Part shown: in pieces, positions 1 to 42,623 of the stretch
How the letters are laid out: each line of letters starts with the position of its first letter
Numbering within the stretch: position 1 is the stretch's first letter
Assembly: GCA_030650845.1 (NCBI GenBank)
Contig: JAUSDC010000085.1
Coordinates: 1 to 42,623, forward strand
Length of the DNA stretch: 42,623 nt
From: Candidatus Methanoperedens sp.
GTDB taxonomy: Archaea > Halobacteriota > Methanosarcinia > Methanosarcinales > Methanoperedenaceae
Direction: 5' to 3'
Notes under the pieces: generated by a model
Seen by the model: only the letters and a program-made list of their open reading frames with translations
Told to the model about the DNA's origin: nothing
Databases searched by the model: none
Translations under genes and position numbers: made by a program

Positions 1-134
1 TAAACCTGAAACTATGACCATGACCAATAACTGCTGCCCTAATAAAGGGTTAATAGAGGCTTGAGCCGTATGAAGGGAAACTTTCACGTACGGTTCTTAG
101 AAGAGAGGGAGGGAGCAATCTCTCCTTCTTATTC
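1..134 (+). mobile_element. 3' end of a group II intron (domains V and VI)
   Basis: Bases 63-96 form the conserved group II domain V hairpin: GAGCCGTATG pairs with CGTACGGTTC, the catalytic AGC triad lies near the base, and a GAAA tetraloop caps the stem. Bases 98 to about 133 form a second purine-rich/pyrimidine-rich stem (GAAGAGAGGGAG with CTCTCCTTCTT), which fits domain VI carrying the branch-point adenosine. The rest of the intron, including any reverse transcriptase gene, lies outside the window. The exact 3' splice point cannot be fixed; about 131-135 is likely. Confidence 0.8.
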
Positions 135-139
135 GGCGA

Positions 140-350
140 TGGCGCAGATCCGTGAAAATCCGCTGGATCCGTGTCATCCGTGTTCTCGTTTCAAACATTT
201 TTAACCACAGAGTTCACAGAGCACACAGAGAAAAGCACAATGTTGCGACTCTCTGTGATCCCCGTGTGCTCTGTGGTCGATCATCTCTGCCCATATTTTT
301 TTTAGACCGGATCGACAGGATTTACAGGATCAACCATTAAAATCGTGTCC
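140..350. repeat. Dispersed intergenic repeat cluster with imperfect inverted repeat
   Basis: This stretch is not protein-like although a 62-codon frame is open. It has three low-complexity blocks: a GGATCCGTGTCATCCGTG-type block (about 150-185), an imperfect inverted repeat of CACAGAG units (about 203-229 pairing with 250-276), and a GACAGGATTTACAGGATC block (about 310-330). Similar TCCTGTCAATCCTGTC wording recurs near 35607-35622, so these are probably genome-wide dispersed repeats. Bases 350-490 show nothing else recognisable. Confidence 0.55.
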
Positions 351-492
351 TTCTGACCCTGTTCACCCTGTCAACGAACAGAGATACCTTCTTTTCGCGC
401 AACTTCAAAGCATGAACAGCGTATCGTCAGCCAGCACCTCATTATGAGATGGGATTTTTTGATAAAACTGCAGCAAGTTGGCTTTTCCGAAC

Positions 493-508
493 GAAATTAT
501 TTATATAT
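493..508 (+). promoter_or_regulatory. TATA-box promoter of the S-layer-like gene
   Basis: The run ATTATTTATATATTAT fits an archaeal box A. It lies about 100 nt before the ATG at 608, so transcription from it would give a leader of roughly 75 nt. A GAGGGGA ribosome binding site precedes the start codon by a few bases. Confidence 0.5.
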
Positions 509-607
509 TATGAGTTCTTATGATGTTTGAATCATCGGAAGGGAGAATGCTTCACGGTGATATGGTTAAAGGATGATTATGAAAGAGACTAGACATGAGG
601 GGAATTT

Positions 608-3600
608 ATGAAAATTAAAAATGTTGTTAGAGGAATTGGATTAGTATTTGCGATTATGAGCGTCGTTTGGATTGTTATGGCGGCGGCGCCAACAATCAAT
701 GTTACGAATCCTGCTAATAATCCCGATACTGTTACTGTTAATTATGTAAATGTAACTGTTACAACTAATGGGACAATTGCAAATCTCAGTTGGAATGGGT
801 TGAATGAAACGATGATTGGTTCAGGTGGCACTTTTTACAGTAATAAAACTCCTTTATCTAATCAAGTTTATACTTATATTGTATATACAGGCGATGGCTC
901 TGGAAACTGGACATCTTCAGGCAGTAGGACAGTTACTGTAAATGTACCTTTATCAGCATCACCTCCCTCGATAACCGCCTCTGAACCAACGAATTCTACA
1001 GTAATCTCTCTTAATGGAACTCAGCAAAAATTCAATGTCACAGTCAACCAGACTGCTTCTGTAAGCTGGAAAATAGATAGTATAGAATATCTGAATGATA
1101 CTTCAGTCCCCGCAGGCTCAAAGTCTGAATTCTCAAATAGCACAACAAGTGTCGGTCCGCATACTGTTACTGCAACAGCAATCAATAATAATGGATCTTC
1201 TTCCCCACGATCGTGGGCGTGGACTGTTCAATCCCCTACCTTGGGACCTGTAACTAGCCTCACACCAGTTGGAAGAGGTGCTACATGGATCAATTGGACA
1301 TGGACAAACCCTGGAGTTCCCTTCAATCACACAATAGTCAAAATCAATGGGACTTTCTTGGCTAATACTTCTGATAACTTTTATAATCTTACGTCATTGA
1401 ATCCAGGATCCTCATACACAATATCTCTTCAAACAGTAGATACATCCGGGAATATCGATCCCACTACAGTTTCAAACACTATATCCACGTTTAACACACC
1501 GACAGGAACCAATGTAATTGTTTCATTGCCGAGTAACCTAAATGTAACTTTTTCTCAGGTTGATTCTGAAGGCAATACAGCTGTGACCATTTATCCAATT
1601 AAACAAGCGGGATGGCCCGACCCTGGCTCTTTCGCTAAGGTTGGCAGCTATTATGACATTACAACAAACGCCACACCTGCCCCAAGTAGCAATATCACTG
1701 TTGAATTGAAATATGATCCAGCAGGAATTAATGAAAGCACGGTTAAAATCTATCATTTGAGTGGTTCATGGATCGATGTAACAACAAATTTGGATACCAC
1801 TAATAAAATCGTAAGAGGCAATGTAACAAGTTTGTCTCCTTTTGTTTTGGGAGTCCCTCCAAAACCACTGATAATTAAAGATTCCCCAAATACAGGAATA
1901 AATGTTGAAACTACTGGAAAAGATAAAGGCATCTTTGCAGCTCATTCTGATCAAACCGCAAATATTACCTGGCAACTTGATGGGACGACTGTTTTCGATA
2001 ACGGCTCAATAGCAGCCGGAAGTATATCAACATATAGTGCAACTGCATCAGTCGCAGTACATAATGTCACAGTAACTGCTACAAATACTACCACTAATTT
2101 AAGTGGTACAGATTACTGGAACTGGACCGTGCGCCCGGCGACATATAAAACTGGTAATCGTGTCTGGAACGGTGCTAAACCACTTGAATATAGTCTTGAT
2201 TATTTATGGGACCCATTGAGTTTCTATGCTTTCTTTTATGATCTTGACTCAGGTGTTGGAAGTGAGTCGCTCGAAATAAAACTACTTCCTGGCTACACTA
2301 ATCGTTTGGTAGATAAAGGAAAACTAATATATTCAACAACACCCTATCCAGTCTCTTTTGCACAAAATAAATGGGGAAAATATAATGTTATAGGGTTCAT
2401 GACTGAGAAATATTTTGCTGGATATGAATCTTCAATAACATCACCAGATATAACCAATGATGATATCAGTCCTTTGGGTAATAAACAGCTTCATAAGATA
2501 TTGATCGACGATGATAAACAGCAAGTGATCTATGCAGAAAGTACTCTCACTTTGCAGGAAGGGTACGTCATAAAAATAAGAGATGTGGACGCCTCCGGAA
2601 GGATCGTATTGCTATCACTCTTGAAAGATGGGGGGGAAGTCGATACCCAGCCAGTGGGATCTGGAGGGACATATATTTACACCAAAAAAGTTGGCGTGGT
2701 TACGCTTCCGATCATTGCCCTTCGTGTTGAGACTGTATTTTCAGGAAAGGAATCAAGCGCTGCTTTCACAAAAGGAATATTCCAGATATCAGAAAGCTAC
2801 ACCTCTGCATCAAATAATAAATATGGAATAATGGAAATTAATAATGCTGGTGCTGGAGGTATTTATATGTCTAACAGTAATAGTTTCACCCTGTCACCGG
2901 GTTCAACTATTGATATCATGGGCGATCTGAAATTCATCGTTGCAGATAACAGCACCCTGCGTTTTGCTCCTATGGTAGTTAGAGATACAGAATATGAAGT
3001 TCGAGGAACTATATCGAATAACAGCGATTCTTTTGACTGGACACCGATGAACTTCGAAGGGTTCTATTATAACATTGATGATGACGTCGGTACTGAGACC
3101 TTATCAATGTTGTCAAGAAGTGGGACAAGTATTCCGGTAGACAACCTGGTCTATACCACAACACCACTGGCAGTCAGCTACAAATATGAAAATTTCGGCT
3201 CATTCAAAGTCGTTGGATTCATGGCCGACAAGTATTTCGCAGGCTATATCGGCGGTGGCAGCGGCTGCACGTCCTGCATAACAACAACTGATATCAGCAC
3301 CATCGCTCAAAAACAACTTCATAAGGTACTTGTTGATGATGATACCCAGCGTGTGATATATGCAGGAAGTACGCTCACCTTGAATGATGGTTATGTTGTG
3401 AAAATAAAAGATGTTAACATTGGTGCAGGAACACCATCCATCTGGTTAGAAATATTAAAAGATGGTACTTCTGTATATGAAGATATAAAAGAACCTAGAC
3501 AGATATTTTCTTATGCCCCTTCAAAAGTCGGAGTAGTCAATAATTTGCCGATCATATCATTACGCATTGATCAGATATTCCGTGGAAAAGAAGCAACAGC

Positions 3601-4819
3601 AGCATTTGTAAAAGGTGTTTTCCAGATATCTGAAACCTACACTTCAATAAATCAGGGCGATAGATATGGAATTATGGAAGTTAATGAGATTTCTGATACT
3701 CAGATCAAAATGGATAATCCAGGCACTGTCAGCTTATCCGCAGCCACTACATTGGATGTGATGGGAAATATCAAATTCAAAGTAGCAGATTCCTCAGATG
3801 TCAGGTTCTATCCATTCATAATGGCAAACGGCACAACACTTTCCGCAAGCCAGCTCAGTATCGATGCCCCTGCAACACCAATGGCAAGAGATACAATAAC
3901 CATAACTGTGACTGCAGGAGCATCGACCCCTATTGATAACGCGGAAGTCAGCTTTGATGGCACAGTAATTGGAAATACCAACAGCTCTGGCAAACTGGAT
4001 TATTTACTTACCAAGGCAGGTCAGCATACAATAACAGCTACAAAACTTGGATATGATACAGCAACAAGAACGATACAGGTTTCAGAATACAAGGATATAG
4101 CCCTGAGATTCGAATTGCCTGTGATCATTGATCAGGGAATACCGGTATCTATCAAGGTGATCTCGAACGGAAGCGCGATCTCAGGTGCCAATATTACATT
4201 CGATGGTAAACCCATTGGTATCACCAGTAGCGATGGGACACTAAAATATACCTTCGATGTGAGCGGTACGCATAACCTTGGAGCCTTAAAGAAAGGATAT
4301 TTAAGCGTAGTAAGAGAGATCTCGATCAGAATGCCTTTCACTGAATTCAAGGCGCTTGATCTTGATATCAAACCAGCTGTGATATTCACGAACCAGAACT
4401 ATGTTGTTCGTGCCAATATCTCCAACGTGGGCACAAAAGGAGGCACGCTCCAGGTTGGGCTTTCGGTCAACGATACAGTTATTCAAAATAAGAATGTGAC
4501 ACTTGATCCTGGAGCAAAACAGGAGATCAATTTCACTCAGAAAATGACCCTGCCCCCGGGTAATTATACAGTGGCGATACTGGATCAGAAGGCCACGATC
4601 CCGGTCAAAGAAGAACCTCTCAACCTGTTCCTTGTTGTTGGAATAATTACGGTTCTTGGCGCGGTCTCGATATTTGTCCTGACCTCAAAGGAGATCCTGA
4701 GCATTGAAGCCCTGAAAGCAAAATTGAACATGGGACCCGCCACAAATAGACCGGTGATCAATACTGAGCCGATCAATAGAGCCATCCAAGATATTATGTC
4801 AAAGTTCAAGAAAAAATAA
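608..4819 (+). CDS. Large membrane-tethered S-layer-like surface protein with tandem S-layer duplication domains
   Basis: This 1403-residue exported protein has a signal peptide (about 1-26, hydrophobic core GLVFAIMSVVWIVMA). The N-terminal part contains Ig/fibronectin-III-like segments, the clearest at about 210-300, and a PGF-pre-PGF-like segment at about 310-425. Two related domains of about 275 residues follow, at about 511-790 and 796-1075. They share phrases such as FAGY, KQLHK and DVMG/DIMG and match the Methanosarcina S-layer family duplication domain (DUF1608). Two carboxypeptidase-regulatory-like beta domains (about 1085-1240), a CARDB-like domain (about 1245-1330), one transmembrane helix (about 1340-1362) and a short basic cytoplasmic tail complete it. 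Many N-x-S/T sequons suggest glycosylation. It could be the main S-layer subunit or an accessory paralogue, which the sequence does not decide. The ATG at 608 is supported by the signal peptide and the upstream GAGGGGA. Confidence 0.87.
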   Translation: MKIKNVVRGIGLVFAIMSVVWIVMAAAPTINVTNPANNPDTVTVNYVNVTVTTNGTIANLSWNGLNETMIGSGGTFYSNKTPLSNQVYTYIVYTGDGSGNWTSSGSRTVTVNVPLSASPPSITASEPTNSTVISLNGTQQKFNVTVNQTASVSWKIDSIEYLNDTSVPAGSKSEFSNSTTSVGPHTVTATAINNNGSSSPRSWAWTVQSPTLGPVTSLTPVGRGATWINWTWTNPGVPFNHTIVKINGTFLANTSDNFYNLTSLNPGSSYTISLQTVDTSGNIDPTTVSNTISTFNTPTGTNVIVSLPSNLNVTFSQVDSEGNTAVTIYPIKQAGWPDPGSFAKVGSYYDITTNATPAPSSNITVELKYDPAGINESTVKIYHLSGSWIDVTTNLDTTNKIVRGNVTSLSPFVLGVPPKPLIIKDSPNTGINVETTGKDKGIFAAHSDQTANITWQLDGTTVFDNGSIAAGSISTYSATASVAVHNVTVTATNTTTNLSGTDYWNWTVRPATYKTGNRVWNGAKPLEYSLDYLWDPLSFYAFFYDLDSGVGSESLEIKLLPGYTNRLVDKGKLIYSTTPYPVSFAQNKWGKYNVIGFMTEKYFAGYESSITSPDITNDDISPLGNKQLHKILIDDDKQQVIYAESTLTLQEGYVIKIRDVDASGRIVLLSLLKDGGEVDTQPVGSGGTYIYTKKVGVVTLPIIALRVETVFSGKESSAAFTKGIFQISESYTSASNNKYGIMEINNAGAGGIYMSNSNSFTLSPGSTIDIMGDLKFIVADNSTLRFAPMVVRDTEYEVRGTISNNSDSFDWTPMNFEGFYYNIDDDVGTETLSMLSRSGTSIPVDNLVYTTTPLAVSYKYENFGSFKVVGFMADKYFAGYIGGGSGCTSCITTTDISTIAQKQLHKVLVDDDTQRVIYAGSTLTLNDGYVVKIKDVNIGAGTPSIWLEILKDGTSVYEDIKEPRQIFSYAPSKVGVVNNLPIISLRIDQIFRGKEATAAFVKGVFQISETYTSINQGDRYGIMEVNEISDTQIKMDNPGTVSLSAATTLDVMGNIKFKVADSSDVRFYPFIMANGTTLSASQLSIDAPATPMARDTITITVTAGASTPIDNAEVSFDGTVIGNTNSSGKLDYLLTKAGQHTITATKLGYDTATRTIQVSEYKDIALRFELPVIIDQGIPVSIKVISNGSAISGANITFDGKPIGITSSDGTLKYTFDVSGTHNLGALKKGYLSVVREISIRMPFTEFKALDLDIKPAVIFTNQNYVVRANISNVGTKGGTLQVGLSVNDTVIQNKNVTLDPGAKQEINFTQKMTLPPGNYTVAILDQKATIPVKEEPLNLFLVVGIITVLGAVSIFVLTSKEILSIEALKAKLNMGPATNRPVINTEPINRAIQDIMSKFKKK

Positions 4820-4840
4820 ATTTTGAAATTTATTTTTTCT
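4811..4840 (+). terminator. Hairpin plus T-run after the S-layer-like gene
   Basis: An A/T-rich inverted repeat (AAATAAATTT with AAATTTATTT) overlaps the stop codon and runs straight into TTTTTTCTT. This fits intrinsic archaeal termination on a T-run. Confidence 0.5.
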
Positions 4841-4914
4841 TCCATATTTATTTTGATTTTCTATGTGAGACTTGCATCACGGTTTATATAGGATAAAGAC
4901 AATTGCTATTATCA

Positions 4915-5046
4915 ATGAGATGTCCAGAAAGAAAGCCCGGAAAAGTGGTTAGAAAAGAAGAGGGACTTACACCCAAAGATAAGGAAACCGTGAAAGAAGT
5001 AATGCACAGAAACGATAAGGCTCTCAGTACATTATCCCATATGTAG
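4915..5046 (+). CDS. Possible 43-residue basic small protein
   Basis: An open frame beginning MRCPERKPGK, 43 codons long and rich in Lys, Arg and Glu. A TATA-like TTTATATAGG lies about 30 nt before the ATG, which would give a nearly leaderless transcript. The frame overlaps the 3' end of the Doc gene on the other strand by 15 nt. There are no recognisable domains. It may be a small regulatory protein or chance. Confidence 0.3.
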   Translation: MRCPERKPGKVVRKEEGLTPKDKETVKEVMHRNDKALSTLSHM

Positions 5047-5415
5047 TTCTCTGGCTCTTTCCGATATCCATTCTTCTATGGATTTGATTGAGCACTTGTA
5101 TTTCGCTATTCGGAGCATCATTACAACTTTTTCATCTTGCTCCGCATCAATGCAATATCCTTCATCGTAAAGCATTTTTTCTGCTGCCACCAGGGCAGTC
5201 CTCTTGTTTCCATCAAAAAACGGATGCTGTGAAGCTATCCTGTGCAGAATTAAGGCTGCCTTCCTGAAAATATCGTTCTCCTGATTTACTTTATAAACCA
5301 GCATTTCAAGTGTTGCCTCGCTCAATACCCCTCTTGTTCCACCATATATTCGTATGATTTCATCATGGATTTCGATTATTTTACTGACTGTGAATTCTGA
5401 CATTGTTATATCCAT
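5032..5415 (-). CDS. doc: Doc-like Fic-fold toxin
   Basis: A 127-residue protein of Doc size, with the Fic-family active-site motif HPFFDGNKR at residues 64-72 (pattern HxFx[D/N]GNKR). The N-terminal helix EIHDEIIRIYGG is also typical of Doc. Doc proteins phosphorylate and inactivate EF-Tu (aEF1A in archaea would be the counterpart), usually as the toxin of a Phd-Doc pair. No Phd-like antitoxin is encoded next to it: hef lies 14 nt upstream on the same strand and the next gene is convergent. It may therefore be an orphan, domesticated copy or be neutralised from elsewhere. An alternative start is the ATG four codons in (MSEFTV). Confidence 0.8.
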   Translation of the reverse strand: MDITMSEFTVSKIIEIHDEIIRIYGGTRGVLSEATLEMLVYKVNQENDIFRKAALILHRIASQHPFFDGNKRTALVAAEKMLYDEGYCIDAEQDEKVVMMLRIAKYKCSIKSIEEWISERARELHMG

Positions 5416-5429
5416 TTTTCGCCAGATGA

Positions 5430-7697
5430 CTACCCCTTATAAACTCCATTCACAACTTCCCTTATCCTGTCCGCTGTCTTTGGACCCACAAGCCCCACTT
5501 CCATAAGCTCCTCCCGCGATGCACTCATCACGCGTTCCACGTTTCCAAAATGCAAAAGCAGGTTCCGTGCCACAGCCGGACCTATCTCTGGAAGGGATGA
5601 TATGACATATTCCTGCTGCTCTTTAAGAGTGAGCGATGTCTTTTTCCCATGAAGGCTGACATCCCTTTTTTCCTCGATCTGTTCACGTTTTGCCATAATA
5701 GCTATCAGCGCAGCGGTCTCCTCTTCGTCCCTGCTAAAGATGATAGGCACCCCAAAATCAATTGCAATGCTTGACAGCATCCCGCGTATGGAATTTGCAT
5801 GTATCTGCCTTGTTGTGTACAGCCCCTCGCCCTCTATAATAAGCACGGGGCGATCAAACGTGCGCCTCAGGTCCGAGATCTGTCCGAACAGGTCTCTTCC
5901 GTCCATGAGGGTACTCAGGAAATCTTCCACTGTCTTTCTCTCAATACCAACACGGTCGCTCACCACATAATCTCCCACTTCCAGGGTCTTTAATGTAATA
6001 TCCATCCCAAGCTTCTCAAGCGAGCGCGCCACATGGGAACGGATCTCTCTCTGGTCAACGAAAACTTTTATTTTCTTTGTCTCTGGCTCTTTTTCAGTTT
6101 GTTGGGGGAAATCAAGTAAATTCTTTTGTCCATCTTGAGCAGAAGGAAGTCTGTCCTCTGTCTTTTCTTCGATATCAAGATCCATGTTCTTCATGGAACT
6201 GAGCATATTTTTCTCCCTCCTGTTGCTGCTCCAGTGATACGCCTCGTCCTTTGACCCTTTTGCCATAAGGATCACCACGCGTCCGGCATGTTTTCGCCCG
6301 GTCCTGCCTTTTCGCTGGATGCTCCTGATCTCGGAAGGAATTGGCTCAAAGAACACCACAAGGTCGGTAGCAGGGATGTCCAGTCCCTCTTCAGCCACGG
6401 ATGTTGCGACAAGCGTATTATACTCACCTTCCCTGAATTTCTGCAGGATCTCAACCTGCTGTTTTTGCGTAAGCCCTGTATCTTTGTACTTGCTTGCCTG
6501 CCCCACAAAGCGAACAGGTTTTACCCCGGGCACTTCTTTAAGAGACTCTGTGACAAGTTCAGCAGTGTCCCTGTAGTTCGTAAAAACGATCACCCGGGAC
6601 TGTGGCGCGGCAGCGACCTGTTTCTCAACAAGTTCCTTCACGATCCCGAGTTTCGGATTATTGCCGTTGCATCCTGCCAGGTGATGTACTGCCTGGCGCA
6701 TGCTGAGGTCATCCATCAGGCGCTTTGCTGCTTTGCTACCGTTTTTTGACAGTGCTTCGTTCGTAAGCCTTTCAAAATACTTTTCCAGAGCGGAAACTCC
6801 CTGAGTTTCCGCTATTTCTATGGCATGGCTGACCTTGAAGATCTCTGCGAGAAGTGAGATGCCCTGGTAGATCTTCTGGTCAGGAGATGAGCGTACCTGC
6901 GACTGAAGGCGCGCCTGGAGATCAAGCATCTCCCTTTTAGATAATCTCTTTGATGAGGGGATAAGACCAAGATCTTTCAGTTTGTTCAACCTGTCTGCGA
7001 GAACTTTATCCATCAACTGCCTTAACACTTTTATTTCTACAGGAATGGCCACATATCTCCAATCGATGTCCTTCTCGAAAACATACGGTCTGACATCAGG
7101 GTCAGAGTCAGTCCTTATCTCGACCGCATGAATGTGAAGTGCTGCGCAAACCTCCTGGATCTTTGAAGGGTCACTGCCCGGGCTTGCAGTAATTCCAAGC
7201 ACGAGCTGATCTTTACCCTGTAGTGCATATTTTTCCCCGATATACACATACGAGTAATCCCCGGTTCCCCTGTGCGCCTCATCAAAGATTATGCATGATA
7301 CGTCTTCGAGGCTGATCTTTTTTGCCAGAAGGTCGTTCTCGATAACCTGAGGTGTGGAAACTATGACCTTTGCTTTTTCCCACATCAGCGCCCTTTTTCC
7401 TGGAGGTGTTCCACCTGTGAAAAGCACCACCTCCTCAGACGGGATGTTAAGGACGTTCCTGAAAAATGCGGCATGCTGCTCAACAAGAGGTTTCGTAGGG
7501 GATAGTATCATGACTTTTCCTTTCGAAAGACGAGTTACCATCACGAATAGAGCCACTACGGTTTTCCCCAGTCCAGTAGGGAGTACGACAAGAGTGGATT
7601 TTTTCAGAGCCTCTCCTGCCAATGAAAGCTGATAGAGTCTCTGCTCAACCGTATCCGGCTTTAAAAGAGGATGATTAATATACTGCACATCAGTCAT
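5430..7697 (-). CDS. hef: Hef: helicase-nuclease for stalled replication forks (XPF/FANCM family)
   Basis: 755 residues, the usual full length of euryarchaeal Hef. The N-terminal SF2 helicase has motif I PTGLGKT (40-46), the DEAH box (139-142), and a C-terminal helicase lobe with the motif VI region SIQRKGRTGR. A linker leads to an XPF-type nuclease domain that opens with VFVDQRE and carries the catalytic ERK triad in GIERKTVEDF (about 583-587). A helix-hairpin-helix tail (about 700-750) contains LPEIGPAVARNLL and VGPKTADRI. The enzyme unwinds and cuts forked and Holliday-type DNA during restart of blocked replication. All key residues are present. The doc-like gene follows 14 nt downstream and could be cotranscribed. 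Confidence 0.96.
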   Translation of the reverse strand: MTDVQYINHPLLKPDTVEQRLYQLSLAGEALKKSTLVVLPTGLGKTVVALFVMVTRLSKGKVMILSPTKPLVEQHAAFFRNVLNIPSEEVVLFTGGTPPGKRALMWEKAKVIVSTPQVIENDLLAKKISLEDVSCIIFDEAHRGTGDYSYVYIGEKYALQGKDQLVLGITASPGSDPSKIQEVCAALHIHAVEIRTDSDPDVRPYVFEKDIDWRYVAIPVEIKVLRQLMDKVLADRLNKLKDLGLIPSSKRLSKREMLDLQARLQSQVRSSPDQKIYQGISLLAEIFKVSHAIEIAETQGVSALEKYFERLTNEALSKNGSKAAKRLMDDLSMRQAVHHLAGCNGNNPKLGIVKELVEKQVAAAPQSRVIVFTNYRDTAELVTESLKEVPGVKPVRFVGQASKYKDTGLTQKQQVEILQKFREGEYNTLVATSVAEEGLDIPATDLVVFFEPIPSEIRSIQRKGRTGRKHAGRVVILMAKGSKDEAYHWSSNRREKNMLSSMKNMDLDIEEKTEDRLPSAQDGQKNLLDFPQQTEKEPETKKIKVFVDQREIRSHVARSLEKLGMDITLKTLEVGDYVVSDRVGIERKTVEDFLSTLMDGRDLFGQISDLRRTFDRPVLIIEGEGLYTTRQIHANSIRGMLSSIAIDFGVPIIFSRDEEETAALIAIMAKREQIEEKRDVSLHGKKTSLTLKEQQEYVISSLPEIGPAVARNLLLHFGNVERVMSASREELMEVGLVGPKTADRIREVVNGVYKG

Positions 7698-7777
7698 CGG
7701 TCAATATTATCCCTTATGATTATTAATCTAATGTGTGCGGTGTGTAACTAATCGAGGAGTTTTTAGGACCGTGTATA

Positions 7778-8425
7778 CTATTCCTCCCAGTTCTCGTCTA
7801 CATTTTCTACTGGTTTTTCCGCAGGCGGTTCAGGTTCATAGTTTGGCGGATAGTTCAATATTCGTTGAAGTAAGGACAATGTATTTTTCTTGACCCTGAG
7901 TACATCACGTGATCTTTCAACAGGACGAGTTGTATTTATGGTTCTTTCTTTGGGGATATCCCTGAACTTCTCAACTTCAATAGCAGGTTGATATATCCGG
8001 TATGTAATATATGAAAAACTGCCATTGATCCTTTCTTTGATCTGATAACTTTCACCCGGCTTTAAAGAAGTTCTATTTATTGTAAAGTCATGAAATCCTC
8101 TTGTGCTTTCTACATGAAACTTTACCCAAAATTCCCCGGTCACATTATCGGTATTTTTTAATACTGCAATTAGATCAAACTGGTCAAAAACAAGGCGATC
8201 AGATATATGCCAGTTCACAGTTGCTTTGATATTCAATGGGACATTATCTATATAGGCTTCTTTTTCATAGTATGTTTGTGTCGTATTATACGGTTCTTGT
8301 TCTGTATAAAGTTCTTTTTCAGTATAAGATTCAGTAGTTGTATACGGGATATTTATGCCGATCAAAATTATTATAATACAAACACCTATAATAACCCAGT
8401 GATCAATTATTTTTCTCTTGTTCAT
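7778..8425 (-). CDS. Membrane-anchored protein of unknown function
   Basis: 215 residues. One N-terminal membrane helix (about 11-26, VIIGVCIIIILIGINI) is followed by a repetitive Tyr/Thr/Glu-rich stretch (TTESYTEKELYTEQEPYNTT) and a beta-rich domain (about 60-150) ending in a Pro/Glu-rich acidic tail. The periodic YTE/YEK units recall DUF-type tails of archaeal surface-facing anchors, but I do not recognise the family. The start overlaps the 3' end of the upstream membrane gene by 23 nt, which suggests translational coupling and a shared function. Confidence 0.7.
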   Translation of the reverse strand: MNKRKIIDHWVIIGVCIIIILIGINIPYTTTESYTEKELYTEQEPYNTTQTYYEKEAYIDNVPLNIKATVNWHISDRLVFDQFDLIAVLKNTDNVTGEFWVKFHVESTRGFHDFTINRTSLKPGESYQIKERINGSFSYITYRIYQPAIEVEKFRDIPKERTINTTRPVERSRDVLRVKKNTLSLLQRILNYPPNYEPEPPAEKPVENVDENWEE

Positions 8426-8960
8426 TGCTTACGTTTTTATCATTGTGGCTTATGAAGATTGCTATATCTTTCAGGAAGCAATCAAAATATGGTCTAATTT
8501 TTAGATGTACTCTTTTATCAATTTCATCTCCTATATTCGTCAGTATAAAGACCAATAGCATAAATATCACAATTGCCTGTTCCGGGGAAAGATAAGGTAC
8601 TCTATTCATAGCAGCTTGAATATTAAGAACCGTACCTAATGTTCCTGCAAAGATAAATGAAATAAGAAAACCATTCATCATCCAATAAACAGTCTTATTT
8701 ATTAGCAAGAAAGGTAAAAATAATATCAATAGAGAAAAACTTATTTTTATTGCTATGAAGTTCATAATACCATAATTGAGAATCAGGTGCCGTACAATTA
8801 AGTTCCACTCTCCCATAATTCCTTTGTGTTCAATCAAATGTATACTACTGATGGTATCTCCAATACCAAATGCAAAAAAAGCTAATAAAAAGAGAACAAA
8901 TTGCAATTTATTATACCAGCATGAGTTATATTGATTATCGATTTTCAAATTTTCCCCCAT
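8403..8960 (-). CDS. Four- to five-helix integral membrane protein (DUF5658-like)
   Basis: With the start taken at ATG 8960 the protein has 185 residues and several hydrophobic helices (LQFVLFLLAFFAFGIGD, ISFSLLILFLPFLLI, MLLVFILTNIGD). The pattern GDTISSIHLIEHKG, then a Gly-Glu-Trp-Asn motif after the first helix, resembles the small archaeal DUF5658 family; this is a resemblance only. The reading frame stays open upstream to a TTG at 9026, but a TATA element (ATATATATTTATC, about 8994-9006 on this strand) lies inside that extension, so the downstream ATG is preferred. The function is unknown. Confidence 0.6.
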   Translation of the reverse strand: MGENLKIDNQYNSCWYNKLQFVLFLLAFFAFGIGDTISSIHLIEHKGIMGEWNLIVRHLILNYGIMNFIAIKISFSLLILFLPFLLINKTVYWMMNGFLISFIFAGTLGTVLNIQAAMNRVPYLSPEQAIVIFMLLVFILTNIGDEIDKRVHLKIRPYFDCFLKDIAIFISHNDKNVSNEQEKNN

Positions 8961-8991
8961 CAAGCTGCTATTTCCAATTTGTTGGCTATTC

Positions 8992-9012
8992 GATAAATAT
9001 ATATTGTATAAT
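8992..9012. promoter_or_regulatory. Shared divergent TATA region
   Basis: The A/T run GATAAATATATATTGTATAA can be read as a box A on both strands. It is about 35-45 nt before the minus-strand start at 8960 and about 55 nt before the plus-strand start at 9065. Confidence 0.4.
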
Positions 9013-9064
9013 GGAACAATAACCAAACAAGATTACGATCATTATATTGGAGGTGAACAAAAAC

Positions 9065-9226
9065 ATGTGCAGCGTCGGTGATGCGTTCAATATCGAAATT
9101 ACATCCCTGAATGCAAAATTTTACAAGTGCAGTGACTGCAAGAACGAGTTCAGAGGTGTCGGGAAAAAAGTGACATGCCCATCATGTCATTCGACCAGTG
9201 TAAACCTGATGTTCAAGGAAGAATGA
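9065..9226 (+). CDS. 53-residue zinc ribbon protein
   Basis: A short gene starting MCSVGDAF, preceded by the strong ribosome binding site GGAGGTGA (9049-9056) 8 nt before the ATG. The protein has a four-cysteine zinc ribbon, KCSDCKNEF followed by TCPSCHS, with about 17 residues between the CxxC pairs. Such tiny single-ribbon proteins are common in archaea as nucleic-acid or protein-binding factors. Its stop codon overlaps the next start (ATGA), so the two genes are very probably translated as a unit. Confidence 0.8.
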   Translation: MCSVGDAFNIEITSLNAKFYKCSDCKNEFRGVGKKVTCPSCHSTSVNLMFKEE

Positions 9227-9687
9227 TCCCTCTTAACTATGATGAAATGCTCCTTCTGCGGGGAAGAGAGGGGACACTTGGCATAGTCAAGGCAGGAGAT
9301 CATACTCAATTTTTACTTGAAACTGAGAAAGAGGAGATCATTCTGGCGCTTGACCCCGAAGATCTGCTGGTAGCTTCTGGTTTCGGGACAGATGAAAAGA
9401 TCATAAATGGAATTAAATGTGTGTTGTATATGATACGTGAGGTAGGTTCACCATTCATTGTCCTGCCAAAAAACCATCCTGCATCGAAACGCCTTAAAGT
9501 CGTAGTCTCAGCAGGACCCAGGACGCGTGTATCATGCAGTATTATTCCAGGGACACATCCTGAACAGGATATACTTTGCGGGGCTGATGAGTTCAACGGG
9601 CTTGAGGTTAAAGGGGTAAAAGGTGGAGTGGAATTAAATGGTCGAACTGGCGGGGAGATCGAGTGCGTGCCATTTGAGATCAGGTAA
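9223..9687 (+). CDS. Conserved-looking protein of unknown function
   Basis: 154 residues when started at the ATG that overlaps the zinc-ribbon stop codon (ATGA). The frame is open 48 nt further upstream, but that part lies wholly inside the zinc ribbon gene. The sequence is an all-beta pattern with no signal peptide and no membrane helix, and contains the phrases LRGREGTLGIV and AGPRTRVSCS. I recognise no catalytic motif. Coupling to the zinc ribbon gene suggests the two products work together. Confidence 0.7.
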   Translation: MIPLNYDEMLLLRGREGTLGIVKAGDHTQFLLETEKEEIILALDPEDLLVASGFGTDEKIINGIKCVLYMIREVGSPFIVLPKNHPASKRLKVVVSAGPRTRVSCSIIPGTHPEQDILCGADEFNGLEVKGVKGGVELNGRTGGEIECVPFEIR

Positions 9688-9761
9688 GTATGAGATTTCT
9701 TATTTTCCTCTTGTTTGAAAAACCACAGAGTCAGCTATGAACCTTCTGTTACGTAGATGAA

Positions 9762-9852
9762 CATGAAAAAAACAACGAACTGGTACGAACTAAAACGAAC
9801 TCCGGGGGCGTGAGTTCGTATTGAGTTCGTTGTGTTCGTTGCTATTTTTTTT
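9762..9852. terminator. Bidirectional hairpin terminator built of ACGAAC/GTTCGT repeats
   Basis: Arms 9774-9802 and 9812-9840 are imperfect reverse complements of 29 nt made of repeated AACGAAC-type units, with a short GC-rich loop. The hairpin has a T-run on both sides: TTTTTTTT at 9845-9852 on the plus strand, and an A-run at 9766-9772 that reads as T on the minus strand. It lies exactly between two converging genes (ending at 9687 and 9857), so it can stop transcription from either side. Confidence 0.6.
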
Positions 9853-9856
9853 CAGG

Positions 9857-10198
9857 TCATGGTCGTACCGCTTGCCGCAGCGCCTCGACTGAAGGCGGCG
9901 CGCCAACAAAAGCGCGTTTTCCATTAATGAAAACCGTGGGAACGGCCTGGACGTTGTAAAGTGCAGCTTTTGCGAATCCCTGCGGTGTTGCAGTGGATTG
10001 TTCTACGACCTGTATGCCTGGCATCGAAGCAGCAACCTCTTTTGCCATCAAGAGTGCCCTCGGGCAATGAGGGCATGTGGGGGAGGTGAACACTTCGATA
10101 ACAGTGGAACGTTTTGGTGCCATTTTATCAGACTGCTGTTTCATCATTTCTTGCAGCTTCTTTTTTCGTATCAGTGAAAGTTCATCATCTTCTGTCAT
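9857..10198 (-). CDS. Thioredoxin/glutaredoxin-fold protein
   Basis: 113 residues. After a charged N-terminal extension (about 1-32) comes a thioredoxin fold: strand VIEVFTS, active site CPHC (42-45), and the cis-proline segment AVPTVFINGK (about 82-91). The size and the CPHC motif match the small archaeal glutaredoxin-like/thioredoxin family used for disulfide reduction. The gene overlaps the DUF362 ferredoxin gene by 14 nt, so it may receive electrons from, or maintain, that iron-sulfur protein. The partner assignment is an inference from position. Confidence 0.8.
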   Translation of the reverse strand: MTEDDELSLIRKKKLQEMMKQQSDKMAPKRSTVIEVFTSPTCPHCPRALLMAKEVAASMPGIQVVEQSTATPQGFAKAALYNVQAVPTVFINGKRAFVGAPPSVEALRQAVRP

Positions 10199-11225
10199 AT
10201 TTTCGACTACCGCATCCTATTTTTTCAGCAGAATCCAGATGTATGAAGGGATCTACTCCCCATACATGATATATCGACTTCCCGTTTATTTTCATTCGTT
10301 CATTAATGAGATCGATCGTGGCAGAATCGATGGCTACCGGGTCTGTCCCAGCAAGTATTCCTATATCTTCAACAAAACGCTCCCCTGAAAAATTAAAGCA
10401 ATCGCACCCGGGTGTAAGGTCATAAACCCAGTTGATATAACCAATACGCCCTTTGAGCGCCCTGATCGGACCTGATGCCGCTTCTCCCAATCTTTTTTGC
10501 ATTCTATTAGAGGCATCCTGCGGCGGTATGATCGCCTCTTGCTGGCAGGCATCTGCACAGGATAACTCACCGCAGCATCTGGAATGGTCTATGATTGGCG
10601 GAGCTATTGCGCCCCATGGGCAAACTTCTACGCAATCCCCGCACTGGATACATTTTTCAGGATCGATCGAAGGTCTTCCTACCTCGTGGACTTTAATTTT
10701 ACCCGCCCGGTCAAGACATCCCATTCCAAGGTGTTTGACAGCGCCACCGAAACCTGATGCAGGATGCCCTTTCCCGTGAGATATGACGATCATCGAATCA
10801 GCTTCTGCAATACCTGAAGCGACTGTAATGCTATCAAGCACTTCCCCATTGATCTTTATCTCTCTTCCATCACCGCCCCTTAACCCATCTGCAACAATAA
10901 AAGGAGCATTCATGCTTGCATGGGTAAAACCATTCATAGCTGCACCCTGGATTAGTTCAGCGGCATTGAGTTTCATTCCTTTGTATAAGGTCGTTGTGTC
11001 TGTTACAAAAGGTATGCCGCCCTCTTTTATTACAAGGTCAACAACTGTTCTAACAATAACAGGTCTGACGTGAGTAGTATTGCCATATTCACCCGGATGG
11101 ATCTTAATAGCTACAATATCTCCCTTTTTTACAGGTGAAATATCAGGAAATATCTTTTTTATTTGCTCTGGCTGGTTATCCTGCGGTTGGGTAATTCTGG
11201 CATCTTTGAAAATTATCCTGGTCAT
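10185..11225 (-). CDS. DUF362 protein with a two-cluster ferredoxin insert
   Basis: 346 residues. The DUF362 core (about 1-185 and 255-346) has KIHPGEYGN, VVISHGKGHPASGFGG and the C-terminal TDPVAIDSATIDL. A ferredoxin-like segment sits in the middle with Cys192, 195, 198 and 202 (CxxCxxCxxxC), followed by a second Cys set, 217/218, 223 and 227. The second set is irregular, so one or two 4Fe-4S clusters are possible. DUF362 proteins are redox proteins of uncertain substrate. The gene lies 19 nt downstream of secY and probably shares its transcript. Confidence 0.88.
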   Translation of the reverse strand: MTRIIFKDARITQPQDNQPEQIKKIFPDISPVKKGDIVAIKIHPGEYGNTTHVRPVIVRTVVDLVIKEGGIPFVTDTTTLYKGMKLNAAELIQGAAMNGFTHASMNAPFIVADGLRGGDGREIKINGEVLDSITVASGIAEADSMIVISHGKGHPASGFGGAVKHLGMGCLDRAGKIKVHEVGRPSIDPEKCIQCGDCVEVCPWGAIAPPIIDHSRCCGELSCADACQQEAIIPPQDASNRMQKRLGEAASGPIRALKGRIGYINWVYDLTPGCDCFNFSGERFVEDIGILAGTDPVAIDSATIDLINERMKINGKSIYHVWGVDPFIHLDSAEKIGCGSRKYDRR

Positions 11226-11244
11226 AAAAAAAAATGGATGCTTC

Positions 11245-12735
11245 TTATTCTTTTCCGAAGAAGCTTCTCATCATTGGATGCATTTCCATCATCTGCTGGC
11301 TTGCTATATCTTCGTACAACCTGTACATGATACTTACCGTAAGCAGCAAACCTGTTCCGCCTGCGCCTCCAAGAGTACCCATAAGACTTGCGATCAGCGT
11401 GAGAAAACCAATGAAAGCGCCGCCTATCACAGTCACCTTGGGGATATACCGCTGCATGACCCTTTCAAGCGTCCCGCTGCTTCGTCGATATCCAGGTATC
11501 TGCATACCTGACTTCTGTATCTTTTCAGCAACGTTCTTTGCACCCATTCCAGTAGTTTCGATCCAGAAGAGAGCGAACACTATGCCGCCTCCTATTAGCA
11601 TGAAGGCGTCTGTCATCACATGCAGCAATATCTGCCAGACTGCAGGAGGCGTCGCCGCAAGACTCGTGAAATGCGATTGAACAAGCGACGGTATCCAGTC
11701 ACTGGGGCTGTTGATAGGGGCAAGATAATACATGATACCGCTAACAGGCGTCCCATCTGAGCCATAGTCCCCCAGTACCTTAATACCTTTACTTGAGAGG
11801 ATCAGTCCTATCATCTGGATATTTGCCTGGAGTGCCCTCACAAGGATCATAGGAAGAACGCTTGCATAAATAAGCTTGACAGGGAATCGTCCGCGTGCAC
11901 CTCGAACCGCAGCGTGAGCCAGTGGTATTTCTATTCTGGTACTTTCTACATACACGACCATTAGATAAATGACAACAGTGCTTACAAGAGCCAAAATACC
12001 GCCCTGGACAAGCAGATATTGTAATCCGTTAGGTGTCATGAAAAATTCCACTCCCGAAATTGGCGAGGACGGACCTGCAAAATATATCCACTTTGGAATA
12101 AGCCCTATCGGTAACCCTGTGTTATCAGATTTCCAGTTAAAAATACCTGTGACGATCTGCTGGGATACACCTGCGATAATGAACAACCCGACGCCTGATC
12201 CGATACCCCATTTGGAGACTATCTCATCCATGTACAGGATAAGTATGCCTCCAATGCATATCTGGATGAACAGAAGTATGGTGATATAACTTGAGGGAAC
12301 TCCGAGTATAACTGCAAGTCCTTCATCAGGTCGCATGTAACCGCCCAGTATCTGGGGAAGAGCCTCAAGCGCTACCATCACGAATACAAGAAGTTTCTGC
12401 AGCCCCTGGAAAATAGCCTGCTGATGCGGATCGCTAAGATCCATTTTAATTACGCCTGCCCCGACAAGTAACTGCAATACGATCGATGCAGTAACTATCG
12501 GACCTATCCCCAGCACCATAAGCGAACCAGAGGCGCCGGCAAAGAAGGCACGGTAAAGTTCAAAAAGGTCTATCGAGTTCTTATCCAGACCGAACAAAGG
12601 TATGTTCGCCAGAGTAAAATACAGCACAAGGATACCAAGCGTCCATCCAAGTTTCTTCTTGAAATGGACGTGACCTTCAGGGCGTTTTACCGCTGGCAAT
12701 CGGTTCAATAGGGGTGCGAGACTTTCAAAAGCCAT
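11245..12735 (-). CDS. secY: SecY, central pore subunit of the Sec61/SecYEG translocon
   Basis: 496 residues with ten predicted membrane helices, the family size. The protein forms the channel for secretion and membrane insertion together with SecE and Sec61beta. The plug/helix 2 region reads LFELYRAFFAGASGSLMVLGIGP and the cytosolic loops carry the conserved basic residues. Its position as the last gene after uL15 is the standard end of the spc operon in archaea. The ATG lies 5 nt downstream of the uL15 stop. Confidence 0.97.
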   Translation of the reverse strand: MAFESLAPLLNRLPAVKRPEGHVHFKKKLGWTLGILVLYFTLANIPLFGLDKNSIDLFELYRAFFAGASGSLMVLGIGPIVTASIVLQLLVGAGVIKMDLSDPHQQAIFQGLQKLLVFVMVALEALPQILGGYMRPDEGLAVILGVPSSYITILLFIQICIGGILILYMDEIVSKWGIGSGVGLFIIAGVSQQIVTGIFNWKSDNTGLPIGLIPKWIYFAGPSSPISGVEFFMTPNGLQYLLVQGGILALVSTVVIYLMVVYVESTRIEIPLAHAAVRGARGRFPVKLIYASVLPMILVRALQANIQMIGLILSSKGIKVLGDYGSDGTPVSGIMYYLAPINSPSDWIPSLVQSHFTSLAATPPAVWQILLHVMTDAFMLIGGGIVFALFWIETTGMGAKNVAEKIQKSGMQIPGYRRSSGTLERVMQRYIPKVTVIGGAFIGFLTLIASLMGTLGGAGGTGLLLTVSIMYRLYEDIASQQMMEMHPMMRSFFGKE

Positions 12736-12740
12736 ATTCT

Positions 12741-13190
12741 TTACTCAGTAGTCGTCTTTTCAGATAACACTATCGCATTACCCTTTGCGTCTTCTATTTT
12801 TTGTTTGGCAACAGAAGAAAACTCGGATGCAGTGATAAAAAGGGATTTTGAAACTTTTCCGCTTCCCAGCACTTTCTCAATGCCAAGTTTTTCCAGATTT
12901 ATATGGAACACATCCCCTTTTTTCTCAGCCATCTTATCAGCCACAAGCTGTTCAATAGCTTCATCCAGTTCACCGATGTTGACAATGACTTTATCGTTGG
13001 CTTGACACAGCGGTCTCTTGAAGCCGTGCTTTCCAAAGCTCAAACCACGCTGCATTGACCTTACGAAATGATGCTTGCATGTGCCAGCATTTCCGCGTCC
13101 TCCGCGGCTTCCTCCGCCTCGTCTGTTCTTATGCGTGCCGCCGCCGAACGATCTCTTTCCGCGGAATTTCTTTGTTTTTTGCTTGCTCAT
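12741..13190 (-). CDS. rpl15: Large-subunit ribosomal protein uL15
   Basis: 149 residues. The basic Gly-rich N-terminus ([20 protein letters not shown]) is the extended tail that winds through 23S rRNA in uL15. The C-terminal globular part has the usual [18 protein letters not shown] region. It sits 5 nt after uL30 and 5 nt before secY, the standard order. Confidence 0.95.
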
Positions 13191-13195
13191 GATAA

Positions 13196-13657
13196 TTACC
13201 TCATCTTATTGATCAAGGAATTTATTTCAGCTCCGTGGAATCCAAGGGATCCGCCTTCGAGGGTATTTCTCTTAGTACCTCTGAGCCCTTTTCTTGCCGG
13301 ATGTAGCCTGAAAACAGGTTTCATTTTCGGAACATCCTGGATCGAAGCTGTCCCATCACATAGTGCTTTTGCCAGTTCATCGAACGACTTGAATTTTGTG
13401 TTCTTGCTAAGGTATTCTTCTGTGAGAGCTTTTCTGCCCTCCAGTTTTCCCCTGTTCTTCAATATCAATGAAAGGGTTTCTGGATTTATGTTGCCCCATG
13501 CGATGTAATCTTTTGCTTTGCGAATCATACCCATATAATTGTCTGTTTCCGGGACAAGTACACAGTGGTTGATCCTGTCAAGGTTCAGCATTTCAAGTGT
13601 ATCCCTGATATCCTGCCTTGTTTTTACTCCACCTCTCAGTCTAACTAAAGCGTACAT
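13196..13657 (-). CDS. rpl30: Large-subunit ribosomal protein uL30
   Basis: 153 residues, the long archaeal/eukaryal form (bacterial uL30 is about 60). It starts [17 protein letters not shown], with the typical [16 protein letters not shown] ferredoxin-like fold, and the C-terminus carries the archaeal extension ending in [11 protein letters not shown]. The start codon directly abuts the uS5 stop. Confidence 0.95.
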
Positions 13658-14281
13658 TTATTTCACCTTCATGGTAGTAGTCCTTATGAGCGCATCATAG
13701 GTCGCCCTTGCATAGTTAAGAGTCGTCCTTGTTTCACCGGTCGCCTGAGCCCAGACATCTTTTATTCCTGCTATTTCAAGCACTTTCTTTGCAGTTCCGC
13801 CTGAAGCAAGACCCAGCCCGCGAGGTGCTGGTTTAAGTTCAACCGTAACGCTGCCGACCTTGCCCTTTACTGCGAATGGGACGGTATGCCCGAGACCGCA
13901 GCCGCATTCCCATGAACCGCATCCTCTCTTGATACCTTTGATATTCATTTTTGCGGTATCTATCGCCTTTCTGATAGCGATACCTACCTGAACATCCTTG
14001 CCTTCTCCGATCCCGATAAAGCCATCGCCATTGCCAACAATTACCGTGGCTCTGAATTTGACTCTTCTTCCGGAGTCGGTCATTCTCTGCACCATGTTAA
14101 TATCAAGGACTTCATCTCTTATTTCCGGTATCAGTGCATCCACGATCTTGGACTCCCTGATCGGAAGTCCGGATTCAAGTGCTTCATTCATGGTCGTAAC
14201 CTGTCCTTCTTTAACAAGTTTACCGAGCCTTGTCACAGGCACCCATTCTTCTTCATGTTCTTTGAATTCTCTATCTCTCAT
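13658..14281 (-). CDS. rps5: Small-subunit ribosomal protein uS5
   Basis: 207 residues. It has the double-stranded RNA-binding-like N-domain with [15 protein letters not shown] and the C-domain with [20 protein letters not shown]. uS5 takes part in decoding accuracy and mRNA entry. I take the ATG ([13 protein letters not shown]), because AGGTGA lies 5 nt before it. An upstream in-frame GTG at 14290 overlaps that ribosome binding site. Confidence 0.95.
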
Positions 14282-14286
14282 TTTAT

Positions 14287-14802
14287 TCACCTGAATTCGC
14301 CATGAATCTTCTGCTTCGCAGATTCAAATTGCGCTGATATGTTTGTTTTTCTGAATTTGTCTATGCTTTTTCCATTGAGCCTTTCTTCGCTCGGGAATAT
14401 CTCTGGATCATGAGGTACGGAAAGACCTGAATCTACCGCTCCTTTCAGGGCGGCAAATATACGTCCGCCTTTTGTGGCGTGGCTCAATCCAATGTCCAGT
14501 ATAGCCTGTTCATGTCCATTTTTCTTTGCCCTGTAGCCGATCAACAATCCAGCAAGGTATGCAGATGGTAAGTTTCCTGTCCCGCTAAACCCGTATTTCT
14601 TCAATTCAACGGTATTTGCTGAAACAAGGGTAGAATCGCCTTCTTTAGCAGGTATTACCAGCTGTATATTAGTATTTTTCAGGCTTTTTCTCACTACAAG
14701 TCTGGGTTTTCTGGAAATGATAAGTTGCTTTCTTGCTCTGTAATCTGTTTTTCCAGCTCTAACTCGTCTGAACTGTACCTTGTATCTTGGTCCTGTCGCC
14801 AT
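14287..14802 (-). CDS. rpl18: Large-subunit ribosomal protein uL18
   Basis: 171 residues, the archaeal length. It binds 5S rRNA together with uL5. The N-terminus [25 protein letters not shown] and the core [20 protein letters not shown] are typical. It follows eL19 by 2 nt and precedes the uS5 start by 5 nt. Confidence 0.95.
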
Positions 14803-14804
14803 GA

Positions 14805-15257
14805 TTATACACCTTTTCCTTTCGTTTGTTCAATGTGAGATTTAAGGTGCGCTCTGCTCCTGTATTCCCCACCTTTTGCTTTGGCATACAATTTCCTGTA
14901 TGTTGAAACTTCAATGGTCTTATTTTCGCGAAGTTCACTGAGCAAACTGCGCAGAGCCCGGATCTTTTTCATCCACATTTCTTTTTTGGGTCTTCTGGCA
15001 CCTTTAGCCCCGCTTCTTGAGCCATGCCCTTTCCTGTGGCCGTATGCACGTGTCTCTTTCGCCTTGCGTACACGTCCGCGGCTTATCCCTTTGATGGCTC
15101 TTTTGCCAACTTTTCCTTCTTCGATCAACTTTCTAACATCTTCACGCGTCAGAGCAACAGCAATATCTTTTGAAGATTCGGGATTCATCCATACCCTGTT
15201 GACTCCAATATCCATTACTTCTGCTGCCAGACGTCTCTGGTTTTTAAGATCTGTCAT
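14805..15257 (-). CDS. rpl19e: Large-subunit ribosomal protein eL19
   Basis: 150 residues, a helix-rich basic protein specific to archaea and eukaryotes. It has the conserved opening LKNQRRLAAEVMDIGVNRVW and the linker GHRKGHGSRSGAKGAR. The start overlaps the eL32 stop by 4 nt (ATGA), implying coupled translation. Confidence 0.96.
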   Translation of the reverse strand: MTDLKNQRRLAAEVMDIGVNRVWMNPESSKDIAVALTREDVRKLIEEGKVGKRAIKGISRGRVRKAKETRAYGHRKGHGSRSGAKGARRPKKEMWMKKIRALRSLLSELRENKTIEVSTYRKLYAKAKGGEYRSRAHLKSHIEQTKGKGV

Positions 15258-15898
15258 GTTGCTACCCTCCTTGTGGGGTTCAATATCTTAAGTCCAAGCT
15301 CGATCGCTTTTTTCTCGATTATTGCGCGTTTTCTTCCCCCAACAGTATGGGCTATCATGACCGCCTGTGTTTGTGCTATCAAGGAATCAAGATCGTTCGG
15401 TGTACTCACAAGGATCTCTTCAAATCCTGAAGGATGAAGTCCTTTTACGAGCACCGGGCTTCCAAATCCTCTTTCTACACGTGGGCATTTTCCTTTAACA
15501 CCATACCTGGTCTTGTTATGGATACCGTCTGGTCTTCTCCAGTAATCCTTAAGTTTCTTTTTCTTGTGGGAATCAGTCTGAAGGAAATGCGGCTTCTTGC
15601 TTTTCTGTTTCTTTCTGACATCAAGAAGTCTTTTTGTTTCATCATCAATGGTAATGAATATCTCTGGAGCTTCAATGATCTCTACAGATTTCTCTTCCAC
15701 TTCTGGTTCGGCCTCACCTGCAGATGCCTTGATCTTGCCTGCAAGTTTTTCTCCAATTCCCTTGATATCCGCGATATCCTTTACATCTGCTTTCTGGATT
15801 GATTCAATTGTTACATACCCTGCTTCATAGAGTAATTTGGCTTTGGCTTTTCCAACCCCGTCCAGGGTCGTAAGCTGTTTTATTGCTTCGTCTTCCAT
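15254..15898 (-). CDS. rpl32e: Large-subunit ribosomal protein eL32 with an N-terminal helix-hairpin-helix domain
   Basis: 214 residues. eL32 proper occupies about the last 130 residues (LLDVRKKQKSKKPHFLQTDS, then YGVKGKCPRVERGFGSP). Ahead of it lies a helix-hairpin-helix pair (about 5-58) with LDGVGKAKAKLLYEAGY and IKGIGEKLAGKI, resembling the N-terminal domain of RadA, and a Glu-rich linker. Extended eL32 of this type is known in some euryarchaea; the domain's role is not established. The ATG at 15898 (MEDEAIKQ) is chosen because it lies 4 nt after the uL6 stop; the frame is open 38 codons upstream inside uL6. Confidence 0.93.
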   Translation of the reverse strand: MEDEAIKQLTTLDGVGKAKAKLLYEAGYVTIESIQKADVKDIADIKGIGEKLAGKIKASAGEAEPEVEEKSVEIIEAPEIFITIDDETKRLLDVRKKQKSKKPHFLQTDSHKKKKLKDYWRRPDGIHNKTRYGVKGKCPRVERGFGSPVLVKGLHPSGFEEILVSTPNDLDSLIAQTQAVMIAHTVGGRKRAIIEKKAIELGLKILNPTRRVAT

Positions 15899-15902
15899 GT
15901 TT

Positions 15903-16436
15903 TCACCGCCCCTGTGCCTGTTCCACAAGGTAAACTCCGTCCTGGAACACCCTGGGGTCGAATCTTTTGATCTTTGTGGCCATGCGGATATTTGCAGCCG
16001 TCTGCCCGACATCTTCTTTATTGATGCCTGTAATGATCACCTGATCACCTTTTATCGTGACCTTTGATTCGCCTTTTATGCTGGCTTTTCTTGATTTCTT
16101 TTCACCAAGGAAATTATTGATCATTACTTTATTCCCTTCGGTCTTTAACTGGATAGGGAAGTGGGAATATACCACTTTCATCGTATATTCATATCCTTTT
16201 GTTACTCCAACGATCATATTCTTCAAATGTGACTCAAAAGTTCCGATCATTGCCAGTTGTTCTCTTCTTAGAATATCTGAACCAATGACTAACGTGGAAT
16301 CTTCTTTTTTGATCGTGATCCCGGGATACCATATATCTCTCTTTATCTGCCCGAGCGGACCTTTGATCATTACGTTGATGTTCTCAATAGTAATGTTCAC
16401 TCCTTCCGGGATTATTACTGTTCTATTCGTTTCCAT
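15903..16436 (-). CDS. rpl6: Large-subunit ribosomal protein uL6
   Basis: 177 residues with the two repeated uL6 folds: VNITIENINVMIKGPLGQI near the N-terminus and VTIKGDQVIITGINKEDVGQ in the second repeat. It binds near the sarcin-ricin loop and the factor site. The ATG at 16436 has AGGTGAT at the proper distance. In-frame ATG (16442) and GTG (16445) codons lie within that site and are less likely. Confidence 0.94.
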   Translation of the reverse strand: METNRTVIIPEGVNITIENINVMIKGPLGQIKRDIWYPGITIKKEDSTLVIGSDILRREQLAMIGTFESHLKNMIVGVTKGYEYTMKVVYSHFPIQLKTEGNKVMINNFLGEKKSRKASIKGESKVTIKGDQVIITGINKEDVGQTAANIRMATKIKRFDPRVFQDGVYLVEQAQGR

Positions 16437-16445
16437 AACCATCAC

Positions 16446-16835
16446 CTAATATACATAAGCGAGTAACTGCCCGCCGATGCCGCTTTCTCTGGCTTCGGAA
16501 TGGGTTATTACTCCGTCGGGTGTGGTCAGGATTATCGATCCAAAACCTCGTGCCGGCAGGAATCTCTTTTCCCATTTTTCGAATTCTAATTTCCCGATAG
16601 CGTGTCGTGGTTTGATAACTCCACACTTATTTATTTTTCCTTTAAGCTGTACCTTAAAAATGCCAGATTTTCCATCGTCGATCAATTCGAATTCGCCGAT
16701 GTATCCATTGTCCTTCATGACTTTCAGCACGCTTCCAATAAGTTTGGAAGCAGGATTGATCGTACAATCGGGTTTACCTGTATCTTCAGCATTTTTTATT
16801 ATTGATAATGCATTTGCAAGTGGATCCATTAACAT
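16446..16835 (-). CDS. rps8: Small-subunit ribosomal protein uS8
   Basis: 129 residues. Start [13 protein letters not shown], core [18 protein letters not shown] and the C-terminal rRNA-binding part [28 protein letters not shown] are all typical of archaeal uS8. AGGTGA lies 5 nt before the ATG at 16835. The frame also contains a GTG at 16844 that overlaps this site. Confidence 0.95.
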
Positions 16836-16844
16836 CAAAATCAC

Positions 16845-16997
16845 CTATGTATATTTCTCAAAGCCCATGCTATATGCAATTTCACGGAAACACTGCCTGC
16901 AGAGGTATATGTCGTACTTTCGAACAAGTCCTTGTTTTCTGCCGCATCGTTTGCATACATTAGCTCCGCCTCCGAATTTTTTCTTACTTCGTTCCAT
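16845..16997 (-). CDS. rps14: Small-subunit ribosomal protein uS14, zinc-binding form
   Basis: A 50-residue gene too short for most ORF filters. It begins [20 protein letters not shown] and carries two CxxC pairs (CKRC and CRQC), the zinc-binding version of uS14 used by archaea. It fits exactly between uL5 (stop at 16998) and uS8 (start at 16835), the expected place in the operon. Confidence 0.95.
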
Positions 16998-17504
16998 CTA
17001 AACTACCTCCGCACCATATTTTTCTTTGACAAAAGAGATGGCATCTTCTTTGGTCAATCTATGAGTCTGTGGTATCTTATGAAATTCGATCTTTCTTTTG
17101 CTTATCCTGTATCCTGCCCTTTTCAGCGCCACGCTGACATCCATCCCGAAGATACCTATTGTTGGATCGTATTTCATTCCTGGAAAATCTGTATGTTCCT
17201 CAATACCGAATGAAAAATTACCGTTGGTATCGAACTGGGATTCATTTAATTTATTCTCAATGATCTTTAAAGCCGTCTTGAAGAAATCGGCTGCATTATT
17301 TCCCCTGAGGGTAACCTTGCATCCTATTGGTTCATGTTTCTTTATAGCGAATGTTGGTATGGTCTTTTTTGCCATTGCTCTGATCGGCTTCTGTTTTGCA
17401 ATCGTCTGGAGCAGTTTTTCTGCGGTCGTCAATCTCTCACCGCTTTCTCCAGTTCCAATATGAACTGTTATCTTATCAATCGAAAGTGCTCTCATTGGGT
17501 TCAT
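16998..17504 (-). CDS. rpl5: Large-subunit ribosomal protein uL5
   Basis: 168 residues. It binds 5S rRNA and the P-site tRNA. The start [25 protein letters not shown] matches archaeal uL5, and [21 protein letters not shown] is the conserved C-terminal segment. There is no gap to eS4 upstream or to uS14 downstream. Confidence 0.95.
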
Positions 17505-18197
17505 TTAAACCACCTTGATCTCAGGAGATGTTTCACCGATCACGTATACATATTTTTCAATGGTCTCGAAATCGGTATCGTTGGATAGCACTACCATGTT
17601 CGTTCCTGACCCGCGTACTTTGCGTATCTGCTTGATCTTTCCTATTTCTCCGGAATGTTCCCCTCCTATAACGATGGCGAGATTTCCAGATTTATAGGGC
17701 ATATGTTTAATGATCTTCCGGTCAGGTAAAGACAGCATGATCGTATCAAATGTCTTATATTCATTTGATGCAAGAACATTACTTCCATCGTGCAGATTAA
17801 GCTGCATAGCACCTTTTTTCACAATGGTCTTATTATTAATCCTGCATAGTTTGGCTGCACCAGGTTCTTCTTTGTAAAGTTTGAACCTGTTATTTGCATC
17901 CAGCAGAAGTCGGTAATACTCATTGATCGTTGGAAGCGAGATTATATCAAAAAGTCCGGTCATATATTTATAATCTTTTCGGGGTATGCCGTCTACAAGT
18001 ACATTCCCTTCATTGATTATTGTCTTTGCTTCCCGGCTATTAGTTGCAAGTTTAAGCATATCTCTTACTACAATGAGTAATGGAATGCCTGTTATCATGG
18101 AATGGCTACCGGCGTTCGCGCCGACAACCCATGCATGTGTCTTTTTCTCAATCGGCCATGCTGCTGGGGCCGCTACTCTTCTATGATGTCTGCCCAT
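17505..18197 (-). CDS. rps4e: Small-subunit ribosomal protein eS4
   Basis: 230 residues with the N-terminal RRLAAPxxW-type region (HHRRVAAPAAWPIEKKTHAW), an S4-like domain (LLIVVRDMLKLATNSREAK) and a C-terminal KOW-type beta barrel (IVIGGEHSGEIGKIKQIRKV). It is an archaeal/eukaryal protein of the small subunit. It abuts uL24 and uL5 without gaps. Confidence 0.95.
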   Translation of the reverse strand: MGRHHRRVAAPAAWPIEKKTHAWVVGANAGSHSMITGIPLLIVVRDMLKLATNSREAKTIINEGNVLVDGIPRKDYKYMTGLFDIISLPTINEYYRLLLDANNRFKLYKEEPGAAKLCRINNKTIVKKGAMQLNLHDGSNVLASNEYKTFDTIMLSLPDRKIIKHMPYKSGNLAIVIGGEHSGEIGKIKQIRKVRGSGTNMVVLSNDTDFETIEKYVYVIGETSPEIKVV

Positions 18198-18539
18198 TTA
18201 ATCACCCAAGCGTCTTTTATCGTTAAGTTCTAATTTCGTGATCATTACATTTGAGGGGTGTATCGGTCTTGGTACTTCGGTACCATCTGATTTAGTCACA
18301 GTAACACCGTCAACGGTAATAGTCAATTTATCAAGGTTAACGCCTGCTACTTTACCTTCTGTGTCCCTGCTATCGCCCCGCAAAATTTTAACGGTATCTC
18401 CAGACCGTACCGGGATCGATTTTATCTTATGTTTTGCTCTAAGATCTTCGCTGAGCATTGCACCCATTAATTTATTCCTTAAGTGGAGTGGTGCCTGATA
18501 TCTGGATTTTCTCTGTTTTCTTGGCTGTGTGGATGTCAT
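18198..18539 (-). CDS. rpl24: Large-subunit ribosomal protein uL24
   Basis: 113 residues. The KOW motif [20 protein letters not shown] lies mid-protein and the basic N-terminus [17 protein letters not shown] is typical of archaeal uL24. It lies near the exit tunnel and initiates 50S assembly. It starts 10 nt after the uL14 stop. Confidence 0.95.
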
Positions 18540-18549
18540 AATTATCTAC

Positions 18550-18948
18550 CTATACAATGATCGAAGCTGCAGAAGCTATTTTGGAATATCTCTCAGCCGC
18601 TTCCCTGGCTACAGGTCCTTTTATTTCTGTTCCTTTTGGAACGCCTTCTTCATCCACGATAACGCAGGCATTATCTTCGAACTGGACCCTGAGACCATCA
18701 GGTCTTCTGAATTCCTTTTTCTGGCGTATCACAACTGCCCTGAACATCTGTTTTCTCATTTCAGGGGTTCCTTTCTTGACACTTACTATAAATGTATCAC
18801 CAATGCCGCCCCGTGGAAGTCTGTTCTTAACTCCGCGATATTTCAATACCGAAATAACTTCAACGATTCGCGCTCCTGTATTATCTGCGACTTCCATTCT
18901 TGTTGCATTGTTAATGGATCTTGGGATCTTTGCTTTCATTCCTCTCAT
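18550..18948 (-). CDS. rpl14: Large-subunit ribosomal protein uL14
   Basis: 132 residues. The signature [21 protein letters not shown] and the segment [18 protein letters not shown] are diagnostic. It forms part of the subunit interface. It overlaps uS17 by 4 nt (ATGA); an internal ATG three codons in is an alternative start. Confidence 0.96.
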
Positions 18949-19268
18949 TTTGCCACCTCAATCACAACATATGATTTTGTCTTGGAAAGTGGTCTGCATT
19001 CTGCGATCGTTACATTATCGCCCGCTTTTGCGTTTATGCATGGGGGATTATGAGCATGGACCTTTGTCTTTCTTTTTTCGTATCTTTCGTACTTGACATT
19101 CTTTTTAACAAATGCTCTCTGCACGACTACTGTACTGTTCATTTTATCACTGACCACGACTCCGCGAAGTACCTGACCTCTTACAGGCAGCACTCCATGG
19201 AACGGACAATTCGGATCTGTGCAATCTTTTGTTGGCGGTTGAACATCCAGCCCGATATCACTTTTCAT
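18945..19268 (-). CDS. rps17: Small-subunit ribosomal protein uS17
   Basis: 107 residues, an OB-fold protein. The archaeal N-terminal piece [20 protein letters not shown] is present, followed by [16 protein letters not shown]. The two Cys in the first segment are common in archaeal uS17. It starts 14 nt after the RNase P subunit gene. Confidence 0.95.
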
Positions 19269-19282
19269 TATTAATACCTCTT

Positions 19283-19606
19283 TTATTTCCTGAATTTCTT
19301 TCTAAATTTTGTCTGAATTCTATTTTCGGGTTGCGAGAGCAATAATCTTCCATCAACTTTTATGTTTGACGGTAAGTAACGTTTACCATCATTCGTTTGA
19401 TGTGGAGATGAGATCGTAAATATAAATGATGAACCGGATTTAGGGATCATTTTCTCCAGGTCATCAGTTTCTACTTTAAACATGTTTTTTGTTTCATCGA
19501 TTATTCGTCCCTCTATTCCATTGAGGGAATTGTTCTTGCTGTCCACTACTGTGATATCAAGACCGATTAGTTCATGGTGAATGACATTGTGTGGTACAAG
19601 TTTCAT
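19283..19606 (-). CDS. rnp1: RNase P protein component 1 (Rpp29/Pop4)
   Basis: 107 residues. It has the Rpp29 opening [19 protein letters not shown], the Sm-like barrel segment [18 protein letters not shown] and the [18 protein letters not shown] end. It is the archaeal protein that activates RNase P RNA for tRNA 5' processing. Its place between uL29 and uS17 is normal for archaea. It overlaps the uL29 stop by 1 nt. Confidence 0.93.
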
Positions 19607-19806
19607 TATTTTTTAAGCTCCTTTTGTATTGTTTTTATCCTTGCTATCGTCCTTCTGATCTCTCTTATCCTGCCTGGATTTTCGGGAGCGCCTCCTGCCG
19701 AAGCAATGGCGCGTTCCCTTATAAGTTCCATTTTGAGCTTGTCCAGTTCTTCTGTCTGCTCAGTAGCGTTCATTTTCCGGATATCCTCGCCTCGAAGTAT
19801 TGCCAT
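19606..19806 (-). CDS. rpl29: Large-subunit ribosomal protein uL29
   Basis: 66 residues forming a two-helix coiled coil. The start [24 protein letters not shown] and the end [19 protein letters not shown] are diagnostic. It sits at the tunnel exit next to uL23. It overlaps uS3 upstream and rnp1 downstream by 1 nt each. Confidence 0.94.
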
Positions 19807-20666
19807 CAGTTTTCCTCCATCTTATGCATTCGGGAAGCTGGATGCCAGTAATCATATCCATCATGCTTGTGTTCCTTGACATCGCTGTGCATACGCTCTT
19901 CAATGTTGCCTGCATGGAAATCTGACTGCTCTTTCTGCGATTCGACAACTTCCTGCGCTGCCACGACTGGCCTGGGTTCCTGTACTGCCTGAGTTTCTGG
20001 TTTTACAGCAGCAGGCGCTTTCACAAGTTCCTCAATGCCCTTTTGTTTTTGTTCCTGAGCCTGGGGTTCTGTTCCCTGTACTGTCTTGAACCTGCCTGGA
20101 AGTGTGACCGAGGGCGGGACTATCCGCACGCGGCATCCGATTATACCAAGTTTTTTGATGGCGATGGCAAATCCCTTGTCGACAAGTTCCATTGCAGGAT
20201 TTCCTGCATGGAGCATATTGCCTGCAACGAATTTCTCAGTTCTTTTTCTTGGACCAGTGAGTTTCCCTGCGATATCGATCTCGCATCCATGGGCTCCTGA
20301 TTCCATTATTCTCCTGAGCATATTATGACCTGCTTTCCTGAAGTAAAGTCCTCGTTCGATAGCGCCTGCAAGCCGAGATGCCATCATTTGTGCATTAAGT
20401 TCAGGGATCCTGACTTCCTGTACATCTATCTGGGGATTATCTATATGGAAAACAGCTTCCAGGTCATGGGTAAGCTTGTGTATGGTCTTTCCGCCTTTTC
20501 CAATGATCATGCCGGGTTTTTCAGCATATATCGTGACCTGGGTTCCCATAGGGGTCCGGTTGATATTCATTCCGCCGTATCCGGCTCGCTCCAGCTGCTT
20601 ACCGAAATATTCAGCTATCTGGGCTCTGTCAAGACCGCTTTTTACGAATTTGCGTTCAACTCCCAT
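19806..20666 (-). CDS. rps3: Small-subunit ribosomal protein uS3 with a long C-terminal tail
   Basis: 286 residues. The KH domain contains the GxxG loop [12 protein letters not shown]; the C-domain carries [19 protein letters not shown]. From about residue 205 a low-complexity Gln/Glu/Ala/Pro-rich tail of about 80 residues follows, ending in a His-rich stretch. Such tails vary among methanogens and relatives and are probably disordered. The start overlaps the uL22 stop by 1 nt. Confidence 0.94.
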
Positions 20667-21112
20667 TATTGTGCCTCCAGTATCATTTCAACGCTGACGG
20701 TTTCATGGTTCTTGGGCGTTGCCCTGCCCTGGGCTTTTGCCATTGATCCTCTAAAGGTATGCCCTTTTTTGGTATTAACGAGCACTATCCTCAGGTTGTC
20801 AGAATCAAAACCTTTATATCTTGCATTGCTTTGCGCGTTCTGTAATACTTTGAGGAATTCCTTGGCTGCTTTTTGCGGATATCTGCCTGTGCACATCCCT
20901 CTCTTGTGAGGGACGTCCTTGACATATCTCTTATAGGGAACTGCCTGTTTCAGCAAAACTACATTTTCCAGAAAACCTCTGGCAACATTGACCTTCATTC
21001 CTTTTATTGCGGTTGAGATCTCATGCGCATGCTTTCTTGAAATATGAAGTTCCTTACCTATCGATTTTGAGGTTTTTTCAGGGTTGGCTTCGATTGAATA
21101 GTTTAATTTCAT
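20666..21112 (-). CDS. rpl22: Large-subunit ribosomal protein uL22
   Basis: 148 residues, the archaeal length. The start [20 protein letters not shown] is typical, as are the tunnel-lining segment [20 protein letters not shown] and the C-terminal [18 protein letters not shown]-like end. It lies 4 nt downstream of uS19. Confidence 0.95.
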
Positions 21113-21116
21113 GTAA

Positions 21117-21530
21117 TCACTTCAATGGAATGAACTTGCTTGATCTTGTAGCCCCTATACCTGCTGCACCGTGTGAAACTTTCCTGCGCGTAAGGACGAA
21201 CTCTCCAAAATAATGTCCGACCATTTCGGGCATTATCTCAATAGGAGTGAATTCCTTGCCGCTATGTATGGCGATCTTCATGCCGATCATCTCGGGAAGA
21301 ACGATCATATCACGCAGATGCGTTCTGATATTCGGGTCTTTTATTTTGACTTTATGCATTAACTTCTTGTGCTCTTCTGAAAATCCGCGCTGTATCGTCC
21401 TTCGCTGTCTCGATGGTACAAGCAGTGCGAACTCTTCCAGGCTTAACTTCTGCAGATCATCCAGGGATTTTCCGCGGTATGTATATTCGCCTTTCCTTTT
21501 TGGTAATTTTGATGATATCTTCTTTGCCAT
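21117..21530 (-). CDS. rps19: Small-subunit ribosomal protein uS19
   Basis: 137 residues. It carries the archaeal N-terminal [14 protein letters not shown]-like segment and the conserved core [28 protein letters not shown] and the [15 protein letters not shown] end. It is part of the small-subunit head. It lies 7 nt downstream of uL2. Confidence 0.96.
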
Positions 21531-21537
21531 GAATTAC

Positions 21538-22248
21538 TCACTTCCTTCCTGTACGCTTTGCTGCGATAGACCCGACCTTTCTTCCAGGGGGTGTGCCACG
21601 AGCACATGTTTTTGGCCTGCCGCAATGCTGCTGACCGCCGCCACCGAATGGATGGTCAACCACGTTCATTGCCACGCCTCTTGATGTAGGCCATTTGGTG
21701 GCTCGTACCTTCATCCTGTGGAATTTCTTACCTGCTTTACAGAACGGTTTTTCTGTTCTTCCCCCACCTGCCACAACGCCAATTACGGCTCTGCACCTCG
21801 GGTTGAGCTGTTTCATCTTGCCGCTGGGTAACTGTACTATAGTTTTCCCCACATCATGCGCTATGAGCATTCCGTACATGCCTGAAGCCCTCGCGAATTT
21901 GCCGCCATCTCCAGGTTGTGATTCTATGTTGCATACAGGTACTCCTTCAGGTATCTCAGATAACGTCAGAGTGTTTCCAGGCTCGACCGGCACTGATATC
22001 CCGCACTGGATGATCTGATCTGTATTAACTCCTTCAGGCACCAGCATCAACCGCTCTTCTCCATTGCTGAATGATATCCTGGCAATAGGGGCTGACCGTG
22101 CTGTATCGTGTATGATCTCAAGGATCTTTCCAGTAACTATACCTTCGCTGATCTTAAGATGCTCAAGGTTCGCTTTGAATTTATGAGAAGGCGCCTTGTA
22201 TGTCGGAGAACCTTTTCCCCTGCTTTGAGCTCTAATTCTATGTCCCAT
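21538..22248 (-). CDS. rpl2: Large-subunit ribosomal protein uL2
   Basis: 236 residues. The peptidyl-transferase-proximal protein has the conserved C-terminal segment VAMNVVDHPFGGGGQQH (functionally important His included) and the N-terminal MGHRIRAQSRGKGSPTYKAP. It begins 8 nt after uL23 with AGGTGAT upstream. Confidence 0.97.
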   Translation of the reverse strand: MGHRIRAQSRGKGSPTYKAPSHKFKANLEHLKISEGIVTGKILEIIHDTARSAPIARISFSNGEERLMLVPEGVNTDQIIQCGISVPVEPGNTLTLSEIPEGVPVCNIESQPGDGGKFARASGMYGMLIAHDVGKTIVQLPSGKMKQLNPRCRAVIGVVAGGGRTEKPFCKAGKKFHRMKVRATKWPTSRGVAMNVVDHPFGGGGQQHCGRPKTCARGTPPGRKVGSIAAKRTGRK

Positions 22249-22256
22249 ATTATCAC

Positions 22257-22502
22257 CTAAAACAATCCTAATCTGGAGGCTAATTCAGTTGCAGTGTTCG
22301 GATCTTCGAATACCACAATGGCTTTTTTCTTTCCTTTTGTGGTCATCATCGTGTTAACCCTGTGCACTTTTACTTTGAAGAGAGCCTCGATCTCTTTTTT
22401 CACTTTGGTCTTGGTATCATCTACACCAACGATGAACTGGAGCAGATTTTTCTGCTCTGCCAGCATCGTGGCTTTTTCTGTAACATGCGGATGTATTATC
22501 AT
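22257..22502 (-). CDS. rpl23: Large-subunit ribosomal protein uL23
   Basis: 81 residues, the short archaeal form. It begins [19 protein letters not shown] and includes the loop [16 protein letters not shown]. It is the docking site for signal recognition particle and chaperones at the tunnel exit. It overlaps uL4 by 4 nt (ATGA). Confidence 0.95.
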
Positions 22503-23251
22503 TTATTTGCCTCCTCAAGTTTTGCTATTGCAGCCTCGGTGTAGATGGTCAGGCGTCCCGGAGATGTTCCAGGAGCCAGCAGTTCAGCATTGAGCTGGTC
22601 GTAGGTTACGACATCCACGCCTGAAAGATTGCGGGCTGCTCTGAAAAGTCCCTTATCCTCATCAGTGACGATCAGAATGCTCTTTGAGCGCTTGTATTTT
22701 CTGCCTCTACGCTTGCCTTTGCCTGCCCTTATCGTCTTGATTTTTGCTCTTTCGATGTCATCCCATACCTGAACTGCTTCCATGAAAGATCTGATATCTT
22801 TTGTTTTTGTTATCGAAGAAAGTTCATCAACTATTATTAATGGTAAGTTTGCCTGGAACTTGTGTCCCCGTTTTTTTACGAGTTGGGCATTTCCGGTAGC
22901 TGCGATCGCCGATCTAATAGCTTTTGCACGCTCTTTATCGTTGATCTTTTCAGTTCTGTCTTTCTCGGGTTTTGGCGGATGGGCTTCCCTGCCTTTAACG
23001 GCCTGGGGTATCCTTGCTGCTTTGCTGCCATTTCGCAGTCTTGCAACTCTTGATACGCCTCTTCCAGGACCCCAGCCTTCTGCAGAAGTTCTCAAACCTG
23101 CATACATATGTGGTCCGTATGGCTGCTGGCGGTTAGCCTGGGAAGCAAGTACTGCCCTCTTGATAAGGTCGGGACGAAGCGGCTCATCAAAAAGCCCGGA
23201 ATTTATCTTTTTTGCGGATTTTCCTGATAGATCGATAATATTTATTTCCAT
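22499..23251 (-). CDS. rpl4: Large-subunit ribosomal protein uL4
   Basis: 250 residues. The extended tunnel loop contains [20 protein letters not shown] and [20 protein letters not shown], both diagnostic of archaeal uL4. I take ATG 23251 ([10 protein letters not shown]), since GGGGTGA lies 5 nt before it. An in-frame GTG at 23260 overlaps the uL3 stop codon and is the alternative. Confidence 0.95.
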
Positions 23252-23256
23252 TGGAT

Positions 23257-24264
23257 TCACCCCTGCTTGGATTCAAGGCTCACTTGAGTGAGTTCTGGAA
23301 CCGGTAGTGTCTTTCTCAGTCTGATCGCGGGTCTCATTCGCACCAATCTCTTTGCAGGGCCTGGCACGCTTCCCTTGATAATTATATAATCATTCCTTAC
23401 AATGCCGTAGTTCAGGATGCCGCCTTCGGGTGTGACGTTCTTTCCGTCTTTTCCTATCTGCATGATCCTCTTGTTGAACTCGGTTCTCTGATGGTATCCG
23501 GTTTGACCGAGCTGCGGGACTCTCCAGCTTACGTGTGATGGATGCCACGCACCTAACGTGCCTATTTCTCGAACACTGCCTGCTCTTGAATGTTTGGATT
23601 TCTGTAGTTGTATCCCCCAGCGCTTTACAGGACCCTGAGTGCCTTTGCCTGTTGTTATCGCCTGGACATCTATTATATCTCCATTATTGAAGACATCACT
23701 GATGTTTATGGATTTTCCAAGAAGTGTCTTTGCATATTCGAACCGTGCTGTTAATTCTGTGCCGCCGATGTTATTTTCCATGATCTCAGGTTTTTTCTTT
23801 GATATGCCTGTTACCTTTTCTGGAAGAGTGTACATGACAACTCTGAGGTCTTTTGCTGTCCCGTCTTTGATGAGCTGATCGATCTTTGCAAGTGCTGCTG
23901 GAAGGTCGTGTTTCTTAGGAACTGTCATGGCACGGTTGAGCTCTTTATCCAGTTCTGTTGTCCAGGCTTCAGCTATGGCATTTGCTCCATACGTTGTATT
24001 TTTATAAACCCGTATGGCAGCTACCTTCATAGGAGGTGCCTCAAGGATCGTTACCGGAATAGAGATCTCCATGCCTAAAGTCAGGCTGTTTGGAACATCA
24101 TCAGTCATTATTACATGCGTCATACCAGCTTTGTAACCTGCAAAACCCATGAGCTTCGCCTCTTTTTTCATCGGCCATGCTCTCACACGTGGGATTTCGC
24201 TTCGTGCTCTTATGCGCGGGCTGTACGCGATCGAACCGCGCCTTGGTCTGTGTGGATGCGACAT
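23257..24264 (-). CDS. rpl3: Large-subunit ribosomal protein uL3, first gene of the operon
   Basis: 335 residues, the archaeal length. It has the N-terminal [17 protein letters not shown], the conserved [13 protein letters not shown] segment and the peptidyl-transferase-facing loop [30 protein letters not shown] precedes the ATG. As the first gene it is preceded by a leader of roughly 190 nt (see the palindrome and TATA entries). Confidence 0.97.
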
Positions 24265-24433
24265 TTAATTTCTCCTTTATATCACTAATACGAGAGCTTT
24301 TTTACAAGTTGCAGACACATTGCCTGCATTTTTAGTTCTTCACAAATAGAGTTTGACTTACATGCTTTTCCGGGCATACGATTCCGCATTGGCCCTGCAC
24401 TTCATCAAATCCAACTTTGATCGACTTCAACTT

Positions 24434-24448
24434 GCGTTATATTAACGC
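24434..24448. promoter_or_regulatory. Perfect palindrome in the ribosomal-operon leader
   Basis: GCGTTA-TAT-TAACGC is a perfect inverted repeat with 6-nt arms and a 3-nt centre. It lies between the TATA box (about 24480-24490) and uL3, some 10-30 nt downstream of the expected transcription start. It could be an operator or an RNA hairpin; which one is not shown by sequence. Confidence 0.4.
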
Positions 24449-24475
24449 TTCGTACTTTTTTGCTCTTAATGAGGA

Positions 24476-24491
24476 TGAAGTATATAAATGC
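24476..24491 (-). promoter_or_regulatory. TATA box of the ribosomal protein operon
   Basis: On the minus strand the sequence reads TGCATTTATATACTTC, a near-ideal archaeal box A. Transcription would begin about 25 nt downstream (near 24455), giving a leader of about 190 nt ahead of uL3. No coding frame of note lies in this leader. Confidence 0.6.
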
Positions 24492-24529
24492 ATTGTGAGA
24501 AATGATAATGTTCTGCATTTTCGAAAAAA

Positions 24530-24603
24530 TGGGCCCGCGGAGATTCGAACTCCGGATCTCCGCCATGTCAAGGCGACGTCATAACCAGCTAGACCACGAG
24601 CCC
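24530..24603 (-). tRNA. tRNA-Val (GAC)
   Basis: The minus strand folds into a 74-nt cloverleaf. The acceptor GGGCTCG pairs with CGGGCCC; the anticodon stem TCGCC/GGCGG (one wobble-like end) encloses the loop TTGACAT with anticodon GAC; the T arm is CGGAG-TTCGAAT-CTCCG. Discriminator A; CCA is not encoded. A run of T follows the 3' end on this strand (the A-run at 24524-24529), acting as terminator. A CTTTAATAAC box A lies about 30 nt upstream. Confidence 0.96.
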
Positions 24604-24697
24604 GGTTCTTTCCTAAAGTGGATTATTGTTATTAAAGGTATCGATTGATGCGGCTGTGGGACAATATTGAACTGTGCCTAACTTTATACGAAAAGTA

Positions 24698-24708
24698 ATT
24701 TAAATAGG
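24698..24708 (+). promoter_or_regulatory. TATA box of argF
   Basis: ATTTAAATAGG lies about 40 nt before the TTG start of argF, giving a short leader that contains GGAG at 24732-24735. Confidence 0.45.
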
Positions 24709-24745
24709 TATCTACATCAGAAGGGTAAAATGGAGTATCCTGATT

Positions 24746-25657
24746 TTGCCATCGCATCTATTATCTATCACTGATCTATCATATGAAGATATAATTAGCT
24801 TGCTTGATACTGCATCTGACCTGAAAGGTAAAAGAACGAGAGGGAAAGCCTCCAGTTCTTTGAAGAATAAAACTCTTGCAATGCTTTTTGAAAAATCTTC
24901 GACCCGAACCAGGCTGTCGTTCGAAGTTGCAATGACAGACCTTGGAGGTCATTCGATATACCTGAACTATAAGGATACGCAGATCGGGCGCGGGGAATCC
25001 ATGGCTGACACTGCCCGCGTCATGTCGCGCTATGTCCATGCCATCATGGGACGTGTCTACAAACATGAAACACTTACTGAACTGGCAAAATATGCAACCG
25101 TGCCAATCATCAATGGACTCTCAGACCTTGAGCATCCCTGCCAGCTCCTTGCAGACCTTCTTACGATACGAGAGTACAAAGGTAAATTCAAAGGGCTTAA
25201 TTTTTCGTGGATAGGGGACGGCAATAATGTGTGCAATTCAGCTATTCTTGCATGCGCGCTCACTGGTATGAAAATAACTGTCGCCTGCCCTGAAGGGTAT
25301 GAGCCTAATTATGATGTCGTTTTGAAAGCAAAAGAACTTGGCGCCGTGGTAAATGTCATTCACGACCCCATGAAGGCTGCCAAAAATGCTGATATTCTTT
25401 CTACCGACGTCTGGGTATCCATGGGCGACGAGGAGGAGTACGACCAGAGGCTTCGGGACTTCAAACCTTACCAGATCAACAGTAAGCTTTTAGAACAGGC
25501 CAAACATGATGTGATGGTGCTCCACTGTCTTCCCGCCCACAGGGGCGAGGAGATCAGCGCAGACGTTGTCGATGGTCCGAACTCTGCAGTGTTCGACCAG
25601 GCTGAGAACAGGCTGCATGTCCAGAAAGCACTGCTTCTGAAATTGCTGGCAACATAA
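24746..25657 (+). CDS. argF: Ornithine carbamoyltransferase
   Basis: 303 residues, the normal length. The enzyme joins carbamoyl phosphate and ornithine to citrulline in arginine synthesis. The carbamoyl-phosphate site STRTR lies at residues 52-56, the EHPCQ motif at about 129-133, and the ornithine-side [10 protein letters not shown] at about 258-268. The start is a TTG giving [11 protein letters not shown], which aligns with the usual family N-terminus. The ATG at 24730 is out of frame and there is no in-frame ATG upstream. GGAG lies 10 nt before the TTG. No other arg genes are adjacent. Confidence 0.95.
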
Positions 25658-25722
25658 CATAAGATTTATACCATTAAGGCGTGAAAAGACAAAAAATAAC
25701 TGATCGTTAATTAAACCAATGT

Positions 25723-25807
25723 GCGAGGGTCGCCCAGTCCGGTCAAAGGCGTTAGCTTCAGGGGCTAATCCCGAAGGGGTTCGTGGGTTCAAATCCCATC
25801 CCTCGCA
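25723..25807 (+). tRNA. tRNA-Leu (CAG), likely integration site
   Basis: An 85-nt class II cloverleaf. The acceptor GCGAGGG pairs with CCCTCGC; the anticodon stem TTAGC/GCTAA encloses TTCAGGG with anticodon CAG; there is a long variable arm, and the T arm is GTGGG-TTCAAAT-CCCAT (one mismatch). Discriminator A; no encoded CCA. A TTTATA box lies about 55 nt upstream. The integrase gene begins 90 nt downstream, so the 3' end of this tRNA is the probable attachment site. Confidence 0.95.
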
Positions 25808-25897
25808 TAAAACTACAAGTTCAATTCGTCTGTTTTTAGGAATACTTTCACCCTGCTCTCTTAAGGCTTAAGCAATAGAACGGAGAGTGAAGTAAGA

Positions 25898-27061
25898 ATG
25901 TTATACAACCATGAAAAAAATCTCAAATCAACTGAAGAGAGAATAAGAAACTCAAGTATCAACGAAGCAAACAAACAGCATATTTTTGAGTTTGAAAACT
26001 ATTGTTTTTCCGACGGTCTGAAGATAGCCAGAGTATTGAAGCATCTAACCGAATTAAAAGTGCTTGCTGAAATGGTAGGACAAGATTTCAAGAGCATGCC
26101 CAAGCAGGATATGATGACGCTTGTAGGCCGTATTGAGCGCATGGACAGGGAAGAAAGGACTAAACAGGACTACAAGAGCCTGATCAGAAAATTCTTCAGA
26201 TGGCTTGGCAGGGAAGATATTGTGGACTGGATAAAAATACCAATGAGAAAAGACTCAAGAAAGCTTCCTGAAGATATGCTCAGCCAGGAAGAGATCGAGA
26301 AAATGATCAATGCCTGCGAACATCCCAGGGACAGGGCAATGGTAGCCTGTCTTTATGAAAGCGGCACCAGGATAAGCGAACTTGGAGATATGAAGATCAA
26401 GCATGTGAAGTTTGATCAGTATGGAGCCGTTCTCATAGTGGACGGCAAGACAGGCATGCGAAGAGTAAGAATAATTTTTTCATCACCTTACTTGGCTACC
26501 TGGCTTGAAAATCATCCCTTCCGGGATAATCCAGAGGCTTTTGTCTGGGTCGGGATAGGTACGGTTGGCAGGAATGTGCCATTGCAATACGGTGCTATCA
26601 GGATGCATCTTAAAAGAATAGCTTTGAAGGCTGGAATAAAGAAAAGAATCCATCCTCATCTATTCAGGCACAGCAGGAGCACTCATTTAGCAAAACATCT
26701 AACTGAGGCACAAATGAAGCAGTATCTTGGATGGGTACAGGGCAGCGATATGGCAGCCATTTATGTCCACCTCTCAGGCAGAGACGTTGATGATGCACTT
26801 CTAAAGATGCACGGGATAGTCACCGATGAAAAAAAAGATGTTCAAATGAGTCCTAAGAAATGCACCCGATGCAGTGTAATGAATTCTCCCACAACGAAGT
26901 TCTGCTCCAAGTGCGGTCTTGCCCTTGACATCAAGGCAGCCTTAGAGATTGAAGAGAAGAGTTCAGAGGTTACAATGGATTTCATGCAGGTTGCACAGAG
27001 CGATCCAAAGATAGTGGATTTCATGAAGATGCTTTTGGAATCGGTATCAACCAAAGCATAA
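25898..27061 (+). CDS. Tyrosine recombinase (integrase) with a C-terminal zinc ribbon
   Basis: 387 residues. The N-terminal core-binding domain (about 10-110) is followed by the catalytic domain with Arg158 (YESGTRISEL), a Lys in VDGKTG (184), the HxxR box at His254/Arg257 (HPHLFRHSR) and the nucleophile Tyr289 (AAIYVHLSG). After about residue 315 there is a CxxC...CxxC zinc ribbon (Cys322, 325, 336, 339), an addition seen in some archaeal integrases. Its position right after tRNA-Leu marks it as the recombinase of an integrated element. All catalytic residues are present, so it may be active. GGAGAG precedes the ATG. Confidence 0.92.
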   Translation: MLYNHEKNLKSTEERIRNSSINEANKQHIFEFENYCFSDGLKIARVLKHLTELKVLAEMVGQDFKSMPKQDMMTLVGRIERMDREERTKQDYKSLIRKFFRWLGREDIVDWIKIPMRKDSRKLPEDMLSQEEIEKMINACEHPRDRAMVACLYESGTRISELGDMKIKHVKFDQYGAVLIVDGKTGMRRVRIIFSSPYLATWLENHPFRDNPEAFVWVGIGTVGRNVPLQYGAIRMHLKRIALKAGIKKRIHPHLFRHSRSTHLAKHLTEAQMKQYLGWVQGSDMAAIYVHLSGRDVDDALLKMHGIVTDEKKDVQMSPKKCTRCSVMNSPTTKFCSKCGLALDIKAALEIEEKSSEVTMDFMQVAQSDPKIVDFMKMLLESVSTKA

Positions 27062-27140
27062 TCCACTTTTCCTTTTTTCATTCCTTTGGAATATTTTTAC
27101 ATTTCTGCATTATTTTTCATATATTCATATGCTGAGTTAA

Positions 27141-27160
27141 CTATATAGTGCACTATGTAG
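27141..27160. promoter_or_regulatory. 20-nt palindromic operator candidate
   Basis: CTATATAGTGCACTATGTAG is a near-perfect palindrome (one mismatched pair) with the perfect core ATAGTGCACTAT. It lies 70-90 nt before the AbrB-like gene and next to a TATA-like AATTATTTAACC. It is a plausible binding site for one of the element's own regulators. Confidence 0.45.
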
Positions 27161-27230
27161 AAAAATTATTTAACCTTTTAAGTTAGTAGTTGATTACATC
27201 ATACACAACAGCAAAGCGAGATGAAAAAGT

Positions 27231-27446
27231 ATGCAGCAAATGAGTATTCAAAAAAATCTGAAAACAAATTCGACATATATACACATTCCACACTGGATCA
27301 CCAACGAATTGGGACTGATAAAAGGCGAAAAGGTCTGGATGAAACTTGAAAGCAAGAGGATAATCATCCAGAGAGAAAAACCAGAAATAAGTTCTGAGCA
27401 AGGGGATAGAAGCATGAAATTGTCTGAGAATACACCGGACGCTTAG
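27231..27446 (+). CDS. AbrB/SpoVT-like small DNA-binding protein
   Basis: 71 residues. The segment TYIHIPHWITNELGLIKGEK, followed by VWMKLESKRIIIQ, matches the swapped-hairpin AbrB fold (pattern: beta, IPxxhxxxLGLxxGD, beta, hhhxxxxIhI). It is probably a transcription regulator of the integrated element or an antitoxin-like module. MSIQKN, four codons in, is an alternative start. The next gene begins 16 nt downstream. Confidence 0.65.
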   Translation: MQQMSIQKNLKTNSTYIHIPHWITNELGLIKGEKVWMKLESKRIIIQREKPEISSEQGDRSMKLSENTPDA

Positions 27447-27462
27447 AAAGAAGGGGACTAAA

Positions 27463-27759
27463 ATGACAAAACAATTCACTGAGCGGACGCTTTCGAATAT
27501 CTCTCCTGCACCGTGTTTCAACATTAAGTTTGCTGAACATCCTGAAGATCAGATACTGCACATCGTTCAGCAAAAAGAACAGGTGTTCTGGAACGACCTG
27601 CCTAAAAACTTGAAACGAACGTGTAGATGGACGATAAATCTCGAGAAGCAGGGATTGATCAAACGGGTGAAAGTAAAAGGAATAAATGGCGCCAGAAGAC
27701 TGCTGCTTATAACTGCAATTCCTGATGTCCTTCCAGGGAGGAGTGAATGTACCAGATAA
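27463..27759 (+). CDS. Winged-helix-like protein
   Basis: 98 residues. The central part (DQILHIVQQKEQVFWNDLPK, LKRTCRWTINLEKQGLIKRV, GARRLLLIT) follows the helix-helix-helix-wing pattern of winged-helix regulators, with EKQGLIKRV as the typical end of the recognition helix and start of the wing. It overlaps the next gene by 13 nt. Probably a regulator of the element; the exact family is not recognised. Confidence 0.6.
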   Translation: MTKQFTERTLSNISPAPCFNIKFAEHPEDQILHIVQQKEQVFWNDLPKNLKRTCRWTINLEKQGLIKRVKVKGINGARRLLLITAIPDVLPGRSECTR

Positions 27760-28142
27760 CCGAACTTCCGGCATGGGATTCTAAAGATGAGCCCAAGCTT
27801 CTGTCCACCAAATGCACTTCTGTGCGGTTATTCGAAGAGAAGGAGCGGCTGAGGATAACCTCCAATTATCCAACTGGGAATAATATCAGTATTTACCTAT
27901 CGAAGAGCGCTTTCAATGAATTCTTCGAGAAGCTGCCAATGAAGTTCAGGTCATCGTCAATAGAAGGGCTTGTTCCAACCAAACGGAAACTGCTCATTGC
28001 ATTTTTGACCGCTGATAAACGATACGGCTGCTGCGTAATGAGGCGCGGAGGATATACATACGTCTTGAAGCCAGGTCATCCACAGCATGCCAGATGTGTC
28101 TCAACAAAGGTTTCTGGAGCCGATGGATGCTATATCCAGTGA
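27747..28142 (+). CDS. Unknown protein of the integrated element
   Basis: 131 residues, mixed alpha/beta, with no motif I recognise. It carries a Cys pair (YGCCVMRRGG) and more Cys near the C-terminus (ARCVST, GCYIQ). The preceding AGGGAGGAG is a strong ribosome binding site. Its stop TGA overlaps the ATG of the next small frame (TGATG). Confidence 0.6.
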   Translation: MYQITELPAWDSKDEPKLLSTKCTSVRLFEEKERLRITSNYPTGNNISIYLSKSAFNEFFEKLPMKFRSSSIEGLVPTKRKLLIAFLTADKRYGCCVMRRGGYTYVLKPGHPQHARCVSTKVSGADGCYIQ

Positions 28143-28243
28143 TGTTTTTCATTTATTTCATTCTGGCCCTGTGGGGCATCCATGAATGGAGAGCCATGAA
28201 ATATGTTTTAGTGAAAGAGGGAATCAATGACCGGGATAAATGA
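28142..28243 (+). CDS. Possible 33-residue single-pass membrane peptide
   Basis: A short frame starting MFFIYFILALWGIHEWRAMK. Its first 12 residues form a hydrophobic helix and a charged tail follows. The start codon overlaps the preceding stop (TGATG), a common coupling arrangement, and the end overlaps the next gene by 17 nt. Small membrane proteins of this type occur in archaeal viruses, but no function can be assigned. Confidence 0.4.
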   Translation: MFFIYFILALWGIHEWRAMKYVLVKEGINDRDK

Positions 28244-28607
28244 CCGAAGGGTCAAACGCCGCGGCACAGATGAGACCTGCATCAGGGCGTTTGTAAGTTC
28301 CAGCGACAGGATATACAGCCTCGTTGAGGAACTTGGGATAGCTTTCAGACAAAAAGCTCCTGCACACAATGTCAGGATTTTACGCGGCTCGAAGGGTTCG
28401 CATCCCAATTCGATCCATGTGGTTGAGATGTTAGTCAGGGTATGGGATACATTGGCGCTGGATAAGGAATGGAAGGACAGGATCCTGTCCGACTACGCTG
28501 ATGACTATATCGAGCGGATCAAGGAAAAGAAACCTGAGTTGGTAATGCGGTCCAGGCAGATACCTGCTCCGGCTGCGCATGTGGAAGCAGAGGCTAAAGA
28601 ACTGTAG
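28227..28607 (+). CDS. Unknown protein, candidate small terminase subunit
   Basis: 126 residues, mostly helical and charged, with Pro/Ala near the C-terminus. It lies 9 nt before the large terminase gene, where a small terminase subunit usually sits, and its size fits. I see no clear helix-turn-helix, so the assignment rests on position alone. It could be another packaging or regulatory protein. Confidence 0.45.
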   Translation: MTGINDRRVKRRGTDETCIRAFVSSSDRIYSLVEELGIAFRQKAPAHNVRILRGSKGSHPNSIHVVEMLVRVWDTLALDKEWKDRILSDYADDYIERIKEKKPELVMRSRQIPAPAAHVEAEAKEL

Positions 28608-28616
28608 AGAATAGGT

Positions 28617-30206
28617 ATGGCTTCAGTAGGTAAGCGGCAGGAGAAACAGGCAAGAGAGACCATGAAGCTTCGCGAGAAAGATTCAAGGAAGCAGGATAAG
28701 GAAAGAGAAAATTACAGGAAGCTCCAGGAGGATGGAGTCCTCTTCTCCGAGAAGCTGTTCACCATGCGCGGGAAGTCGATGAGTTTCGAGGAATTCCCGT
28801 ATGTGAAGCAGGTCTTCCATGACAATGCCAGGATAGTCGTGCTTCTCTGGGCAAGGAGCATGACCAAGACAACAAGTATTGCAAGTATTCTCACACACAA
28901 GCTCATCACCAATGCCTATTCAGGAGCGATGGTCGCTGCACCGCGAGATAAACAGGCTTGGCGTGTCACTAAGGAGCATATCCGTCCGAGGTTCACAGAG
29001 AGCAGGGATAAGATGCTTCTGCCCTTAATTTCTCAGGGTAAGAATACTGAGTCCGAGATCGATATTGCCAATGGATCAAAGTATCTGGCAAGCGGTGCAT
29101 GGGTTACAGGTAACAGTTTAAGAGGACCTCACGTTAATTATGGCTTTGCAGATGAGATGCAGGACTGGACAAGAGAAGCATTTGAAGTATTCAAGGAGGT
29201 CGTGAACCTGCCGCCAGGTCAGATATTCTGTGCAGGTACGCCGAAAGATAAAGGTTCATTCTTTGAAGAGATATGGCTTTCAAGTGACAAGAAGGAGTGG
29301 AATGGGAAGGAATGGATACCTACAAATCCCAATGCAGACCCTCAGATAAGCGGGTATCATATCACTCAAGAGTTTTCGAGTTTTGTTACGCCTGAGCAGC
29401 TGGAGTATAAACGCAAGAACATGACCCCAAGGATGTTTATCAATGAAGTACTCGCACAGTTCTTTGCAGCAGGTGGCGCTAAACCTGTTACTACTGACAC
29501 GCTGTTACAGATCCTTGTGAGAAACCCTGAGGAACTCAGCAACACAGTATTCGAGGAAAAGGTGATTGGTGTAGACTGGGGCGATGAGACTCGCTGGGTT
29601 CTGGTGGGAAGGACCACGAAGAACAAGTTTTATGTTATAGACACCGGGGTCTTTGATGACATTGATACCATGAAGCATGTCGAGAAGCTGAAACTGTTAG
29701 TCTCACGGGAAAACCCGAAATGGATAATATGCGATGCAGGGTACGGCAAGACCAAGAACCAGATTTTGATGAGGTATTATCCCGGAAAGGTCTGGAGCGC
29801 ATTTACTAATTCGGGTTCAAATATCCCGATCTGGAATATGATCAAGGAGATAAATGGTCTCCCGCTTCCAGAGGATGACTGGCAGTATCATGTCAGCATC
29901 AATCATACAGCGATGTGCGAGAATACTGAAGCTATTATAAACAGGCGGAATCTGGGAATATATTATTTCCCGGAGCAGGCTGCCAGAACGGATGTGTTTA
30001 TATTTGAGGTATCGCAGGCTGAGGCTGAAGAGGTTTCTACTTCGACCGGTAAACAGCGGAGGTTCTCGATCACTTTTGCACATGGGTATGCAGCCCTGTC
30101 TTACGCTCTGCTTCCCTATGCATTCGGGCAGGACTACACTGAGGCAGGCTATAACCAGAATGTGATGACCAGAGCGCCGAGGTTTGCACGGCGAAGGATC
30201 GCTTGA
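28617..30206 (+). CDS. Terminase large subunit (TerL) of an archaeal tailed-virus-like element
   Basis: 529 residues, normal TerL length. The ATPase half has a Walker-A-like segment ARSMTKTTS (79-87) and Walker B FADE (177-180). The RNase H-like nuclease half has the first acidic site in VIGVDWGDET (about 319) and a second in WIICDAGYGK (about 372). TerL packages viral DNA into procapsids. No portal, protease or capsid gene follows, so the element is incomplete here. The TGA stop is followed in frame by 65 open codons (see next entry). Confidence 0.85.
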   Translation: MASVGKRQEKQARETMKLREKDSRKQDKERENYRKLQEDGVLFSEKLFTMRGKSMSFEEFPYVKQVFHDNARIVVLLWARSMTKTTSIASILTHKLITNAYSGAMVAAPRDKQAWRVTKEHIRPRFTESRDKMLLPLISQGKNTESEIDIANGSKYLASGAWVTGNSLRGPHVNYGFADEMQDWTREAFEVFKEVVNLPPGQIFCAGTPKDKGSFFEEIWLSSDKKEWNGKEWIPTNPNADPQISGYHITQEFSSFVTPEQLEYKRKNMTPRMFINEVLAQFFAAGGAKPVTTDTLLQILVRNPEELSNTVFEEKVIGVDWGDETRWVLVGRTTKNKFYVIDTGVFDDIDTMKHVEKLKLLVSRENPKWIICDAGYGKTKNQILMRYYPGKVWSAFTNSGSNIPIWNMIKEINGLPLPEDDWQYHVSINHTAMCENTEAIINRRNLGIYYFPEQAARTDVFIFEVSQAEAEEVSTSTGKQRRFSITFAHGYAALSYALLPYAFGQDYTEAGYNQNVMTRAPRFARRRIA

Positions 30207-30404
30207 ACCTCGACCGAAGGCTATGTTAAGGTAAAGCTGCCTGGGGTTCGGCTATATATCTCAGAAAGACTTGACAGAAAGACCAGGCGTGCATTAAACT
30301 GTCTGATGGATTACCAGATAGCAAAGTTCCAGTGGTGGAGCAGGAGACACAGCGAGGTTCAGCAGGAGCTGCTCCAGAAAGCCCTGGACGCTACCCAGAC
30401 CTAA
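30207..30404 (+). pseudogene. Open segment in frame with TerL, likely a decayed gene piece
   Basis: After the TerL TGA the same frame stays open for 65 codons to TAA at 30402. The peptide is charged and protein-like (VKLPGVRLYISERLDRK..., QWWSRRHSEVQQELLQ). It has no ATG at its front; the only in-frame ATG is at 30306 and would give 32 residues. It may be the remnant of a downstream viral gene or, less likely, a TerL extension reached by readthrough. Confidence 0.4.
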
Positions 30405-30410
30405 CAGGAC

Positions 30411-30530
30411 ATGGCAGACAAATCTGCAATCATATCCTCGTATAGTGACGATTACAAATGCATTCTCAGCGATTATTTTTTTATTGGCATTGATACCTTC
30501 ACCCATATTTACATGTCTTCAGTAACCTGA
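30411..30530 (+). pseudogene. 39-codon frame, possible truncated viral gene start
   Basis: A frame beginning MADKSAIISSYSDDYK sits 7 nt after the previous frame, where a portal gene would be expected. It ends after 39 residues. It may be the 5' fragment of a deleted gene; it is also compatible with chance. Confidence 0.25.
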
Positions 30531-30568
30531 TTGGAACTATTATATATTTAAAGTGATAACATGTTTCC

Positions 30569-30678
30569 GTTGCACCCTCATATCATCAGGAATGTGTCCT
30601 GAAACAATAAAAGAATCGTGTAGAAAAGACATGAAATAAATTGTGCACCCTCATATCATCAGGAATGTGTCCTGAAAC
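30569..30678 (+). CRISPR. CRISPR cluster 1: two 37-nt repeats and one 36-nt spacer
   Basis: Repeats at 30569-30605 and 30642-30678 are identical over the last 34 nt and differ only in the first three. Each begins GTTGCACCCTCATATCAT (first copy) and ends CAGGAATGTGTCCTGAAAC. The 3' half folds into a TCAGGA/TCCTGA hairpin and ends in GAAAC, as in type III-like crRNA handles, which favours plus-strand transcription. The spacer is 30606-30641. The sequence after 30678 could be a final, unclosed spacer or plain flank. Confidence 0.85.
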
Positions 30679-30811
30679 AGCCCACAAATCAGGCTTCGTT
30701 TCCCATTTCGAGTTTAATAATGCCTTGAAATAGGAACAATCATGTACAAATCTCAAAACCAATACACTATTTATAAAGACTTGCACAGATTTACTATACT
30801 TTCCGTATCAG

Positions 30812-30853
30812 GAAAGCCAGCATCGTACCTCATCCTCAGAACAGGGTATTCAT
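30812..30853. repeat. 42-nt direct repeat, copy 1 (12 nt past the cas5 stop)
   Basis: It starts GAAAGCCAGCATCGTACC and ends AACAGGGTATTCAT. 40 of 42 positions match the copy at 32946-32987. In minus-strand terms it is immediately downstream of cas5. It does not match the CRISPR repeats. Confidence 0.8.
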
Positions 30854-30865
30854 TAATTCAATCAC

Positions 30866-31912
30866 TTAACTTACCACAAACTCCCCCTTTCCAAAACTTG
30901 TTCGATCACCCATACCTCTTAACATTTCTGCCATTGCAAGCGCATTAAAGAATTCCGGAACAGCATCAGTCACCTGGTATCTAAATCGTGTGCCTCTTGA
31001 AATAACACTCTTTGGCGCATCAAATTTAGGTTTTCCGGTTTTTACTTTCAGGTCAAGGAAACTTAAATTGACAAGAAGTTCGACTGGTTTTTCAATATGT
31101 GTTATCTTAGGACCTTTATACTGCGCGAAATCAGGATCGAAGAACTTAGCCGCATTTTTTGCATCTCTTACAATATCTTCACCTGATAGCGGGAAGCTGC
31201 AGATGGTATCAGAGAAAAGATGAATCCACATTTTTCCATCTTCATCCATTACAATCTGGGAAAGGATCTTTGCTCTCTTTTTGATATCATCCATCGTAAT
31301 GGGCAGGATTATTAATTTCTTGAGGAGGACCTTTCCAAGCCCCTTTGAGTTGCGCTTACCGAGATACAAACCATTATCCTCAACACATTTCAGGGCCGAG
31401 ATAAATTCTGCCAGATATTCTTCGTTTAGCTTTTCATCTTCGGCGTTTTTTGCTTTCATGTTGAAGATCGCTTCGAACCTGAACCTGTTTTTGCTTGAGA
31501 CAACATCGGTCGTGTACATATTCTTGACAGTTCCTCCACTGCCAAGCGATATTCCAGCCATTGGCTGTCTAATTGCGGGATATTTATCAATATGCAGGCA
31601 TTCACTGCATTCGTAAACCACCTGTCTTATGCCTTTATCCAATTTAACGACAGGAATAAAAGTGCCGTCATGATGTTTTATCAGGGCATCCTTGAAATAG
31701 ATAACAGGATGTCCATTCTCAAGAGTGTCTGCGATCTTGCTTTTCATTTCAAGAAAAAGGTATCCGAATGCGCCTCTTAGATTCTGACCTAATGGGTACA
31801 TATCACTTTCTTTTATCTGTGATCCCCTTTCGGTATAGGTATTATTTGTGGCTATATGCAGCTCTGACTGGTTTTCAAGTTCTCCCTGTATTTTAAAAGC
31901 CAGAGGCTTCAT
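30866..31912 (-). CDS. cas5: Cas5-like double-RAMP protein of a type VII-like CRISPR system
   Basis: 348 residues from ATG 31912, which overlaps the cas7 stop (ATGA). The frame is open 19 codons further upstream, inside cas7. The protein is of the RAMP superfamily. A first glycine-rich loop, GLYLGKRNSKGLGK, lies at about 181-194 and a second, RGMGDRTSFGKGEF, at the C-terminus (about 331-345), so two RRM-like folds are likely. The N-terminal motif PLGQNLRGAFGYLF resembles the SSLRGALR segment of Csm4/Csx10/Cas5 proteins. In type III and VII complexes this subunit caps the backbone and holds the 5' handle of the crRNA. A single CxxC (CSEC) lies near residue 102. Assignment to Cas5 rather than Csm4 or Csx10 depends on the neighbouring beta-CASP gene and the lack of cas10. 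Confidence 0.75.
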   Translation of the reverse strand: MKPLAFKIQGELENQSELHIATNNTYTERGSQIKESDMYPLGQNLRGAFGYLFLEMKSKIADTLENGHPVIYFKDALIKHHDGTFIPVVKLDKGIRQVVYECSECLHIDKYPAIRQPMAGISLGSGGTVKNMYTTDVVSSKNRFRFEAIFNMKAKNAEDEKLNEEYLAEFISALKCVEDNGLYLGKRNSKGLGKVLLKKLIILPITMDDIKKRAKILSQIVMDEDGKMWIHLFSDTICSFPLSGEDIVRDAKNAAKFFDPDFAQYKGPKITHIEKPVELLVNLSFLDLKVKTGKPKFDAPKSVISRGTRFRYQVTDAVPEFFNALAMAEMLRGMGDRTSFGKGEFVVS

Positions 31913-32556
31913 TTCATGCTCACCAGCTTCTTGGCTTCCGCTGCCCCTTGTTCTTTGTAGTTTGTCCATTTAACCTTTTTTGCAGTTACTTCAAACTTAA
32001 CTCGCCCTTTCCCGCGCCGCGTCCATCCACCTATTCCATTATCTTCAGCTGCCTTGAGTGCAGCATTCAGGACTTCTATATCCTTTTCAGTAGGGTTCTT
32101 GATAATGATCCTGCCTGTCAGTTCAGTTCCTTCTACGATCTCTTCAAGCTCAATTGACGCGCCTTTTCCAGCGGATAGGGTACCTGTTTCCCTGTCAATG
32201 TGCGGATGCACTGTTCTTTCAACTACTTTATCAAAGGGTCTGACAGATTTTAGATCTTCAAAGGATACTCTTCCTTTTCGTCCCAGATTTCCGAACATAT
32301 CGCATGTTAGACATCTCCCGCAGCCTTTAGTGTCTTTTCCGGTATCACATGTCCCGGCGTCTTTATAGATCTTCTCTGCATACCCACGAATTGCTCCGAA
32401 GATACTGATCGATGCGAATCCATCTCCCGACATCCTTGTCGGTAGCAGATTTCCCTGCTTTCTTCTTTTCTGGCTTTCCAGTTTATTCTCCCCGGTATAG
32501 AGAGGTGACACTGCTGTTGCTTTCAGTTCTAATATCCATAAGTCTTCATTTAACAT
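31909..32556 (-). CDS. cas7: Cas7 (RAMP backbone subunit) with a four-Cys zinc site
   Basis: 215 residues of Csm3/Cmr4 type. It has the N-terminal strand LKATAVSPLYTG, the segment SIFGAIRGYAEKIY matching the SSLKGxLR helix, four Cys at 70, 79, 82 and 85 (CGRCLTC included) followed by MFG, and the glycine-rich loop GGWTRRGKGRVKF (176-188). Cas7 copies polymerise along the crRNA. I see no obvious counterpart of the catalytic Asp of Csm3 in the thumb-like region KRRKQGNLLPTR; if correct, cutting must come from another subunit, here the beta-CASP protein. AGAAAGGAG precedes the ATG. Confidence 0.82.
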   Translation of the reverse strand: MLNEDLWILELKATAVSPLYTGENKLESQKRRKQGNLLPTRMSGDGFASISIFGAIRGYAEKIYKDAGTCDTGKDTKGCGRCLTCDMFGNLGRKGRVSFEDLKSVRPFDKVVERTVHPHIDRETGTLSAGKGASIELEEIVEGTELTGRIIIKNPTEKDIEVLNAALKAAEDNGIGGWTRRGKGRVKFEVTAKKVKWTNYKEQGAAEAKKLVSMK

Positions 32557-32697
32557 TGTTTTAACTCCTTTCTAATAGTATTGGAAAATCACCCAGTCGA
32601 ATGATAACTTTGAGTTAAATGTATTTATTAGTAATAAATCCTTCAATTTTATCGTCTTTGAGATGCCATAGATGTTTCAAAAGACAAATCCAATATC

Positions 32698-32870
32698 GTT
32701 GCATCCTCATATCATAGGAAACTCGCTCTACGAAAAATTTAAAGATGTGTTGATACAGGACAGTACAATAATGTTGCCTCCTCATATCATTGGAAACTCG
32801 CTCTTCAATATCAACCTTCAGTGCTACATCAATTTTGCTGCCTCATATCATCAGCAGGTCGTTCTGTGAC
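32698..32870 (+). CRISPR. CRISPR cluster 2: three diverged repeats
   Basis: Repeat units begin at 32698, 32773 and about 32834. The first two share GTTGC-(A/C)TCCTCATATCAT and GGAAACTCGCTCT. The third, less similar, keeps TGCTGCCTCATATCATCAG and ends TTCTGTGAC, with a TCA-CAG/CTG-TGA hairpin. The spacing is irregular (75 and 61 nt). All copies are relatives of clusters 1 and 3 in the 5' half but not in the 3' half. The cluster is antisense to the cas genes and looks degraded. Confidence 0.7.
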
Positions 32871-32945
32871 AGCAGATTCAATTATCGATTTTTTCTTGGA
32901 TGTTCTATCATTACTGGCAATTTATAGAACCATTTATAAGAGCAA

Positions 32946-32987
32946 GAAAGCCAGCATCGTACCCCATCCTCAAAACAGGGTATTCAT
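32946..32987. repeat. 42-nt direct repeat, copy 2 (41 nt past the cas14 stop)
   Basis: Matches the copy at 30812-30853 at 40 of 42 positions. Both differences are transitions (T/C and G/A). In minus-strand terms it follows cas14 directly, as copy 1 follows cas5. Confidence 0.8.
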
Positions 32988-33028
32988 AATGTACACATTT
33001 ATATATTCTATCTTAAGATGTTCCTCCA

Positions 33029-34951
33029 TTACTTTATTTCGGTAAACACTCGATTAAGTGATGACTGCAAATTTGATGTTTCCATTAAAGAGCTTCTTTT
33101 CAATAAGTCTTCCAGTTGTCCTGAAATAAGAGACCTGTCCGGGATTTGAATTCCTTTGCGGTGCAAATCATTTTCATCCAGAATCAATGCATCGTTTTTA
33201 ATCTTCTTGTCGATAATCTTCCTATATTCGCTTATCCCGCGCTCTGATGCATCCATCAGGTCCCTGATAAGGCCTTTAGAAATATAACCTGCCTTAAAAA
33301 TTTTAATCAAACCCATTACCAACTCTTCAGGTGATGGAGGAGTCGCACTCGATAGAGTCTCAGGCTGGATTTGGGTTTCTGGAATAATTATTTCATCATG
33401 GAGAGGTTTTACCATTTCCCTTTTCATATTATGAAGCATTTCCTCTATTTCACGTACAGAAACAAGAGAATATTCGTCACCATTATCAATTATTCCGCCT
33501 GCGAAAAGAGCTATCTTTTTACCTGATATATTTTCAAAATTCAACCGGACATTTCCAGTTGATATTCCCTTGATTATTGTTCTTTCTCTCACTTCACCTG
33601 CTGCCAGGTCATATTTTTCGTTCGTTTTTGGAACAACCGTTTTTATCCTGAATTTCTCTTTTATGGCATCAGATAATTCCAGGGATGCTTCCCTCTCTCC
33701 ATGTACGATGAAAACTTTTACAGGCAATGTCTTAAAACAATCGATATAATTTAAAAGTGCAGTCTTATCAGCATGAGCGGAAAGCCCTTCAATTTTCCTG
33801 ATCTGCGCTTTTACTTTTACAGGTATTCCATCCACATTCACTTCTGGATTTCCATTTATGATATCCCTTCCTAGAGTCCCTTCTGCCTGGAAACCTGAAA
33901 AAAGCAATATATTTTTTTCATCCGGAAGGAATCTGGGCAGGTATTTCCTGATACGCCCACCTTCCAGCATTCCTGAGCTTGCAAGAATTATGCATGATTC
34001 GCTTGATTCAGCAAGTTCATCGCTATTTTTTCTTGCTCTTAATCTCTCGAAATTATCAGGGTGGAATATTTTATCAAGTTCCTTTGAATTCCTTTTTATG
34101 AACTCATCTGAAATCTTTGATAATAGATATTTATTATGTGAATAGATATCAAGAATATCAATTCCCATAGGAGTATCAAGATATATTTTTTCTTTGATAT
34201 TCAATTCACGCAGCATGAAGAGGATCTCTTCAGCTCTATCTACGGAAAAAATAGGTATCAAAAGTCTTGAGGTATTCTTCTTGATTGATTCAACAGCAGC
34301 TTTCAATTGCGATAATATTTCAATATGGCTTTTTTCAAGGCTTCGGTTTCCGTATGTACTTTCGATAATAAGATAATCACATGAAGCAGGAGGTTTTGGG
34401 ATAGAGTGAAGGCTGGATGAGCCACCGCCAATGTCGCCCGTATATAAGAGGGAAACCGGGTTTTCTATGAAAATAGACGAACTACCCAGGATATGTTCTG
34501 ATGGGATGAATTTAATCTTTATCATTTTTCCATCATCCTGCCATTGCGGATAATCTTCATTTACTGGAACAAAAAAGCTTTTTGCTTTTTTTACATCATC
34601 TTCTGAGAATAATAATTCATCGCCTTCTTCTTTCTGAATTCTTAAAGAGTCATCCATTATTCGAAATGTTATTTCCCTTGTCGCAGGAGTTGTTATGATC
34701 TCACCTTTGAACCCCCTCTGGCATAACATCGGCAATCTGCCGGTATGGTCATAATGTGCATGGGTCAAGAAAATATAATCTATTTCAGCAGGATCAAATG
34801 CAAGAGGCGCTGAATTCTTATCTTTTGCATCAGTTCCCTGAAAAGCTCCTGCATCAAGAAGTATTTTCTTATCTTCAATTGTCAGGAGATGCATTGACCC
34901 TGTGACTTCACATGCTGCACCGCAAAATTGGATAGTGATTGGACTGGACAT
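33029..34951 (-). CDS. cas14: Cas14-type beta-CASP metallo-beta-lactamase nuclease (type VII effector)
   Basis: 640 residues. Every metal motif of a beta-CASP RNase is present: Asp33 (LLDAGAFQG), HAHYDH at 64-69, His153 (SEHILGSSS), Asp173 (YTGDIGG), motif A Glu197 (ESTYG), motif B His393 (GLSAHADK) and motif C His418 (VHGERE). It is therefore expected to be an active zinc-dependent RNase. After about 455 comes a C-terminal region of about 185 residues that is absent from ordinary short beta-CASP RNases; in known type VII systems such a region contacts the Cas7 backbone. It lacks the N-terminal KH domains of archaeal aCPSF1. The CRISPR clusters on both sides and the cas7-cas5 pair downstream support the Cas14 call. 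This name must not be confused with the older use of Cas14 for Cas12f. A housekeeping aCPSF2-like role is the alternative. Confidence 0.8.
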   Translation of the reverse strand: MSSPITIQFCGAACEVTGSMHLLTIEDKKILLDAGAFQGTDAKDKNSAPLAFDPAEIDYIFLTHAHYDHTGRLPMLCQRGFKGEIITTPATREITFRIMDDSLRIQKEEGDELLFSEDDVKKAKSFFVPVNEDYPQWQDDGKMIKIKFIPSEHILGSSSIFIENPVSLLYTGDIGGGSSSLHSIPKPPASCDYLIIESTYGNRSLEKSHIEILSQLKAAVESIKKNTSRLLIPIFSVDRAEEILFMLRELNIKEKIYLDTPMGIDILDIYSHNKYLLSKISDEFIKRNSKELDKIFHPDNFERLRARKNSDELAESSESCIILASSGMLEGGRIRKYLPRFLPDEKNILLFSGFQAEGTLGRDIINGNPEVNVDGIPVKVKAQIRKIEGLSAHADKTALLNYIDCFKTLPVKVFIVHGEREASLELSDAIKEKFRIKTVVPKTNEKYDLAAGEVRERTIIKGISTGNVRLNFENISGKKIALFAGGIIDNGDEYSLVSVREIEEMLHNMKREMVKPLHDEIIIPETQIQPETLSSATPPSPEELVMGLIKIFKAGYISKGLIRDLMDASERGISEYRKIIDKKIKNDALILDENDLHRKGIQIPDRSLISGQLEDLLKRSSLMETSNLQSSLNRVFTEIK

Positions 34952-35002
34952 GGTTTTGTGTAGTAGATTTTCTGTAGTTTAATAAGGAGGTTATTCTATA
35001 TT

Positions 35003-35128
35003 ATGGATATGCTTCTATTAAAAATCTTACAGTCGTTCAATATAACTATTCGGCTGACCTTTATAAGCCTATATGTTAAAATCGACCAGACAGATTTGCC
35101 ACTGAAAAGGCGGTTTATTGGTACTTAG
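35003..35128 (+). CDS. Doubtful 41-codon frame upstream of CRISPR cluster 3
   Basis: A frame beginning MDMLLLKILQSFNIT is preceded by AAGGAGGT, a good ribosome binding site, 12-16 nt before the ATG. It overlaps the likely cas14 promoter region and ends 30 nt before cluster 3. No domain is recognisable; it may be chance. Confidence 0.2.
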   Translation: MDMLLLKILQSFNITIRLTFISLYVKIDQTDLPLKRRFIGT

Positions 35129-35157
35129 AAAAGGATTTAAAGAGAAAAAACTATACT

Positions 35158-35482
35158 GTTGGCGAAGAACGTGCCAATGATATGAGGCAGCAACCATCTA
35201 TCTTCTTTCCATATTTGTAGAACTTATTGTTGGCGAGGAACGTGCTAATGATATGAGGCAGCAACTTAATAGAGGTATTTGTATCATTGTCGGCTACCAG
35301 GTTGGCGAGGAACGTGCCAATGATATGAGGCAGCAACCAATGTTTTGTACAGAAGCCCGTTCTGTTCAGTGGTTGACGAAGAATGTGCCAATGATATGAG
35401 GCAGCAACCTTATAGTAGCTTCATTATTGAATGCAGATAAGACTGGTTGGCGAGGAAAGTGCCAATGATATAGCTCTGATAA
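35158..35482 (-). CRISPR. CRISPR cluster 3: five 37-nt repeats, four spacers
   Basis: Repeats lie at 35158-35194, 35229-35265, 35301-35337, 35372-35408 and 35446-35482, with spacers of 34, 35, 34 and 37 nt. On the minus strand the unit begins GTTGCTGCCTCATATCAT and ends TGGCACGTTCCTCGCCAAC, with a TTGGC/GCCAA hairpin. Copies vary at several positions and the 35446 copy is degraded in one half. The strand is assigned by likeness to cluster 1 and by a strong TATA (TTTTATATATTAAA, minus strand, about 35539-35552) about 60 nt ahead of the first repeat; the opposite orientation cannot be excluded. There is no adaptation gene nearby. Confidence 0.88.
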
Positions 35483-35671
35483 CCTGTTAAAACGCATTTA
35501 AAGGACTTCGTTGATGCCTATGCCCTCGTGTAATTTAATATATAAAATCTTCAACATTACACTTTTGAGCGATCCAGGATACGATTTTAGTGGTTAATCC
35601 TGTCAATCCTGTCTAATAAAATATTATATTGTTCTCAATATATTTGCTTTTTTTCATGCAAAAGATTGAAT
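35483..35671. other. Putative leader and dispersed repeat
   Basis: It holds the TATA-bearing A/T-rich segment described for cluster 3 and a TCCTGTCAATCCTGTC block (35607-35622) similar to one near 310-330. No coding frame is credible. Confidence 0.4.
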
Positions 35672-35957
35672 TCAGCCTGCCTTTCTGGATTTAAAAAACA
35701 TAATATAAAAAACGACGATGCCCACAAGCAGGCTGAGCACCAGGATTTTGTTTAAATTGACCGTATTCCCCAGCTCACTGACTTCGGTTCCATCACTCTC
35801 ATTCATTTCTTTCTGTTGTGCTTCTGTGCCTGAAATCCCAGGGTAAACCTGGCTAATTTTTTGGGAACCAGCTTTACCTGTTACTGCGAAAGGTGAGAAA
35901 CTGCTGGTAGCAGCCTCATAGTAGAGATATTCGGCATTTTCGCTGGTCTTTTGCGTC
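35672..35957 (-). pseudogene. C-terminal remnant of a surface protein (PGF-pre-PGF-like segment plus membrane helix)
   Basis: A minus-strand frame without a start codon encodes about 95 residues. It opens with QKTSENAEYLYYEAATSSFS and ends with a membrane helix (LVLSLLVGIVVFYIMFF) and a KSRKAG tail. The first part matches the same region of the cohesin protein at 38005-39291 (SETSEWIYYEASTTRFSPHAITG). An in-frame TAA stops the frame just upstream, so this is a decayed or truncated paralogue. The remaining 35958-36098 bases show nothing recognisable. Confidence 0.65.
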
Positions 35958-36224
35958 GGCAGTTAGGACAGTGCCTAATTTGCAATGGGCATGTGTTTCT
36001 TTTTTTGTGGGTAGGCAGTTTGTCTAATATAATATAATAATCATTATAACTATTTTGTATGCATTATATTTATATTGATTGATGTAGTAAATAGTTAATT
36101 GCAGTGTTCATGCTGTTTTTCACACGACCATTCCTGTCTGAATTTGCTAACTTTTGTGACAACCAGCAATATACTGTTGTGTGGCCTATGTTTGCTTGAA
36201 GAAAAAAGTATTGAGAGAAATAAT

Positions 36225-36809
36225 ATGGCAGAAAATATAAAACATTTTTTGATCATTGCTCTGACCCTCATGCTGGTTTTTATGCCGGTGTCATCAGCTG
36301 ACTTTGATGGAGTTTCGGTAAACTCAAATCCAGGCTTTGATGGCGTAAAATTATGGAACTATAATGTCGATATACGTTCCAACTATGATTACTTCTGGAC
36401 TGCCTTAAACCCTTCAAAATACATTATGCCTGAAAATCCGATAATTCGCTATTATGTCAATAATACAGACGAGATCCAGATAGATTATTCACCGGATAAT
36501 GGTGATTACTGGCAGAATCCAGATTATACTCTTAAAATAATGAAAGGGGATTGCGAAGATGAAGCTTTTGTCTGGGTAAGCATTCACAGGGCGAAAGGGC
36601 ATAAAGCAATTGTAGTAGGTGGTTATCTATTCTTTGATGACGGGACATCTATTAGAGACATCTGGTACGAATATCTGGACAACAATATCACTCAAATAAA
36701 ATTCGCTACTACTGTGGTTAGCGTTCGCAAATTTTATAAGGAACCAATGTTCATGTTTAACGATAAGATGAGCATACAGGATTATGATCCGAATTGGATG
36801 ACGAAATAA
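36225..36809 (+). CDS. Exported transglutaminase-like protein
   Basis: 194 residues from ATG 36225. A longer frame from 36099 is open, but the signal peptide (FLIIALTLMLVFMPVSSA) starts properly only at 36225. The segment YTLKIMKGDCEDEAFVWVSIHRAKGHKA has the GDCxDxA signature of transglutaminase-like cysteine enzymes, with the nucleophilic Cys. The place of the second catalytic residue reads RDIWYEY rather than HxWxEV, so His appears replaced by Asp and catalysis is uncertain. Acting outside the membrane, it may trim, cross-link or bind surface proteins. Neighbouring surface-protein genes fit that. Confidence 0.7.
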   Translation: MAENIKHFLIIALTLMLVFMPVSSADFDGVSVNSNPGFDGVKLWNYNVDIRSNYDYFWTALNPSKYIMPENPIIRYYVNNTDEIQIDYSPDNGDYWQNPDYTLKIMKGDCEDEAFVWVSIHRAKGHKAIVVGGYLFFDDGTSIRDIWYEYLDNNITQIKFATTVVSVRKFYKEPMFMFNDKMSIQDYDPNWMTK

Positions 36810-36932
36810 AACTATTTTGCACAGTTTCTTTTTTAGTTTGTTTCACGGGCTCTATCATACATCATGTACATCATTAATATTATCACATACATCATTATTA
36901 TAATTATAATAATAAAGTTCAAATACATGACC

Positions 36933-36951
36933 ACATATATCAATTATATGT
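36933..36951. promoter_or_regulatory. Palindrome just upstream of the KaiC-like gene
   Basis: ACATATA-TCAAT-TATATGT is a perfect inverted repeat with 7-nt arms, 17 nt before the ATG at 36968. The stretch before it (36860-36925) is very A/T-rich with several TACATCATT-like repeats. It may be an operator, possibly for the gene's own ribbon-helix-helix-like N-terminus. Confidence 0.4.
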
Positions 36952-36967
36952 CCACAATGGTCAAATT

Positions 36968-38020
36968 ATGCGAGAAAAGCACCCCATACACACTACACTC
37001 AGTACAGATGCAATGAGGATACTTGAACGTTATGAGAAAGAGCTTGGCACAAAGAACACCGTGCTTGAACGGGCTCTACTTGGAATGGATAAGCTCCGCT
37101 TTAAAGACAAGATAGATACCCAGAGTATAATCAGGATCATCAGAAGAATAAAGACAGGTATTCCCGGCTTTGACGGACTTATCGAAGGCGGGATACCAGA
37201 GGGTTTTGTTGTAGTGGTAACAGGACCTCCCGGCACAGGAAAGACCACGTTCTCGCTTCAGTTTTTGCTTGAGGGGGTAAAGAATAATGAGAGATGCATA
37301 TTTTTCTCGTTCGAAGAAAATGCAGAGCAACTAATAAACCAGAGCATACGCTTTGGATGGGATTTCGGAGAATATGTTGATAAGGGGTATCTCGAGATAT
37401 TTGGGTTTAGCAGGTTTTCAACAGAGGAGATAACAGAGATCATTGATATTTTCAAGCCCAAAAGGATTGTTTTCGATTCACTTAATATTTTCTCTGATAT
37501 CACCGACTTCAGAAGGTCACCTCAATGGCGAAATATCCTGAAAGTAATAAAGGATAAGAAAATAACATGTCTAGCTGTTACTGAAAAGAGCCACGGTGGT
37601 AGTGCAAATGAATTTGATGAATTTGACTTTATGGGGGATGGTGTTATCTCGTTCGATAAAAAACAGAAAAACGAATTTGACACTTACCCGACCTGCAATA
37701 TTCAGATACAGAAAATGCGATTGACAAAGTTGAATGAAATAGCTCACCAGTTTGTTATAAAAGAGAATGGAATAGAACTTATTGGTAACATGGGTATAGA
37801 AAGAAAGGCATTCAATACGTTACATGCTAACAGGGCAAAAATTGAACGTATTACGACGATAGACCGTGAATTACGTATCTCCCTGAACTCCATTATAGGC
37901 TTCTCTGAACTCATGATAGTAAAAGCGCCAGGGGATCTTAATGAAAAGCAGGAACGATACGTTCAGAATGTCCATGCAAGCGGTAAGCATCTGCTTGAAC
38001 TTATTCAAAAAAGATCCTGA
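36968..38020 (+). CDS. KaiC-like ATPase with an N-terminal ribbon-helix-helix-like part and a C-terminal DHp-like part
   Basis: 350 residues in three parts. Residues 1-42 (HTTLSTDAMRILERYEKELG...NTVLERALLG) follow a ribbon-helix-helix pattern. Residues 62-285 are a RecA/KaiC-type ATPase with Walker A GPPGTGKTT (86-94) and Walker B RIVFDSLN. Residues 295-345 (LRISLNSIIGFSELM...NEKQERYVQNVHASGKHLLEL) match the dimerisation helices of histidine kinases, but the phospho-His of the HELR motif is Arg (DRELR), and no ATPase domain of the kinase follows. A signalling or transcription switch is plausible. The 3' end overlaps the convergent cohesin gene by 16 nt, so the protein may be cut short. Confidence 0.8.
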   Translation: MREKHPIHTTLSTDAMRILERYEKELGTKNTVLERALLGMDKLRFKDKIDTQSIIRIIRRIKTGIPGFDGLIEGGIPEGFVVVVTGPPGTGKTTFSLQFLLEGVKNNERCIFFSFEENAEQLINQSIRFGWDFGEYVDKGYLEIFGFSRFSTEEITEIIDIFKPKRIVFDSLNIFSDITDFRRSPQWRNILKVIKDKKITCLAVTEKSHGGSANEFDEFDFMGDGVISFDKKQKNEFDTYPTCNIQIQKMRLTKLNEIAHQFVIKENGIELIGNMGIERKAFNTLHANRAKIERITTIDRELRISLNSIIGFSELMIVKAPGDLNEKQERYVQNVHASGKHLLELIQKRS

Positions 38021-39291
38021 TGTATCCTAAAGGGATTTGAAAACATTTTTTTTTTTGGTTTTCTGATCCAAATAATTAAAGTGACATTTAATACAATACC
38101 TATGAATATACCGGTAATAAGATATTTGTTTAGATTTCCAGGACTCTCTGCCTCGTTTCCAACATTGCTTACTTGTTTTTCCATTTGTTGAGATTCTGTA
38201 TTTGCGGTCGTCTGGGGGATCAAGTTGTAGCTTCCGCCGTATGATATTTTGCCTGTTATGGCATGCGGAGAGAAACGTGTGGTACTGGCTTCATAGTATA
38301 TCCATTCAGATGTTTCACTTATCTTTTTTGTTGAAAGTGGCTCCCATGCACCCTGGTAATGCATCATAGTTATGGAATCCGGATCAATACTGTTGGATCT
38401 CATCCACGATACAGGTACTCTGAAGGTGATCTCAGCGTGCTTTATGTTCGTGGGTGTTGCAAACCCATAAGTTCCAACCCAGATATTGACGTTCTTAAAT
38501 ACGGTATCTGGTGCCGGGTCTTTTACAAGTGAAGAGGTGTTGCGGAGCACTTCAACTGCTGTATTGATCTCTCCAGGGCTTATGTTTGCTGTGATGTTGA
38601 TGCAGATTATTGGATTGGTCGCATTTCTGAAGCAGTATGATGTGGGGATATCTTTATTAATGAAACGATCGAATTTTTCTTTCAGCTGGATGTTATTGAA
38701 ATCCTCACCAGAAGTTCCTCCTGCGCCACCACCCCCACCACCGCCGCCACTGCTGGCGCTACCACTGCTCCCTCCACCACTCCCCACACTACCGCTATTT
38801 ATCGAAACTGAACCGTTTATTATATTAACTTCGAGGGCATTGCTATCTGGATCGCTAACGATCATATGTGTGAGATTTAGCCGTGAACTGCCGGTATTCT
38901 TTGCATTCATGGTTATCGTTGAAATGTTGGCTTTTGTTGTAACATTTGCTCCAGGTGTGATGATCAGCCCCCATACATTGATCAGAGTACCATCAGAATT
39001 GTTTAAAATGCCTGAATTGAATGCAGTATTAGCTCCATTCTGGTTAAACAGGTTACCTTCAGTAATGCTTTTTATTTCGAGAACGGAGCTGTCAAACAGC
39101 AGGTTGAATTGTGCTCCTGTGATGGGATTATTAAAGGGATCGATCGATATGTTGATACTAAAGTCCTGCCCTACCTCCCCGATTTGAATGTCTGAAGTAA
39201 CACTAACTTCCACCGGTGCTGCAAATGCACTTACAGCAGTGCTTAATATGATCAGCACAATTAATGACAAGTTCAAATACGATGTTTTCAT
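38005..39291 (-). CDS. Cohesin-domain surface protein with PGF-pre-PGF-like region and membrane anchor
   Basis: 428 residues. It has a signal peptide (about 1-24, ending AFAAP) and a cohesin domain (about 26-165) with AQFNLLFDSSVLEIKSITEG and SGILNNSDGTLINVWGLIITP. A flexible linker of Gly and Ser (about 168-195) follows, then a PGF-pre-PGF-like domain (about 245-345), one membrane helix (about 388-408) and a basic tail. Cohesins bind dockerins; a dockerin is encoded in the same cluster (41266-41856). It is held on the cell surface. Confidence 0.83.
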   Translation of the reverse strand: MKTSYLNLSLIVLIILSTAVSAFAAPVEVSVTSDIQIGEVGQDFSINISIDPFNNPITGAQFNLLFDSSVLEIKSITEGNLFNQNGANTAFNSGILNNSDGTLINVWGLIITPGANVTTKANISTITMNAKNTGSSRLNLTHMIVSDPDSNALEVNIINGSVSINSGSVGSGGGSSGSASSGGGGGGGGAGGTSGEDFNNIQLKEKFDRFINKDIPTSYCFRNATNPIICINITANISPGEINTAVEVLRNTSSLVKDPAPDTVFKNVNIWVGTYGFATPTNIKHAEITFRVPVSWMRSNSIDPDSITMMHYQGAWEPLSTKKISETSEWIYYEASTTRFSPHAITGKISYGGSYNLIPQTTANTESQQMEKQVSNVGNEAESPGNLNKYLITGIFIGIVLNVTLIIWIRKPKKKMFSNPFRIHQDLF

Positions 39292-39559
39292 TAACCAATA
39301 TTGTTATGGCCAATGTCATATAGATTATGTCGGGCGACAGAAAAAAGGAATCGCAGATGAACTAAAATTAACGCCGATGCGACCCATTTAGCGATAACTA
39401 ATTTTATATAATTTCAAAATCCTGGCGCCGATACGCCCCATGCAACATCACAGAACTGAATGAAGCCAACCGCAATAGAGCTATTGAATGTGGCAAACGG
39501 TTCAGAGTTCATGGCCATGAAACCAAGGATTTGGGACTCAGCATTATTATATTAATCTT
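39292..39559. other. Intergenic stretch with short direct repeats
   Basis: Two similar blocks, ACGCCGATGCGACCCAT (39371-39387) and GCGCCGATACGCCCCAT (39425-39441), lie 54 nt apart. A frame of about 50 codons after the second block (NITELNEANRNRAIECGKRF...) looks like the end of a lost gene, but I do not recognise it. Confidence 0.35.
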
Positions 39560-40642
39560 TCAATATTTTGTCCTTGTTGAATGATTTACCCAGGTCTGGT
39601 TAGTATTGCCAGAGGAGTCCACAGTACGTGTGCTTATGGCATAGAGATAACCCGCTCTAAGGCCGGTGGCATTGTAATACCTCACGCCCTTTAATGCCGT
39701 AGTCTTATATACTCCGTTCAAGTAGATCATCACTTTGGCGAAATCCGCATCTACAGGGTCTGTCCAGGTCCAGTTGATATATTTTTGCGCATAGGTGGAG
39801 TTCTTAAGTGACCGGATACCGGTAGGGGGGTAAATATCAGGGTTAGTCCTTGCTGAATGGTTCACCCATGCGCTGTTAATATTTCCTGACGAATCTGATG
39901 TCTTTGTGCTTATCGTATAAAGCGAACCGGGCGAGAGGCCGGAGGCATTGTATTGCTTAACTCCTTTTTTTACTCTTGTCTTGAATACACCGTTCAAATA
40001 GATCATCACGTCCTTAAAATCCGCATCTACAGGGTCTGTCCACCTCCAGGTGATGTAGCGCTGCTTATACGTGATGTTCCTGAGGCTCCTGACACTGGCC
40101 GGAGGTGTATAATCGATGCCGTACACACTGACCAACAGGTTGGTCTTACCGGCAGGGATGGACAGGCTGCTGGTATTGCTGATCATCACATTTGTGAGAT
40201 TAAGCTTTGAGGTTCCAATATTTTTTGCATACATTGTGATGCTGGCCAGTGTCCCCTTCGCAGTAACGCTTGCACCGGGTGAGATAATGAGACTCCATAC
40301 ATTGACAAGGCTACCGTCGCTGTTGTTCGTTGTGCCGTTGTCGAAAATGGTCTTCACGCCGGCATTTTTGAAAAGATTGCCTTCAGTGATGCTTTTTACG
40401 TCGAGAACTGAGGCGTCGAAAATGAGGTTGAATTGTGCTGATGAAATTGAATTGTATGCAGGGTCAACAGAAATATTGACGGTGAAGTCCTTTCCTTTCT
40501 CAATGGAAAGGGAGGGCGTGTTGACACTTATTCCAACGGGGGACGCAGCACCGATCCCGGCGGATAATATTAAAAAAATGGCCACGAGAAAAGTAAGATC
40601 AGTATAAACTGTTTGAGCTTTTTTTTGACTGCGACTCATCAT
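39560..40642 (-). CDS. Secreted cohesin protein with two fibronectin-III-like domains
   Basis: 360 residues. Signal peptide about 1-34; cohesin domain about 35-175 with SAQFNLIFDASVLDVKSITEG, a close relative of the other two cohesins in the cluster. Two fibronectin-like repeats follow (about 180-265 and 270-355), each with an ITWRWTDPVDADF / INWTWTDPVDADF phrase. There is no membrane anchor, so the protein is either released or bound to the surface by another partner. Confidence 0.83.
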   Translation of the reverse strand: MMSRSQKKAQTVYTDLTFLVAIFLILSAGIGAASPVGISVNTPSLSIEKGKDFTVNISVDPAYNSISSAQFNLIFDASVLDVKSITEGNLFKNAGVKTIFDNGTTNNSDGSLVNVWSLIISPGASVTAKGTLASITMYAKNIGTSKLNLTNVMISNTSSLSIPAGKTNLLVSVYGIDYTPPASVRSLRNITYKQRYITWRWTDPVDADFKDVMIYLNGVFKTRVKKGVKQYNASGLSPGSLYTISTKTSDSSGNINSAWVNHSARTNPDIYPPTGIRSLKNSTYAQKYINWTWTDPVDADFAKVMIYLNGVYKTTALKGVRYYNATGLRAGYLYAISTRTVDSSGNTNQTWVNHSTRTKY

Positions 40643-40720
40643 ATTACCAGAATGCTACAAATTATACATAAGTTCTCTGGCAGTTTCTGAGGTTTTTTGA
40701 GTTTTTGATGGAATGGCTGC

Positions 40721-41269
40721 TCATTTGATATTCACAGACCCGTTGATCGTCCTGGCATTGATCATGGTCCCCTCAAAGTCACTCAGGATCACACCAGAAA
40801 GCCGGAGTTCCCCTTTCCCTGTATTCTTTGCGACAAGAGTGATGACAGCAAAGGTGCCCTTCTCCGTTATATTGGCCCGGGGTGTGGTTATGACGCCCCA
40901 GGTGTTGGTCAAAGTCCCCTTGCTGTTATTGATGGCACCCGGTCCAAAAAGTGCCTTTGCGCCTTTTTGTTTAAGCAGGCTCCCCTCTGTTACATTTTTT
41001 ATTTCGATGAGAGAACTGTTGAAAAGCAGGCTGAACTGGGCAGCAGTGATCGGGTTATTGGCCGGGTCGACCGAAATATAAATAGTAAATTCTTTTCCCT
41101 TTTCTGCTTCATGTGACACCGGATCAACGCTTATCTCAACAGGCGAAACAGGGCCGACCTCATTACCGGGTATAAAAAATATTTTAATAAGCAGTAGGGC
41201 GGCCAGTATAGATAATATAACAATTGCAGCTAGTTTCAGGTTGGCCGTTGATATATTTATTTTATTCAC
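40721..41269 (-). CDS. Cohesin protein with N-terminal membrane anchor
   Basis: 182 residues. An N-terminal hydrophobic helix (about 13-32) serves as signal anchor; the rest is a single cohesin domain (about 44-182) with AAQFSLLFNSSLIEIKNVTEG. It begins at a GTG that overlaps the dockerin stop codon (GTGA), implying translational coupling. No C-terminal anchor is present. Confidence 0.8.
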   Translation of the reverse strand: MNKINISTANLKLAAIVILSILAALLLIKIFFIPGNEVGPVSPVEISVDPVSHEAEKGKEFTIYISVDPANNPITAAQFSLLFNSSLIEIKNVTEGSLLKQKGAKALFGPGAINNSKGTLTNTWGVITTPRANITEKGTFAVITLVAKNTGKGELRLSGVILSDFEGTMINARTINGSVNIK

Positions 41270-41856
41270 AGGTTACTTCTTCTCATACTCTGTGAATAAA
41301 TATCTATGCCAGTGGAATTAAGGTCAAGAATATTGATCCTGCCATCTCCGTTCAGATCGTAGTACTGCATGGTCAAAGTTCCCACATTAACGGTTCCTGC
41401 GGTCACGGTGACCAAGGTCTGGTTGGATACAAATCCAGCCTTGCTGACGTTCACATAGTACGAACCGACAGGAACGTTATTGAACTGGAACGTGCCGTTG
41501 GCGGCTGATAGAGTGAAATCATATGGAGTACCGGCCTGGGTATAAAGGAAAACAAGGGCGTTCGGGATTTTGGTAAGGTTCACATGGGCTGAGGTGCCGG
41601 GGGCGCTGCCGTATTCTATTACCTGCTCCACCGTAAACGTGCGGTCTGGCCATAGCGAGTTATTAAATCTGATAGTACCTGAGGAGTCTGCCTGGCTTAT
41701 GTTATATAAAGCGCCGTCTCTCTTGATGGTGTAATTCGCATTGGGGACAAGTGTGCTGATGGTGAAGTTCACATTGTTGCCGTTCGTGATGTTGGCTGTG
41801 AAGTTCACCTGCACCTGACCTGCGGGGAGGGAGGTGTTGAAGCTGTTCACGGTCAC
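41266..41856 (-). CDS. Carboxypeptidase-regulatory-like protein with a C-terminal dockerin-like repeat (5' end probably damaged)
   Basis: About 196 residues from a GTG. Residues 5-85 are Asn/Thr-rich beta; 85-150 form a carboxypeptidase-regulatory-like fold (ANGTFQFNNVPVGSYYVNVSKAG). The last part, YYDLNGDGRINILDLNSTG, is one calcium-binding dockerin repeat (DxNxDGxIxxxDL). There is no signal peptide, and the proper start is unclear: an ATG at 41888 is out of frame by one base, the shift falling in or near the homopolymer GGGGGGG (41862-41868). A frameshift or sequencing error is likely, or the gene is truncated. The coupled cohesin gene follows. Confidence 0.65.
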   Translation of the reverse strand: MTVNSFNTSLPAGQVQVNFTANITNGNNVNFTISTLVPNANYTIKRDGALYNISQADSSGTIRFNNSLWPDRTFTVEQVIEYGSAPGTSAHVNLTKIPNALVFLYTQAGTPYDFTLSAANGTFQFNNVPVGSYYVNVSKAGFVSNQTLVTVTAGTVNVGTLTMQYYDLNGDGRINILDLNSTGIDIYSQSMRRSNL

Positions 41857-41940
41857 GGAGGCGGGGGGGTGGTGGGGCGGGCGATCATGAGATAAAGATC
41901 AAAGATAGATTTAATACAGTTCAAATGCAATAAATCATTG

Positions 41941-42486
41941 ATGCACAAATGCCATAATGTGATGATCACTGGGAAAGTTCAGGATATCAGCTTCAGAGCT
42001 CTTATAGAGGATATAGCGAGGTTATATGACATTAACGGTTATTCATTCAATGACACTGATGGCAGTGTAAAAATGGTTTGCTGCGGTGAGAATGGAACTG
42101 TATCTGAATTTTTGGATGAAATCAAAATTAGGGGTTCTCAGAAAGGCGCTGTGATTGATAATATCGCTATTGAAGAAATACCTTTTCATATATATCTTCC
42201 ACAGAAATTTTTAAGACTTTATACGGATGAACTTTCAGATATTGGAAGAAAACTGGATAGAGGTAATGAATATCTCAAAGAAATATTGATCAACTCATCA
42301 GAGCTTCCAGACATTAAATATGGAATAGAAACTCTCAATTCCAAGTTTGATACATTTAATTCGAGGTTTGATACATTTAATTCGAGGTTTGATTCTTATA
42401 TAATGGAACAGAGGGAACATAACCAGCACCTCGATAAACACAACCAGCGGCTTGAGAAAATACTTGAAAAGCTTGCAGAAAAATAA
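41941..42486 (+). CDS. Acylphosphatase-like domain joined to a coiled coil
   Basis: 181 residues. The N-terminal part, NVMITGKVQDISFRALIEDIARLYDINGY then SFNDTDGSVKMVCCG, matches acylphosphatase, with the catalytic Arg in FRALIED and the Asn in SFNDTDG. From about residue 100 the protein becomes a long helix with a repeated FDTFNSR heptad (a 21-nt DNA tandem repeat at 42346-42387) and ends in HNQHLDKHNQRLEKILEKL. It is cytoplasmic and probably oligomeric. Acylphosphatase action on acyl phosphates is possible, or the domain may serve only as a small fold. ATG 41941 is preferred to the TTG at 41938. Confidence 0.75.
   Translation: MHKCHNVMITGKVQDISFRALIEDIARLYDINGYSFNDTDGSVKMVCCGENGTVSEFLDEIKIRGSQKGAVIDNIAIEEIPFHIYLPQKFLRLYTDELSDIGRKLDRGNEYLKEILINSSELPDIKYGIETLNSKFDTFNSRFDTFNSRFDSYIMEQREHNQHLDKHNQRLEKILEKLAEK
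42346..42387 (+). repeat. Two perfect 21-nt tandem repeats in the coiled-coil gene
   Basis: Two units of TTTGATACATTTAATTCGAG plus G follow each other and code for one heptad each; a third, partial unit starts at 42388 and a diverged unit precedes the first. This is a likely site of length variation. Confidence 0.8.
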
Positions 42487-42592
42487 TAGACAACACATTT
42501 TGATGAAATGCCAAAGAATGCCAGAGCTTTAAGTAAAAGAACCGCAGATGAGCCTACTATTAACACTTTCGGTCAATATTATCTTAACGGCG

Positions 42593-42610
42593 CTGGGGTT
42601 GCGACCCCAG
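42593..42610. other. GC-rich perfect hairpin near the window end
   Basis: CTGGGGT-TGCG-ACCCCAG has 7-bp arms and a 4-nt loop, followed by a further ACCCCGG. It may be a transcription stop or the edge of a repeat that continues outside the window. Confidence 0.35.
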
Positions 42611-42623
42611 ACCCCGGTGAGGC

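Follow-up and report, generated by a model that had tools for sequence, protein, structure and literature searches.

Gene content and organization of the locus

The window analyzed here is the whole stretch of 42,623 nucleotides formed by positions 1 to 42,623 of contig JAUSDC010000085.1 from Candidatus Methanoperedens sp. (assembly GCA_030650845.1). Analysis of its gene content revealed a type VII CRISPR-Cas locus (Cas14, Cas7, and Cas5) of this methane-oxidizing archaeon; type VII is a rare CRISPR type. The following features were located, some of which have counterparts in the related genomes BLZ2 and METP1.

30569..30679, minus strand: CRISPR array 1, two repeats
30680..30811, minus strand: array 1 leader (82% identical to BLZ2); positions 30770-30777 contain a TATA-like box (TTTATAAA)
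30812..30853, minus strand: 42-nt element, copy 1, 12 nt past the cas5 stop, with array 1 132 nt further; orthologue in BLZ2 and METP1
30866..31969, minus strand: cas5 (type VII); weak matches to type III-D Cas5 and, at E 1e-4, to the Cas5 subunit of the solved type VII complex
31909..32556, minus strand: cas7 (type VII); matches Pfam RAMPs and, at E 1.6e-36, the Cas7 subunit of the solved type VII complex
32698..32871, minus strand: CRISPR array 2, with three repeats that have diverged; BLZ2 and METP1 lack it
32872..32945, minus strand: array 2 leader (71% identical to BLZ2), which contains two TATA-like boxes (32933-32940 and 32921-32928)
32946..32987, minus strand: 42-nt element, copy 2, 41 nt past the cas14 stop, with array 2 ~75 nt further
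33029..34951, minus strand: cas14, beta-CASP nuclease, type VII signature; Protein Data Bank Cas14 8yhd (E 9e-73)
35158..35480, plus strand: CRISPR array 3, five repeats, on the opposite strand beyond cas14

The order on the coding strand is cas14, 42-mer, array 2, cas7, cas5, 42-mer, array 1. The match to 8yhd spans Cas14 residues 7-572, and the NCBIfam model NF045584 is matched with 444 bits, which lies under its curated cut-off of 800 bits. The Pfam domains Beta-Casp and RMMBL are present in Cas14, and the protein has the beta-CASP nuclease and the Cas10-like C-terminal domain that characterize type VII. Cas7 and Cas5 are encoded beside cas14, the repeats are diverged, and no match to the adaptation genes cas1 or cas2 was obtained among the ten neighboring genes scanned. 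The repeats of arrays 1 to 3 diverge in their 5' half and have ATGATATGAGG in common.

Type VII loci, in the parts of PMC10910872 and PMC12669027 considered here, comprise cas14-cas7-cas5 with diverged repeats and lack adaptation genes. The locus in the window resembles them in its cas14, cas7, and cas5 genes and its diverged repeats. In the distant type VII locus L178, an array is positioned between cas14 and cas7, as in the window, and a repeat core (ATGATATGAG) related to ATGATATGAGG is also present.

A 42-nt element follows both cas14 and cas5

A first-pass annotation of the window had described a 42-nt direct repeat with differing flanks. Alignment of 30812-30853 with 32946-32987 revealed 40 of 42 identical positions without gaps, and the likeness ends at the edges of the element, in agreement with that description. 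The best match of any other 42-mer in the window is 24/42. By a rough estimate (~1e9 position pairs and a per-base match of ~0.27), fewer than 1e-9 such pairs are expected by chance. The stop codon of cas5 (30866-30868, minus strand) is separated from copy 1 by 12 nt, and that of cas14 (33029-33031, minus strand) from copy 2 by 41 nt, so that the annotated distance of 12 to 41 nt was confirmed. The coordinates likewise agree with the claim that the two copies bracket cas5, cas7, and array 2.

The annotation had placed the copies just downstream of cas genes. This is true, and describing them as lying shortly before arrays or cas7-cas5 fits equally well. Both copies precede a CRISPR array in sense orientation (copy 2, ~75 nt, array 2; copy 1, 132 nt, array 1). 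An array follows the element in three of the four independent instances; in the fourth, copy 2 of BLZ2, array 2 has been lost, and the element still lies upstream of cas7-cas5, in METP1 as in BLZ2. In every instance, the element lies in sense orientation, closely follows a cas stop codon, and is itself closely followed by an array or by cas7-cas5. Array 3 has no 42-nt element.

A 17-nt core (GGTACGATGCTGGCTTT) is unchanged in all six copies from the window, BLZ2, and METP1. Copy 2 has an orthologue in BLZ2 and METP1 that carries a 2-nt insertion, and its conservation extends into a pyrimidine-rich tract (GGCTTTCTTGCTCTTATA) that copy 1 does not have.

The element occurs twice per genome and only with type VII genes

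According to the first-pass annotation, many copies at unrelated genes in this genome or its relatives would make the element a generic dispersed repeat. The search returned two copies per genome, in type VII genomes only. No third copy with up to three mismatches was detected in the source genome, either over the full length or with a 23-nt core. The type VII cas5 gene is present in 3 of the 31 genomes of the genus, and the motif is present in the same three, each with two copies at the same two positions. The strict pattern counts one copy in METP1, because METP1 copy 1 carries one substitution; this copy was located separately. In an exact scan for the 17-nt core across ~85,000 species, BLZ2 and METP1 were the only ones with two copies on a contig, and the 33 single matches elsewhere are about the number expected by chance.

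As no further copies lie at unrelated sites, a dispersed genomic repeat or the end of a mobile element was rejected. An origin of the element from a phage, plasmid, or virus was rejected as well, since searches of phages and plasmids gave no relative; the lone viral match of the 17-nt core has unlike flanks and is a chance match. No cas5 relatives were found in viral contigs.

A fourth Methanoperedens genome (G008; locus L203, contig C101) contains array 3 and the start of cas14, whose protein is 96% identical. The contig breaks off within cas14, before both positions of the 42-mer, and counts neither for nor against the element. Orphan repeats in three other Methanoperedens genomes are lone matches, and no 42-mer was found beside any of them.

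Among the distant type VII loci examined, none contained a detectable copy of the element. That search gave scattered low P values among many tests, none convincing after correction; uncorrected examples are 0.005 for L180 (after cas7) and 0.015 for L178 (after cas5). The absence of the element from these loci marks it as a trait of the Methanoperedens branch and not of all type VII systems. At the cas14-array junction of L178, a 9-bp inverted repeat (AAAAGCCAA..TTGGCTTTT) surrounds GGATGAGGT; its faint likeness to the 42-mer is not significant and may be due to chance.

Both copies evolve more slowly than neutral sites

The genomes of BLZ2 and METP1 are 98.7% identical and were counted as one lineage, which gives two independent lineages in total. 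Between the window and BLZ2, 39 of 42 positions (93%) are identical in copy 1 and likewise 39/42 (93%) in copy 2, apart from the 2-nt insertion in BLZ2. The corresponding values are 329/429 (77%) at four-fold degenerate codon sites and 202/262 (77%) in intergenic flank columns. For both copies together, Fisher's test gave P values of ~3e-4 against the four-fold sites and ~6e-4 against the flanks (~0.01 for one copy alone). Both copies thus evolve about three times more slowly than neutral sites. This test is not circular, because the region was picked by the likeness of the copies within one genome and not by likeness between genomes. Judged from these substitution rates, on two lineages only, the comparison favors selection on both copies.

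The block common to the window and BLZ2 extends from 30569 to ~34963, from array 1 through cas14, and the genes on either side of it show no synteny. Both copies lie inside this block and not at its ends. The first-pass annotation had listed scars of a cassette insertion among its explanations, and a neutral relic would be of that kind: a rearrangement that placed array 2 and cas7-cas5 after cas14 and ahead of array 1 would have left a 42-bp duplication behind. The direct repeats do flank cas7-cas5-array 2, and a second duplication (the first 51 bp of cas14, 2.4 kb away) exists at the BLZ2 locus. However, both copies change well below the neutral rate, each with 93% identity compared to 77% at four-fold sites and flanks, and the shared block extends past both of them. 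These results argue for selection rather than a scar, and a neutral relic is considered improbable.

A leader-distal regulatory site is the preferred explanation

The element is probably a control signal for the type VII system and not a chance repeat. Regarding its mode of action, our tentative preference, which falls short of an even chance, is a selected, locus-specific, cis-acting site of the leader-distal kind that is shared by two transcription units. The element lies upstream, in sense, of what would be one unit after cas14 (array 2 and cas7-cas5) and another after cas5 (array 1). A putative DNA-binding factor would recognize it as a shared leader-distal binding site, and binding would coordinate the transcription of guides and effector subunits from nearby TATA boxes. 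The action on DNA, the identity of this factor, and the control of promoters by the element are points that we infer.

A leader motif is expected to be a conserved sequence upstream of an array in the sense of transcription, and such a sequence is what three of the four instances contain. Two further observations support the leader-site reading. Copy 2 has been kept before cas7-cas5 in BLZ2 and METP1 despite the loss of array 2, and the elements remain 95% identical, whereas identity between the repeats of arrays 1 and 2 has dropped to 64-72%.

Perfect (8/8) TATA-like boxes occur downstream of both copies in the window, with a chance probability of ~0.12 each, which is not significant for either alone. 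The distance from element to box is unequal between the copies (about 5-18 versus 34 nt), and in BLZ2 the box beside copy 2 is degraded, with the best box located on the upstream side of the element. Because the distances and the BLZ2 boxes differ in this way, promoter control is only presumed. The 2-nt insertion in BLZ2 copy 2 falls between two conserved blocks and is awkward for one rigid DNA footprint. The lack of an element at array 3 is a point against a leader site, and no linked regulator gene common to the loci was seen.

A similar arrangement is known from the type I-A arrays of Sulfolobus, in which a leader-distal motif is bound by Csa3a (PMC9456107); a Csa3a site has also been described in leader promoters (PMC10883916). 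Like the Sulfolobus motif, the 42-nt element is short and conserved, occupies the far end of an archaeal leader, has the same orientation relative to the array, and occurs at more than one array. In contrast to Sulfolobus, the locus is of type VII with no csa3 or cas1/cas2 found beside it, the first repeat lies ~75 and 132 nt from the element, and the element also precedes cas7-cas5 without an array (BLZ2). In the parts of the type VII literature considered here, the expression and processing of guides are little reported, and a leader element of this sort is neither mentioned nor described. A short selected element at both boundaries between an open reading frame and an array offers a concrete handle with which to locate the promoter and the processing site, as well as any regulator.

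Signals at the RNA level

The main rival, which follows close behind the upstream regulatory site although it is itself somewhat unlikely, is a 3'-end or processing signal in the 3' untranslated regions of cas14 and cas5. At such a signal the polycistron would be cut, ended, or protected, and mRNA would be parted from pre-crRNA. Apart from the orientation, a position just after a cas stop codon is the sole context found in all four independent instances, and it holds for BLZ2 copy 2, which has no array. The conserved pyrimidine-rich tract beyond copy 2 is consistent with such a signal, but copy 1 has none. A UACCy...rGGUA hairpin keeps 94% of its pair cells and includes one two-sided change from C-G to U-A; this covariation was equaled by shuffles in 289 of 500 cases, and the consensus fold contains no two-sided change. 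Folding z-scores of the copies with their flanks range from about -1.7 to +0.7, and the best structures differ between copies. These ordinary folding energies and the differences between copies favor selection on the primary sequence. A scan for sigma-70 promoters and terminators gave no site at the element, and no Rfam family was found at or near it.

The nuclease aCPSF1 (FttA), which terminates transcription in archaea, works on U-rich tracts throughout the genome. It shares the beta-CASP superfamily with Cas14, which scores 287 bits against the aCPSF1 model and has a match to FttA; this kinship makes a role at 3' ends thinkable. Unlike aCPSF1 sites, the 42-nt element is limited to one locus, and its copy 1 has no U-rich tract. 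As a long shot, the 42-mer might be an RNA site for self-recognition by the type VII system, at which Cas14 would cut the cas14 and cas5 transcripts without a guide. If so, the arrays would be released and effector levels capped by feedback, and a CRISPR nuclease would have retained a host-like role in 3'-end processing.

Less probable explanations

It is very unlikely that the element is a CRISPR repeat remnant, is related to such a repeat, or acts as a guide-like RNA on its own. The 3' part of the element aligns to the last array 2 repeat and the bases that follow it (TGAtATGAGGAT--GcaACGATatTGGaTTT) with uncorrected P values of 0.006 to 0.024, but 13 of 566 window tiles score equally well. 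For single repeats, P lay between 0.03 and 0.5 in the same orientation and exceeded 0.4 in the opposite one, and with a best value of 0.03 before correction over 24 tests the similarity is not significant, which upholds the earlier statement that the copies are not variants of the CRISPR repeats. The guide-like RNA proposed in the first-pass annotation is disfavored: the 42-mer has no standout complementarity to repeats or spacers, no spacer or target was found for it, and it lacks a guide-like extension. Among the four options of that annotation, a regulatory or processing signal therefore fits, and the insertion scar and the guide-like RNA do not fare well.

A site of recombination or attachment, for excising or exchanging the segment of cas7-cas5 and array, is more doubtful still. 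The copies are in direct orientation, a XerA-like tyrosine recombinase is encoded in the window at 25898-27061, and the BLZ2 locus has different surroundings; however, the excised form occurs in no genome, the block that moves exceeds the bracketed segment in size, and inverted arms of the Xer type were not seen by eye. Regulation through translation of a micro-ORF (MNTLF*, ATGAATACCYTGTTYTGA) can nearly be dismissed: two of its three variable sites are synonymous, but no ribosome-binding site lies close upstream, METP1 has a Thr-to-Ala change, and conservation peaks after the stop codon.

Genomic surroundings

The gene for the XerA-like recombinase (plus strand) and a gene for a terminase large subunit (28617-30206, plus strand; phrog_675, E 4e-41) are located beside array 1. 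The terminase and the recombinase mark a virus-like or integrated element that adjoins the type VII locus. The end of the terminase gene with a few bases beyond it (window 30021-30210; 15207-15364 of the BLZ2 locus, L161) recurs with 86-91% identity in BLZ2 and METP1, close to their type VII locus but on its cas14 side. The type VII locus may move together with the same element or insert near it.

In BLZ2, the two copies of the first 51 bp of cas14 (L161, 9682-9732 and 12064-12114; 84% identical) enclose a cassette with an HTH regulator and other genes. This duplication is a trace of insertion or allele exchange where cas14 begins. Two neighboring genes of the window, at 38005-39291 and 39560-40642 (minus strand), encode proteins with cohesin domains (Pfam PF00963).
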